Assembly (NCBI GenBank): GCA_015183035.1
Contig: JACZZP010000003.1
Coordinates: 496,001 to 560,000, forward strand
Direction of reading: 5' to 3'
Source: Meloidogyne chitwoodi
Lineage: Eukaryota > Nematoda > Chromadorea > Rhabditida > Meloidogynidae
DNA: 64,000 nt
The notes beneath the pieces are model-generated. The model was given only the letters and a program-made list of their open reading frames with translations, was not told the DNA's origin and did not search any database. Of the stretch, positions 1-64,000 are shown in pieces (the first letter of the stretch is position 1; every line of letters starts with the position of its first letter). Both the position numbers and the translations under genes were made by a program.

Positions 1-191
1 AAAAAAACTTTCAAAAAATTTTCCAAAATTTAATAAATTTTAAAAAACCTTTGTTCTGGAGGTATTTCTCTACTTGATTTTATCTGACGAGAGGTTGAAG
101 GTTTATTATTTGGATTTTCTCTTTTTCTTTTTAGTTCAGGCATAAAAGGATTTGGCTCATCATAAACTCTTCTGATCATTTTCTTTTTTTT
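1..191 (-). CDS. 5' exon of an unknown gene, truncated by the window edge
   Basis: The exon runs from a TTTTTAG acceptor at 192 down to a donor at 48/49 (AG|GTTTTTTAA). The first ATG after the acceptor is at 179 and opens a basic, Pro-rich frame of 43 codons (starts MIRRVYDEPNPFMPELKRKR). The rest of the gene lies left of the window. No family is recognised. The acceptor lies only about 115 bp downstream of the csn-5 stop codon on the same strand and 12 bp before the ATG. This spacing is typical of nematode operons resolved by trans-splicing, but operon membership is an inference. Confidence 0.5.
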
Positions 192-306
192 CTAAAAATA
201 AAATTAAAATAAAATTAAAAAAAATAAATAATTAAATAAAAATAAATAAAATTAAAAAAAAATAAATTTTTAATCATTTTATCAAAAATAAATTAAATTT
301 TAAATT

Positions 307-2728
307 TTATTCTTCCATTGGAGTATTAATATTACAACAATCCATTTTTTCATTTCTTCCTTCTTCCCCCTTTTCTTCACTTTTCTCAGTTTTTTCTTCT
401 TCAATTATTATTATTTTTTGATTGTCTTCATCTTTTTGGACATTTATTTCTTCTAATTTTTGAACAGTACAAACATTTTTTATTTTATCAGACTCTAATA
501 GCCCTTCTTCTTCTTTTAATTGATCTTTCATTATTTGATTGTTATTTTCAATTTTTAATTTAGGTATTGAACAAGAAGAGAAGAGACTGTACAAAATTTA
601 TTTATTTTTAGTTAAATCCCCCGCCCTTTTGGAACAAAAAATTTTTTTTCAAGAATTTTCAAAAAAACGGGGGATGGTTTTTATGGACTAAATAGAAAAT
701 GGTTTGAACATAAATGAATATGGAACAATGGAAAAAAGGTTAAATTGACACCTTTTTTCGTTGTTTTATTGAACAGGAGAGTGACGGGGGATTAAAAAAA
801 ACTTTTTGGGAAATTTTTTCCTAAATTTTATTTTTGTTCCAAAATATTCCCCTCAAAAAATAATTTAATTAAAAAAACCTATTTTTAACAGCATGTATAA
901 GCAATCCATGCAAAACTTCACAACCCAATTTTTCTCCATCTTTAACAGCTTTTTGCAATTTTTCACCAAAAATAGAAGAATTTTTATTTCCAATTTGTTC
1001 CAATTTTGCTGCCAAATCATAAACTTGAGAAGTTATATAATGCGAATTTGTTATTAAACGATTAGAGCAAAGGGTATTCACCTTAAATAAAGTTTTTTTG
1101 TTTAAAAATTAAAAAAAATTTTTTTCAGTTATGTTCCTCTCCCTCTACCCTTTAACCCTTCTAATAAAATTAAATTTAAAATAAATTTAATCTTTTATTT
1201 TTTCTTTCACTGATGTTCCTCTTCCTCTACCCTCTCACCCTTCTAATAATAATTAATTTAAAAAAAAATCAAATATCAAAACTTTATAAAATTAATTTTA
1301 CTTTCGTAAAATAAAAAGACTAAAAATCGTTAATTAAACCAGAGAAAGGCAAAATAAAAAATTGTAAATATTAAAAAAGGGCCTAAAAATAAGAAAAATA
1401 GAAACATTCTCATCACTTAATCAAACATATTGAACTTAGATTTGTACGGAGAATTGAAAAAAATTTAATCCAAAAAATGAAATATGAAAGAAAAAATGCC
1501 CAAAAACATAAAAGTGCCCTCACTAATGTCAACAATATTAGAAATAAAATTAAAAAAATTAAAAAAAAAACCCAATAAGTATTCCAAAGAGCATCAAATA
1601 TTTTTGCATCAAGTGAAGATTTAAAGTAAGTAATGTCTAATGAATAATACTAAAAAATTTAAATAAAAATAAATAAATTAAAACAAAAAAACCTGTTTAC
1701 AATGTACTCCAAAATCTTCAACTTTATTTAAAGGAATAGTTTGATATTCTGATTGAGCCTCTTCCGGGGGTTTATAGCCTTTTAAATTAAAAAAAAATTT
1801 TACAAAGCATAAAGTTTAAAAAATAAAAATAAAAAAACCTTTTGGATATGTCCTAAAAGCACCAATATCGACTTTTCCTGCACTAATAGTTCGAATTGGG
1901 TCAACCTAAAAATTAATTTTTAAAATTAATTCTTAAAAAGAAAACTAACAACAATAGCAACAAAAGGTTCCTGATACTGCTGATTAAGTGCTTGTGTGCC
2001 TACATCTATACCACTTAACCAACACCCATAACCAGGATGGGAATGATACCAACCGACAACCTGAAGAGAATTTTAAGAATTTTAAATTTAATTTAATAAG
2101 ATCTTTATTTAATCTTAAAGGAGATTCTAGGAAAAATCCAGGTCCAGAAAAATTCAGAATGCCCAAAAAATGCCTGAACTCTGGATCCACGAAAAATCCA
2201 GGCCTTGATCCACATCCATTCCGATCTCCAATACCTTATACATAAAATAAAACCTTTTCAAGTCGTCCAACAGCTTCACAACCTTCACTATAATTTGTCA
2301 TATATTCGTAAGCCTGAGCTTGTGCATTTACACGTGTCTCAGTCCCCTCAACAGGAAGTGCAAAACTGTCAATAACAATTAATGTGTTCGCATCTACTCG
2401 ACCTTGCATTAAACCCATAACTTCAATATTTCCACCACTACGTGCATGCATAACCATTTTAAGTAGAGCAATAGATGAAACTTTGACTTCCTAAAATTTA
2501 GAGGAAATTATTAAAAATTAATTTGGCGAGTATATTCAAAAAAATAATATAATAAAAACAAACCTTAAAATAATGAGGATCTTTTTCCCATGGCTTAACA
2601 TTTCTAATCATCTGTTGCTCTTCCTTATCATATTTAAATATTGTGTCCATATCTGTGATACTATTTTCTACCATCCAATTACGTTGAGCGATTTGAGCAC
2701 TACTAGAAGATGATTGTTGTCCTTTCAT
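307..2728 (-). CDS. csn-5: COP9 signalosome subunit 5, JAMM deneddylase
   Basis: Eight exons: 2564-2728, 2254-2490, 1950-2060, 1839-1905, 1693-1778, 1572-1649, 879-1081, 307-586; phases join to 409 codons. CSN5 is the zinc metalloprotease that removes NEDD8 from cullins within the COP9 signalosome. The MPN/JAMM elements are all visible: the upstream Glu in GGNIEVMG, and the [14 protein letters not shown] signature across exon 3. The C-terminal helices (YDLAAKLEQ ... [13 protein letters not shown]) also match CSN5. The start Met at 2728 is chosen because the longer open frame begins only with a TTG. Length exceeds the roughly 335-370 aa usual for the family because exon 8 adds an acidic Glu/Lys-rich tail of about 90 residues. 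Divergent from rtel-1 across 268 bp. Assignment is secure; the tail is unusual. Confidence 0.95.
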
Positions 2729-2996
2729 TATATTCAATTTATGTAATTTAACAAGTCTTAAAAAATTAAATTTTTAAAATTAAAAAGAAAATACAAAATT
2801 CTTAAAAAAAAAAAATAAGGAAGAATTGAAGAATAATGATTAAGTTTATTTTTCAGACTCAACTGTCTTTTAGGATGAAATGTCATTTATTTTATTTTTG
2901 ATAAAATTGCGCGGTCAAAAAAGTGTTTAAACTTTAGCACAATTTTTAATTTATTTTTTTTACTTAAATTTATTAAAAAAATTTTTTTTTAAGGAA
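2729..2996. promoter_or_regulatory. Shared divergent promoter region, csn-5 / rtel-1
   Basis: This 268-bp AT-rich gap separates two head-to-head start codons (2728 minus, 2997 plus), so both upstream control regions must lie here or overlap the genes. An acceptor-like TTTTTTTTAAG sits just before the rtel-1 ATG and could receive a spliced leader. No defined factor-binding site is claimed. Confidence 0.5.
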
Positions 2997-5900
2997 ATGA
3001 ATAATTCTCTTGAAGAATCAATTTTAATTAATGGAGTAAATGTTCATTTTCCTTATGTGCCGTATGATTGTCAAAAAGATTTTATTGAGAAAGTTATTGG
3101 AACATTACAATCGGTAAACTTATTTTTTTGTATTATTTTTTGAAATTTTTATATTTTTTAGAGTTCAAATGCTGCTTTAGAATCTCCTACTGGCACAGGT
3201 TTATTTTGAATTTTATTTTAAATTTATTTAATTGATTAAATTTTAAAAAGGCAAAACTTTATCATTACTTTGTTCTGCCATTGCTTGGCTTCAACAGCAC
3301 AAAGAACGTCTTAAACCTCAAACTTTTGCTAACAATACTGGACTTACTAATCCTTTAAATGGTATTTCTTTTTTTAATTTTATTTATTTCAATAGACTAG
3401 ATTATTTGTTCTTTTTTGTCAACTTTTAGATCTAGAGAATCTTAAGTTATCTTTTTCGACTCTCAAAAAGTCAGAAAGGTAGCAAATCAAAAATCCCGTT
3501 CCCCATTACTAAATTTTCTTTCCAAAAATTCTATTTATTTTGTCTATTTATTAATTAAATTTATTTTATTTAAGAATCTAATCAATCAATACTTTATCCA
3601 CGGATTTATTACGCTTCCCGTACACATAGTCAACTTCAACAAGTTGTTCGTGAACTAAACAAAACCAAATATAAAACGTTTCTTTTTTCTTTTAATAAAA
3701 ATATTTAAAAAAATTTAAAAAGACTTGTGCGTCTGGTAACCCTTGCGGGAAGAGACAAACTTTGTTTAAATGAACGCGTTTTGAAAGAACAAAATTCTGA
3801 ATTAAGAGGACAGCTTTGCCGAACAATGACTAGAGCAAGAAAATGCAATTTTTATAATACTCTTGAAAGTAAAAAAAGAAAATTTTTAATTTGGAAAATA
3901 CAAAAAATAAAAAATTTTAGAAGATGCCGATTCTTTGGATACAATGTATTCTGCGGAACTTAATGGGAATGCTTTAGATATTGAAGACCTTTTAAACACT
4001 GCACGGAAATACAGGTTTAATTTTTTATTTTTTAAAAAGTCCAAGAATGGCCCAAATTTTGGGGGAAAGATTTTTTTATTTTTTTAAAGGGAGGAATTGG
4101 GTGATTTTTAGAGTCAATTCTAATTAATCAAAATCAATTAGATCAACTCCCATTGGTCAAATTTAAAGGTGATTTGACCAATGGGAGTTTAATTTAAAGG
4201 GTTTTGATCATCTCGGGTAGGCCAGAATTTTTTTAAATTTTTTAAAAATTCTCCTAGAATAACCCACGGGGATACTTTTCCCCTGTGTCGGTACACCAGA
4301 AAAATTAAAAATTTTTTTTTAATAATTTTATCTTTTTAAAGACATTGCCCTTTCTATCGAGCACGCCAACAATTTGAAAAGGCTGATTTAATTCTACTTC
4401 CTTATACTTACCTATTGGACCCAAAAGTTAGGGAAATGTATGAAATTAAAGTTAGAGGGAATATTTTAATTTTTGATGAAGCTCATAATATTGTATATTT
4501 TTTTAATTCTTAAAAATTAATTAGTTAAAAATAATTTTTAGGAATCTGTAGCAGAACAATCCGTTTCAATTGATTTTTCTACAAAAACATTAAGTGTAGC
4601 CATTCGGGAAGCAAAAAAAACACTGGAAATGGTTATAGAAGAAGAGGAGAAAATTCGAAAGGAAGCGGTTTGTTTATTTTATTTTAATTGGGATTATTAG
4701 AAATATTAAAAGGTAAAATAATCGGACCCTGTATATTTTAAGCTAAACACCTCAGTTTATTCGAAAATTATTAAAATTTATTTAAGTTTAAAAAAAAATT
4801 TTTTATTTTCCGAATAAATGTGTTGTTTACCTTAAAATATACAAGTTCAAAAATAGTCTCTATAACTGGTTCCCTCGATCAATTTTTATTTTTTTTTTAA
4901 TTAGGTCTGTTTTATTTTTTTACATAAGCCCTTATACACAAGAAAATTAATTTTAAGACAAATCTCAAATTTTTTTAATTTTTCCTCTCTTTTAAAATTA
5001 TTTTTTAAATATTTCTATTTAATTAATTTTAATAAAAATAAAATTAATTTTCTTTTTTTTTCTTCTTTTTAGGACGAAAATGGACAAAGTTTTTCTTCAC
5101 TTATGGATAAAAGAGCTAACGGAAAAAGGCAAAAACAAAAAGAGGAAGATAAAGAAAAGGTTTTAAGCAAACAAGATGTTGCTACTCTTCTAAGTTTGTT
5201 TTTTTTTTTATTTTTAATTTTTTTTTGAAATTTTTAAAAAAATTTTTTGAATTTTTGAATTTTTTTCAAATTAAAAATAATTTTTTTTTTTAATTTTCTT
5301 CAAAAGTGATGCTTCAATCATTTGAAGAACAACTAGTTATATTAAATAATAAAAAAGAAGGAAAAGAATTAGCAAATTTGCCTGGTCGTGTATTTCCAGG
5401 AAATGTTTTAATTGAAATTTTAAAGGTTTTTTTAATTAATAAAATTTAATTTAAAAATTATTTAAAGTCAGCAGATATTCATAAACATCAACGTGAGAAT
5501 ATTTGTCTTTTAATTGACCGAATTGGGTTATTTTTGGCTACAAATGGTTTTTTTTTTTAATTTTTTAATTCTAAAAATTTACTTTTTTTTTAATTTTTTA
5601 GCTGAAAAAAATTTTGGTGTTTGGGCTGTTCGAGGAACTTCTTTAGCAGCTTTTTCAACTCTTATTTCACGTGTTTTTGTTGATACTTTTGAAAATATTT
5701 TGATACAAAATGGACAAAATTTAAACGAAAATATTTTAAAACAACAAGAAGAGGTTTTTTATTTTTTGATATTTTTGGAAACTTTTTGTTTCATTTTTTG
5801 TTTAACAAAAGCTGAAACATATTTGCTTCATTTTTTTAAATTTGAAATTGAAGCATGATTTTTTGCTTCAAAATTTAAACTGAAATATTTATTATTTTTT

Positions 5901-8900
5901 GTTTCTAAAAATGTGAAACTGAAGCATTGTTTCAGTTTTTTTTCAGATTAAGAAAAAGTGAAACATTGCTTCACTTTTTAAAAAAATAAATTGAAAAACT
6001 GAAATTTGATGTTTGCTTCAAAATTTAAAATTGAAGCATTGCTTCACTTAAAAATTGCTTCACTTTTTTGCTTCAAATTTGAAATTGAAACCTTGCTTCA
6101 CTTTTTTAATTCTGAAAAGCTGAAACATTACTTCACTTAAAAATAAAACTGAAACATTGTTTCACTTTTTGCTTCAACTTTAAAAAATTTTTTTATTTTT
6201 TTTAAGCAATATTCAGCTTCAAATCATTTTCAATTATTTATTGAACAAAATAAAAATAATAATAAAAATGAAGAAGATTATTTAAATAATTTTGAAGAAG
6301 AAGAAGAAGAGGATTGTTTAAAAGGAGGAATTATTTTACATTATTGGTTTATTTTTTAATTTTTTTTAAATTAATTTATTAAATAAAAAGGTGTTTTAAT
6401 TCTGGTGTAGCAATGCGTTATTTAAATTCTAGAGGTACTCGTTCGATAATTTTTGCTTCTGGAACTTTGGCACCTTTGCAAAGCTTTATTGGAACAATGA
6501 GAATGTTAGAGAAGATTTTTTTAAATTAATTTAATTTTAAATTAATTTTTAAATATTTTTGAAGACAATTTGGAGCAATTTTAGAGTCAAAACACTGTGC
6601 AGATAATAATAATCAATTAATTATTGGAGCACTAAAAAAAGGACCAAAAGGAATTGATTTGCTTGGAACTTTTCAAAATAGGTTTTTAAATTTAAATTAA
6701 TTTAAGAATTTTTTTTTTAATTAGAAAAAAATAATTAATTTTAATAATTATTTATTTTTTTTAGTTAAAATAATTTTTTTTAAGTTTTTTCATTGTCAAA
6801 AAATTAAATAAAATTTTTTTAATTAATTTTTATTAAAAAAAATTTTAATAAGAGGAAAATAATTAATTTAATTTTAAATTAATTATTAATTTTTTTTTAA
6901 TTAAAAAAAAAGAAATAATTTAATTTATAAACAAACTATTGGTGAATTAATTTTACAAGTTGCTAAAATTACTCCTCAAGGAATGCTTGTATTTTTTGCT
7001 TCTTATTCTCAAATGAATTTATTTGTTGAATTTTGGAAGGTTTTTTAATTAAAAATTTTTGAATTTTATTTTGGTACACACCCCATTTATTCGCAGGAAA
7101 AATATTCGCAAAAAAATAAAAAATTTTGCGATTAAACGGGGTGTGTGCAAAATTAATTTTCTAATTTAGGTCCATTTATTCGCAAAAAAATTTTTCTTGC
7201 GAATAAATGGGGTGTGTCCAAAATAAAATTTTAATTTTTTCAGAATTTAAAAAACGATAAAGGCCAACCATTTTGGACAATTTTAGAAAAACAAAAACAA
7301 TTATTTATTGAACAAAAAGATAAAATTAATATTCCAATTTTATTAAAAGATTTTGATGATGCTGTAAAGGGAAACGGAGGAGCAATTCTTTTTGCTGTTT
7401 GTCGGGGAAAGGTTTTTTTAATTTTATTTTTTTAAATTGTTTTTTGGGCATTTTTTGATGATTTTAAGTCAAAATTAAAAAATTTTGACTTAAAATTTTT
7501 TTCAATTTTTGCGAATAGATGGGGTGTTTACATAACATCTCATCTATTCGCAAAAATAAAATTATTAAAAAACAGTAAAAAGTGAGAAGAGTAATTTTAA
7601 GAAATTTTTTTTTGCGAATAGATGGGGTGTTTACCTAAACACCCCATCTATTCGCAAAAATATTTTTTAAATTTTTTTTGATTTTATTAATTTAGTTAAG
7701 CGAAGGCATAGATTTTGCTGATAATCATTGTAGAAGTTTAATAATTGTTGGAATTCCATTTCCTCCATTATTTGATTCTCGTGTTATTTTAAAAAAGAAT
7801 TATTTAATTAAGCAACAATTATTAAATAATAAAAATAATTTATTAAGTGCAGATGAATGGTATAAAATAGAAGGAACAAGAACTGTTAATCAAGCACTTG
7901 GACGTATTATAAGACATAAAGAGGTTAGAGAAATTAAATTATTTTATTGAGGACTTGGTCCATTTATTCGCAAGAAAATAAACCAAAAAAAGAGAAAAAG
8001 TACACACCCCATTTATTCGCAAAAATTATTTTATACCCAAAACTGACTCGAAAATAAAATTTTTTTTTTGCGAATAAATGGGGTATTTATAAAATAAATT
8101 TTAAATAAAAAAAATTAATTTTTTAAAGGATTTTGGTGCAGTTATTTTAGCAGATTGCAGGTATTTTTATTTTAATTTTAATTAAAAAAAATATTTAAAA
8201 TTAAGATATTCTTCAATGAATAAAAATATGTTTCCTTCTTGGCTTCGTAATTCAATAAAAAATTATTCTGAGACAAATAATTTATTTTCGAATATCTTTA
8301 CATTTTTTAAAGAAAAAGGATTTTTATTAAAAAAAGAAGAAAATAATTTTAAAAATTTTGAAAAAATTGAAATTAAAGAAAATAAAAATTTAAATAATTA
8401 TTTAAAAAGAAGAAAAATAACTAATGAAAATGAAAATAATAATATTATTAATTTTTATGATAATTTTGAAGAAGAAAAAAATGAAGATATTTGTTCTACT
8501 ACTACTACTAGTCATTTAAATAATGTAAATTTAATTTTTATTTTATTATACTATAAAAGGAGTCCACCCCAAATGATCGAAACCCAAAAGATCGATTTGC
8601 CAATTGGTCCAATTGCCAATTCGGTCAAATCTCTTAAAACAATTTGGTCCATTCAAACTTGGACCTACAAGGAGTGTTTTATCACTTCTCCATTTTAGAG
8701 CCCATGGCCAGTTGGTTTTCGTGCAAACTTGGACCTACAAGGAGTGTTTTATTAGTTGACCGAACTGGCAAGTTCACAAATTGTTTCATCGATCTTTTGG
8801 GTTTCGATCATTTGGGTTGTCCCCCTATAAAAGGGTTTGATTAATATATTTCTAAATTATATTTAAATTATAATTTTATATTTTTCCGGAAAAATATTTT

Positions 8901-9221
8901 TTCCGGAATTTTCCACTTTGCATACACACCTATGTTCCTTATGTACCTATAAGTAATGCGAAAGGAAAATATGAAATAAAAAAAATTTTTTTATTTTATT
9001 AATACTTTTTAACCATCTAAAGTGACTAACAGTGGGGGGAGGTGTGGGTGAATGAGTACTTGTTTTTACAATTTAATTAATTTTAAAAAATTAAAATTTT
9101 TAAAAAGGAATTATCTCAACAAACATTTTCTCAATTTATTACAAAAAAGAAAAAAACAATTATCCAATCAAAAATGTTAAATTTTAGTGATGATTATTTT
9201 GCTGAACGTAGTGAGTCTTGA
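2997..9221 (+). CDS. rtel-1: RTEL1-type Fe-S DNA helicase (XPD family)
   Basis: Twenty-one exons (first 2997-3113, then 3162-3198, 3251-3361, 3575-3677, 3723-3868, 3921-4014, 4342-4492 ... 7696-7923, 8129-8160, 8206-8524, last 9108-9221) join in phase to 904 aa. RTEL1 unwinds D-loops, T-loops and G-quadruplexes and limits crossovers in the nucleus. Visible motifs: N-terminal [16 protein letters not shown]; Walker A ESPTGTGKT (K53); YASRTHSQL motif Ia; four Cys that would ligate the 4Fe-4S cluster (CLN, LCR, KCN, HCPFY); DEAH box at 248-251; [17 protein letters not shown] and [12 protein letters not shown] (motifs V/VI). The wording ALDIEDL and FFASY favours RTEL1 over DDX11 or BRIP1. The C-terminus is short: no harmonin-like or RING domain is seen. 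QQTFSQFI near the end could be a weak PCNA-binding box. Introns hold many foldback repeats. Confidence 0.93.
4146..4191. repeat. Hairpin in rtel-1 intron
   Basis: Inverted arms AACTCCCATTGGTCAAAT and ATTTGACCAATGGGAGTT flank a short spacer in the intron between exons 6 and 7. It resembles a small foldback element. No target duplication was identified. Confidence 0.6.
4733..4852. repeat. Imperfect inverted-repeat element in rtel-1 intron
   Basis: Arms TGTATATTTTAAG and CTTAAAATATACA face each other about 120 bp apart, with inner arms reading CTAAACACCTCAGTTTATTCG and its imperfect complement. The outer arm is nearly perfect. It looks like a foldback MITE, related in style (TTATTCG core) to the palindromes further along this gene. 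Confidence 0.55.
5754..6206. repeat. GAAGCA/TGCTTC repeat cluster in rtel-1 intron
   Basis: This 453-bp intron is built of alternating short blocks of TGAAGCA/TGAAACA and TTGCTTCA/TTGTTTCA, so it is full of local inverted repeats. It carries no open coding exon. Confidence 0.55.
7073..7219. repeat. Palindromic CCCCATTTATTCGC element, intron of rtel-1
   Basis: Two adjacent hairpins use arms of the type ACACCCCATTTATTCGCA and TTGCGAATAAATGGGGTGTG. The same arm recurs at 7505-7665, 7963-8092 and 62570-62632, so this is a dispersed foldback family. No protein-coding capacity. Confidence 0.7.
7505..7665. repeat. Palindromic CCCCATCTATTCGC element, intron of rtel-1
   Basis: A variant of the preceding family with CTATTCGC instead of TTATTCGC. 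The hairpin at about 7612-7665 has arms of roughly 25 bp (TTTTTGCGAATAGATGGGGT and its complement) separated by a few bases, and a second imperfect pair precedes it. Confidence 0.7.
7963..8092. repeat. Palindromic CCCCATTTATTCGC element, intron of rtel-1
   Basis: A third member of the foldback family within the same gene: TTTATTCGCAAG near 7964, ACACACCCCATTTATTCGC near 8002, and the inverted arm TTTGCGAATAAATGGGGT near 8073. Confidence 0.65.
8560..8824. mobile_element. TIR MITE in the last intron of rtel-1
   Basis: Terminal inverted repeats share a perfect core of 28 bp (begins CCAAATGATCGAAACCCAAA, read inward from both ends). The element is flanked by identical copies of CTATAAAAG at 8551-8559 and 8825-8833, consistent with a 9-bp (possibly 10-bp) target duplication as in Mutator-like elements. 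The interior has an internal near-duplicate block (ACTTGGACCTACAAGGAGTG twice). A diverged, inverted relative lies at 60901-61130. It does not encode a protein. Confidence 0.75.
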
Positions 9222-10312
9222 TAAATAAATAAATTTTTTTTCTTGTAAATTTAAAATTTTTTTAACAAAAATTTTTTTTTATTTTTGTAGATAGATTTTT
9301 CTTAATGTTTTTTAAAGAAAAATGTTTTTTAGGGTTTAGCATCAAATTTAGATTTTTTAAATAAATTATTTGTTGTTTCATAAGGCAATTTTTGATTTTT
9401 TCAATTTAGTACTTTTTGCTATAAATTTTTCAAAAATTGACCACATTTTCAATCAAAAAATGTCCAAAATTTTACTAAAAATTGACATTATTAATTAAAT
9501 TTTGTCTAAATATGAGTGTTTCATTATGAAATTGAAGCATTTTAAAACAATCTTCCATGATTTTTTGGTTAAATTCTACTCATTTTTTTGACTCTCGTTA
9601 TAAAAGGTATCCCCAAGAATATCGAATATATTTAATTAAAAATAGATTAAAACAACCATTTTAAATAAAAGAATGCATTTAAATATTTATCTTTAACTCC
9701 AATCAAATAAAAAATGATACAATTCAAAAGATAAAATATGTGAACTTTAAAAAATACATTTTTAAAACAAAATGTTTTTTTAGTCCTTGTGGTAATTTAA
9801 ATAAATAAATTTTGTTTAAATAAAAGGTTTTGTTGTTTAATAAAAATTTAAAAAATAAAAAGAGAGAAGGACTAATTTAAAAAACCCCTAATACTGGTAG
9901 AAATAATCTCAAAAATTTTAAAAAATGTCTTAATTTTTTTGAAATGGGTGAACAATAAAACAATGGCTAATTTTTTAGAAAATTTTTTTTTGAATCTTTT
10001 ATATATAAAGGGTTGGTGGTATTCAATCACCCAAAAAATTGTAAAAAATAAATAAATGTTTTGGTAATTTCAATTATACCACTTCCCTCCCCATTTGAGT
10101 CTCATAAATAAATATATTGTATTTTAATATAATATATTCCTCAATGCTTTGTTTTTCTTAAAAAAGGTTCTATTTAAGAAGAACTCCCCTTTTGAGAAGA
10201 GTTAATTTTTACAAATTTATGAAACTCAAAAGTAGGGTCGGCATAACGGAAGAGTACCAATGTTTTTAATCTCAAAATCCAATCTCAAAAACCTCCTTTT
10301 CAATCTTCTTCT
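9222..10312. other. Intergenic, AT-rich
   Basis: Convergent 3' flanks of rtel-1 (plus) and the FAD gene copy 1 (minus). Runs of A/T with no convincing exon, RNA gene or inverted-repeat element. Confidence 0.5.
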
Positions 10313-13300
10313 TCAAAGTCCAAGTTCATCTTTTATTTCTTGGTTTACTTTTACATATTCTTGTGCTTTTTCAAGTACTCGCTTTCTCACTTTTCCTAAT
10401 TCATTTCTTAAAATTTCTTCCAAATTGTCTTCTTGATTAGAATTTTTAATTGCGGAAGATGCACTCTGAACACCAAAACGTCCTAAAAATATTTATTTAA
10501 ATAAATTAAAATTAAGTTTTAAAAAATAAACCTGTACTAATACCACTAGCAGTCATAAAATGAGCACTTGTATTTGCATCTCCAATAGCTGCTATAATTG
10601 ATCCATTATCAAATTGTTTTACAGGATTTTCAATTCCATAAATTGCAACATCAAAAGTTGTTGTATTTAAACTATAACGATCAAAATAAAGAATTTGTTT
10701 TGATTCTGTCATTATTTCCTTTCCTTTTATACGATGACTACTTGATGCTCCTTCTTGTTGTACTATATTTTCTTCTCTTTCTCTAATTTGTACGTTTCCT
10801 CTCTTTTTAGGATGTCTATCATTAAATGTATAATTAAATAATGCTCTAGCCCATCTTTTTTGTAATTCTTCATGAAAATCATCATATTTTTTTAATTCTT
10901 TTTCATGTTTATCTTTTAATTCAGTTAATGAATTCCAATCATATTGACCACTCACTAATTGGTTATACGCCTGCTCCAAATTCTTAAACCCATTAGCTAT
11001 TCTATTTCTCTCAATTTTAAAGTCATTAATAAATTGTTCAAGTCCAACAGGTGTTATTGATGCAATATGTAATGTTGGATTAGACTCAAATAATCTTACA
11101 ACAACTTGATCTCCAATCAGATTACCTTCTTTATTTGGCTTCATTCCCTGCAGAATAAAATCTGTTAATTTGGCATAACGTTCTTTAAGCATTTCAGAAG
11201 GAAGGCTAGAGTGAATCAATTCATCTAATTTCTGTTCTTCTAAATATTCTTTCATGTCAGTTATAGGATCTCTAAAGAAGGCAGTCCCGTCATCAAAAAC
11301 ATATCTGTCTCTGTCCCAATGTTTTTTATCAAATATAACTACACCATAATTTTTAGATTCTGTCAATTGTTGTGGTTTTTCTAAAAAAGGTTTTAAAAAT
11401 TTATTATATTAAAAATTTTGTTTTAAAATTTTTAACCTAAATATTTATTTCGTATTTGGTCATTAGCACCACCAGCACAGAAAAAGAAATCAAAAGGAAT
11501 TTTTGCAACAGCTCTTCCAATATTATCAGAAGTATATTCTACATTTTCTAAATAATTAAATTCTTCTTCTAAATTTTTTAATTCAAAAGCTTTTCCTTCA
11601 ATTTGTAGTTTGGCAAGATGTTCTGCAGTAATATATTCAACTACATCTCCTCTATAACGAGTATAAGGTATTAATCCTCCATAAATGTTTTTAATATTTT
11701 CAATTTTTTGTCTAAGAATTTCAGAACGTGCATCTTCAGGATTCCATCCATAATTTATGTAAATTTCGACCATTCCTTCAAGCTCATTTTGTGCATTTGG
11801 ATTAAATTGTTTTTCTGGAGTACCCAAAATAGCTAATGGCATTCTATTGTATGTTTCAATGTCCAAAACTGCCACTTCATAAATTGATTTCAAAAAAGAT
11901 TTTGGTCTATCAATTATGTTTTGTTCTCTTCTATCTATATATTTTGATAATACCTTCAATCTTTCTTTTAACAAATTTTCCAAATTTTTTATATTAAAAA
12001 AACCAATGCCTTCATCAAATAATTTTCCCAACGATCCTTCTCCTTTAAAAAAATTATCAAATTCAGTACCCAAAAAGAAACGTAATTCTGACATCCAAAT
12101 TCGATCAAAATCTACTACTCGATTTCTCATATACTCTTCAGTACGATCATTTACTAGAGTTATATTTATTCCATCTGAAAAAATTATTAATGATAAGAGA
12201 AATCTTTTTTTAATATTTTAAGAAAATTTCCCAGTTGATTTTTTATTAAAATAAAATTGTTTACAGCAGTAAGATTCAAACCCTTGCCATTTTTGACGAA
12301 GCAAGCGCCTTACCAACTACACCAACAAGTTGGAATAAAAGTTTTCTCATTTTTCCTCTTATATTTTTTTTCATAAATTATTTTTTTTTTTTAACATATT
12401 ATAATTAAAAAATAACGAATTCCGAAAGTCGAAATTTCGAAAAATATTTAAGAGAATGGAATAAAAAATAAGTTAATTTTTATAATTTTATCTAATGTTT
12501 TACCCATAAAAAGTTTATAAGCAGCATATAAACCAACAGGTCCTGCACCTTGAACAATTGCATGTTTATTCCCTTTAATTCTTTTATTTTCTAAATGTTC
12601 TTGATAAATTCTTGCATTTATAGCTATATCCAATTTTTTACTTTGAATTTCAGATAATTCATAAATTAAATTTAAATGTTTCAATTCAACATCTTTTTCC
12701 ATAAAAGAGAATATATCAATTAAAGTACCTTCATTCCCCGGAGAATGTAAATCTTTAATAAATATTTTACATTTAACCACTAATTTTATTAGTTTAGTAC
12801 AAGGATTTTCTCTTTTCTTTTTGGGAGAAGCTGTTCTTTGTTGACTTGATTCTCCTACCTCATAAGTTGAAGGAGTACTAAAACATCCACACCAATTGGT
12901 ACTTTTCCTTCCTTTTTTAGAAATCTTCTTTGAGTGTAAAGGAGACTTTATAGGACTTCTCTCTAAAGATAATGTTTCCAACTCAAGGTCATCAACAGTT
13001 TCATCATTATTTAATTCTCTTTTAACTTGTTCAACATTACAATAATTTTTATTTATAAAATTATTTTCTGCAAATCTTGCTACATTATCTCTAAGATTAA
13101 TTACAGCATTTGTGAATACTGTTGTCATGTCACTATTTGGTTCTGTATACATTAAATATTCAAATTCTTCAAATTGAAGAACATCATTAGCTTGTGTACT
13201 TCCACGAGCATTTCCAGTTGTTTGGTCTATTTTAGAAATGTTAATTAATTGATTATATCGCCAATCTTTATCAAGGCCTTTTTCATGAGCTCTATCATCT

Positions 13301-14049
13301 CTAAAGCCTTTTCCTATAAAAAATGTTTATTTAAAAATGAGATTTTTTTTAATTAATTTGCTATTAGTTAGTGTTCGGAAAAATTAATTTTTTCTATATG
13401 GGATTTGAAATTTGAATTCTATCGGATTGTTGGGATTAATTCTGTCCCAATTAAGTTGAGTGGAGATAACTAAAATCAGAGGATTTTGTATATAAAAGAG
13501 AAAAAAATATAAAATAAACAAAGTGTTCTCGGTGGTTCAGTGGTATATATCAGGGATCCTGCCGACCCGATTCCCGATTCCCGAAAATCGGGAATTCCCG
13601 ACGATTTTTGGGTCGGGAATTCCCGATTCACGAAAATCGGGAACTGAAAATTTTCGGGAATTCCCGATTCACGAAAATCGGGAATTGAAAAATTTCGGGA
13701 ATTCCCGATTCCCGAAAATCGGGAATTGATTTTTTGTCGGCAGGATCCCTGGTATATATTAGAGTAAGCAATAAAGATAGGTTGCAGGTTCGAAACCGTT
13801 CGGTGACTAAACTTTTTATTTTTAAGGCAATTAAATAATATAATTTTTTATTAAAAAATAACTTTTGTCAAATTTGTATCGTGATTGGTCGCTAGCTGGA
13901 AAAACAGCATAAATCAAATTATTTTGTATTGTTCCCATCAATTGTTCTTCGTTAAAAGCTTCATTTTTATCAAAAAATGAAATTAAAATTAAAACAAGGC
14001 AAACAATATTAATAGGTAATAATAATAATTTTGTTGTTTTTCTTTTCAT
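10313..14049 (-). CDS. FAD-dependent oxidoreductase-like protein, copy 1 (intact)
   Basis: Five exons: 13863-14049, 12504-13313, 11437-12174, 10532-11380, 10313-10482; phases join without a stop to 917 aa. A Lys/Arg start followed by a hydrophobic stretch (about residues 8-25) suggests a signal peptide or anchor. Residues 318-323 are GAGPVG within AIVQGAGPVGLYAAYKLFM, a Rossmann GxGxxG, whose second strand ends in an ND pair rather than the usual Glu. FCAGGANDQIR (about 565-574) and GDANTSAHFMTASGISTG (845 on) match the DG and GD flavin-binding motifs of the PHBH-fold monooxygenase group (which also includes MICAL). This points to an FAD-dependent hydroxylase or oxidase; substrate and family are not recognised. 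The N-terminal 310 residues and Lys/Glu-rich insertions are unlike typical members. A nearly colinear paralogue lies at 26254-33345. Confidence 0.75.
12261..12333 (-). repeat. tRNA-like sequence in an intron of FAD gene copy 1
   Basis: Read on the minus strand it has GGTGTAGTTGGTAAGGC (D-arm like) and GGGTTTGAATC (T-arm like) at tRNA spacing, but acceptor halves do not pair well. Probably a tRNA-derived relic. The counterpart at 28789-28860 sits in the same intron of copy 2. Confidence 0.5.
13525..13810 (+). repeat. tRNA-like sequence split by a MITE, intron of FAD copy 1
   Basis: GTTCTCGGTGGTTCAGTGGT (13525 on) and the T-arm-like GCAGGTTCGAAACC (from about 13784) correspond to the uninterrupted tRNA-like copy at 33011-33085, but here a 201-bp element separates the halves. 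It lies antisense within the first intron of the host gene. The acceptor stem is poorly paired even without the insert, so it is unlikely to be a working tRNA. Confidence 0.5.
13551..13751. mobile_element. hAT-type MITE (CAGGG ends) with 8-bp TSD
   Basis: Begins CAGGGATCCTGCCGA and ends with its complement TCGGCAGGATCCCTG. Flanked by GTATATAT at 13543-13550 and 13752-13759. CAGGG termini plus an 8-bp duplication are hallmarks of hAT elements. The interior is several copies of a GGGAATTCCCGATTC palindromic motif and does not encode a protein. Confidence 0.85.
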
Positions 14050-15047
14050 TTTTATGAAGGGAATAATATTTAAATTTTTTTGAAGGTTTTTTTAAAATGA
14101 GTGGTTTTTACCTTGAATAAATTTGTTTAAATAGACATTTAATTTTTAAAAGAAAAAATTAAAAAATTCAAATTAAATAATTATGAAAGAAATATGAGAG
14201 AAGGGAAAAGAGGAGAGTGAAAAGAAAAAAAGATTATTAAAGAATTAAAAATTGCCAATTTTCATCCCTTTTATTTCTCCTCTTTTCTTGTGCTCATTAA
14301 AGAAGCTTTCCCTCTTCTCTCCTCTAATTAAATTATTAAGGGGAAGATGGACGTGGAAATTTTTTTCTTCGTCTTGGATAAATTTTCTTTATGTTGGCAT
14401 TTATATATGAAATAGTACATAGTTAATAAATAAATAAATTAGAGAAAAAAGATTTAAATAGGGAGGAGGTAATAGTCAAATGATTGGGTAAATTTAATTT
14501 AATTTTTAATTGACGTAAATCCTAATATTAATTCTTTTGTTTATTAATAAATAGGAGGGGAAAAGGTCAAATTGGCAATTTAAAATTTTCAAACAAAGGA
14601 ATTTTTTTTATTAATTTTTTAAGGAAGTAAAGGTCTTATGTATGTCAGTAATTAATCAATTAAATTAATTTTTTAAATTAGATTTTACCTTTAAATTAAT
14701 TTAATTGTACTTTCAAGTTTATTTATTTTTAAATTAGCCTTATATTAATTAAACTTTATACAACTTGTGAGGGTGTTTGGTGTAGTGGTATAGCGTTGCG
14801 ACTTTACTTATTTCGCCTTTTACATTTAAAATGTAGAGAAAAACCAAAAAATTCTTAGAACATAACTATAGATATTGAGAAGAAATGTTAAAATAATTAA
14901 GTAATTAGCATCTTTAAATAATAATAATCTGAAAAACTTCAAATTAAAAGAAGAAAGGGTATTTTTATAAAAAATTTTTCACTCTAAAAAAAATTTTAAT
15001 TTTTTTTATTTTAATTTTTTTATTTAGGAATTATATAAATACACCTC
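14050..15047. other. Upstream region of FAD gene copy 1
   Basis: From 14050 to about 14780 it is similar, block by block, to 33346-33980 upstream of copy 2 (shared GGAGGAGATAGTCAAATG-like, TTGACGTAAATCCTAAT and GTTTGGTGTAGTGGTA segments), so the promoter was duplicated with the gene. The similarity stops in the tRNA-like sequence near 14800, about 250 bp before the candidate retroelement LTR. Confidence 0.6.
14768..14812 (+). repeat. Truncated tRNA-like sequence at the duplication edge
   Basis: GTTTGGTGTAGTGGTATAGC matches the start of the fuller tRNA-like sequence at 33962-34034. The 3' half is missing, and similarity between the two duplicated blocks ends here. Confidence 0.45.
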
Positions 15048-15613
15048 TGTGCCGAAAGGCACTTATTTTAATCATTTTAATTTAATTATTTAATTTCATC
15101 ATTTTTTCTTTTTATCGATTTTCTAAATTGCCAACATTCTGTTATTATTTGGCCTAAACTTATTTTTGTAACGCCCAACTTTTTTACTATTTAATGATCG
15201 TGCTTATTCCCCATTTTTACTTGCTTCTTCTATTAATTGTTTTCTTAAACTTGCTTGTTTTTCACTTATTCACTTTACTGGCTTTATTTGCTGGCAAATT
15301 TACTACCAGCGCACTTCGCTCTGCTAGTACTTTTGATCACCACTTCTCTCAACTACCACTCGTACCTTCGGCATTATCATTACTTTTACCTTTAATAAGT
15401 TTATTGTGTTCACTTATTATTTGTTAATCACAAGGATTTGACATTGTTGACTGTCATTTCCACTTTCTCGGCATTTATTCCCCCGAGCTATTATTATTAT
15501 ATAATAATTATTATTTAGAAATCAGTAAAGTTCTTTAATTTCTGTTTGTGTTTATTTTTTGGGCTTTAGGAAATTTTAGAGTCTAGGCCATTAACTGTGC
15601 CCTTTTCGGCACA
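15048..15613 (+). mobile_element. Candidate 5' LTR of the BEL/Pao element
   Basis: The 566-bp stretch begins TGTGCCGAAAGGCAC and ends GTGCCCTTTTCGGCACA, i.e. TG...CA with inverted termini, and precedes the retroelement ORF by 170 bp. It is less AT-rich than its surroundings. No matching second copy was found after the ORF, so the LTR call rests on ends and position only; a solo or unrelated TIR element is the alternative. Confidence 0.5.
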
Positions 15614-15782
15614 ACCTCAAACATTTTCACAATTTGTTAAAAAAAAAGAAAAAAATAGTTAAATCAAATTTTTAAATATTATAAGGTTGTTGCGAGAATT
15701 TCTCTTCGAAATATTCCCTTCAAGCAGAAAATTCCTCCCCAAATAATTATTAAAGTAATTAAAAAAATTAAAAAATTGTATT

Positions 15783-18700
15783 ATGATTTTATTAAGTCAA
15801 AGGTCTTTTATTACGCGCGAGGCAGCGGAAAAATTAAAACTGGATACATTAGGAAATGAGGAGTATTACCTCACCAGTTTTGGCAATAATATGCCTAAAA
15901 AATATCAATGTGATTTAGTAAAACTCGGAATGTGGGCTGAGGGAAAAAAGATGACAATGGTTCTAAATAAATTGGATTTCATAGTAAATCCATTACCGTA
16001 TTACGACGTTGAGGAAATGTATAAAAATTATGAAAAAATTTATGCAGAAAAATTGGCAGTCACTACTTGGAGCCAGCCGGATATATTATTGGGTATGGAC
16101 ATCTGGCATGAGCTGCATGTTCGAAAAATGCAGGCCCTGCCTAGTGGGTTTATTGTATGCCAGTCCAGGCTAGGACTAATTATGAGTGGTTGGGGTCAAA
16201 TTGAGGATGAGTCTCAACAATTAGTTACTGGGATTTATAAGGCTCAAAGCGCTCAAATTTATTCAGTAATTCAATTTACTGAAGATAAGAGGCAAAAAAC
16301 TAAGAAAGCGACTGATTTAGAAAATCAAGAAAATTTAATAAATTTCTTTGGTCTAAATGGAGTAGGAATGGAGGATTTAACTCCCCCTACAAAAGATCAA
16401 GAAGTAATGGATAATTTTAGGAAAAATCTTCTTTTCCTTGAAGGTCGCTATCAAATAGCGTTACCTTTTAATGAGAACATAAAATATTTACCCACTAACT
16501 TTCATCATGCAAAGGTAAGGTTGGCTACAACCATTCGGAAATTGCAAAAATTAAAGTTAGTAGGGGAATATCAAAAAATTATAAATGAACAACTTGAGAA
16601 AGGCATGATAGAGCTGGTTGAGAACCCCACGGAATCTCAAGGGCCAGTTCATTATCTACCTCATAGAGCAGTTGTTCGCACTGATAAGGCTTTCACTAAG
16701 GTGCGTATAGTTATGGACGCTAGTGCTAAGCCTCCGGGTCAACCTGCTTTACCCTCTCTCAATAATTGTCTATATACTGGACCTATTTTACTAAAGCAAT
16801 TGGTCGGAATTCTTTTACGTTTCCGATTTTTGGACAAGGTTCTATTGGCCGATATAGAGAAGGCCTTTTTGCAGCTCGGAGTCCGAGAAAGTGACCGAGA
16901 CTGTACACGTTTTTTATGGGTGAAGGACCCTGAGGAGCTGAATCCTGACCAGATTATTTATCAAAAATGTTTGGTCTTTCGATTCTGTAGGGTTAGTTTT
17001 GGTCTTACAGTATCCCCATTTTTACTGAATGCGGCTATTCAGGAGCATTTAAAGCTCTTTGATTCCCCAATTGCCAGGAGCATTGAGGAGAATCTTTATA
17101 TGGACAATATTTTAATTGAAGTAAAAAAGGAGTATAATATAAAGGAAATTTATAAAGAAGTTAAGGAGATCTTTAAATCTGCTGGGATGAGGCTGAGAGA
17201 ATTTTTCGGTGCCTCTAAGGCAGAATTCAGGGATATTCCGAAAGAAGATTTGGCTCCAAATGTGGAGGAGACAAAAATTTTCGGAATAAAATGGAATTTA
17301 GAGCAAGAAATAATGACAATTGAATTCCCAAAAATTGAAAAATTTGCTACAAAAAGGGAAATTTTGTCGGCAATTGCGAAAGTTTACGACCCCTTAGGCC
17401 TAGTGTCACCCGCATTAATACCCGCCAAATTATTAATGCAAAAAATAGTCGAAGGAAATTATAAATGGGATGAGAAAATTGAGGAGGAATATTATCAAAA
17501 ATTAATAAGTATCCTCAATACTTGGCAAGAAGAGGGAGATCAGATAAAAATAAGATTCCCTCGAAAGCTAGTTTTTACTAAAATGGAGCCTAGAGAATAC
17601 CACTGCTTTACGGATGCTAGTGGTACAGGATTTGGTTGTGCTGTTTATGTACGAGCTGAAATTCAAAAAGCTCATCTGATTTTTGCAAAGAGCTTAATAA
17701 AACCTGCGCGCCTGCCACTTACAGAGGCAACGATACCGAGGCTCGAACTTCAAGCTCTTGCTTTGGGAGTTAAAGTTTTAAATTTTTTACAAGCTGAGTT
17801 ACAATTTGATAAAACTCAAGGGGTAATTTGGTCTGACAGCCAATGCAACATTGAGCGCTTGAATCATTATGAGAAATATGATCGATTTACGGCTAATCGA
17901 GTCGTAAAGATTCGAGGCCAATATTTAGTTAAGCATGTTATCAGTGAGGAAAATCCCGCGGATCTCTGTTCAAGGGGGATTACCCCCAAGGCATTACAGA
18001 ATAATAAATTTTGGTGGCACGGTCCCACATGGCTCTCACAGAGCAAGGAAAAATGGGTCCGGCCTAAATTTGAATATATTCCGGGTACAGAAAAAATTAA
18101 AAATGAAGAAATAATTGAGGCAATAATTGAGCAAAAGCCTATAAATCGCTCCATAGTTGATGAAACAAGATTTTCAAATTATTGGCGCTTGATTCGAGCT
18201 TTAGCTTATGCCTTCCGTTCCTTGCGGAAAATCGGGAGCAAAATAATTTGGAAGGGTCTGATGAAGTCAGAATTATTAAAAAATACAAGTGAAAACTTAT
18301 CAGTGGAAGAATTAAAATTTTCTAGGGATTATTTGATTCGAATTGTTCAAGCTAAATTCCCACCTGATAAGGAAAGAATACGAGAATTAAATATGATAAA
18401 AATTCAGAATATTTGGGTATGTCAAGGAAGGATAAGAGAAGCAGATCTTCCAGATGAGGCTATAATGCCCATTTATTTGCCAAAGCAAGCTTGGCTTACT
18501 AAATTAATTATACTTAATATTCACAAGGAAAATAATCATTGTGGAACAGAAATATTATTAGGAATAATTAGAATGAAATTTTGGATTCCCCAAGGAAGAA
18601 AATTAATAAGAGAAGTGTTAAAATCAGCCAAATTTGGTTGTCTGATTTGTAGAAAATTTAGTCTCCTTCCTTATGATGGTAAAAAATTCGATCTTTTTCC

Positions 18701-21700
18701 AAAAGAGCGAATTAACATTACACGACCCTTTAAGAGTGTGGGCATCGACTATTTCGGCCCTTTGGTCGTAAAAATTCAAAATAAGCCCGAAAAGGTGTAT
18801 GGAGCGCTTTTTACTTGTATGGTTGTTCGCGCCATCCATGTTGAAATGGCTTATGATTTATCAGGGAATTCCTTTTTGCAAGCCTACAGAAAATTCATAG
18901 CTCGCAGAGGAGTCCCAGATATAATTTTCTCGGATAATGCTACTAATTTTCAATTTGGGGCAAAAATTGTTAAAAAATTAAGTGAACAAACCTATTTTAC
19001 GCAGGAAGTACAACAATGGGTTGCTCACCGAGGTACAAAGTGGAAATTTACCACCCCACGGAATCCCCGTGAGGGTGGGGTTTGGGAAAGGATGATAGGG
19101 GTAGTCAAAAATGCCATGAAAAGATGTATTGGCAAAAAATTGATAGACCATTCTGAACTTCAGGCTCTCTTTAGTGAGCTAGAAGCAATGGTCAATATTC
19201 GACCTCTGACCTTTCTTTCTGGTGCCGAACCCTTAAGGAAAATTCGCCCAATTGATTTTTTAATTCCTTATTCGCCTACAGAGGTAAATTTTGCTAACTT
19301 AGGCGATGATTCCGATTACGAGGAGGAGCTAAGCAGAGAGCAAGGACTCAAAAATTTAAAAGAAATTAATAAAAAATTAAATAAATTATGGGAAATATGG
19401 AGAACCCAATATCTCCTCTCCCTTAGGGAGAAAGGTGAAAAATTGAGTAAAAATACTGGCAAGGACCCCCAAGTCGGAGAAGTGGTGATCATCGCAGATG
19501 ATTTACCCAGACCTCTTTGGCGACTTGGTAGAATAATAGAATTAATTAAGGGTCGAGATAAAATGATTAGAACCGTTAAAATAATTATTATGGGAAAAAT
19601 TTTCAAGAGGAGCATAACTCAAATATATCCCCTTGAAATTTCAGATAATCAACAACAACAACCACGTCAAAAACAGCGACAACCAGGCGACATAAATCTA
19701 GAAATGGAAGATTATTCCTCAGAAGAAGAAATTTCTCCATTTCCAGGCCGAGCTACCAAAAAATTGGCTCCGACTCAAATTTCTGCTCCTCCTTTACCTA
19801 CACCAGAAATTATTATGCTAGCAACGGTTGAGTCATCTCGTCCTCCTATACCTGTTGTGCAAGATCTTCGAGATGAACGAGCATTATCTAAATTTGGAAG
19901 GAGGAAAGAAGGGGAAATTGAAATTCGACGCCGAAAGGAACCCGTACGACCTATTATGAGGGGAATACGTGATAAAAAAGAAGATGAAGCTTTAAAAAAT
20001 AAAAAGAAACTTGAAGAAAGTTTAGAGAAAGATTTACACGACCCTAATATTATGGTCGAATTTAACAACGGAAGAAGAACCAGTTATAGGCGCCTCGCTT
20101 CAAAGGATTTAGAAAAATATAAAATTCCTAGAAGACAAAAACAGAAATACGGACGAGGTCGATTTACATTCGGAAGAGCTGGAATAAATGCCATAATGAA
20201 ACATCAGGGAGCCGGCAAATGCGACGAGAAAGATAGAATACGTTTGCAACAAGCTTCGATTTTAGAGGCTAAAGAAGAAAAATTTCGGAAAAAGGGTGAA
20301 AAAGCCTTCTCAAAATTTCAAAGGAATTTCGAACTTCAGCAACACAATAAGGCCTATGAAAATGAAGAATGGTATAAAATAAAAGAAAAGAAGATAGTGG
20401 CAAATAGAAGAGCAAGATGGGAGATCAGGCAAGAAGCTCAACAAAAACCTGAAATGTGGCCTCCAGAAGAAATAAATAAGGTTGAAGAAATGCCTTATAG
20501 TATTCTAACACCTTGTGCTGAACCTCTTCACGCCAACTGTAGACAAACAAAGATGGCTAGCAGCACTGCGAAGGCAAGAAAATTGGCCTATCCCGTCAAC
20601 TATCCAGTTATGACGACTTTAGCTCATTTATTAGTGTTCAACTGGTTTAGTCGACAAAACTTTCCGGCTGAAATGGGCATGGCTCTTAGAGATAATTTAA
20701 TTGGTGCCGAGAATGCCACTTGGCTAATCTTCAAATTTTGGCAACATATTAAAACATCACCCTTGAAGGCTTTTCGAAATAAATTTATCGGAGATGTCAT
20801 TTGGATCAGAAGGATGAACTGCGTAATCTTTAATCAGATCTGCAAACAATCGGATTCAATACATATCAAACTTCAAAATCCTCCGCAAACTCCAATTGCA
20901 GATCTAAATGAGTGGCTTCAGTTCATCACCAATGCTTTTTCTAAGCTTATGACAAGGAGGAATATTGACTTTTGGAAAACAGATAGAAAAATGGTTCTGA
21001 TAGATTCGCCCCTTATCGTCGCTGCGGATCCTTCAATTCAATCAGTGGTTGGATGGACAAAAAATCCTGAAGATTGCAAGCTCATCTACTTTGATGGCGC
21101 TACTGATTTACATCATATCATCTATTTCGGAATAAAGGCCGAAAATCTGATGATCGTCGTACAACCAGACGAGATAGTAATGGCATCAATAACTCGATCC
21201 TTAGAAAAATGGCGCGAGTACAGTGTGCCTATCAAAATCACTTTGGTTCATAAAGAAAGTAAAGATGGAGCTGAACGAAGGAATTATCAAGAACAATTTC
21301 ACCAGCTTTCTGAATCCTTTGGGACAGGATACTTATACTATGACGGCCAATTAAAAAATTTAAAATTGGTTCGAAGAAAATTTTTGAATAATGAAAATGA
21401 TTCTTCGGAAGAGGACGAACCTGGACCCATGGCTAAGGCAGTGGCTTATGTTGAACAACCGGTCCTACCTCAAGAGCAACAACAAAATGAAGAAACTTTG
21501 CCTTCAATAACTCAAATGCGTCCGCCCTTAGAACAACGCCTAAAAGAACTTCTTAACCGAATTTCTGGTCAAAATAATGAAGAATTGGCAGGTCCCAGTA
21601 CGTCAACACAAACTCCTCGAAAATCACGTGGTTCTTTATTTAAAAATTTATGCTCCTTGGCACTTATTTGCCTATTTCTACTCCTAATAATAACAACAGG

Positions 21701-23720
21701 AACCAGTGGTCAAATTGTGACTACATCAAAAGTGAGTACGCCTACTGGTTACAAGCGAGTCTATAAGGTACGTGCTTCCCCAAATTTAATAAAAATGTTT
21801 AATGAGCAAAAATATGGGATAGACCAGGAAAGGTTTAGGAGAAGAAATATGGACGAAATCAGTGGAGGCGCGCCGGTATATTGGTGCGCCACCCAATCGT
21901 CAGCCTTGTGGAAATTTCCAACCAAGGAAAATGCCACTTTTTGTAATAAAGGGGGCTTCCAAAAGTGGAAACACTTTGATTTTGAAACTTATTCCCAGGT
22001 AACCCGACCCCAACCAGTCGAAGCATTTATTTGCTCCGCGAAATTCACCAAAGAAGTGTATTATGTTAATTTTTTAGGGGATAAATTCGTTACTCTGGAG
22101 CAACAGTTACTTCCTCTCTCTAAGGAAGACTGTTTAAAAATGAAAGAGACCAAAATATGCCCTTTAAATAAAAAGGAAATGGATAAAAAAGATGGTCTCT
22201 GGAAAACCTCGGAAATCCTCCAAGTAGACTTTCCGGGGCGATTTTCCTCGTTTTTTGGAGGAGCAAGGGAATCCTCCGTGATTAACTGCCACCTACAGCC
22301 TACCACCCTCCATTATAATCCCCAATTAATGAAAATGTTTTCCCCTCTTTATGAGGTGGAAAAATGTCATTATATGACTGACTTTTGTCAGCTCCCAGAT
22401 AATTCGAGTATTATTTGGGAGTCTCATTGTGAATCAAAAAATTGCAAAAGTTGCAATTATGAATATTTAGGGAGGTGGGAAGGAGATTATAGCATGTCCG
22501 GGGAACGGATCATGTGGATCTCTACCTCTAAGGAAATTGCTCTATCCTTTATATATAACGGTCCTCGAGAGATCGCTTGTAATGGCAGAGCAGTCAGAAA
22601 GTCGGAGCAAGGATTTGCTATCGACGAAAAGGAATTAATTATGATGTTCGCCCATAGACCCAAGCGTTCAGTAGATGAGGAGCAATTAGCGGCGGAGCTC
22701 ACCGCTACTGAAATTGCCGTAAAAGAGTTTTATGATAAGATTATGGACGAGAAATGCCGTCAACAGACAGTTCGGCATGATAATCCTACCTATCATGTCC
22801 GGCAGGCATTCCATAAACAGAATCTCGTAGCCACTTGGCTCAACGAGGATACTGCTGAAGTATTCTCTTGCTTTGACGTTGAATTAAGAAACGTCAGATT
22901 TCGCCCGGAGCCAAGATGTTATAAATATATTCCAGTCCAAGTTCTCTTACATAATCAAACTCGAATGGGATTTTTGGATCCAGAACTGCGTATCCTAGGT
23001 GAAACGTCACCCCTAGCAGATTGTGAGAGATATCGATTACGATATTTTGATGTCTCCCCGGGACTTTGGATCCGAGTTAATACCCAAACTGGACTTTGGG
23101 AAAGAGTGGAACAGGCTAAGATTCATATTTATCATGATAATCTTACGGCTCACGACATGAGTACCACTCCAATCGTATTTCATGAGTGGATTTTGAAAAA
23201 TAATACCGAAGACCCCTTATTCGTTCATGTGAGCGAGTTGTCTCAATATGAGACATGGAAAACTAATGTTAAATCGGAAGAGTCCGAAAGAGCATTAGTT
23301 TTGGGAGCTCTCCCAGGTGGGCTTGAGGGAGTAGCTAAAGCTTGGATTTGGAGTAAATGGCAATTATTAGTGGACTGGTGGATGACCCTAAGTTGTCTTT
23401 TCTCCACCTTTCTATTTTTAAGGGACATTGGTATCCCTTTGCTCACTGTATACTTGATTTACCCTGTGTGGTCGAGTATCAGAGCCTTTATGGGAGGAGC
23501 CTCCAGACGAAGACCCTCAGAAAACGCTTCGAGTCGAGTTACTACTCGACGGAGCCAAGCCTCGCAGGATGATATTGAGTTATCATCTGTTGTTCCGCGT
23601 AGGCAGAGGACAAATTACTTTTCCTCCAGAAGAGGCTCGAATGAGACTCTGAAAACCCTTGATACTCGTGTGTCGAGTAAATTCCTTTCTCCTTCATCGA
23701 GAGGAAGGAGTAAGACATAA
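15783..23720 (+). CDS. BEL/Pao LTR retrotransposon polyprotein with Env-like end (5'-truncated)
   Basis: A single 2645-codon frame. In order: the C-terminal part of a retroviral-type aspartic protease ([14 protein letters not shown], but no catalytic Asp motif before it); reverse transcriptase (about 300-450; [28 protein letters not shown], active site YMDN); RNase H (about 605-690; [10 protein letters not shown]); integrase with HHCC finger (about 913-955) and DDE residues in [15 protein letters not shown] and GGVWER; a Lys/Glu-rich linker; a hydrophobic segment near 1958; a Cys-rich ectodomain-like region with a basic RPKRS site near 2290; and a C-terminal membrane segment near 2540-2575. 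The domain order with an Env-like extension is known from some nematode BEL elements. Gag and the protease core are missing between the LTR-like sequence and the first Met, so this copy is not autonomous, although the remaining frame has no stop. Confidence 0.88.
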
Positions 23721-23929
23721 GAGTAGGGGATTAAGGAGGCATGTATATATTCTTAGAGTAAAAAAAAAAAATAAAATAATAAAAAATAATAATTATAAAT
23801 AAAAAATAATAATATAATATATATTTTTATACCACTTTTTTAAATAAAAAAATTTTTAAGCAAAAAAAAATTTCAATAAATAAATATATATTTTATTTGT
23901 TGTAAATAATAAATATTTTTTTTCTTCAG

Positions 23930-24337
23930 ATGGGAAAATTAACCGAAAAGGATACTTTGAAGGCAACTCGCCAATCTAAAAGGATCCGAAGGGCTACATA
24001 TGCCTTATCGGAATCATATGAATTTGCCAAATTTCGCAGCAAATTAATTAGAAAAGAAATGCCTTTAACTTCTAAAGAAGAATTAACATGGAAATTAATT
24101 AATGTAGATGTTAATTTTTCAAAGGTTAACTCAGGCCAGAATAGTATCTCAAAGCTCCAGGAAATAGAACGACAAAACAAGAGATTCGATTACTTAAATA
24201 TAATATATGGAAGGTTAAATTGGGCTGAATTAGAAAGAAGCCGAAATTCAGAAGTTAAAAAATTGGAATTTGAAGAGAAGGAGGGCAAAGAAATGATGAA
24301 AATAATACCATTGGAATATAATTCTGATAAAGAATAA
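23930..24337 (+). CDS. Unknown basic 135-aa protein
   Basis: An ORF opening directly after TTTTTTTCTTCAG, so the acceptor touches the ATG, as for a trans-spliced or downstream exon. The product is Lys/Arg/Glu-rich (starts MGKLTEKDTLKATRQ) with no recognised domain or membrane segment. It lies 209 bp after the retroelement frame and could be an accessory ORF of that element or a host gene. Confidence 0.4.
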   Translation: MGKLTEKDTLKATRQSKRIRRATYALSESYEFAKFRSKLIRKEMPLTSKEELTWKLINVDVNFSKVNSGQNSISKLQEIERQNKRFDYLNIIYGRLNWAELERSRNSEVKKLEFEEKEGKEMMKIIPLEYNSDKE

Positions 24338-24640
24338 TTAAAATTAGGAAAAATAAAATAAATATATTTTTAAATAAATAAACATATTTTTAAATAAATA
24401 AATATGTAATTAAAATATTTTTAAATAAACCCTCACACCTAAAAGGTCATATTTTTCCTAGATGTCCCACCACAAGTACCCAACAACAAGTACCCCTTAA
24501 AAGGAGTTTAAAAAAAAACTGAATCGAATGATCTATAAAATTCAAAAATTTTTTAATATATAATAATAATAAAATAATTTTAATTGGTAGTTTATCTATC
24601 TTTTAAATAAAACTTAATAACATATTCATTTTTTTTATAG

Positions 24641-25183
24641 ATGCAATATTTACCAGCAGAAATACAACTTAAAATTTTCAAAAATCTCAACTTTGATGAA
24701 TTATTTCAAATTAAACAAATTAACAAATACTTTAATGAATTTATTAAAAAATATGAAAAGGAATTGGCTAAACAATCGTTTCATTCATGCCATTTCACCG
24801 GAAGTCCAATATTTTACAATGAAAAAATTGTTGAAGTCAATTTTCCTTTAAATAATCATCTTCAAAAGAAGTGGTATTTGGCTTTAAATGCGAAAAAACA
24901 AATCTTTGAAGGATCAATTAGTCCGGCAATAGTATTATGTAAACATAAGAACTGCTGGAAGGATACTGTAATCATTAATTTACCTTTAAAACCAAAAAAC
25001 CTGAGGGAATTAACAATTGTTCATCATTTGTTAGTAAAACTTTTCAAGAGTAAATTCGAGATGATTGAGTGCAATAATTTTGTGTTCAACCATCAATTTA
25101 TTAAGTTACTTTTTGACAATGAAGAAATTGACAATTTAAAAAGAAATTTTCAAACATTAGATTTAATGGTGAAAGAAGAATGA
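24641..25183 (+). CDS. F-box protein
   Basis: A 180-aa ORF whose first 35 residues form an F-box (LPAEIQLKIFKNLNFDEL then a Phe/Asn-rich second half), the SKP1-binding module of SCF ubiquitin ligases. The remainder has no recognised substrate domain but resembles the short divergent F-box proteins expanded in nematodes. The ATG directly follows a TTTTTTTTATAG acceptor. It sits between the BEL/Pao element and FAD copy 2, which is unusual for a stable host gene; capture by, or insertion near, the element are both possible. Confidence 0.7.
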   Translation: MQYLPAEIQLKIFKNLNFDELFQIKQINKYFNEFIKKYEKELAKQSFHSCHFTGSPIFYNEKIVEVNFPLNNHLQKKWYLALNAKKQIFEGSISPAIVLCKHKNCWKDTVIINLPLKPKNLRELTIVHHLLVKLFKSKFEMIECNNFVFNHQFIKLLFDNEEIDNLKRNFQTLDLMVKEE

Positions 25184-26253
25184 TTAGTTAAAAATAGATG
25201 TCAAATTTTAAATATTTTCATATCTAATAGAACACAGCAGCTTAAAATGCACTAGGTCAGTCACTAGTGGTCGAGTGTCGTACTTTTGGTGTAGTTGCGA
25301 AACGCTCCGACTAGAAGAAGAAAGGGGCAAGACATTTTTCCTACTTTTGACCGAAAAAAAAAAAAAAAAATTTTCATCGGATATCTCACGAGAAAATCGA
25401 ATTTGAATTTCGTAACTTTAGATTTATTTTCGATATTTTACAAAATAGCGTGTGATATAAATATACAGAGAAAGAAAAATACAAAAAAACGCTGAAGCAT
25501 CCCTTTTTCCTTTTTCGGCACTGAAACGGCTAAGAGTGACTTGTTAAGATGCTGTGTAGAATAATCAAAAGAAGAGGAATATAAATAGATTTTTTTTTTT
25601 GTTCCTTTTTTTTATTAATAAGAAGATGTTGCGTTTCCACAAACGCATTAAAATCAGATAAATAAATAAATATATATTTAATTTAAATAAAATATACATA
25701 TTAAATAAATAAAAATATATTAAATAACTAAAAATTAAATTAATTAATTAAATAAATAAATATATGTCTAAAAATAGAATAAATAAATAAAAAGTACAAA
25801 ATAATTAAAAAAAATATATATATAAACAAAGTAATAAATTTATTTGGGCTAAAAAAGAAAAGGACGTGAAAAAGAATAATATTAAAAAATAAACAACTGC
25901 CGTTCTTAGTTCGTGGAGTGATTTGTCTGGTTTATTCCAATAACGAGAGAAGCTCCAACCTACTAAATAGTTGATATTTTTTAAGGACAAATATTACGTG
26001 GGAGTGGAAATTTTTGGCCAAACCAGCACTCTTCATTCAATCAACAGCCTAACTTTTCCCTAGCAAGGGAGCATTTACCAAGAATGTCTTCATTAATGAG
26101 AACTTTTATTATTTTAATGTTTAAATTTAAAAATATTGACCTTCAGATTTGATCCCACCCCCTTACTATTTAAAAAGAAAAAAATTCTATTGTCATTCAT
26201 TCATTTTTTTTATATATAGATAAAATATTAAAAGGTTTAAATTGTTTGGAGAT
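25184..26253. other. Intergenic, AT-rich
   Basis: Contains simple AAATAAATA-type sequence (25670-25800) and a short tRNA-like scrap near 25265-25310 (GGTGTAGTTGCGAAACGC). No LTR matching 15048-15613 was found. No exon is supported. Confidence 0.45.
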
Positions 26254-27467
26254 TCAACACAATTTATCTTCGTCAATTTCTTCAAAATCTACTTCTTCCA
26301 AGTTTTCTTCCAAGTCAAACTTTACATTTTCTTTTACTTTTACATATTCTTGTGCTTTTTCAAGTACTCGTCTTCTCACCTTTCCTAATTCATTTCTCAA
26401 GTTTTCCTCCAAATTGTTTGGCTTAGAATTTTTAATTGCGGCAGATGCACTCTCAACACCAAAACGACCTAAAAAATATTTAAATAAAAAAAGTTTAAAC
26501 AAATAAACCTGTACTAATACCACTAGCAGTCATAAAATGAGCACTTGTATTTGCATCTCCAATAGTTGCTATAATTGCCGACTTTTTTCCAATTTTAATT
26601 TGTTTTACAGGATTTTCAATTCCATAAATTGCAACGTCAAAAGTTGTTGTATTTAAACTGTAACGATCAAAATAAAGAATTTGATCTGATCCGTGTATTC
26701 CTCTAGTATCATCTCCTCTTTCTCTAATTTGTACTATTTCAATCATGTATTCATTTCCAATACTAAATGTATAATTAAATAATGCTCTAGCCCATCTTTT
26801 TTGTAATTCTTCATGAAAATCATCATATTTTTTTAATTCTCTTTCATTTTTATCTTTTAATAGTGTTAATTCATCCCAATCAAATTGATATCCCTGATCT
26901 TCGTAGTTTTTAATTTTGTTATACATTGCCTTCTCTTCATTCTTAAATTCTTCAGCTTTTTCATTTCTCTCATTTTTAAATTCATTAATAAATTCTTCAA
27001 GTGCCAAAGGTGTTATTGACTCAATATGTAATGTTTGGTTAGACTCAAATAGTCTTATAACAATTTCCTCATCTTTGGAACCTTTCACTTTAATTCTACC
27101 TTCTTCATCTGTTGCATAAATTTTTCCTGTTTCTGTTAAAGATTCAATTTCTTTAATTTTTTTTGATGTTCCGTGACATGTCTCTCCTTCCTCAATTTCC
27201 TTCATTCCCCACACAATTAAATTTGTTAAGTTGAAATAACGTTTTTTTAATTTTTCAGAAAGAATTTCAGACTTTTTAATCAATTTATCTATTTTTTGTT
27301 CTTCTAAAAACTTCTTAAACGATGAAATTATTTTCTTTTTAAAGAAGGCAACCCCATCATCGAAAACTTTTTTATTCAAATATTTTTTTTCAAAGTTAAC
27401 TACACGATAGTTTTTGGCTTCTGTCAATTGTTTTGGTTCTCCTAAAAAAGATTTTGAAAGAAATTTT

Positions 27468-28002
27468 GGCTCCATTTCGTTTTATGAGTTCAATTGAACA
27501 TTGCCCAATAAAAGTATTTGTATTTTTTTGTCAATGATTTAAAATTTCAAATAATATAAAATGTTGCTCGAAAGGAGATTGATCGAATGAGACCAAAATA
27601 TTCTCAATTGGACAAATTTGAACAAAGTTATACTAATTGAAACTTTGTTAGTAACACATTTTTAGCAGCCTCGATGATCGGCTAAAATGAGCTTACTCCC
27701 CCCTATGATTTTTCGATTTTCAATGCCTATATCCTGGCTCATATTTGTTTCGGCACTACTCAAGTTTATGAGTCAAAACAACTTTTATGAGTCTAAAAAA
27801 AATTTTCTATGCAATTAAGTCTCTAAGTGATAACGGGAAAAGGTCCCGTTCGGGTCCTTTTCAGTTTTTTTTGAAGAAAATCGGAATTTCGATCAATTTT
27901 TCATCTCGGATTTATTTAAAAAACTTTAAAAGGGACCATGGACTCGTAAAATTTTGATTGGACACATAAACTTCTATTAGACTCATAAAGTGAACTAGAG
28001 CC
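27468..28002. mobile_element. 535-bp TIR element in intron of FAD copy 2
   Basis: Ends GGCTCCATTTCGTTTTATGA and, read from the other side, GGCTCTAGTTCACTTTATGA: imperfect terminal inverted repeats of about 30 bp. Flanked by GAAATTTT at 27460-27467 and 28003-28010. The corresponding intron of copy 1 is only 56 bp, an empty-site comparison supporting insertion after the duplication. It does not encode a protein. Confidence 0.8.
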
Positions 28003-28788
28003 GAAATTTTGTTAAAAATTTTAAAATAAAATTTAACCCAAATATTTGTCTCGTATTTGGTCATTAGCACCACCAGCACAGAAAAAGAAATCAAAAGGAA
28101 TTGCTACAACTTTTCTTTTAATATTATCATCAAAAATAAGTTTATCCTTCAAATAATTAAATTCTTTTTTAAATTTTCTTAATTTAAAAAAAGCTTTTCC
28201 TTTAAATTGGAGTTGAACAAGTTGTTCTGCAGTAATATATTCTATTGCTTCATCTCCTTGATAACGAGTATAAGGTATTAAATTTTCTCCATAAATTTTT
28301 TCAATATTTCTTACTCTATTATCAAATCTTTTATATTTAAAATCATTTTGTGCATTTGGATTAAATTGTTTTTCTGGAGTACCCAAAACAGCTAATGGCA
28401 TTCCTTTGTTTGTTTTAATGTCCAAGACTGCTGTCTCGTAAAATAATTTCAAAAATGATTTTTTTATTTTTATTTTTTCATCTATATATTCAGATAAGTC
28501 CTTCAATCTTTCTTTTAAAAAATTTTCCAAATTTTTTAAATTTAAAAAACTAATGCCTTCATCAAATAATTTTCCCAAAGATCCTTCTCCTTTAAATAAT
28601 TCGTCAAATTCAGTACCCAAAAAGAAACGTAATTCTGACATCCAAATTCGATCTAAATAGACTTCACTATTTCTTATATACTCTTCAGAACGGTCATTTA
28701 CTAGAGTTATATTTATTCCAGCTAAAAAATTAAAAATGATAAGAGGAATTAAAAAAATGTTCTCTTGATCTATCAAAATAAAATTGTT

Positions 28789-28860
28789 TTCCTCCAATGG
28801 GATTCGAACCCTGCCCATTCATAAAAATAGACGAGCACCCTCCCAACTACACCAACGATT
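28789..28860 (-). repeat. tRNA-like sequence in an intron of FAD copy 2
   Basis: On the minus strand GGTGTAGTTGGGAGGGTGC is followed by GGGTTCGAATCCC at tRNA spacing. The acceptor stem does not close. Same intron position as 12261-12333 in copy 1. Confidence 0.5.
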
Positions 28861-29446
28861 ATACTATTTGTTTTACTACTTTTACTACATTTCTTCTCAT
28901 AAATTATTAAATATAATTTTATCTAATGTTTTACCCATAAAAAGTTTATAAGCAGCATATAAACCAACAGGCCCAGCACCTTGAACAATTGCATGTTTAT
29001 ACCCTTTTTTATTTTCTAAATGTTCTTTATAAATTCTTTCATTTATAGCTATATCCATTTTTTTACTTTGAATTTCAGATAATTCATAAATTAATTTTAA
29101 ATGTTCCAATTCAACATCCTTTTCCATAAAAGAGAATATATCAATTAAAGTACCTTCATTTCCCACAGAATGTAAATCTTTAATAAATATTTTACAATCA
29201 ACCACTAATTTTATTAGTTTAGTACAACTCTTTTTTATTTGAGAAAGAGAAACTGTTCTTTTACTTGTTACTTGTTTAGAATTAAAACATTTACATAAAA
29301 AGGAATTCTTTCTCTCTGCTTCTGAATCTTTTTTATCAAACTTTTTCAGTTCATATTTAACATCCCCAGCATCACATGATTTTAATTGTTCATTCGTAAA
29401 ATTTTTATCTGAAAATATTTCTACTTTATTTCTAAGTCCTTGTACA

Positions 29447-32400
29447 CAGTGATCGGAAAGTTCCAAAATTTCTACGGAACTAGTTCCAGTTCCGGAACTT
29501 GTTTTTAAATTTTTGCAGTTCCAGTTCCAGTTCCGGAACTGCATTTTTAATTTTCATAGTTCCAGTTCCAGTTCCGGAACTGCATTTTTAATTTTCATAG
29601 TTCCAGTTCCAGTTCCGGAACTGCATTTTTAATTTTCATAGTTCCAGTTCCAGTTCCGGAACTAGTTCCAAAGCAGTTCCAGTTCCAAATTTTTTTAAGC
29701 TATTTGAATTAAAATTTTTTTTATCAATTTTTATAAACAAGTGACATTTCAATAATATTTATAATATATTTAACTGTTAAGATGTACCAATAACTTTGCA
29801 TTTAACAATTTCTCTTCAGTTCGATTCATGATTCCCTTAGTTGATAATCCAGCAGAGCTAAATACTCTTTCAATTGGTGCAGTTGTACCAGGAATTGCTA
29901 AATAACTTAATCCATTTCTGAGAAGTGGTTTCTATTATTTTAAAAAATTATTTTAAGATAATAATTTTAAAAACTAACAATATGATCCTGAACACTCATT
30001 TTTTTCCAAAATTCAAGAGCACAAATGGGGACCTGCTGTGAATAAACATCAATTAAATATTTTTCAGCAAAAGCATAAGGAGTTTGCATGGAACTTGGAG
30101 CATTCAATTCCTGTAGTCTTTTAGTCCTTTCATCTAATTCGACTTGAAATTGATCATCAATGTGTAATGATAACTAAAATTTAAAAATAAAAAATATTTT
30201 AAATAATTTACCTCTTGATCTACTTCTATACAACGAGAAACTAAAAATTTAATTGATTCCATCGAAAAGTTTACATTAACAGCTTCATTAGGATCAAATA
30301 AGGCAGCTAGAGCAAAATGGGGACAAAAATTTGTTGAACTGAAATTTATTATGTAATCGAATCTTTTTTCAACTAATTCTGCCAAATTTTTTGCGAGCTC
30401 ATTAGCATTCCTAGATTGGCTCTTAAAAATAATTGATTTTTTTTAATATTAATTTTAATTAACCATAAAATTTTTACAGTGGATTATCAATTTTTTCAAA
30501 ATTCCAAAAATTTTTGAGGCTGCACCAAAATCTTTTTGCGATGAAATCAAAGTTTCATAAAATGGCTTTAATAATTCCTTAATTGCATCTAAATATATTT
30601 TGTCGTTTCCATCTAAAACTGGCCAATTTCTCATAAAACAGATCTTTACAAATTTATTTGATATATTAAAATATTCAATAATAATAAACCTGATTCACTT
30701 CTTCGAAAATTTCACAAATTCTATTAACCATTATGAAAACAGTGCCCCAACGTATTTCATGTGGTAGAAGCACAACTTTTTTACTACGATTAATTAATTC
30801 CTCTGTTGCCTTTTGTGATTTTTTAAATTTTCGACAAACTTCACGAGTTTTTTTTATTGTCGCACATGTTGCTAATTCAGGATCAAACACCTTTTTCAGA
30901 CAAAGAACTAATGTATGAGCAAAACAGGAGATTCTTTTGTTGAAAATTACTCTATGTTCAGTTTCCAACTTGGTTAATTTTTTATTTTATTTTCAATTAA
31001 AAAAGATATACCACGTCATATTCATTTGAATCAGTTCTAATTAATGTTAAGTGTATTTCACTAATAAAACTTTCCTGATCTGTTTCTACATCAGTTTCTT
31101 CTTCCTCCTCGAAACCAAATATATTATTTTGTGAAAATTGTTGTATCTCTAGCCTATCATCATCAATAACTTTATCATGTTCAATTAGCATTGTCATTTC
31201 TGATTTTGATTATTAAATTAATAAAATTAAAAAAAACCTTCAAAATCGTTCTTGTAAGCTTTTATCATATTGCTTCCATTATCAGTCATGTAAACTAAAA
31301 TATTTTCGTCTAATATACCAACTTTTTTAAGCATACTATCAGAAATTTTTCGAATTGTATCTGCATCATGATTTTTTATTGAATTTATTCTTCATTTTTT
31401 ATATACCTTTTTTGGTTTGAAATCGAAAGTAATAAAATGACCAGTCATTCCTAAGTAACTATGCTTGAAAAAAGAATCAGACCAAATGTCTAATGCAATT
31501 GTCACCTTAATTTATCCTACATTATATAAAATTTAAGCATTTTTGCATACTTTTGACACTGAATTTTTCAGAGAGATTTTTATATCTTCCAGTATATTGG
31601 CTGCTCTCTGAATCAAGATTGCTTTGGCTGAACCGCTTGAAGGAATTTTAAATCGCGAATCATAGTTTTCCAATAAATATCTAAATTCTGGATTTTCTAC
31701 AATCGATATTGGTATTGTGGGACGGGCAATGAAGCGAGCAAGTAAACATTTCTATTTTTAATATTAGAAAAAAGTTTAAAAATGAAAAAACCTGTTCTTC
31801 CATGACTTGTTTAGGAACATTGATTTTTTGAAAAAAACCGTTAACATCTGCTTGGCATGTGTTTTTAGGCAAATTCTTTTGCTGCTTCTTAGGTGGTTCT
31901 TCATTGTCTTCTTTTTCCTTCTCACCAAATTGTTTGTATTCCAAAGCATGCATTGTTCGCAAATGTTTTCTTGCATTTGACGTAAAATAGCCTTTCAAAA
32001 CACATGGCCTTTTGTTTTTGCAATTCTTGCATGGTTTATCAACACAAATATTACATAATGTGTCTCCCTCATCAGTCTTTTGAAAAAATGTTTTTCCATC
32101 ATCAATTTTTATAGTCCAAATAATTGCTGTATTATTCATTATATAATTTAATTAATCTTTATTTAATCGCTTGATCAAAATAAAATTAAAAAACGAAAAA
32201 TAATTTTAAAATTTGTAAAATTGGTAAATTACTAGTTGGCGGTCTACCTGTACGCAAAAGGCATTTCTGTTTGCAAGTGAAATTTGCCGGCCTGCGACAA
32301 ATAGGGCTACCCGTTTACATTAATATTCGCCCTTAAGACATTTTGCCATACAATTAAAAAGTTTTTAATTGTGGAAAAATACCCTTAGGAACTAGTTCTG

Positions 32401-32631
32401 GAACTAGTTCCAAACCAGTTCCAGGCATCAACCAGTTCCATAGTTCCAGTTCCAAACCAGTTCCAGAAATATGGTAGTTCCATAGTTCCAGTTCCGAACC
32501 AGTTCCAGAAATATGGTAGTTCCATAGTTCCAGTTCCGAACCAGTTCCAGAAAGTTGATAGTTCCATAGTTCCAGTTCCGGAACTGGAACTGGAACTGCA
32601 TAGTTCCGGAACTGGAACTTTCCGATCACTG
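29447..32631 (-). mobile_element. hAT DNA transposon with intact ends
   Basis: Perfect 18-bp terminal inverted repeats (CAGTGATCGGAAAGTTCC) at 29447-29464 and 32614-32631. The 8-bp target duplication CTTGTACA lies at 29439-29446 and 32632-32639. Subterminal zones (29470-29690, 32390-32610) are packed with AGTTCCAGTTCCGGAACT-type repeats, the usual transposase-binding arrangement of hAT elements. It encodes a transposase on the minus strand and is inserted in an exon of FAD gene copy 2. Confidence 0.93.
29770..32139 (-). CDS. hAT-family transposase (one apparent nonsense codon)
   Basis: Multi-exon, starting at ATG 32139. Exon 1 (31792-32139) has a BED-type zinc finger (CNIC ... C ... HLRTMH). 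Later exons show the catalytic signatures VTIALDIWSD...YLGMTGHFI and YMTDNGSNMIKAYK, then CFAHTLVLCLKK and HEIRW, and the C-terminal hAT dimerisation domain (NGLSYLAIPGTTAPIERVFS). It binds the element's ends and catalyses cut-and-paste transposition. Between FDFKPKK and NHDADTIRK the frame runs straight through but meets a TGA at 31392-31394. The only intron that would remove it cleanly is about 17 nt, so this copy probably carries a nonsense mutation. Confidence 0.85.
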
Positions 32632-33010
32632 CTTGTACAGCATTTATGAATATTGGTGTAATTATATTATTTGGGTATTTATTTTTTAAATATTCAAATT
32701 CTTCAAATTGAAGAACATCATTAGCTTGTGTACTTCCTCGAGCTTTTTCAGTTATTTGGTCTTTTTTAGAAATGTTAATTAATTGATAATATCGCCATTC
32801 TTCAAAGCCTTTCTCTGTAAATAAATTTATTATTTAAATAGAGGAATTCGGGAACTGGATTCCTAAAAGTCCAAACAAATATGTTTGGAATGTTGGACTT
32901 TCGATTTCACTTTTTTAATTTTTTGTAAGGAGATCAAACTGGCTAGCATTTTAAAAAGTTTAAGCGGTGGAATAAAATGATATATAAAGGTGAGAAATAG
33001 AAAATATAAT

Positions 33011-33085
33011 GTTCTCGGTAGTTCAGTGGTATATCTATTATAAGGCACAAAGGAGAGGTCGCAGGTTCGAAACCTTTCGGTGATA
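33011..33085 (+). repeat. tRNA-like sequence in an intron of FAD copy 2
   Basis: GTTCTCGGTAGTTCAGTGGT followed by GCAGGTTCGAAACC and a 3' CGGTGAT. The acceptor stem would be mostly G-T wobble with a mismatch, so function is doubtful. It is the uninterrupted counterpart of 13525-13810 and is antisense to the host gene. Confidence 0.5.
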
Positions 33086-33961
33086 AACTTTTATTTTTCT
33101 TTTATTTTTTAGAAAATTGAATAATATAATTTTTATAAAAATTAAAAATAACCTGCGTTAAATTTGTATCGTGTTTGAGGGTATTTATCAGCTGGAAAAG
33201 CAGCATAAATCAAATTATTTTGTATTGTCCCCATCAATTGTTCTTCGTTAAAAGCTTCATTTTTATCAAAAAATGAAATTAAAATTAAAACAAAGCAAAC
33301 AATATTAATAGGTAATAATAATAATTTTGTTGTTTTTCTTTTCATTTTTATGAAGTTTTTTGAAGGTTTTTTTAATTAAAATGAGTGATTTTCACCTTGA
33401 ATAAATTTGTTTATATGAACTTATTTTTTAATTAAAAAGGGGAGGAGATAGTTAAATGATTTAATTTTTTAATTTAAGTCAATTAAATAATTATGAAAGA
33501 GAAGTAGAGAGAAGGGGAAAAGAGGAGAGTGAAAAGAAAAAAATTAAAAATAGCCAAATAGCTTTTCCCTCTTATCTTTCTTTGCCTTCACATATAAAGC
33601 TTTTTCCTTCTTCTCTCCCCAAGTAATATAAGGAGGAAGAGAGAGGAGAATAATCAAATGATTGGGTAAATTTAATTAAATTTAATTTTTTAATTGACGT
33701 AAATCCTAATTTTTAATTCTTTGTTTATTAATAAAGAGAAGAGAGAAAAAGGTCAAATAGGCAAATCAAAATTTTTCAAACAAAGGAATTTTTAAAGTAA
33801 GTTAAAGAACATTGACAAGTAAAAGTATATGCATGACAGAATTATTAAAATAAATTAAATTAATTTTTTAAATTCGATTTTTATAATTTAATTAATTGTA
33901 CTTTCAAGTTTATTTAGATATTTTAAATTAGGCCTTATAATAATTAAACTTTATTCAACTT

Positions 33962-34034
33962 GTGAAGATGTTTGGTGTAGTGGTAAAGTTACTGACTACA
34001 AGGCTTTTCCTTGTGGGTTCGAATCTTTTCACGA
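33962..34034 (+). repeat. tRNA-like sequence with a pairing acceptor stem
   Basis: GTGAAGA at the 5' end can pair with TTTTCAC at the 3' end (one G-T). It contains GGTGTAGTGGTA and GGGTTCGAATC. The anticodon and T stems do not fold at standard spacing, so a degenerate tRNA is favoured over a working one. A truncated relative is at 14768. Confidence 0.45.
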
Positions 34035-34530
34035 ATTTTATTATTTTAAAATGATTACCAATTGAAATTATTTTATTTTTTTATTTTGTTCCTAATTATT
34101 TTATTAAAATGTTTTTTTTAACTCTTAATTTTTAACACTAAAAATTTAATTGACTGTTTATGAATGAATAAAATTATCTTTTCCTTTATATTTATTTTTT
34201 AATAAAATGTTAGATAAAATAATTATACCCTTTTAATCGATTTTTCATTCGTTTAAAAAATATTTAGTTGTTATGATTTTGCAAAAGTTAAAGAGTAATT
34301 TTGCTTTTTTGACGTTTTTAAAGTGAAAAAATATTAAAAAGTTTTTTTTTTAAACAAATGCTCATTTTAGTTATCTATTCTTTTTAATATTATTATTTTG
34401 ATTTTTAATATTTTTAGCAAAATTAAAAGTTTTACACTTTGTCTAAAAAAGTTTTCAAGTCATACCCCTGAATTGTTTATTTAATTATAAAGAAAACATA
34501 GCAATAAACTTTTAGTTAAAAGTTGTATTT

Positions 34531-34607
34531 GTCTGTGGTCGAGTGGTTAAGGATTTAGACTGCAACTGTTGGATTAGTCATTCCGAGAAGGTTCGAGTCT
34601 AACTCAT
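34531..34607 (+). repeat. tRNA-like sequence (Ser/Leu-style D arm)
   Basis: GTGGTCGAGTGGTTAAGG and AGGTTCGAGTC resemble the D and T arms of a class II tRNA with a longer variable region. The acceptor halves do not pair convincingly. Might be a divergent tRNA or a relic. Confidence 0.35.
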
Positions 34608-34659
34608 TTTTAATTTGTTATATTAAATTAAAAAAATTTTTTTTAAATAATATAATTCA

Positions 34660-36616
34660 ATGAACACTGAAACTGATGAAAATGATAATTCTGAGGTAAT
34701 TTGGATAGGAAAAATTAATTAAAAATTAATATTTAGGGACTTGAAGACTTATTAAATCGCGCAAAATGGACAGATTCACAATTAGAAGAAGTTATACGAT
34801 TAATTTATGGAAAAAGATGCCCGTATATTTTGAAAAATATTTTTCTTTTTAATTTTAAGACAACTTTCATTGAGTAATGATTTATTGGAGGCATCAATGA
34901 GTAGTGGTTTTGAAATTAAAGGTTTTCAAATAAAAGCACTTGAAGAACAATGTCGTAGGCCGAGAAAGGTGTAAAAAATTTTTAAAAATTTAAAAAAATT
35001 TAAAATTTTTTTTTTAAGGTCAGAATTGCAGCAATACAAAATAAAATTGTTTTGCCCACAAATGCTCCCATAATACAACAGAGAGAAGCTATACATCAAC
35101 GAGTAAGATTTAAGTTTTTGTTATATTTACAATTAATTTTTATAACAATTAATTAGTTTACAATTTATTAGAAATTGTAACCTTTCCGGAAATTAAAAAT
35201 AAACTTTTTACAAAATGTAACCTTTCCGGAAATTAAAAATAAACTTTTTACAAATTGTAAACTTTCCGGAAATTAAAAGATAAATTTATTACAAATTGTA
35301 AACTTGTAAATACAAACTTTGCATGTTTGTATTTCTAATTGTTCCCCCAACTATATATTTATTAGATTGGTGTAATGATTGATATAGCAGCAAGAGCGGG
35401 GGCACAAATTATTTGCCTACAGGAAGCTTGGCGTTTGTATTTTTTTAATATTTTTAAAGTAATTTTATTAGCTATGCCTTTTGCTTTTTGTACTCGTGAA
35501 AGACTTCCTTGGTATTTAAAATATATTTTTTAAATTAAATAAAAGTTTATAAAGGACTGAATTTGCTGAGTCTGCAGAGGATGGACCGTCAACTAAATTT
35601 TTAAGCAGTGTAAATATTTTATTAATTTTTTTTAAAATTTTTAATAATTTAATAAAATATTTAAGTTAGCTAAAAAGCATGGAATTGTTATTCTTTCGCC
35701 TATTTTGGAAAGAGAAGAAAACAAAGATGGACTTATTTGGAATACTGCGTTGTTTAAAATATATTTTTAAATTTATTTTTTCAGTGTAATAATTTCTCAT
35801 ACTGGCTCAGTCATTGGGAAAACAAGAAAAAATCATATTCCTCGTGTTGGTGATTTTAATGAATCGACTTATTATATGGAATCTTTGTTGGGACATCCTA
35901 TTTTTGAAACTGCTTTTGGCTCGTTTATTTTGTTTAAAAAAAATTAAATTTTTTTTAAGGCAAAATTGCTGTGAATATATGTTATGGCCGGCATCACCCG
36001 CAAAATTGGTTAATGTATGCCTTAAATGGTTTTTATTTTTTTAAATTTAATTTGTTCAAATTTATAGGTGCTGAAATAATTTTTAATCCATCAGCAACAA
36101 TAAGTGGACTTAGTGAAGCTCTGTGGCCTATTGAAGCGAGAAATGCTGCTATAGCCAATCATGTTTTTACTGTTGCAATTAATAGGGTTGGAACAGAAAC
36201 TTTCCCAAATGAATTTACTTCAGGGAATGGAAAACCTGGTAAAAAATAAAATAAAATTCAAATAAATAAAATATAATTATTTTTTAGCACATAAAGACTT
36301 TGGACATTTTTATGGTAGTAGTTATGTAGCTGCGCCTGATGGTTCTAGAACTCCAGTAAATAATTTAAAATAAAATAAATAAAATTCTTTTTAGGGATTA
36401 CCAAGAAATAAAGAAGGCGTTCTTGTGGTAGAAATTGATTTGAATTTATGCAGGCAAACACAAGATAGCTGGGGATTTAAGGTAAAATTATTTAGTATAT
36501 AAAAGTAAAATATACATTTTGTAATTTAGATGACTCAACGTTTAGAATTATATACGCAAAGTTTAACTAATTTTACAAAACCAAACTACAAACCACCGAT
36601 TGTAAATGAAAAATAA
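34660..36616 (+). CDS. upb-1: Beta-ureidopropionase
   Basis: Multi-exon gene starting at ATG 34660 (first exons 34660-34695, 34737-34822, 34860-34968, 35019-35102) and ending at TAA 36614. The enzyme hydrolyses N-carbamoyl-beta-alanine or N-carbamoyl-beta-aminoisobutyrate to the beta-amino acid, CO2 and ammonia, the last step of cytosolic pyrimidine catabolism. The nitrilase-superfamily triad is in place: Glu in [20 protein letters not shown], Lys in [16 protein letters not shown], Cys in [13 protein letters not shown]. The long conserved blocks match animal UPB1 closely, and length is about that of the family (roughly 380-390 aa). An intron carries a tandem CTTTCCGGAAATTAAAA repeat. Convergent with the next gene. 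Confidence 0.95.
35174..35310. repeat. Tandem repeat in upb-1 intron
   Basis: About two and a half copies of a roughly 54-bp unit containing CCTTTCCGGAAATTAAAAA and ACAAATTGTAA. A diverged inverted relative (TTTCCGGAAAGTTTACAATT) follows the gene at about 36700-36880. Confidence 0.7.
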
Positions 36617-36950
36617 ATAATGATAATATTTTGTAATTTTTAGTGATTAATATTAGTTGTATTTTTAATTGATATTAATTTGTAAAAGGTTATCAAAAAC
36701 AATATTTTTCCGGAAAGTTTACAATTTGTAATAAGTTTATTTTTATTTCCGTAAAGTTTGCAAATAAGTTTATTTTTTAGTAAGTTATGTTTAATTTCCG
36801 GATGTTTACAATAGTTTAAAAAAATAAGAAAAAGTTTATAGTTTTTTAAGTTTACAAAAATTTTAACAAATGTTTACAATCTAACTTTGTATTTTTAACA
36901 TTATTCCTTTTTACAACATACATACTATCTTTATTTTCTTCGTTATTAAT
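36617..36950. repeat. Convergent 3' flank with diverged TTTCCGGAAAGTTTAC repeats
   Basis: Between the stops of upb-1 and the minus-strand secreted protein gene. It holds inverted, degraded relatives of the tandem repeat in the upb-1 intron. No gene seen. Confidence 0.5.
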
Positions 36951-37803
36951 TTACTCACATTTAGGGAGTTTATTATTAATTTTCACTTTATCACAAGTTG
37001 TACAACCAACTGTAAAAATAAAAATTAATTTTAATATTTTAAATTTTTCTAAAATTTACCTAAAAGAGCTTTTCCATTAATATAACTTTTTGAATTACGA
37101 ACAAGTTTCATAAAATCGGGAGAACTTGATTTGTGTTGATAATGTCTCTTTCCATCTGTACGAACTAATTCTTGTCCACCAGTATTTGGATTAACAAAAA
37201 TATATCCATCTTTAATTTTTAATAAATATAAAATAAATTGTATTTAAAAAATAAATTTACCATAAGAGTAAAACAAATAATTTAATTTATATAATGCAGT
37301 TTTATTTGCCTGATAACAATAACCATCACCATAATTACAAATACAAATATTTGCACTGCATTCGACTTTTAATAAACTTAGTTTTTTGTCATTTTGATTA
37401 TAACAATGCTTAATTTTATTTTTTTTTAAAGTTTAATATTTAAAGTTGATTTTTTCAAGTTTATTTTTGTAAAAAAGTTTATTTTTTTTGTAGAAAGTTA
37501 ATTTTTGTAGAAAATTTATTTTTGTAAAAAAAGTTTATTTTTGTAAAAAAAGTTTATTTTTGTAAAAAAAGTTTAACCGTTTCAACATTTTTATTATTAC
37601 AAATTGTAGTTATTTTAGCATACTCTGGACTCTCAGATTTAGTAGAGCCAACAAATGAATTTTTTAAAAAGGTAATACCTCCTTGTTTATCAGAACATTC
37701 TTTACCTTCTGAATTTATTTAAAATAATTAATTAATATTTATTTATATACTTACCATTAAATATAATTAATAATAAAAAAACAAAAAATGAAATAAAAAA
37801 CAT
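36951..37803 (-). CDS. Small secreted Cys-rich protein, unknown family
   Basis: Five exons: 37755-37803, about 37576-37708, then exons ending near 37261, 37080 and 36951. The frame joins to roughly 170 aa. The first 17 residues (MFFISFFVFLLLIIF...) form a clear signal peptide with no later membrane segment. The mature part has about nine Cys, including CSANICICNYGDGYCY and VGCTTCDK, which suggests disulphides. No domain is recognised. Secretion, small size and Cys content are common to parasitism effectors, but also to cuticle and defence proteins. The long intron 2 is mainly AAAAAAGTTTATTTTTGTAA-type repeat. Confidence 0.65.
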
Positions 37804-39154
37804 TTTTTAAATAAAATTATTTAAATTAATTAATTGAATTCTTGGTAAGATAAAAATTATTCAATTTAATTTATTTTTATATACACAATTTTAAATAGTT
37901 AATTAAACAAAAATTAATATAATTTTTTAAAATTTCAGACAAAAAAGAAATTCTTTTTTTTTTAATAATTTTATTAAGTCTGATTAAATATTAAATAAAA
38001 TTAATTTTTAAAATTTTTTTAAAAGAGTTTGCTCACTTTTTTAATTTTATTTTATATTAAAAATGAAATTTTATTGTTTCCAACATGACAAAAAATATTT
38101 AAAAAAAATTAATATTTATTTTAAATAAATAAAATATTTTTTTTAATATTAAAAAAAATTTAAAAAAAATATTTAATAGAAAAAATAAAAATATTAAAAA
38201 AAATTAATATAAAAAATATTTAAAAGAGGGGGGTATACATAGGCGTAGATTTAATAAACTTTTTTAAAAATTATTTTTAAAAATATTTTTTAAAATTAAA
38301 TTTATTTATTTAAAAAATATAAATAATTTTAATTAATATTTTTTTCTTATTTTTTAATTTCTTCAAAAAAAAATTAAAAAAAATCCGCAAAAATATAATG
38401 TCCGCAAAAAATGTCCGCAAAAAAAATTAAATTTTTATTTAATTATTTATTTAGCTTTAAATAAAAAATAATTTTTAAAAAAATCTAAAGTTTTTATTTT
38501 ATTATTTATTTAAAAATTTTTTAAAGCATTTCCTGTTTGTTTTAATAAATTTTAATTTTTTTTTGTTAATTTAATAATATTTGTGTAATTAAAAAAAAAA
38601 TTTTTAGGGAAGTGGATTTTTTTTTTAAATTTATTTTTAAATTAATTTCCTCACTCTCCTTTTTTTTTAATTTTTCTAAATTTTTTTTTAATTTTTTTTT
38701 AATTTTTTAAATTTTTTTTTATAATTTTTTTTAATTTTAAAGGAACATAAATTGGGAAATTTAAAAAAAAAAATTCAAAAAAATTTTAAAAAATTCAAAA
38801 AATTATCTTTTATAATAATACATAACTAAATCTAACAATAAAAAAATCAAATTATACACAGTTTTTGTTTTTTGTCATTTTTAAAAAATTAAAAAAAATA
38901 TATATTATAGGCATAAATTTTTTTTAACACTTTGAAATTCTTTTAAAAATATTTAAAATTTATTTTTAATTTTTTAATTTATTTTCTCGTTAAAAACACA
39001 CTTTTTGCCTTTATAAATATTTTTTTAATTTAATAAATCAATTCGATGTGAAAAAAATTCTTTTTTTTTTCAAATTTTAAACGTTAAAAATATTAAACCT
39101 CTTTTCCTTTTTTCATTTTTCTCCTTTTTCATTAATTTTCTTCTCATCTCTCTT
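37804..39154. other. Extremely AT-rich intergenic region
   Basis: 1.35 kb of mixed A and T tracts with a few TCCGCAAAAA motifs (38385-38425) resembling MITE fragments. No exon or RNA gene seen. Confidence 0.5.
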
Positions 39155-41060
39155 TTATTGTGGTGGCATAGAAAGAGATTCATCGGTATGTTCATGATGA
39201 ATGTGTGGCTGTGGACTAAGCTTACTATGTGCTGATGGATGCAAAATTGAAGATTTACGTTGTGGAACAGTGTCTGGACGTGGAATCTTAAAAAAGAAAA
39301 TTTTTTTTTCTTTTAAAATTTAAAAAAAGAGTGGAAAGAGGTCACCAAATATTACAAATTTATTTTTTAAATTTAATTTTTTTTTTATGGAAATGGGCAG
39401 GTGAGTGATCAAAAGGGTACTTAGGTATTATCCCTAAGCATTTTTGCGGACTTTTTCTGCGGACAAATTTATATATAAATAGACAATTTGAATAATAAAA
39501 TCTTATTTAATTTTTTAGTCAATTTTTTATTTATAATGAAAAAATAAATTTTTCCGCAAAAAAAAGTCCGCAAAAATGCTTAGGGATAATACGTAAGTAA
39601 CATCAAAAGTTAAAATAGGTATTGAACTTTTAATAAAATCAGATTAAAAAGTATATGCATTTTGAGCATTTTGGGTACTTCAAGAAGTCCAAAGGGTCCA
39701 ACTCAGTTTAATAAATTTAATTTTAAGATGACAAATCCCAGGACTTTTATTTAAAAAATCTCTCAAATCTCTCTTGTTTCCTTAATTAATTTAAAAAAAA
39801 CCTGTAAATGCTCGTCAGTATCAGACTCTCCTCCATCCATTGAACAACCAGAAAAAGAGCCAGCAGGAGGACGAACAGTTGGCATTAATTCGTCCTGTTG
39901 ATGAATTTGGTGTTTAGGCAAAGATTCCTCAATTGTTGCAGTCAATTTTGGAGCAACGACAACATTCTGAGGAACTTGAGAAACGACAGTTGCAGGAATT
40001 GATTGTTGCTGGCCAACAGAAGCAGTTGTTGTTGTACTAGTCTTTTTGTCTTTATTCATATTGTAGTCACCAGAATCAAAAAATTTCTTTAAAAAAGAAT
40101 AATTAAATTAAAAAAGGGATGGTTGAAATATTCCTTTTTTAATTTTTCAAAATTTGTTTTAATTGATTTTCATTTTTGGGGCAATTTAACCCCCTCAGTT
40201 TAGAAATTGAATAATTTCAGTACCTTCAGTCGTAGATTGGTACTTTTCCTTTATGGGCACAAATGTCCGCAAGATTTTGTCTGCAAAAAATTTTAATATT
40301 TTTCTCAAAATAGAGAGAACTTGGCGGACGGAAAAATGGAGGAATAAGAAGCAATTTTGAACACACCGACAAATGATTACAGCTATATAGGGAATTTTTA
40401 TGAAGGGAAGATGTAAAAAGAAGAGAAGTTGGTGCATTTGATGAATTTTAGCAAAAATTGTTGATTTTATGCCTCCAAAATAAAAAATAACTATTAAATT
40501 TTTTGCAGACAAAAACTTGCGGAAAGGAAAAGTACCCGTAGATTTACTCTATTAAATTCTCAAATAATTAAAAAAGAGCTGAAAAATAGAAAAATACATT
40601 CTTTAAGGTAATTCCAAAATTAATTTTGAAAAGAAAAATGTGTTTAAGATTGGAAATATTATATTCTTATAATATTTAAGACTTTCTTATTTTCACTTCT
40701 TCCCATCTCTTCCACTTTTTGTTTTATATTTAAATTAAAAATTAATTTTGAAAAATAAAACAAAAGAAGGGAAAATTAGTGGAGAAGTGAAAATTAGAAA
40801 ATTATAAACTTTTAGTTTTGCCCAAATATCCTAAAAATTCTACTAAAAACATACACGTTGCTGTAACCGTTTTTGAAGAAATGAACCAGCCGATTTTGGA
40901 GGAAGTTTACCACTTGAAGCAAGTTTATTCATCAACAACAATTCCTAAAAATAAATTAATAATTTTTAATCTAAAAGAAAACCTGTTGTTTTTCAACAGA
41001 AACAGCTTCAACTTGAGCATCAGCTTGGATGCTTTCTGCCTTTGGAAGGTCTCCACGCAT
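39155..41060 (-). CDS. ensa-1: Endosulfine / ARPP-19 family PP2A inhibitor
   Basis: Four exons: 40983-41060, 40855-40944, 39802-40086, 39155-39286, giving 194 aa. ENSA/ARPP-19 proteins are phosphorylated by Greatwall kinase and then bind and inhibit PP2A-B55, permitting mitotic entry. The hallmark KFFDSGDYN, with the target Ser, is created across the exon 2/3 junction after GSFLQKRLQQR, exactly as in the family. Beyond it the protein is low-complexity (Thr/Gln/Pro-rich) with a His-rich end, longer than the vertebrate 110-120 aa. Introns 2 and 3 each contain a GGTAC-ended MITE. Head-to-head with the TMEM98 gene. Confidence 0.9.
39416..39601. mobile_element. GGTAC-ended MITE, copy 1
   Basis: 186 bp with inverted ends GGTACTTAGGTATTATCCCT / GTTACTTACGTATTATCCCT, and TTTGCGGACTTTTT arms. 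Flanked by ATCAAAAG at 39408-39415 and 39602-39609. Located in an ensa-1 intron. It does not encode a protein. Confidence 0.88.
40239..40536. mobile_element. GGTAC-ended MITE, longer variant
   Basis: 298 bp beginning GGTACTTTTCCTTTATGGGC and ending with inverted GGAAAGGAAAAGTACC. Flanked by CGTAGATT at 40231-40238 and 40537-40544. It shares the first seven bases and GTCCGCAA/TTGCGGA arms with the 186-bp family but has a different interior. In an intron of ensa-1. Confidence 0.85.
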
Positions 41061-42273
41061 TTTTTTAAATATTATACAAAAAAAGTCAAATTACAGCAAG
41101 TCTAAAATTAAAAAAAATCAATAAATTAAAGTAAAATTTGAGTTTAGCCTAGACGTTACCCTTATTTATTATAGCAAAGATTAGGACACTTTTAAGGATT
41201 AGAACAGGTCAAAAACTAAAAACAAAGTTTATTAGATATTTAGATTAAACTAAATAATTACATATTAACCAATTTAAAGAAGCTTAGTTTAAAATGTTTG
41301 GGTAAATGTGTATATGACAGCGTTCTTATCTCTTCTTATTTTTAAGGAAGCTATAGAATAGCTAAAAAAGCAATGATGTGGACTAACAAGGCGCCTTTAT
41401 TCAAAAAAAAAACTGTCCTAGTCAATGGCAAAAAAAACTAGAAAATAAAAATAGTAAGTAGAGATAATAAAAAAGCAATGGCTGACACTTATACCTGTCT
41501 ATATTTGTATTTTCTAAAGTAAAAAAAGAGCCAACACTTGTCTAATATTATTTACTACAAGTGGTGCGTAAATATATGGAAAAAAGAGGGAATATTTGTG
41601 AGAAAAATGGGATTATTTAGAAAAAAGACTGTTTTTTGAAATGAATTAATAAAAATGAATAAAACAAAATGCTTGTCAAAAGTAAAAAAAGTAAAAAAAG
41701 ACTGATAATTTAATAAATTAACAGATTAAAGTCCTGTGAACATTTGTTCTCTAATTACAAAAATAATGGCTCCTGTACATTTAGAACCACACGACATTTC
41801 ACCTCTACGGCAAAAAAACTAGATTTCGTATACCCGAGCTCATTATTTTTTGCTGTTGGGACGAAATGTCGTGCAAATTCTGTCGACGAAATGTCGGGAC
41901 ACGAAAACAAATAAATATAGTTAAAAGCAGAGAAAAAGAATTAAACAGAGAATTGAAAAATAGCAAGAACAGTGTTAAAAAGAATTATCGAGTTAATTAA
42001 AATTATTTAAATTTATTAGATATTTGGCATTATGTTTTAAATTAAATAAAAGATAAATGACAGAGAAAAAAAGGAAATAATAAATTGAGAGAGAACATTA
42101 TTTTTTGTAACTAGACTAAAAACAATTTTTTCTGTTATTTTTAACATCTTGTGATTTTTTACAATAATTTTTGATTTTATTTTTTCAGATCTTTTTTTTT
42201 GCTTGTTAATGGCTATTCACTGTCCAAATTTATTAAATAAATTATTTTTATCATTTTACCCAACATTTTTATT
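41061..42273. other. Divergent intergenic region ensa-1 / TMEM98 with one repeat
   Basis: Holds the promoters of both head-to-head genes. A CGACATTTCG-type palindromic element lies at 41790-41901 (inner arms ACGACATTTCACC / GACGAAATGTCGT), related to elements at 48537-48840 and 61287-61420. No other feature seen. Confidence 0.5.
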
Positions 42274-43380
42274 ATGGAATTTGTTGTTGCATTAGCTTTA
42301 ATTGTTTTGGTTGCTGTTTTTCTTTTTTCTCTTTGGATGGTTGTTGTTACTTGTCAAAGAAGAAATAATTATAGACAAATGATTAAAATTCGAGCTTTAC
42401 GATTTTCTAATTTGAAGAATCAAGATACAGAAGATGTTGAACAACTTGGGCCAAATATGCGTAATTTTTTTTTACTTTTATATAATTTTTAAGAGAAATA
42501 GGTGATTAATTTAGGCAAATTAGTTTATAAAATTAGAAAAAGATTCTTTTGGGAGAATGTTTGGGTGCTCCTTAACTGCAAAATATTAAAAATTTTAGTT
42601 AAAACATTAAACGATAATCAATGGATTAATGATTTCGCTGCTGGACTGCTCCAAAACTGTGTTGCTGTTCTTCGTCTCTGTCATACCCTAACCGAGCGAA
42701 TGCTTCCTTTGGAACAACAAAAATCTAACCAATATTCTCATCAAATTGATAAACTTATTTGTGAAGCAAGTAGCAGATTAATGCCTAATTTTGAAGCTTT
42801 ATTACGAGCAATGGCTTCTCAAAATGTTGATATTCGTGTTCTAGAAGCTAGAGTAAATGCTTTGGTCAGTGCTTGTTGGGCTTTGGCGATGCCTGTTTGT
42901 TTGACTAATTTTAAGCAAAAAGACTCTTTGGAAGAGATTTTGAATCAAATGAACACACATTTAAGACATCTTGAGGTTTTTTTTAAATTTATTTTGGGGA
43001 AAAAAGAAAAAGTATAGAGAATATTTCAGTGTTTTCTATTTAATTTTTTTCTAATTTAATTTAAAGAATGCCCTAAATCAATTTGAAGAAGAAGAACATC
43101 AACAAATTTTAAACTGTAAAAATTCGACAAAATTTTCTTTAAAAAATAATTTGAATTCCTCTCAAAATCACACTTCCGAAACAACTTTTACAAATTCACA
43201 AGTATTAAATAAAAATACTTGTGAAAATGTAAGAATTAGAAATTTGGCTGGTGAAGAGGTTTTCTTTTTTTTTTAATTTTTAAATAAAAAAATTTAAAAA
43301 TTTAGAGACATTCGCCACTTCTTCCCTCAATGTCTTTTATAGAAGAAACGGCACCTGCAGATCCAGCAATTGTAAAATAA
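42274..43380 (+). CDS. TMEM98-like membrane protein
   Basis: Four exons: 42274-42460, 42599-42975, 43067-43258, 43306-43380; 276 aa. An N-terminal membrane segment (about residues 4-28, followed by CQRRNNYRQ) leads to a helical domain whose NDNQWINDFAAGLL...CHTLTERMLPL and later NTHLRHLE blocks match animal TMEM98, an ER/plasma-membrane protein known in vertebrates to restrain the membrane-bound transcription factor MYRF. The C-terminal 80 residues are Asn/Ser-rich and lineage-specific. Family assignment is from motif recognition; the role in nematodes is inferred only. Confidence 0.82.
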
Positions 43381-44965
43381 AAAGGAGAGCTCTTTAAGTA
43401 TCAAAGTATTTTTAATTTTATTTTGTGTGAGAGTGTTGGAGGATTTGTTAGGGTTAAAAAGAAATTTTTAAATTAATCTAGGATTTCATTTTTGTAAGAA
43501 CAAAGCTCCTTTTTTATCATTTTTTAAATTTTCGATTTTCCTGGCCCAGATTTTTTCTAAAATAAGGGCAAGGTTTTCTCTAGTTTTACCTAAAAAAGAA
43601 CAAAAATTTTTTTTAAATTAACCCTATCAGAGTCACAATTCTCTCATTTTTACAAATGTTCTCATTTCTTTAGATTTATTTGAATAATTAAATATTATTT
43701 TTTCTTAACCGAATTTTTATAATAAAAAATAAAAAAATTTAATTTAAGTACAACTTTTTATAATTAAAAAAAAAATCGGTTAAATATTTGGTACTTACGT
43801 ATTATCCCTAAGCACTTTTGCGGACTTTTTTTGCGGACAAATTTATTTTTTCATTATAAATAAAAAATAGACTAAAAAATTAAAAAAGATTTTATTATTC
43901 AAATTGTCTATTTATATATAAATTTGTCCGCAAAAAAAGTCCGCAAAAATGCTTGGGATAATACCTAAGTACCAAATATTTTTATGCCATATATTTTCTT
44001 CTCTTCTTTTAAATTTAATTTTTCTCTTTAAAAAATTGAAGATACTCATACCAATATTTAATTTTTTTTTGTTGAATTAAGCAAAAAAATTTATTTTTAA
44101 GAAAAAATAAAAATTTGAGAGAATTTTCTGACATTTAAAATTAAAAAATTTTAATTTTTTGCTTTTTTCGCTATTAATTAATTTAAATAAATATCCCGAG
44201 TGAATATTTCCGTCCATATTTAGTAATATTTAAGTGTGTCTTTTTTTTATTTTTTTTTAAAATTTTTAGCTTTTTTTAAATTAAAAGGGATTGGATTTGT
44301 ATTTATTTTTGAAAATATTTTTTATTATTTTAAAATTATTTTCTGATTTTGTACAATTCCTTTTTTCCTTTTTATCTCATTTTATTCTTTATTTTTAATT
44401 ATTTTTTTTTAGATTTTTGAGAAGCAAAAGAGAACAATTATTAATTAATTAATTAATTCTCTCTTTATAATTACACCGAAATATAAATAAATAAAAATTA
44501 AATTTCAGTGATCGATCCAAAATATAACTGAGATTTTTTTTAATAAAAGATTGGGGACACTCTCTTTGGGGGATCGGTGTTTTTATAATTTTAAAGTTTT
44601 TATAATTTTAATTATTTCTTATTTTCATTCACACATATTTATTTTTATTATTAATAAATAAATTAATAAAAATTGTTTTTTTTATTTTATTTGTGTTGTT
44701 AATGCTAATAAAATATTTTTTTTATTTAATTAATTTTTTAAATAATTTTATTTTTTTTGAAGCATTTATTAGAAGTGAAGATTTCTTGGACAGTTAAATA
44801 AATAATAATCTTCTTTCAGTTTATCAGGTTTATATTTAATTATTTATTTTTTATTTAATGATTAAAATGGGGAAGAACGAAAAAAGAGGGTCGGTGGTTC
44901 GAACCCGTTTGGCGGACATTAATTTTTATTTTAGATTTTTTAATTTATTTTGAACAATTTAAGAA
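43381..44965. other. Intergenic, AT-rich, one MITE
   Basis: Contains the GGTAC MITE at 43790-43974 and, near 44890-44922, a tRNA 3'-half-like scrap (GGTGGTTCGAACCC). No exon supported. Confidence 0.5.
43790..43974. mobile_element. GGTAC-ended MITE, copy 2
   Basis: 185 bp with ends GGTACTTACGTATTATCCCT and its near-complement. Flanked by AAATATTT at 43782-43789 and 43975-43982. The interior runs opposite to copy 1 (TAGACTAAAAAATTAAA versus TTTAATTTTTTAGTC). Confidence 0.88.
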
Positions 44966-45280
44966 ATGTCTTCATTCGCACGTGTATTAGAATTATTTAC
45001 TCCTCTCAATGGACACAATTCTCTTCTCAAAAAACGGTTAAACATCTTTTCTCTTTTTCAAGTCCGAAACAATTGCCCGTGGCATCGGTCAAGTTTTACA
45101 CAAGCATATTTCCCATTTGAAGTTAAAAAGATGTTAAAACAAGAAAGTATTACTCGCCTACTTGAAAGCGAAGGAGGAAAGCATGTATTAATGAAACAAT
45201 TACTGGGAGAAGAAGGATTTATTGCTTGGAATTGGCCAGCTAAGAAAAAGGAGAATGACCGACTTTCTTATCCTCTTTGA
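44966..45280 (+). CDS. Unknown single-exon 104-aa protein
   Basis: Complete ORF (starts MSSFARVLELFTPLNGHNS; ends with a Lys-rich tail) with codon use typical of neighbouring exons and composition unlike the surrounding A/T tracts. No signal peptide or membrane segment, and no family recognised. It contains a conserved-looking block ESEGGKHVLMKQLLGEEGF. It could be a small mitochondrial or regulatory protein; function unknown. Confidence 0.6.
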   Translation: MSSFARVLELFTPLNGHNSLLKKRLNIFSLFQVRNNCPWHRSSFTQAYFPFEVKKMLKQESITRLLESEGGKHVLMKQLLGEEGFIAWNWPAKKKENDRLSYPL

Positions 45281-45830
45281 GAGATTTAAATAAAAATAAA
45301 TAAAGGTTTTTTTTTGTTAATGAATATTTTTTGTTGAATTATATAAAATTAGGAGTCTAAAAATTATATTTTTTTATTTAAATTCTGTAAAAAAAATTTT
45401 AAATAATGTAAAAGTAGAATATAGAGGGGATATAATTTTGTAAAAAAAAAATTTGAGGAAAAAGGGGGACTATAAAAGGAAAATAAAATTGTTTTTTAAA
45501 AAATTTATTGTCACCTTTTTCTTTAAAAAAAAAAATTTTTTGGATTAAAATATTTTTTAAAAGTATTTTTAAAAAAAAAGAAATTTAAAAAAACGTGACA
45601 TAAAATTTTATTAAGAAAAATAATAATATATTCTCTTCTATGGATAAAAATGCGATTATTTTAAAAAAAGTTCAAATTGGAAACTAAAAAAAAATTTTTT
45701 TGCCAACACATCCCCCTAAAAACAATTAAAAAATTTTTTTTAATTTGAAAAATCCGCAACAAAAAATTATTTGCGGACTCTCTCACCATCCAAAATAAAA
45801 TATTTATAAAAAAAAAAACCTTGACACATT
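45281..45830. other. Convergent 3' flanks, AT-rich
   Basis: Between the 104-aa ORF (plus) and the end of the minus-strand nuclear receptor. Homopolymer-rich; no feature seen. Confidence 0.5.
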
Positions 45831-48390
45831 TTACTCTTCAAAATGTTTAATAGAATTATTAGATAACATCATTGTAGCATTTGTAGTAGTCATATCAGAG
45901 TGATTACTTCCTGCTATTGTCACAAATGAGGGGGCTGTTGAAGTTAATTGTTCTTTTATTGTTTTTGGTGCTGTTGTAATTCCACTGCTATCAGCACCAA
46001 CATCGTCTAGTATAAATTCTGAGAGAAGTGAGTCAACTTCTGCGAGTCCAAAAAACCTTTTTTTTTAAATTAAAAAAATTAAAAAGAATATTTGAGGATG
46101 ACTTTGCCTTGAAAATTCGGTACTTACGTATTATCCCTAAGCACTTTTGCGGACTTTTTTTTTGCGGACAAATTTATATATAAATAGACAATTTGAATAA
46201 TAAAATCTTTTTTAATTTTTTAGTCTATTTTTTATTTATAATGAAAAAATAAATTTGTCCGCAAAAAAAAGTCCGCAAAAGTGTTTAGGGATAATAGTAA
46301 GTACCGAAAATTCTTCTTAAATTTGAATAAAAAAAGAAATTTGTGCCTAGAAATTCTTTTAAAATGTCAGAAAATTCCCTTCATTTAAATAATTAAAATA
46401 AAATTGTAAATTTTATTTTAATTTACAATTTTATTGGAAAATATCTATGGATATTCTCCCGTATCTCCTAAAATATTCTAAAAAATATCCCCAAAAATTA
46501 AATTAAAAAAATACTTTGTTAAAGTCATATTCTCAATTAACAATTGAGTCAATGCTTTTAAAGCAGGTGCTAATAATAAAATATTTCCATAGCGAGTTGG
46601 CGCCTCATCTGGTGGTTTCGAAGTCAAAATAATTGAATAAAGAGCTTTTTAATTAATTAAAAAATATTTAAAATTATTTTTTTAAAAAAACCTTTAAGTA
46701 TTTTATTTCTAGTTTCACGTATTATCTGTTGTGCATGTTTTGATAATCCTCTAGCTTCTGGATGTAAGAATGCTAATGCTTTTAGACAAACGAATTCTTC
46801 TTCTTTCATCTTAAAAATTAAAGAAATTTAAAAATGTCCGCAGTTATACAAAATGTCCGCAAGTTAAAAAACTGTCCGCAAGTCTTAAAAAATGTCCGCA
46901 CGACTTTAAAAATGTCCGCAAGACTTTAAAAATGTCCGCAAATCTTTAAAAATGCTACAAGTCTTTAAAAATTTCCGCAATTTTTAAATTATTTAAAAAA
47001 AACCTCCAATTGTCTCATTGGCCAAACAATTTCATCCAAAACTCTAGGCATTATATTCGCCGCTTTAAATGCCGCAAAAGAACCCAATGGTTCATTCCCT
47101 GTTTGTGTTTGTTGGTCAGATCCTAACAAAGAATTATTGAATAAACAAAGCCTTGTAGTGTCTGGAGAGCGAAAAGCGGGCATTAAAATAAGATGTTGGG
47201 GCGCATAATTTTTTAATAAAATAACCTGAATTTTTTTTAATTAAAAAAAAATAAAATATAAACTTTGTCTTCCATTCGAAGTTCTGAAAATGTTTGCATT
47301 CCTTTTGCCCATTCGACCATTAAAAGAAGTGTAGTACGTGAAATTTCATTCAAATCCTTAAAAATAAATTTCATTTTGTTAAATAAAGGAGACTATAAAT
47401 AATAAAAAATTGAGATAAATAGAATATAATGTCCTACAACTAATTTTTAAATTAAATATATTTTAAACGTTTCCAAAAAAATTAAAAAAAACCTCAATAG
47501 AAGCAGGTCTAGAACCTGATGGAGAGCTAAATGCTGAAGGCCCTCCATTGGGAAGAAAAACTTGTGAGACAGATGGACCACTGCTACTGCTTTCAGCATC
47601 AAAATGGGGACCAGAAAAAGCACTCGCAAGGTTTCGATAACGTAAACTCATTTCTTGATTTACGCGGGCCTGAAAATAATAAAGATTGAAAATTTCAATT
47701 TAAAAAAACCTCCAATTCCATCAACAAATAAATAATATGTGAATAATTAGCAGAATTTTCAGAACCTAAATTTCCAATTCCTGAAGATATAGAATAAATG
47801 GAAGGTTTGCTTTCAACTCCAGGAGACAAAGATTGCTCACTACCGCCACAGTCCATAGTTTGCCGACGTTTTCTTGGACTACTAGGAGAGCTAAGTGAAT
47901 CACGTTCAAATTGTATAGCTTCTCGTTTCATTCCAGCACTGATTTTAAAAAGAAAAATAAATGACAAAATAATTGTCTTAAATCCCCCAAAATAAATAGT
48001 AGAAATTAAAAAAAATTTTTTATGTCAGTTTGACCTTTTGAACTCTCAAAATAAAAGAAATATCAAAATTAAATAAAAAAAACCTCAAACATTTTTGAAA
48101 ACGACAATAACGACAAGCACAACGAAAGTTTTTGTCAATTGTACAATTTTTGTTAAAACGACAATTAAATTTTTGATTTCGTAAAATTGTTCGGCGAAAA
48201 AATCCCTTGGAAAAAAATTACTTTTTAAAAATTAAAAAAAACTTTGCATCCGTTACACGAAATTGTTCCATAATGAGTACCTGTGGATTTATCGCCACAA
48301 ACTTGGCAAGGTTCACTTAATGGATCTTTAATAATTAGTAAATTATAATTAAATTTTAAAAAAAATCATACCATTAATGACGAATTCCAT
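45831..48390 (-). CDS. HNF4-like nuclear hormone receptor A
   Basis: Ten exons: 48372-48390, 48243-48325, 48084-48205, 47710-47938, 47494-47669, 47264-47356, 47004-47225, 46692-46809, 46515-46644, 45831-46056. The joined frame is about 472 aa. The DNA-binding domain starts almost at the N-terminus ([14 protein letters not shown]) with P-box [10 protein letters not shown] and the second finger [20 protein letters not shown] Ser/Pro-rich hinge leads to a ligand-binding domain with [29 protein letters not shown], the nuclear-receptor signature. It acts as a ligand-modulated transcription factor of the large NR2A-derived nematode group. The Asn in the P-box (HNF4 has Asp) may alter half-site choice. 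Intron 9 hosts a MITE and intron 7 a tandem repeat. Confidence 0.93.
46119..46305. mobile_element. GGTAC-ended MITE, copy 3
   Basis: 187 bp, ends GGTACTTACGTATTATCCCT / GGTACTTACTATTATCCCTA. Flanked by GAAAATTC at 46111-46118 and 46306-46313. In intron 9 of the nuclear receptor and very similar to copy 1 internally. Confidence 0.88.
46833..46980. repeat. Tandem TGTCCGCAAGTCTTTAAAAA repeat in intron
   Basis: About seven imperfect copies of a 20-23-bp unit containing ATGTCCGCAAG. TCCGCAA is also the arm of the GGTAC MITEs, so the repeat may have grown from a MITE fragment. Confidence 0.75.
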
Positions 48391-49019
48391 TCTCTTTTAA
48401 ATATCTATTGAATTTTAGACAATCGTTCAATATTTTTTAATGAAGTGTTAGTTGATTATTTTATCATTTTTGATGTTAGATGTTTTAAAGTATTTTGCTT
48501 AGTTGACATTATGAAGCTTAAAAGTTTGTTTTAATACATTTCGTCGAACAAAGATGCACGACATTTCGCTTTAACGGCAAAAAAACTACATTTCGTTTAC
48601 CCGAGCCCATGATTTTTTGGAGGTGTATCATTTGAGCGACACCGTTTGAGCGACCGTTGTAAAGGTCTCATTTGGGCGACGAATTTTAACAATCTTCATC
48701 GCTCAAATGGCTGTCGCTCAAAATCACTCGCTCAAATCCTATCGCTCAAACGGCCTCGCTCAAATGAGTCTCTCCCTGATTTTTTGCTGTTAGGACAAAA
48801 TGTCGTGTAATTTCTTTCGACGAAATGTCTGAACATGGTAAAAAAGCCTTTTTCTCTGGCACTATAAAAGTATTTTTATTTTTTTGTCTTGCATTTCATA
48901 TTTTTCGTAAATGAAGATGTTGATTCTGGCGTTTTATCTTTTTTACTCTTTTCATTTTTTTAAACTTTTCAGTAGTCTGATAAATTCATAAATTCTTCAT
49001 TTACAAAGTTGTTGTTGTA
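48391..49019. other. Intergenic with nested MITEs upstream of the TDP-43-NTD-like array
   Basis: Between the receptor start (minus) and gene 1 of the array (plus). 48470-48535 resembles 54068-54120 at the far side of the array (TTGACATTATGAAG block). A CGACATTTCG element (48537-48840) is interrupted by the 159-bp MITE at 48620-48778. A TTTTCAG acceptor lies at about 48972, 50 bp before the first ATG. Confidence 0.6.
48620..48778. mobile_element. CAGGG-type MITE nested in another repeat
   Basis: The right end reads inward as CAGGGAGAGACTCATTTGAG and the left end as GAGGTGTATCATTTGAGCGA. Flanked by ATTTTTTG at 48612-48619 and 48779-48786. The interior is a series of CGCTCAAA motifs. It splits a CGACATTTCG-type element whose uninterrupted relatives are at 41790 and 61287. 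Related to 54129-54329. Confidence 0.8.
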
Positions 49020-49506
49020 ATGAGTTCGAGTGAAACAAGCCAATCTGTTCGTACTGAAGGTGACATTCAAGACAAGGTTTTTAATTAGAGTTTTATTTGA
49101 CTTATAATAAAAAATTAAATTTCCAGTTCATCCGTGTTTACGATCCTGTGGACCTTGATAAAGTTGAGATTCTTCTTGCGAAAGATGGAACTATGCCATT
49201 ATCTTTTCTTGAGCGTAGATTTCCTGGTGCCATTTGTTTGGAGTATAAAAATCCAAAAACTGAGTGCAATCGCGCTGTTATGTGCGTGTATTTAGGTTAA
49301 TATTAAATATGTTTTAAGCAATTACAGGTTTGATGAGGAGAAGAAGGCTTTTTTGGCACCCTCGGATGGATGGGGTGATAAACTATTTACTATCATTTAT
49401 AAAGGTTTTTTATAAGAATAAATTATGTATATGATTTTTTAATAAAAATCTTAATTTTAATATTTCAGACCGACGTCAACCTAGAGGGCGTATGGTTTGC
49501 TATTAG
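49020..49506 (+). CDS. TDP-43 N-terminal-domain-like protein, array gene 1
   Basis: Exons 49020-49076, 49127-49281, 49328-49404, 49469-49506; 108 aa. After a polar leader (MSSSETSQSVRTEGDIQDK) comes one domain of about 80 residues: FIRVYDP...VEILLAKDGTMPLSFLERRFPGAICLEYKNP...RAVM...APSDGWGDKLFTIIY. It reproduces the order and spacing of the TDP-43 N-terminal domain (DGT, FPGA, L-Y-NP, R-V, the A-P-x-x-GWG turn, a hydrophobic-Y strand), known to adopt a ubiquitin/DIX-like fold and to self-associate head to tail. No RRM, NLS or Gly-rich tail follows; the protein ends after a short basic RQPRGRM tail. A role in forming or capping TDP-43-like oligomers is inference. A TTTTCAG acceptor about 50 bp upstream could take a spliced leader. 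Confidence 0.82.
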
Positions 49507-50197
49507 CTAAATAAGGGGTATATTTTTACTTTGTATTTCTAAAAAATATGTAAATAAAATATTCACTTTTATGAATAGTATAAGATGTGTTGAGGATAGA
49601 AATGGCTAATTTAAGAAGGTGAGCTAACAAATAATGGGGTTTGTAAAAGCCGTTTTCCTATCTTTAGCAAAAAACAAAGAAATAATAATTAAATTATTAA
49701 ATTAAAATAATAAAAATTCTTTATAATTAAGAACGACAGATGGCATTGAATATTAGATGGAATATAGGATAAAATAATTTATTTTAAAATATTGGTTTGA
49801 TCTCTTTTTATTTATTTATTTGTTTTATTGTAAATGTTTAACTTTATTTTTAATTAATTATATCGGATATCAAATAATGTTTCAGAAATATATTTTTTAT
49901 AATTCTATTTCCATTATCTGAACGAAACAAAAATTGCTGAACAACTTTACGAATAACAATAGATTCTTAAAACACTGAAGGAAAAAATAGAACAGAGCAA
50001 ACCAAAAGAAAAAGGAATTGGCAATATATTTTAATTTAAATCTTTTTTCTATTAAAATTAGATAAATTTAAAAATTTTATTTCTTTTTTAATGTCATTGT
50101 TTAAAAACATTATCTTATTGTTAATTTTACTTTTTGCTCTTAATTTTTAAACTTTTCAGTATTCTCTGATAAATTCTTCATATACAAAGTTGCTCAA

Positions 50198-50683
50198 ATG
50201 TGTGGTTGTAAAACAAGTCAAACTGTTCGTAAAGAAGATGACGTTCAAGACCAGGGTAACATTCAACAGCAGGTTTTTAATTAAATTTGTATCTGAGTTA
50301 TATTCAAAAATTTAATTTATCAGTTCGTTCTTGTTCGTGATACTTTCCATCATGACAAAATTGAAATTCCTCTTTCCAAAGATGGGACCTTGCCATTATC
50401 TTCTCTTGATCATTCATTTCCTGGTGCTCATGGTTTAAAATACGAATATCCAAAAAATGACTGCCATCGCGCTGTTGAGTGAGTGTAATAAAGTTAATTT
50501 CAAATAAAAGTTTAAATTATTTACAGGTTTGATGAGAAAAAGCAAGCTTTTTTGGAGCCTTCGGATGGATGGGATGATAAGAGATTTATGATCATTTATA
50601 AAGGTTTTTTTAAATTTAATATTATTAAATTTTAAATTATTTTAGTACGACCTGTAATTGGACCGCCGGTTGCTTACCTTTAA
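50198..50683 (+). CDS. TDP-43 N-terminal-domain-like protein, array gene 2
   Basis: Exons 50198-50272, 50324-50478, 50527-50603, 50646-50683; 114 aa. Leader MCGCKTSQTVRKED... differs from gene 1 by CGC in place of SSS. The domain keeps KDGTLPLSSLDHSFPGAHGLKYEYP, RAVE, and PSDGWDDKRFMIIY; the GWG turn has become GWD, and the NP of the LxYxNP motif is YP. Hence the most altered at the turn. Same exon phases as gene 1. The tail is RPVIGPPVAYL. No other domain. Confidence 0.8.
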
Positions 50684-51099
50684 CTAAATAAAGAGTATAT
50701 TTTTAATTTTTATTTATTTTCTAAAAAATAAATAAAAATATTCCTTTTTATGAATAGGGTAAAACGGGGTAATTTTAAAAGTTAAAATTATTCTTTATAA
50801 TTCAGAAAGACAGATGGCATTGAATATTAGATGGAATAATTTTAGGATATTGCTTGATCTCTTTTTCTTTATTATTTTGTTTTTATTGTAAATGTTTGCT
50901 TGCCTTTAATTTTAATTATTTCGGGTGTCAAATATTGTTTCCGAGTTATATTTTTGTCGGATTAAATTTTAATTTATTTTTTTATTGAATTGTTTAATTT
51001 AATAATCATTTTATTATTAATTTTACCTTTTTTTATCTTCATTTTTTTAAACTTTTCAGTAATCTTATCGATTTGTAAATTATTTACAAAGTTGCTCAA

Positions 51100-51702
51100 A
51101 TGTGTGGTTGTAAAACAAGTCAAACTGTTCGTAAAGAAGAGGACATTCAAGACCAGGATAACATTCAAGAACAGGTTTTTAATTAAATTTTTATCGGAGT
51201 TGTTACTTATAAATCCAATTTCATATATCCTTGTTCGTGATCCTATGAACGATCCGCAATTTGTTGAATCAAAGTCTATTGAGATTCTTCTTGCCAAGGA
51301 TGGGACTATGCCAATAACTAAACTGGATCGTAGATTTCCTGGTGCACATTGTTTAGAATATACAAATCCAGAAACTGGTCGCAAACGCGCTGTTGAGTAT
51401 GTTTATTGAACTTAATATTAAATATATCCTTTCACCATTTACAGGTTTGATGAGAAAAAGAAGGCTTTTTTGGCACCATCAGATGGATGGGGTGATAAGA
51501 TATTTACTGTTCTTTATAAAGGTTATTTTTAAATTAAATTATATAATTTTTTATGAAAATTGAGATTTTAATTTTCGTTTTAAAATAAAGTTTTTAAAAA
51601 ATACAAATCTGGTTTTATACTAACTTTGAGATAATTAAATTTTAAAATTATATTACTTATTTAGAACGACGTGAACGTCCAAAGCCTGTTACTTACTACT
51701 AA
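51100..51702 (+). CDS. TDP-43 N-terminal-domain-like protein, array gene 3 (altered splice acceptor)
   Basis: Exon 1 51100-51174; later exons end at 51396, then 51445-51521 and 51665-51702. Leader MCGCKTSQTVRKEE. Domain motifs KDGTMPITKLDRRFPGAHCLEYTNP, RAVE and APSDGWGDKIFTVLY are intact. The usual CAG before exon 2 is CAT here, so the normal acceptor is lost. The nearest upstream AG (51198-51199) would give an in-frame exon with seven to eight extra residues, but an intron of only 25 nt. Whether that is spliced is unknown; otherwise intron retention would truncate the protein. Tail RRERPKPVTYY. Confidence 0.72.
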
Positions 51703-52218
51703 CTAAATACAGGGTATATTTTTAATTTCTATTGTTTAAAAAAATAAAATATTCTTTTTTATGAATATAAAATTCTTTTAGGGTAAAAAAGGTTGATTTT
51801 AAATGAGGGGCTGAGCGTGTAGAAAACATTTTTTTATCTCTGACAAAAAAAAAATAAATAATATCTAAATTATTAAAATAAAATTATAAAAAATTCTTTA
51901 TAATTCAGAACGACAGATGGCATTGAATATTAGATGGAATATAGGATAAAATGATTTATTTTAAAATATTGGTTTGATCTCTTTATCTTTATTTATTTGT
52001 TTTATTGTAAATTGTTGCCTGTCTTTAATTTTTAATTAAATATCTGATATCAAATAATGTTTCCTAGTTATATTTTTATTTGTCTGATTAAATTTAAATT
52101 ATTTTAATTTATTTTTTTTATTGAATTGTTTAATACATTTAATTATTTTATTATTAATTTTTTAAACCTTTCAGTATTCTGATAAATTTATAAATTCTTC
52201 ATTTACAAATTTGCCTAA

Positions 52219-52771
52219 ATGAGTTCGAGTGAAACAAACCAATCTGTTCGTAAAGAAGGTGACATTCAAGACCAGGTTTTTAATTAATATCTATTTTACA
52301 ATCATTAAATTCAATTAATTAGTTCATTCTTGCTGAAGATATTAAGGGTAAGAAGACTGAGATTCCTATTACCAAAGATGGTACTGTGCCATTATCTTTT
52401 CTTGAACATGCAATTCCTGGTACTTATGGTTTAAAATATACAAATCCAAAAACTGGCTGCGATCGCGCTATTGCGTGAGTTATTGAGGTTACTTTTAAAT
52501 ATATTTTGAGCAATTACAGTTTTGATGAGGAAAAGAAGGCTTTTTTGACACCTTCGGATGGATGGGGTGATAAGAAATTTACTGTTATTTATAAAGGTTT
52601 TTTTAAATTAAATTATATGATTTTTTATGAAAATTGAGATTTTAATTTTCGTTTTAAAATAAAGTTTTTAATAAGTTCGAAATAATTAAATTTTAAAATT
52701 ATATTACTTTAGAAGTACGTGAACGTCCAATGCCTTGTTATCCAGGAGCAGGGGCTTCTGCCTATCTTTGA
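52219..52771 (+). CDS. TDP-43 N-terminal-domain-like protein, array gene 4
   Basis: Exons 52219-52275, 52323-52474, 52520-52596, 52713-52771; 114 aa. Leader MSSSETNQSVRKEGDIQDQ, like gene 1. The domain is more diverged in the first strand (FILAEDIKGKKTEIPITKDG) and has IPGT for FPGA, but keeps LKYTNP and TPSDGWGDKKFTVIY. The last exon is longer than in genes 1-3, with a Pro/Gly/Ala tail. Phases are the same as in the other copies. Confidence 0.8.
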
Positions 52772-53140
52772 TAAATCAATGTATATTTATTTTTACTTTT
52801 ATTCTTTAAAAAACAAATAAAATAATAATTAAATTATTAAACTAAAATTAATTAAAAAATTCTTTTTAATTCAGAACGACAGTTGGCATTGAATATTAGA
52901 TGGAATAGGATATAATAATTTATTTTAAAATATTGTTTGATCTCTTTATTTATTTATAATTTTGTTTTATTGTAAATTTTTGCCTTCCTTTAATTTTTAA
53001 TTATATATCGAATAATTTTTTACTTTTTAATCGAATTGTTTAACAATACATTTGATTATTTTTATTTTCTTTACACTTTTCGTTTCTTAAACTTTTCAGT
53101 ATTCTTTTCTGATAAATTCTTCATTTAAAAAGTTGCTTAA

Positions 53141-53722
53141 ATGTGTGGTTGTGAAACAAGCCGTTTTGTTCGTGGTGATATTCAAGACAAGGTTTTTATT
53201 TAAATATTTATTGATTAATAATTTAAAAATTCAATTTTTAGTTTATTCTTGTTCCCGATCCTTCCACCAGTCTCAAATTGCCAATTGAGATTCCTCTTGC
53301 AAAAGATGGGACTGTGCCTTTATCTTTTCTTGAGCGTAGATTTCCTGGTGCAATGTGTTTAGAATATACAAATTCAAAAACTGGTCGCAAACGTGCTGTT
53401 ATGTACGTATATTTAAGTAATTTTAATTTTTGAATTATTTAAAGGTTTGATGAGGAAAGGAAAGCTTTTTTGGCACCATCAGATGGATGGGGTGATAAAA
53501 TATATGAGATCATTTATAAAGGTTTTTTAAGATTATTAAATTATACGAGTTTTATTTTATGAAAACAGAAATTTTTATAAAAAATTTTAACTCGAATTAC
53601 TAATATTTGTTGATAAAATAAAATTTTAATATTACATTATTTTAGCATGTCATCATTCTTATGAGGACTTCACTCTGATGGCATGGTATTTTTTTAATTT
53701 TTATTGCTTAAAAAATAAATAA
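53141..53722 (+). CDS. TDP-43 N-terminal-domain-like protein, array gene 5
   Basis: Exons 53141-53191, 53242-53402, 53445-53521, 53646-53722; 121 aa. Leader MCGCETSRFVRGDIQDK. Domain FILVPDP...IPLAKDGTVPLSFLERRFPGAMCLEYTN, RAVM, APSDGWGDKIYEIIY. The last exon is read in the same phase but has an unrelated sequence (ACHHSYEDFTLMAWYFFN...), replacing the short basic tails of genes 1-3, and runs into the AT-rich 3' flank. This may be frame decay of the tail. Confidence 0.78.
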
Positions 53723-54128
53723 AATATTCCCGTTTTTGTACAATTCTTCGAGGGTAAAAAAGGCTAATTTTTTAAATTGGAGGCTAATTGTTAGAATAAG
53801 TTATAGAAATGACTGTTTTTTATCTCTAAAAAAACAAAGAAAATAATTAAATTATTTAACTACAATAATTAAAAAATTCTTTTATAATTCAGAACGACAG
53901 ATGGCATTGAATATTAGATGGAATAGAATATAATAATTTATTTTGGGATATTGCTTGATCTCTTTTTATTTATTTTATTGTAAATTTTTGGTTGCTTTTA
54001 ATTTTTAATTAATTATATCGGATATCAAATGTTTCAGAGTGCAATGTATTTAATTAAGGTAATTTTATTAAATTAGATGTTTTGAAATATTTTTCTCAGT
54101 TGACATTATGAAGTTTAACTAATGTAAA

Positions 54129-54329
54129 GGGGGGTTATCGTTCACCGACGCCGTTTCCGCGATAGGATTTGACTGGCAGATTTTGACCGACAGCCGTTTG
54201 CCGAAATTCGTCGGTCAAACGAGACCTTTTCAACGGTCGGTCAAATGGCATCGGTCAACGGCGTCGGTAAAACGGCTGTCGGTCAAATCCTATCGCGGAA
54301 ACGGCGTCGGTGAAATGAGTCGCTCCCTG
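54129..54329. mobile_element. CAGGG-type MITE beyond the array
   Basis: Long inverted arms with CACCGACGCCGTTTCCGCGA and GATAGGATTTGAC read inward from both sides; the right end read inward starts CAGGGAGCGACTCATTT. It is the same layout as 48620-48778, with CGGTCAAA motifs replacing CGCTCAAA. No clean target duplication was found. Confidence 0.75.
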
Positions 54330-54742
54330 CAAAAAAGTTTTTTTCTTTAACTATAATTTTCTTTATTTCTATCTTTGTCTCTTGCATTACATACACTTTT
54401 CGTTAATTAAATGTGTCAATTCTAGCCTATGACCATTTTGTCCATAAATATGTAATGACATTTAGTCCGAAGCCTACACCTTTTAAGCTTTCAAGATTGT
54501 TGATTCAGGCTTATTCGTTATTATGCTTTGTTTCATTATATTTTTTTTATTTTATTTTTTAATTTTTTCAAGTAATAATAGCTTTTCGCATACGCTAAAC
54601 TCGAATATGAACTCAGTTTTTCAAAAATGTTTAATCTCAAATATCTTCGTTTTTTTAATTTTCATTTGTCCGCGTTTTTTATATTTTTTAAATTTATTTT
54701 CGCACAATTTTTATTTATAAACTAAAAATTTATTAAAAAAGA
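54330..54742. other. Intergenic
   Basis: The first 100 bp (TCTTGCATTACATACACTTTTCGTTAA) resemble 48885-48915 upstream of array gene 1, consistent with a further partial module without a gene. Otherwise AT-rich. Confidence 0.45.
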
Positions 54743-55375
54743 ATGTCCAATACAACTTTAACTTTATTCGAATCAACCTTATTCGCATCAACTCTTTCTT
54801 CAATCGACCATAGTCATGACTTTTGTGAAGATTCTGTAAAGGAAGGACTTGAAATTTGGCTTTTGGTTATGGCAATTATTCCAGTTCTTATTTCTTTGAT
54901 TACTATTGCTGCAATTTTGTTGGCTATTAATGCTCTTGGCAAAATTAGTGGTCATCAAGTTGAAGTTGAGAATCTGTTAGTTTAATTTTTTAATTTGGAA
55001 GGTTTCCCCATTGAAAATATTTTTTGATTAATTTAGAACAAGTAATAAATGGTTGTGGTACTATATACTTTAGATTGGGTCATTTAGCATTGGTTAGATA
55101 CCCTCTCCTGTTTTATGTGGAATTGTATTTGATAAGAACAAAATTTTAGACACCAAAAAAATTTTAATGGGTAAAATTTGTGTTAAATTAGAGTCAACGT
55201 TGTTCTTCCAGAATGAAAATTTATGTGCCCTTTGTTATAACCACTAATAAAATATTTTATTTTAAGGAATTGTTGGGTGCGACTTAATGCAAAGGGAACA
55301 ACTTGTCAACCAAATGTCACTGATGCATTTCGATCCTTTGCATTAAAAAATAAGGAATTGGCTAAAATTGCGTGA
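54743..55375 (+). CDS. Small single-pass membrane protein, unknown
   Basis: Exons 54743-54975 and 55267-55375; 113 aa. An acidic Ser/Thr-rich N-terminus is followed by a hydrophobic span (about residues 36-64, IWLLVMAIIPVLISLITI...) and a short C-terminal region with two Cys (NCWVRLNAKGTTCQPNVTDAF). No family recognised. The donor is GTTAGTTT and the acceptor TTTTAAG; the reading phase is restored across the junction. Confidence 0.6.
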
Positions 55376-57128
55376 TGATAAAAATAAAGAGTTATATTTT
55401 TTTAAATAAATATTTAATAGTAGAAAAAAAGGTTAATAAATTTAATTATATATTTGTGTTCATATTAAATTATTTTTAATTTTGTTTATAAAGGAGATTA
55501 TATATTTATTTTTATTTTGTTTTTTTTTTCTTTAAATATATTTAAATTTAATTTTTCTCTTAAATTTTATTTATTTTTTACTTTATTTGAAAATTATTCT
55601 TTTCGACTTTCTGATCTTGCCTGAAATATCAATGATGCGATCTGAAGGAAATATAGGAAAACTTCAACAAACATATCAATAACTTGTTAATTCAAAAGCA
55701 GGAAATTGAACATTAAAGGTTTCCCTTTTAAGGTGATTATTTGGATGTTGATCATTTGCGTGGTGATCACATGGGATTGATTATATCAAAAATCTCAAGG
55801 TTTTTTTTAAATTTAGATTGAAAAATATTTTTCAAATGGGTTTAGAGAGTTTTTTTTTAGTGTTTTCAGAATTTTCTTATTTTGGTGTTTTTTATTAAAT
55901 ATTTAATTTATTTTTTAACATTAATTATCTCGGATTATTTTGATATTTATTTTTGAGTGATCATCTGGGTTTGGAATTATAAAACAAATAAATAGCGTGA
56001 TTTTGTGTTGTTGTAGAGTGAAAAAATTATTAAACTTTTTTCTAATGTTCATATAAAATTTTAAAATGGGGGGATGACATGTAAAGATTTTCTTAAGAAA
56101 TAAATTTAGATAAGAAAAAATTAAAAAAAAATAAAATTAAGAGAGTAGTAAATGTATTTTTTCTCAATGAGATTTCAATAGAAAAATTCTAGAAAAATAA
56201 AATTATTTATTTATTTTATTTTTTAAATAACGCAATAATCATCACGCTATTTAAAACATTGAAAGGGTGAGAAAGAAAATTAAATAATTTATTTAATTTT
56301 AAAATAAATTAATATTTTTTATTTAATTAATTTAAATTCATTCTGGGCTTTCATTGAGTTGAAAAATATTTTTTTTTTAATTAGAAATTTAATTGGGGCA
56401 GAGGAAATTTTATTTTTTTTGGAATTTATTTTTTTTTATTAATTTAAATTAATTAAAAATTAAATATATTTAATTTGTCGGTATTTTTCTTGAGTAAAAT
56501 TACTCCTTTTTATTTTTTAATTTTATTTTTTAATTTTAATTTTCTATTTTTGTTTTTTAAAAAAATAATTTAATTTTTATATTTGTTTTTGGTAATTATT
56601 TGTTTTTGGTAATTATTTGTTTTTGGTAATTATTTGTTTTTGGTAATTATTTGTTTTTGGTAATTATTTGTTTTTGGTAATTATTTGTTTTTGGTAATTA
56701 TTTGTTTTTGGTAATTATTTGTTTTTGGTAATTATTTGTTTTTGGTAATTATTTGTTTTTGGTAATTATTTGTCTGTTCAATTTAACCCAAATTTATATT
56801 TTTAATTAAATAAAATGTTTGTGTGTGTTGATCTTTTTATTATTATTATTTTATTTATTTATTTTTCTTTTCACATAAATTAAAAGTTTTTTTTTGATTG
56901 TCACGTTTTTACAAATATTTAATTTTATTTTTTAATCATTTTTGATTAATAAAATGTCACTCTTTAATTAATTTATTTTATTTTCTGTCCACTATCTTTT
57001 TTTAAATTAAAATCAATAAAACAAATTAATTTATTTTTATTCCCTTGTCAGGTGGAGAGCAATTAAAAAAAGAAAAAAATGTGTGGACCGTTAATATAAA
57101 ATATTTTTCTTGAAAGAATTTGATCAAA
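55376..57128. other. Intergenic, AT-rich, one minisatellite
   Basis: 1.75 kb without a supported exon. The 17-bp minisatellite is listed separately. The remainder is A/T-tract DNA forming the upstream region of nuclear receptor B. Confidence 0.5.
56582..56771. repeat. 17-bp minisatellite
   Basis: About eleven almost perfect tandem copies of TGTTTTTGGTAATTATT. High identity between units implies recent expansion. Confidence 0.9.
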
Positions 57129-60100
57129 ATGGAAGAGCAAAAACAACAAAAAATAAAAAAAGAAAAAATTTGTGAAAATTCAAAAATTAATTTTTTGGCT
57201 AAAATTCAAGAGGAGGAGAAAGCTTTACCCTTAGATTTGAATAAAGGTTTATTTATTTAATTTTTTAAATTAGATTAGAGTATTTTAAAAGTAAATTTTA
57301 AGACAAATTTGTGTTTAAATTTTTAATTTAAAGAATTTTTGAATTTTTTTTGAAATTTTTATTTTTGCGGACTTTTTTAAATTTGCGGACAATTTAAAAA
57401 ACCAAAAAAATTTTTTTGGTTGTCAAATTTTTTAATCTATTAAAATATAAGTTTAAAAAAGAGTATTAATTGATGGTTTATTCCTTTCCAAAAAAATAGT
57501 TTGGATTGAATGATGAAATTGTACATGTCCGCAAATATTAAATTGTCCGCAAAAAATAAAAATTTAAAAAAAAAAATATTTTTTTTTTAATTTTTTTCTT
57601 TTTTTTTAAATTTTTTTTCTTTTTTTTTAATTTTTTTCTTAAGCATCTTTTACTTTGGCAGACGCTGCTGTTTTACTGGGAAATTCGACTTGTTGTAATT
57701 CTTCTTCTCTTTCAAATATTGGTGATTTTGGTTGTTCTTTTTCTTTATTTAATTCTTCTTTAATGAGCAATAATTCTTCAATTCCTTCAAATTCTCCAAA
57801 TTCTTCAAATTTAATTTCTTCAACTGGAAATATTAAAAGAACAAAAAGAAAAGCTTCGGGAGGACTTTTAGTTGGTGCTAATGGACAAATCCAAGCTGAT
57901 TGTTTAATTTGTTCGGATAAAGCGACAGGTTTTTTATATTAAATAAAGGGTATTTTAATTAAATTAAAAGTGTAGAATATTTGTAGAAAAATATTTTTCT
58001 TTTTAAATTAAATTTGGGTCAATTTTCTACTATTTTTAAAGTTGTCCGCAATAATTTTTGCGGACAAATTTTTTTTTTAATTTTTTTAAATATTTATTTT
58101 TATAATTTTTATTTAAAAGGCAAACATTATGGAAGTGTTTCTTGTGACGGTTGTAAAGGCTTTTTTCGACGTACAATAAGAAAAAAGCATAATTATGTTT
58201 GTCGATTCAATTGTAATTGTGTGGTGGACAAAAGTATTTATTTTTTAATTTTTTAATCAAATTAAATTAGATCAAAGAAATTCATGTCGTCGTTGTCGTT
58301 TTGAAAAATGTTTAAAAAATGGAATGCGTCCTGAAGCTGTTCAACTTGAACGAGACAGAATTGCAGCTACTCGAAAGAGTAATAATAATAATGATGAAGA
58401 GAAGATTTTGGTTAATGTTGTTGAAAATGGGTATTTTTTAAATTTATTTTTTTAATTTTTTTTGGAATATTCTAAAATATTTTTTAATTAACTGAAAAAA
58501 TAGAAGAATGAAAAAATATTTTTTTTTCTTTTTTTAATTTAATTTTGTATTATTTTTAACCTTTATAAATGATAATAATTTATTTAATTTTTCAGTGAAA
58601 AATTAACTAATAATATAATAAAAACGCCAATATCTTCACCAACATCAACAACTTGTAATGAAGAATTAATTGAAATTAAATTAAAAAATGCTTTAATTGT
58701 CGAACAAAAATTACTTTTACAACGTTTAATGAATGCTGAAAAAATATTATCTTCTTCAACAAATAAACAAAATAAAATTGAAGGAAAAAAAGAATTATTA
58801 AATAATTTATTTGAAATAAAAAATAAAAATAATAATAATTGTAAAATAGCAACAACAGAAGATGTTACTAATTCGGTTTGTTTGTTTTTTTTTAATTTTA
58901 AAGTTGGGAGATTTTAAGAAAAAAATGATATCAAGGCCAAAAGGCACACGTTCCCTAACCCTTACGACCACAAAACTTTTTTTTAAAAAAAGTGACTTTA
59001 TAGAAAGTTTAATTAATATTTTAAGAGATATATATTTTAACATTAAAATATATATTAAATATATAAATTAAAGAAAAAAAAATATGTAAAAGTTTTATTT
59101 TTTAATTTTCCCGTACTCAATTGTTCCCTTTTTCTCCTTTAAACGGTTAATTGGGTGTTGTTAGAGTATATTAATATTTTTAATATTTATATCCAATTGT
59201 GAGTAAAATAAAAAAATTGTTTTTTCTGATTTTTTCTGTTCTGATTTTTTTAATTTAATTTTTTTAGATGCATCATCAATTAATTTTATTAGTTGAATGG
59301 GCAAAACAATTAGAAGAATTTAGACGACTTTCATTGTTTTCACAAATTGCTTTACTTAGACATTTTTCAGCTCAACATTTAGTTATTTGTGCAGCTTATA
59401 GGTCTTATTGTTCTTGTAAAGATAATAAAAGTAATGATGCTGTTTGGTTGGCTAATGATAGATGTGTGCCTAGAGATGCGCCTAAAATACCGGATGTTAA
59501 GTAAGTGTTTTGTTTTTATTCTGATTTTGTTTTGTTTTTGTTCTGATTTTTTGTTTTGTTTTTGTTCTGATTTTTGTTTTTGTTCTGATTTTTTGTTTTG
59601 TTTTTGTTCTGATTTTTTGTTTTGTTTTTGTTCTGATTTTTGTTTTGTTTTTGTTCTGATTTTTGTTTTGTTTTTGTTCTGATTTTTTGTTTTGTTTTTG
59701 TTCTGATTTTTGTTTTGTTTTTGTTCTGATTTTTGTTTTGTTTTTGTTCTGATTTTTGTTTTGTTTTTGTTCTGATTTTTGTTTTGTTTTTGTTCTGATT
59801 TTTGTTTTGTTTTTGTTCTGATTTTTGTTTTATTTGAATTTTACTCTAATTTTAATTCTTATATTTTTTATTCTCTAACCTAATTTATTATTATTCTTTA
59901 GTCGTGTTGTTGCTCGTATTTTAGACAATTTAACAACCCCAATGTGCCGTCTACAAATAGAAGATAGAGAATTTGTTGCCTTAAAAGCAGTTGCCTTTTT
60001 TGATCCAAGTTTTTTTTTTTGAATTATTTTTTAATTTTTAATTTTAAAAAATTAGTGGCAAAAGACATTGAAGAATTGGCCAAATTAGAAGTAGAAAAAA

Positions 60101-60723
60101 TACGTCAACAAATAATGACATCTTTTGAATATCAAGTAACTGAAATAAGTAAAAAATTGACTTGTTTACCTAATCGTTTGGCTAATTTACTTTTATTATT
60201 ACCTCCATTAATGGCAATTGGAAGAGATTTAGTGGAAGAAGCACAATTGGCTAAACTTTTTGGTTTTTTATTTTTAATTTTTTCTATTTTTTTTAATTTT
60301 TAAAATTTAAAAAAAAAAGGTTTGGCAAATGTAGACGAATTAATGGCAGAATTATTATTACCAGAAGATGCAGAGACTCGTAGTTATTCTCGTTTAAAAA
60401 CGAGTGTTACTTCTTCAATTGTTCAGTCGAATGTAACCTCTCCAACTCCACCATCTTCATCTCCTCAAATTTTACAACAAATTCCAGGAATAACAACAAT
60501 AAATCAATCGGTAAATATTTAAGAAATTTTTAGGGAAAATAGTAGTTCTTTTTTTTAATTAAAAAAGTCCCAAAATTCTTTTTTTTTCTGTCAGTTTTTG
60601 GCAACTCCAACACCAATATATTCTTCAACATCTTCTTTTATGTTACAATTTGGTTGTTGTACTAATTCATTATTACCACAACAACCTTCTTCTTCTTCTT
60701 TTGGAAATTTGCAATCAAAATAG
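57129..60723 (+). CDS. HNF4-like nuclear hormone receptor B
   Basis: Ten exons: 57129-57246, 57644-57928, 58120-58233, 58271-58430, 58596-58875, 59268-59500, 59902-60008, 60056-60262, 60320-60510, 60595-60723; 607 aa. The DNA-binding domain ([15 protein letters not shown]-box [10 protein letters not shown], then CVVDK and [25 protein letters not shown]) is very close to HNF4/NR2A. The ligand-binding domain shows [30 protein letters not shown] and [10 protein letters not shown]. The N-terminus and hinge are Ser/Asn/Lys-rich, and the C-terminus ends in a Gln/Ser tail. In C. elegans, HNF4-type receptors such as NHR-49 control lipid and energy metabolism; orthology here is not established. One intron (59501-59901) is mostly minisatellite. 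Confidence 0.94.
59504..59835. repeat. TTGTTCTGATTTTTGTTTTG minisatellite in intron
   Basis: About fourteen copies of a 20-24-bp unit, filling most of the intron between exons 6 and 7 of nuclear receptor B. Related TTCTGATTTT repeats are found in a PIG-O intron at 62941-63160. Confidence 0.85.
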
Positions 60724-60900
60724 TAGAGAAAATTAAAGAAAATTAAATTATAATTTAAATATTTTTTTCTTAATGTGCCATTTAAAAAAAAAAGATATAT
60801 CCGAGTGAAAAAAAAAAATAAATTTAATATTATTAATTTGTTTTATAAAATGAGAAAAATTTTAATAGAAAAAATTCAAAATTTTTTGGAATTTTTTCCG

Positions 60901-61130
60901 GATCACCCCTATAGGCCGAAACCCTATTGATCGAATTTGCCAATTGGTCAAATCCCTTAAATGGTAAAGTAATAAATACTCCCAATAGGTCCAAGTTTGC
61001 ACGAAAACCAACTGGCCATGGGCTCTAAAATGGAGAAGTAATAAAACACTCCCTGTAGGTCCAAATTTGAATGGGCCAAATTGTTTTAAGAGATTTGACC
61101 GAATTGGCAATTGGACAAATTGGTTTATTT
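60901..61130. repeat. Relative of the rtel-1 intron MITE, inverted
   Basis: In inverted orientation it matches the interior of 8560-8824 (CCAATTGCCAATTCGGTCAA, CAGTTGGTTTTCGTGCAAAC) but lacks the matching outer terminus on one side. A truncated or older copy. Confidence 0.7.
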
Positions 61131-61286
61131 TCAAATTTTAAGTAAATTTTTATTATAAATCACTTATATGTTGTCTGCAAATTATGATAAATGTTTAAAA
61201 AAATATTTGTATAATTAAAAGTAAAAATGTTTTATCTTATTTTGCTGCAATTTTATTAATTTTAAGTTTATATATTTTTTAGGCAT

Positions 61287-61420
61287 GTCCAGACATTTCG
61301 TCGACAGAAGTTGCACGACATTTCGTCCCAACGTCAAAAAATCATGGGCTCGGGTAAACGAAATGTAGTTTTTTTGTCTTAGTGGCGAAATGTCGTGCAA
61401 TATTGTTCGACGAAATGTCC
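61287..61420. repeat. CGACATTTCG palindromic element
   Basis: Outer arms GACATTTCGTCGA / TCGACGAAATGTC and inner arms GCACGACATTTCG / CGAAATGTCGTGC. Same family as 41790-41901 and the interrupted copy at 48537-48840. Confidence 0.75.
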
Positions 61421-61610
61421 CTTTATAGATTTAAATAAAAAAGGGAAGAATTGGCGTCAAAGTGACCGTGATTTAATGAGAAAAGATGCCTTCTTTTATA
61501 GTATATTTTTTTAAACAAATAAAGGTCATATATTAGCCGTTGTAATTTCTCATTAAATATAATCGCCTCAACAACTCTAAAAGACAATCTGTGCTCAAAA
61601 GAAGGACACG

Positions 61611-61835
61611 ATGCCATCTTGGAATGAAATTCTCTCAGTTCTGGTGCTCGTCGGGATTGGCTATGTAAGAATATTTATTTTTTTAAATCTTTTTAATCTT
61701 ACAAATTTAGCTGATTGGGTATTTCGAACTGCTCAAGATAGATGTGATCAAAAGGAAGCATTCAAAGGAGAGCAGCAGCAGTCACAGTGGCAGGAAGAAA
61801 ACAGCAAAAGGAAAAGGCATGGATAGTCGGCATTG
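61611..61835 (+). CDS. Tiny single-pass membrane protein, unknown
   Basis: ATG 61611; exon 1 ends at 61664 (TAT|GTAAGA) and exon 2 starts after ACAAATTTAG at 61711. The spliced frame gives 59 aa: MPSWNEILSVLVLVGIGY joined to a continuing hydrophobic LIGYFELL and a Lys/Ser-rich tail, so splicing completes a single membrane span. Without splicing, the open frame continues to 61826 with a different tail. No family recognised. Confidence 0.5.
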
Positions 61836-62050
61836 AAGTAGAAAAGAATATATAATCTACAAAGGAAGAGAGCAACACAATAACGAATATATATAAATGA
61901 AAAATAATAGGCTTAAAAACAATAAAAGAAGTAAAGGACTGTAAAAACCTATTTTGTGATAATTAATTAATTGTTGAATTTCTGTATTCTAATAAATATT
62001 TGTTAAATAAAATTTTGTTAAAAAATAGTTTTGTTATTTAATTTTAAAAA

Positions 62051-62169
62051 TGCTTACGACACCTCCGATTCCCAGGACGTCTCCGTTCCAAGTACTAAGG
62101 AAGCCCAACGTTGCTTAACTTGCCAGATCGGATGGGATGGCGTGCTTTCAACGTGGTATGGTCGTAAGC
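62051..62169 (-). rRNA. 5S ribosomal RNA
   Basis: On the minus strand the 119-bp sequence starts GCTTACGACCATACCACGTT and ends GTGTCGTAAGCA; the first nine and last bases pair perfectly (GCTTACGAC with GTCGTAAGC). Internal blocks ATCCGATCTGGCAAGTTAAG and AGTACTTGG match nematode 5S rRNA and include the Pol III internal control region. TTTTT follows immediately, a Pol III terminator. It appears solitary here rather than in a tandem array. Small differences from the C. elegans sequence are expected for a distant nematode, but a pseudogene cannot be excluded. Confidence 0.92.
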
Positions 62170-62390
62170 GATAAACCTGCATTTTAACTAGTATTTTAAC
62201 AAAAATAATATGCCTTTCCTGTTCATTCGCAAAGGCAAAAATTGCCCTTTCCATTTATTCGCTGTTCTATAAAGTTAAATGTGCGTGAATTTTTTCAAGA
62301 AAAATTTTTTATAAAAAAAAATATTTAAAATTATATTGAGATTTATAAATGTCTTAATTAAAATCACAATAAAAAATATATTTATCAATT

Positions 62391-64000
62391 TTAAATTGTC
62401 AATAAATAAATTAAAATATTAAAGACACAACAAATGAGCAATTCAACTGCATCAAAAACAAATTTAGGAGCAAAAACTTTATAAAACATTAAATGTTTGT
62501 GATGAAAAAGTGAAGCTATTACTGAGCCAAATACCTTTAAAAAATTAAAAAAATTAAATTTTCCTCATTAACCCCATTTATTCGCAAAAAAATATTTTAT
62601 TTTCTCAATTAATTGTTCTGCGAATAAATGGGATGACCAGAATTTCCTCTTACTTTAATTCCCAAAAATAAAATTAAATAAAATGGAGCAGTTTCATCAT
62701 CTTCTTTCTTCATATGTAAAATTAACGAAGCTAATAATTGACCAAAAAATAGTGCAATTAAAACAAATGAACCAGAAATATATTTATTTACAAAATTTCC
62801 TCCAATAAATGCTGCACGCCAAGGAATTGAATTTAAAGTTTTTTGATTTCCAATTGCATAAAAACAATAACAAGAAAATAAATAAATTAACCAATATAAT
62901 TGTTTATTTTCTGAAAAAATGAAGTAATTAAAAATCAAATTTTAACTCTGATTTTTTAAATTTTTGTTCTGATTTTTTCTGACTTTAATTCTGATTTTAA
63001 TTCTGGTTTTTTCTGATTTTAAATTTTAATTCTGATTTTTCTGAATTTAATTCTGGTTTTTTCTGATATTTTTCTGATTTTAATTCTGGTTTTTTCTGAT
63101 TTTTTTTCTGATTTTTTTCTGATTTTAAACATAATTTCTGAATTTTTTAAGTTTAATTCTGATTTTAAATTTCACCATTTTTAAAGAAAAAATCAACAAT
63201 AGGAAATAAAATTAAACAAAAAGACATTTTCCACCCATAATCTGCACCAACAATCATAATTAAAGGTAAACTAATCATTTGATAAATAATTTTTAATAAT
63301 TTAATTTTATTTAAATTATCATCTTTTTTATTAAATAATTTTATTATTAAAAAATGAGCTAAAGTTATTGAAAATATTGTTTTTGCTAATAATTGACTAT
63401 AATTCTCCAATAAATTAATTGTAGAAGAAAATTTAGGAGTTGAAGAAGGCTATAAAAATGAATTAATTATTATTTTATTTAAATTTAAAATTTTTTAATT
63501 TTTTTTTTTGACAATTTTATTGAACCCTCTCTACTTTTTTATTTTTATTTTGTTCCCTTCCTTCAATAAGTGTTGTTCCTTTCGCACTATATATGTTCCC
63601 TAACCTCTACGTGAGTTTGTTCTTTTCACACTTGTTCCTTTCAAAGTGTTCCCTTCCATCTATATAATGTTCCCTTCCCTTTATAAGTATTGTTCCCTTC
63701 CCTCTATGTTCCCTATCCTCTACATAAGTTGTTCCTTTCACACTTGTTCCTTCCAATCAATGTTCCTTTCCCTCTATAAATATTGTTCCCTTCCCTTTAT
63801 ATTCCTTTTTGATCCTATTAATATTACCCTTAAGTGTATCTCTCCCAATTGTTCCATTTATTTTATATATTTATTTTATTAAAAAAATTATTTTCTTCTT
63901 TACCTCTCCTCTCTTCATTCTTCTACAAGTTAAATCAAAAGTCCAATGAAAACATAAAAGAACAACTAATGGCCAAATAAAAAGTTTATTTAATTTAGAA
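62391..64000 (-). CDS. PIG-O-like GPI ethanolamine phosphate transferase 3, C-terminal part
   Basis: 3' exons: 63904-64000 and beyond, 63176-63449, 62654-62910, 62391-62534; phases agree and the stop is at 62391. All visible sequence is multi-pass membrane domain (for example WPLVVLLCFHWTFDLTC and SGSFVLIALFFGQLLASLIL). The final exon HHKHLMFYKVFAPKFVFDAV matches the conserved end of PIG-O. In the ER this protein adds the terminal phosphoethanolamine that links GPI to proteins. The catalytic N-terminal phosphodiesterase domain lies outside the window. Introns carry TTCTGATTTT and TTCCCTTCCCTCTATA repeats and a foldback element. Confidence 0.78.
62570..62632. repeat. Palindromic CCCCATTTATTCGC element in PIG-O intron
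   Basis: ACCCCATTTATTCGCAAAAA faces TTGTTCTGCGAATAAATGGG across a 20-bp spacer. The fourth locus of the family found repeatedly in rtel-1 introns. Confidence 0.7.
63550..63800. repeat. TGTTCCCTTCCCTCTATA degenerate tandem repeat
   Basis: Repeated blocks of TGTTCCCTTCC and CTCTATAAGTATTGTTCC within a PIG-O intron. Open frames across it are repeat artefacts. Confidence 0.7.

What the first reader, a model, noticed from the sequence alone, without database searches (positions are those of the whole stretch)
49020..53722. Five tandem genes encoding free-standing TDP-43 N-terminal-like domains
Seen: five four-exon genes with identical splice phases, each ending shortly after one domain of about 80 residues. 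The domain keeps DGT, FPGA, LxYxNP, R-hydrophobic-V, APSDGWG and a closing hydrophobic-Y strand in the same order and spacing as the TDP-43 N-terminal domain. Known: that domain polymerises head to tail and is normally fused to two RRMs. Inference: a nematode lineage has amplified stand-alone versions that could cap, seed or titrate TDP-43-type filaments, or do something new. I know of no description of such a family.
Basis: partly seen in the sequence, partly recalled or inferred. Interest (0 to 1): 0.9.

Follow-up and report, generated by a model that had tools for sequence, protein, structure and literature searches.

The report
TDP-43-end genes beside protease fusions
A nematode carries a cluster of small genes encoding only the self-assembling end domain of TDP-43, the protein that clumps in ALS, and close relatives in the same genome fuse that domain to a trypsin-like protease, suggesting a home-made pair of assembly-driven enzyme and small regulator.

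Summary
Five tandem genes (49020-53722) each encode one TDP-43 N-terminal domain (NTD; Pfam PF18694, E 2.7e-17 to 1.5e-24) and little else. Gene 3 lacks its expected exon-2 splice acceptor. The genome is a nematode's (SL1 leader).

The same contig holds 14 NTD-only genes (this window and three other places), a second full TDP-43-like gene (NTD plus RRMs), and NTD genes that run on, with clean splice sites, into a trypsin-like domain with His, Asp and GDSG motifs. Four such fusions are complete (324-342 aa, seven exons), one of them on another contig. Six of 14 NTD-only genes stop just before what looks like the fusions' old linker-exon donor, so they look like fusions that lost the protease.

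The core head-to-tail contact (E17-R52) is kept by 12 of 14 NTD-only genes. Preferred reading: NTD-only proteins cap or co-assemble with NTD-protease (and perhaps TDP-43) filaments, as CARD-only proteins regulate caspase-1. Domain identity is firm, fusion architecture good, protease assignment motif-based, mechanism inferred without expression or binding data.

The parts
49020..49506 (+). gene 1 (108 aa): exons 49020-49076, 49127-49281, 49328-49404, 49469-49506; NTD at residues 20-95
   Evidence: PF18694 E 5.1e-18; PDB TDP-43 NTD E 1.5e-10
50198..50683 (+). gene 2 (114 aa): exons 50198-50272, 50324-50478, 50527-50603, 50646-50683
   Evidence: PF18694 E 1.5e-24
51100..51702 (+). gene 3 (120 aa if spliced like the others): exons 51100-51174, 51224-51396, 51445-51521, 51665-51702; expected exon-2 acceptor reads CA (51222-51223), so possibly mis-spliced or a pseudogene
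   Evidence: PF18694 E 2.7e-17
52219..52771 (+). gene 4 (114 aa): exons 52219-52275, 52323-52474, 52520-52596, 52713-52771
   Evidence: PF18694 E 1.1e-20
53141..53722 (+). gene 5 (121 aa): exons 53141-53191, 53242-53402, 53445-53521, 53646-53722
   Evidence: PF18694 E 6e-18; model of the frame read through intron 2, pLDDT 79.7
48967..48972 (+). TTTCAG 53 bases before the gene 1 start codon, candidate trans-splice acceptor; same motif before genes 2-5 at 50154, 51054, 52169, 53094
   Evidence: 5 of 5 genes
49518..49527 (+). likely relic of the exon-4 splice donor (GTATATTTTT) just downstream of the gene 1 stop; like sites at 50695, 51714, 52781 (after the stops of genes 2-4) and at 53686 (inside the frame of gene 5)
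   Evidence: the same motif is the modelled donor of the protease-fused genes E, F1, F2

Best explanation
The five genes are members of a nematode family built on the TDP-43 NTD. The family includes NTD-protease fusions (exons 1-3 NTD, exon 4 short linker, exons 5-6 trypsin-like domain, exon 7 tail) and NTD-only genes that kept exons 1-4 and probably lost the protease. Shown: domain identity, gene models with clean splice sites, shared exon phases, open frames, retention of the core contact residues in most copies. Inferred: that the domain assembles head to tail in these proteins; that assembly brings the fused protease domains together; that the protease is active; and that NTD-only copies act in trans as caps or co-assembling dilutors of those filaments (and possibly of TDP-1 and TDP-2), in the way CARD-only proteins regulate caspase-1.
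For: Pfam and PDB matches. No RRM match below E 1 and no protease match up to E 0.1 in the window. Four complete fusions with GT-AG at each intron (the last acceptors of E, F1 and F2 read); His, Asp and GDSG invariant in 5 of 5 protease domains; Trypsin_2 hits at corresponding places in 5 of 5, all below cut-off. Exon-4 acceptor shared, donor-like relic just after the stop in 6 of 14 NTD-only genes. 0 stops in exons 2-3 of 17 copies. E17 kept in 13 of 14 and R52 in 12 of 14 NTD-only genes. Co-loss of E17 and R52 ranks 3rd, and of 48 and 52 1st, of 465 column pairs; these residues touch in the human polymer (PMC5491494, passages), and E17R or S48E disrupts assembly (PMC5830921, passages). CARD17 caps caspase-1 filaments (PMC7555848, passages).
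Against: No expression, binding or complex structure. The second salt bridge (E21-R55) is gone: 21 is acidic in 1 of 14 and 55 basic in 0 of 14 NTD-only genes, though this genome's TDP-1 also has His at 55. Two of four complete fusions (E, C8b) lack both E17 and R52. The co-loss P values (0.0003 and 0.0005) are not corrected for 465 pairs and ignore relatedness. Protease scores are below Pfam's cut-off; pieces of F1 and F2 alone gave no trypsin hit; the C8 domain matched no solved protease up to E 10, and the whole profile matched chymotrypsin-like viral proteins only at E 0.70-0.98. Relic donors were not found by pattern in A3, C3, C4 and D. The trees do not fix the direction of change: NTD-only as one clade is not rejected (p-AU 0.122); fusions as one clade is (p-AU 0.015, long branches).
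Confidence: 0.42

Rival explanations
1. NTD-only proteins act mainly on the RRM-bearing TDP-1 and TDP-2: they join TDP-43-type chains by their kept head residue R52 and end them, because their tail has lost acidic charge, and so tune splicing or double-stranded RNA control.
For: TDP-1 (C1, NTD and two RRMs) and TDP-2 (C23:1418k) exist in this genome. Net charge at tail positions 14, 17, 21, 22 is zero or positive in 8 of 14 NTD-only genes and -3 in both TDP-1 and TDP-2. The family groups with TDP-2 apart from TDP-1 (99/98; 92/98 with divergent rows added).
Against: K22 and a neutral residue 21 could equally make a separate, self-only interface; nothing shows co-expression or contact.
Confidence: 0.2
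2. The NTD-only genes are decaying by-products of tandem duplication, with little or no function.
For: Gene 3 lacks a splice acceptor; median dN/dS is high, 0.77 over 153 pairs of 18 copies, with 30 of 153 pairs at pN not below pS; C-terminal tails are unalike; no clear exon 1 was found for A2.
Against: 0 stops or frame breaks in exons 2-3 of 17 copies; invariant core residues; TTTCAG before the ATG and AATAAA near the stop in 5 of 5 window genes.
Confidence: 0.25
3. The domain has been put to another use (for example a fast-evolving immune, conflict or host-contact role) in which polymerisation does not matter.
For: Fast evolution and clustering; loss of E21 and R55.
Against: E17 and R52 are among the better kept sites, although E17R does not unfold the human domain (PMC5830921, passages); no window protein starts like a secreted one (by eye; no predictor was run).
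Confidence: 0.13

Closest known systems
TDP-43 / TDP-1 (TARDBP) N-terminal domain, Pfam PF18694
   Same: Domain and motif order; E17, N45, residue 48 (S in human, T here) and R52 in most copies; the exon 2-exon 3 intron lies at the same place and phase 2 in this genome's own TDP-1
   Different: No RRMs found; E21 and R55 not kept; K22 in 13 of 14 NTD-only genes
CARD-only and PYD-only proteins (CARD16/17/18, POP1-3)
   Same: Single polymerising domain related to a multidomain protein encoded near by; for CARD-only proteins that is the inflammatory caspase cluster; CARD17 caps caspase-1 filaments (PMC7555848, passages; PMC10803020, abstract)
   Different: Different fold; here the protease is trypsin-like and no regulation has been shown
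DIX domains (Axin, Dishevelled)
   Same: The TDP-43 NTD polymer resembles DIX polymers (PMC5491494, passages)
   Different: No DIX family was listed for the five proteins up to E 10
Trypsin_2 (PF13365) / chymotrypsin-fold proteases, for the fused relatives
   Same: T-x-x-H, D-F and GDSG motifs in order, invariant in 5 of 5
   Different: Below Pfam's cut-off in 5 of 5; the fusion profile gave no match at E 0.001 among 3194 candidates

Membership tests
TDP-43_N domain (PF18694) | Profile match over the curated cut-off of 27.1 bits | tested here: met
   5 of 5, 62.8-86.1 bits; best stretch reaches from profile position 1, 1, 10, 5 and 11 to 73 or 74 of 74
TDP-43_N domain (PF18694) | Strand-strand-helix-strand-strand-strand fold like the solved NTD | tested here: inconclusive
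   AlphaFold2 of P0001 (pLDDT 77.9) and of gene 5 read through its 14-codon intron (79.7) give that order; comparison with the PDB could not be run
TDP-43 protein family | Two RRMs after the NTD | tested here: not met
   No RRM match in the clusters; TDP-1 and TDP-2 of the same genome have RRM exons
TDP-43 NTD polymers | E17-R52 and E21-R55 salt bridges across the interface | tested here: inconclusive
   First pair complete in 12 of 14 NTD-only genes, second in 0 of 14; assembly itself not testable
NTD-trypsin-like fusions (relatives, not the five) | NTD and a domain with catalytic-type His, Asp, Ser motifs in one gene model | tested here: met
   4 complete models with GT-AG introns; motifs invariant; no transcripts available
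Trypsin-like proteases (the fused domain) | Significant profile or structure-sequence match | tested here: inconclusive
   Trypsin_2 E 0.00089-0.011, below cut-off in 5 of 5; PDB weak or none
CARD-only-type decoys (works like) | Binds and blocks assembly of the parent domain | not testable with these tools
   analogy only

The most novel reading that the evidence does not exclude
A nematode lineage has turned the TDP-43 polymerising domain into a signalling module: NTD filaments gather a trypsin-like protease (with a basic, nuclear-signal-like tail, judged by eye, in two of the fusions), and a large set of fast-evolving NTD-only proteins sets its threshold, parallel to but independent of the CARD-caspase system.
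Probability: 0.22. Interest if true: 0.92.

Novelty: new variant of a known kind. Interest (0 to 1): 0.76.

Why it matters
The TDP-43 NTD is studied, as far as I know, almost only inside TDP-43. Here it appears to have been cut free, multiplied and fused to a protease-like domain. That would show the domain to be a portable assembly device and gives natural variants with the two interface faces altered separately. It makes the question whether isolated NTDs cap or seed TDP-43-type chains directly testable.

Tried and rejected
Tried and set aside: (1) The single-sequence protein search with gene 1 had 1 candidate and no hit; the alignment search found 14 proteins among 148 candidates, but those most like the solo genes (P0001, P0004, P0007, P0008) look like pieces of TDP-2 orthologues: P0001 ends in SGEFF, which in the homologous gene here is intron read-through. 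Of the 14, one search used 13 (P0013 left out), searches used 10 (P0007, P0008, P0009, P0013 left out) and the trees used 5 (P0001, P0002, P0003, P0005, P0006). (2) I first took C23:1418k as stand-alone because the Pfam RRM search listed none there; TDP-1 RRM exons as queries showed RRMs. (3) I first counted E, F1 and F2 as stand-alone; the exon-4 scan showed the protease-like frames. (4) Interface columns as a group are not significantly more variable than the rest (permutation P 0.10). (5) A clade of C1, D and F1 (95/93) was not held up in the later tree, so I do not use it. (6) Fold comparison with the PDB was unavailable. (7) Signal peptides and nuclear signals were judged by eye only. (8) The divergent NTDs on C29, C30 and C10 were not settled as gene models.
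Full report
What is there. The window lies at C23:496001-560000 of a 47.5 Mb, 30-contig genome. The nematode spliced leader SL1 (typed from recall) occurs 7 times exactly and its backwards control 0 times, so the organism is a nematode. Named proteins found with the family alignment include two of Meloidogyne enterolobii, one of M. hapla, one of Caenorhabditis brenneri and one of Angiostrongylus costaricensis. The species is named by no call; size and contig number fit what I recall of M. chitwoodi, which is recall only.

The five genes. Exon ends were fixed by splice signals and conserved reading. As modelled, all five have introns in phases 0, 2 and 1. Each protein has a leader of 17-25 residues, one NTD of 76-83 and a tail of 12-25 that differs between genes. 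PF18694 matches all five over cut-off; the only other family listed is TGT_C2 for gene 5, E 0.086, below its cut-off. TTTCAG lies 44-53 bases before each ATG, fitting trans-splicing, and AATAAA lies near each stop, in gene 5 overlapping the end of the frame. Gene 3 lacks AG at the expected exon-2 acceptor.

How many. PF18694 matched 26 exon-level places in the genome. On C23 there are 18 pairs of exon 2 and exon 3; 18 of 18 are open and 17 of 18 have AG before exon 2, GT after it and AG before exon 3, gene 3 being the exception. They lie at 426-429 kb (A, 3), 545-550 kb (B, the window's 5), 564-569 kb (C, 5), 597 kb (D), 607 kb (E), 636 and 639 kb (F2, F1) and 1418 kb (G). Protein queries with gene 1 and with G gave 40 exon matches each and no further pair on C23 (the tool scores only the best candidates). 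A, B, C and D, 14 genes, are the NTD-only set; a start and exon 1 could be modelled for 13 of 14 (A2 unclear).

Two TDP-43-like genes. TDP-1 is at C1:129-131 kb on the minus strand, with NTD, a KRRK-containing linker and two RRMs. G, here called TDP-2, has NTD, a KRKHE-containing linker, an RRM1 (Pfam RRM_1 E 2.8e-14), an RRM2 stretch matched by TDP-1's RRM2 (E 1.7e-9) and a proline- and glycine-containing tail. Read from the sequence, its first three exons have the same phases as the solo genes, and exon 1 ends QDQ as in gene 4 (QDK in genes 1 and 5). The exon 2-3 intron is shared in place and phase with TDP-1. So the family descends from DNA copies of a TDP-43-type gene rather than from retrocopies. 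In the trees the C23 family with TDP-2 is separate from TDP-1 (99/98; 92/98 with divergent rows added).

The protease fusions. Downstream of the NTD in F1, F2 and E, and of the divergent NTDs on C8, the next exons encode a domain with T-x-x-H, D-F and GDSG motifs. Whole-genome searches with this domain find six genes: F1, F2, E, one at 588 kb (H) and two on C8. Complete seven-exon models exist for E (334 aa), F2 (342), F1 (326) and C8b (324), with GT-AG introns (the last acceptors of E, F1 and F2 are read). H keeps an exon-4-like piece and the protease, but no NTD match lies in front of it, where the sequence looks repetitive by eye. The second C8 gene has only part of exon 2, beside a repeat-like stretch. 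Trypsin_2 is hit at corresponding places in 5 of 5 proteins given, E 0.00089-0.011, below its cut-off. Against this, shorter pieces of F1 and F2 gave no trypsin hit, the C8 domain matched 10 solved sequences up to E 10 and none is a protease, and the fusion profile matched alphavirus capsid proteins and one named chymotrypsin-like protease only at E 0.70-0.98. I therefore call the domain trypsin-like on motif order and agreement among copies, not on a significant family match. Basic stretches (RKRKR in E, KKIRKR in F2) lie in the last exon. The protein collection gave no match at E 0.001 to the fusion profile among 3194 candidates.

How the NTD-only genes relate. Exon 4 shows the same kind of acceptor. 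In genes 1-4, A1 and C5 (6 of 14) GTATATTTTT or a close form lies about 9-16 bases after the end of the stop; in gene 5, C1 and C2 it lies inside the open frame; in A2 it was found only far downstream, right after the stop; in A3, C3, C4 and D the pattern found none (C4 has a near form by eye). In E, F1 and F2 this motif is the modelled donor that leads to the protease. The exon-4 peptides also match in part (RPKSP in C1 and E; RERP in genes 3 and 4, RERT in F2 and H). A short T-rich motif is not rare in such AT-rich DNA, so this is suggestive. The simplest reading is loss of the protease by early stops and loss of downstream exons. The trees do not fix it: 14 NTD-only as one clade is not rejected (p-AU 0.122), 4 fusions as one clade is (p-AU 0.015, with long branches; C8b joins TDP-2 on a branch of 1.9).

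Selection. 17 of 17 family copies (TDP-2 left out) are stop-free in exons 2-3; the star-tree simulation gives about 10^-18. Pairwise dN/dS among 18 copies (with TDP-2) has median 0.77; the two closest pairs have 0.40 and 0.69; 30 of 153 pairs have pN not below pS. So the genes look constrained but fast-evolving.

Interface. In the human polymer, tail residues E14, E17 and E21 meet head residues N45, S48, R52 and R55; E17 pairs with R52 and bonds S48 and N45 (PMC5491494, passages). E17R and S48E each disrupt assembly (PMC5830921, passages). In the 14 NTD-only genes E17 is kept in 13, R52 in 12, N45 in 11, and 48 is Thr in 11; 21 is acidic in 1, 22 is Lys in 13, 55 is basic in 0. Across 24 family rows of this genome, counting loss of the commonest letter, column pairs 48-52 and 17-52 rank 1st and 3rd of 465 (P 0.0003 and 0.0005, uncorrected; neither would pass a strict correction for 465 pairs). 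The alignment of the most divergent rows is uncertain and relatedness is not controlled. As a group the interface columns are not significantly more variable than others (P 0.10).

Structure. AlphaFold2 of P0001 gave mean pLDDT 77.9 (81-92 in the ten-residue blocks from 21 to 100) and of gene 5 read through its intron 79.7, both with strand-strand-helix-strand-strand-strand order. P0001 is the M. enterolobii relative of TDP-2 (grouped with it at 96/98), not a window gene. Comparison with solved folds was not available.

Mechanism. The best-supported account is a set of NTD proteins able to join head-to-tail chains: TDP-1, TDP-2, two fusions (F1, F2) and most NTD-only proteins. In fusions, chain formation would concentrate protease domains; NTD-only proteins would cap or dilute the chains. 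The parallel is the CARD-only proteins and caspase-1: single-domain relatives encoded close to the inflammatory caspase cluster, one of which caps caspase-1 filaments (PMC7555848, passages). All functional steps are inference.

Literature. Full-text searches found no paper on such genes: TDP-43 with Meloidogyne gave 1, on anthelmintic drugs by its title; TDP-1 with Meloidogyne 0; TDP-43, N-terminal domain, nematode, paralog, expansion gave 8, none on this by title and start of abstract; PF18694 or the domain names gave 33, of which 20 were listed, PF18694 itself occurring in 0 of those 20; trypsin-like fusion 0; microprotein terms 0; isolated N-terminal domain 2, one listed, on another protein by its title. 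A 2025 review states that TDP-1 is the only C. elegans homologue of TDP-43 (PMC12820612, passages). The library holds open-licence papers only, so absence there is not absence in print.

Noticed in passing
G000 C23:1417.9-1420.8 kb (L033 4886-7846): A second TDP-43-like gene (NTD, KRKHE linker, RRM1, RRM2-like, P/G-containing tail); the Pfam RRM genome search did not list it.
   Followed up: yes
L031 4914-6387, L032 minus strand (two genes), L038 from 4339: Four complete NTD plus trypsin-like fusion gene models; a fifth protease with an exon-4-like piece but no NTD found at C23:588 kb (L045), and a sixth on C8 (L037) with a partial exon 2.
   Followed up: yes
G000 C1:2884.9 kb, C1:2898.5-2899.2 kb (L035) and C1:2287.6-2288.2 kb: Extra TDP-1 pieces: an RRM2 copy (82% identical), two inverted NTD fragments with identical translation, and RRM1-like pieces.
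   Followed up: partly
G000 C29:323 kb (L036): A divergent TDP-43_N domain (E 4.5e-19) followed on the same strand by long coiled-coil-like frames (by eye); gene model not settled.
   Followed up: partly
G000 C10:1032 kb (L040) and C30:776 kb (L039): Divergent TDP-43_N domains (E 2e-12 and 3e-11); near the C10 one a hydrophobic stretch and a coiled-coil-like frame.
   Followed up: partly
window 15759-23720: A 2653-aa open frame that reads like a retroelement polyprotein (by eye), where G+C rises to 37-39%.
   Followed up: no
window 48225-48365, minus strand: A frame with a nuclear-receptor zinc finger (zf-C4, E 3.7e-11) just upstream of the cluster.
   Followed up: partly
window 10.5-13.3 kb and 26.5-32.8 kb, minus strand: Two related sets of frames (shared NTTTFDVAIYGIENP and GPVGLYAAYK stretches); no Pfam match at 0.01 for the two frames tested.
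   Followed up: partly
window 24641-25183: A 180-aa frame with an F-box at its start (PF00646 E 1.1e-4, over cut-off).
   Followed up: partly
window 48.6-48.8 kb and 54.1-54.3 kb: Short internally repeated stretches (GCTCAAA-like and GGTCAAA-like, by eye) flank the cluster on both sides, perhaps mobile-element remains.
   Followed up: no
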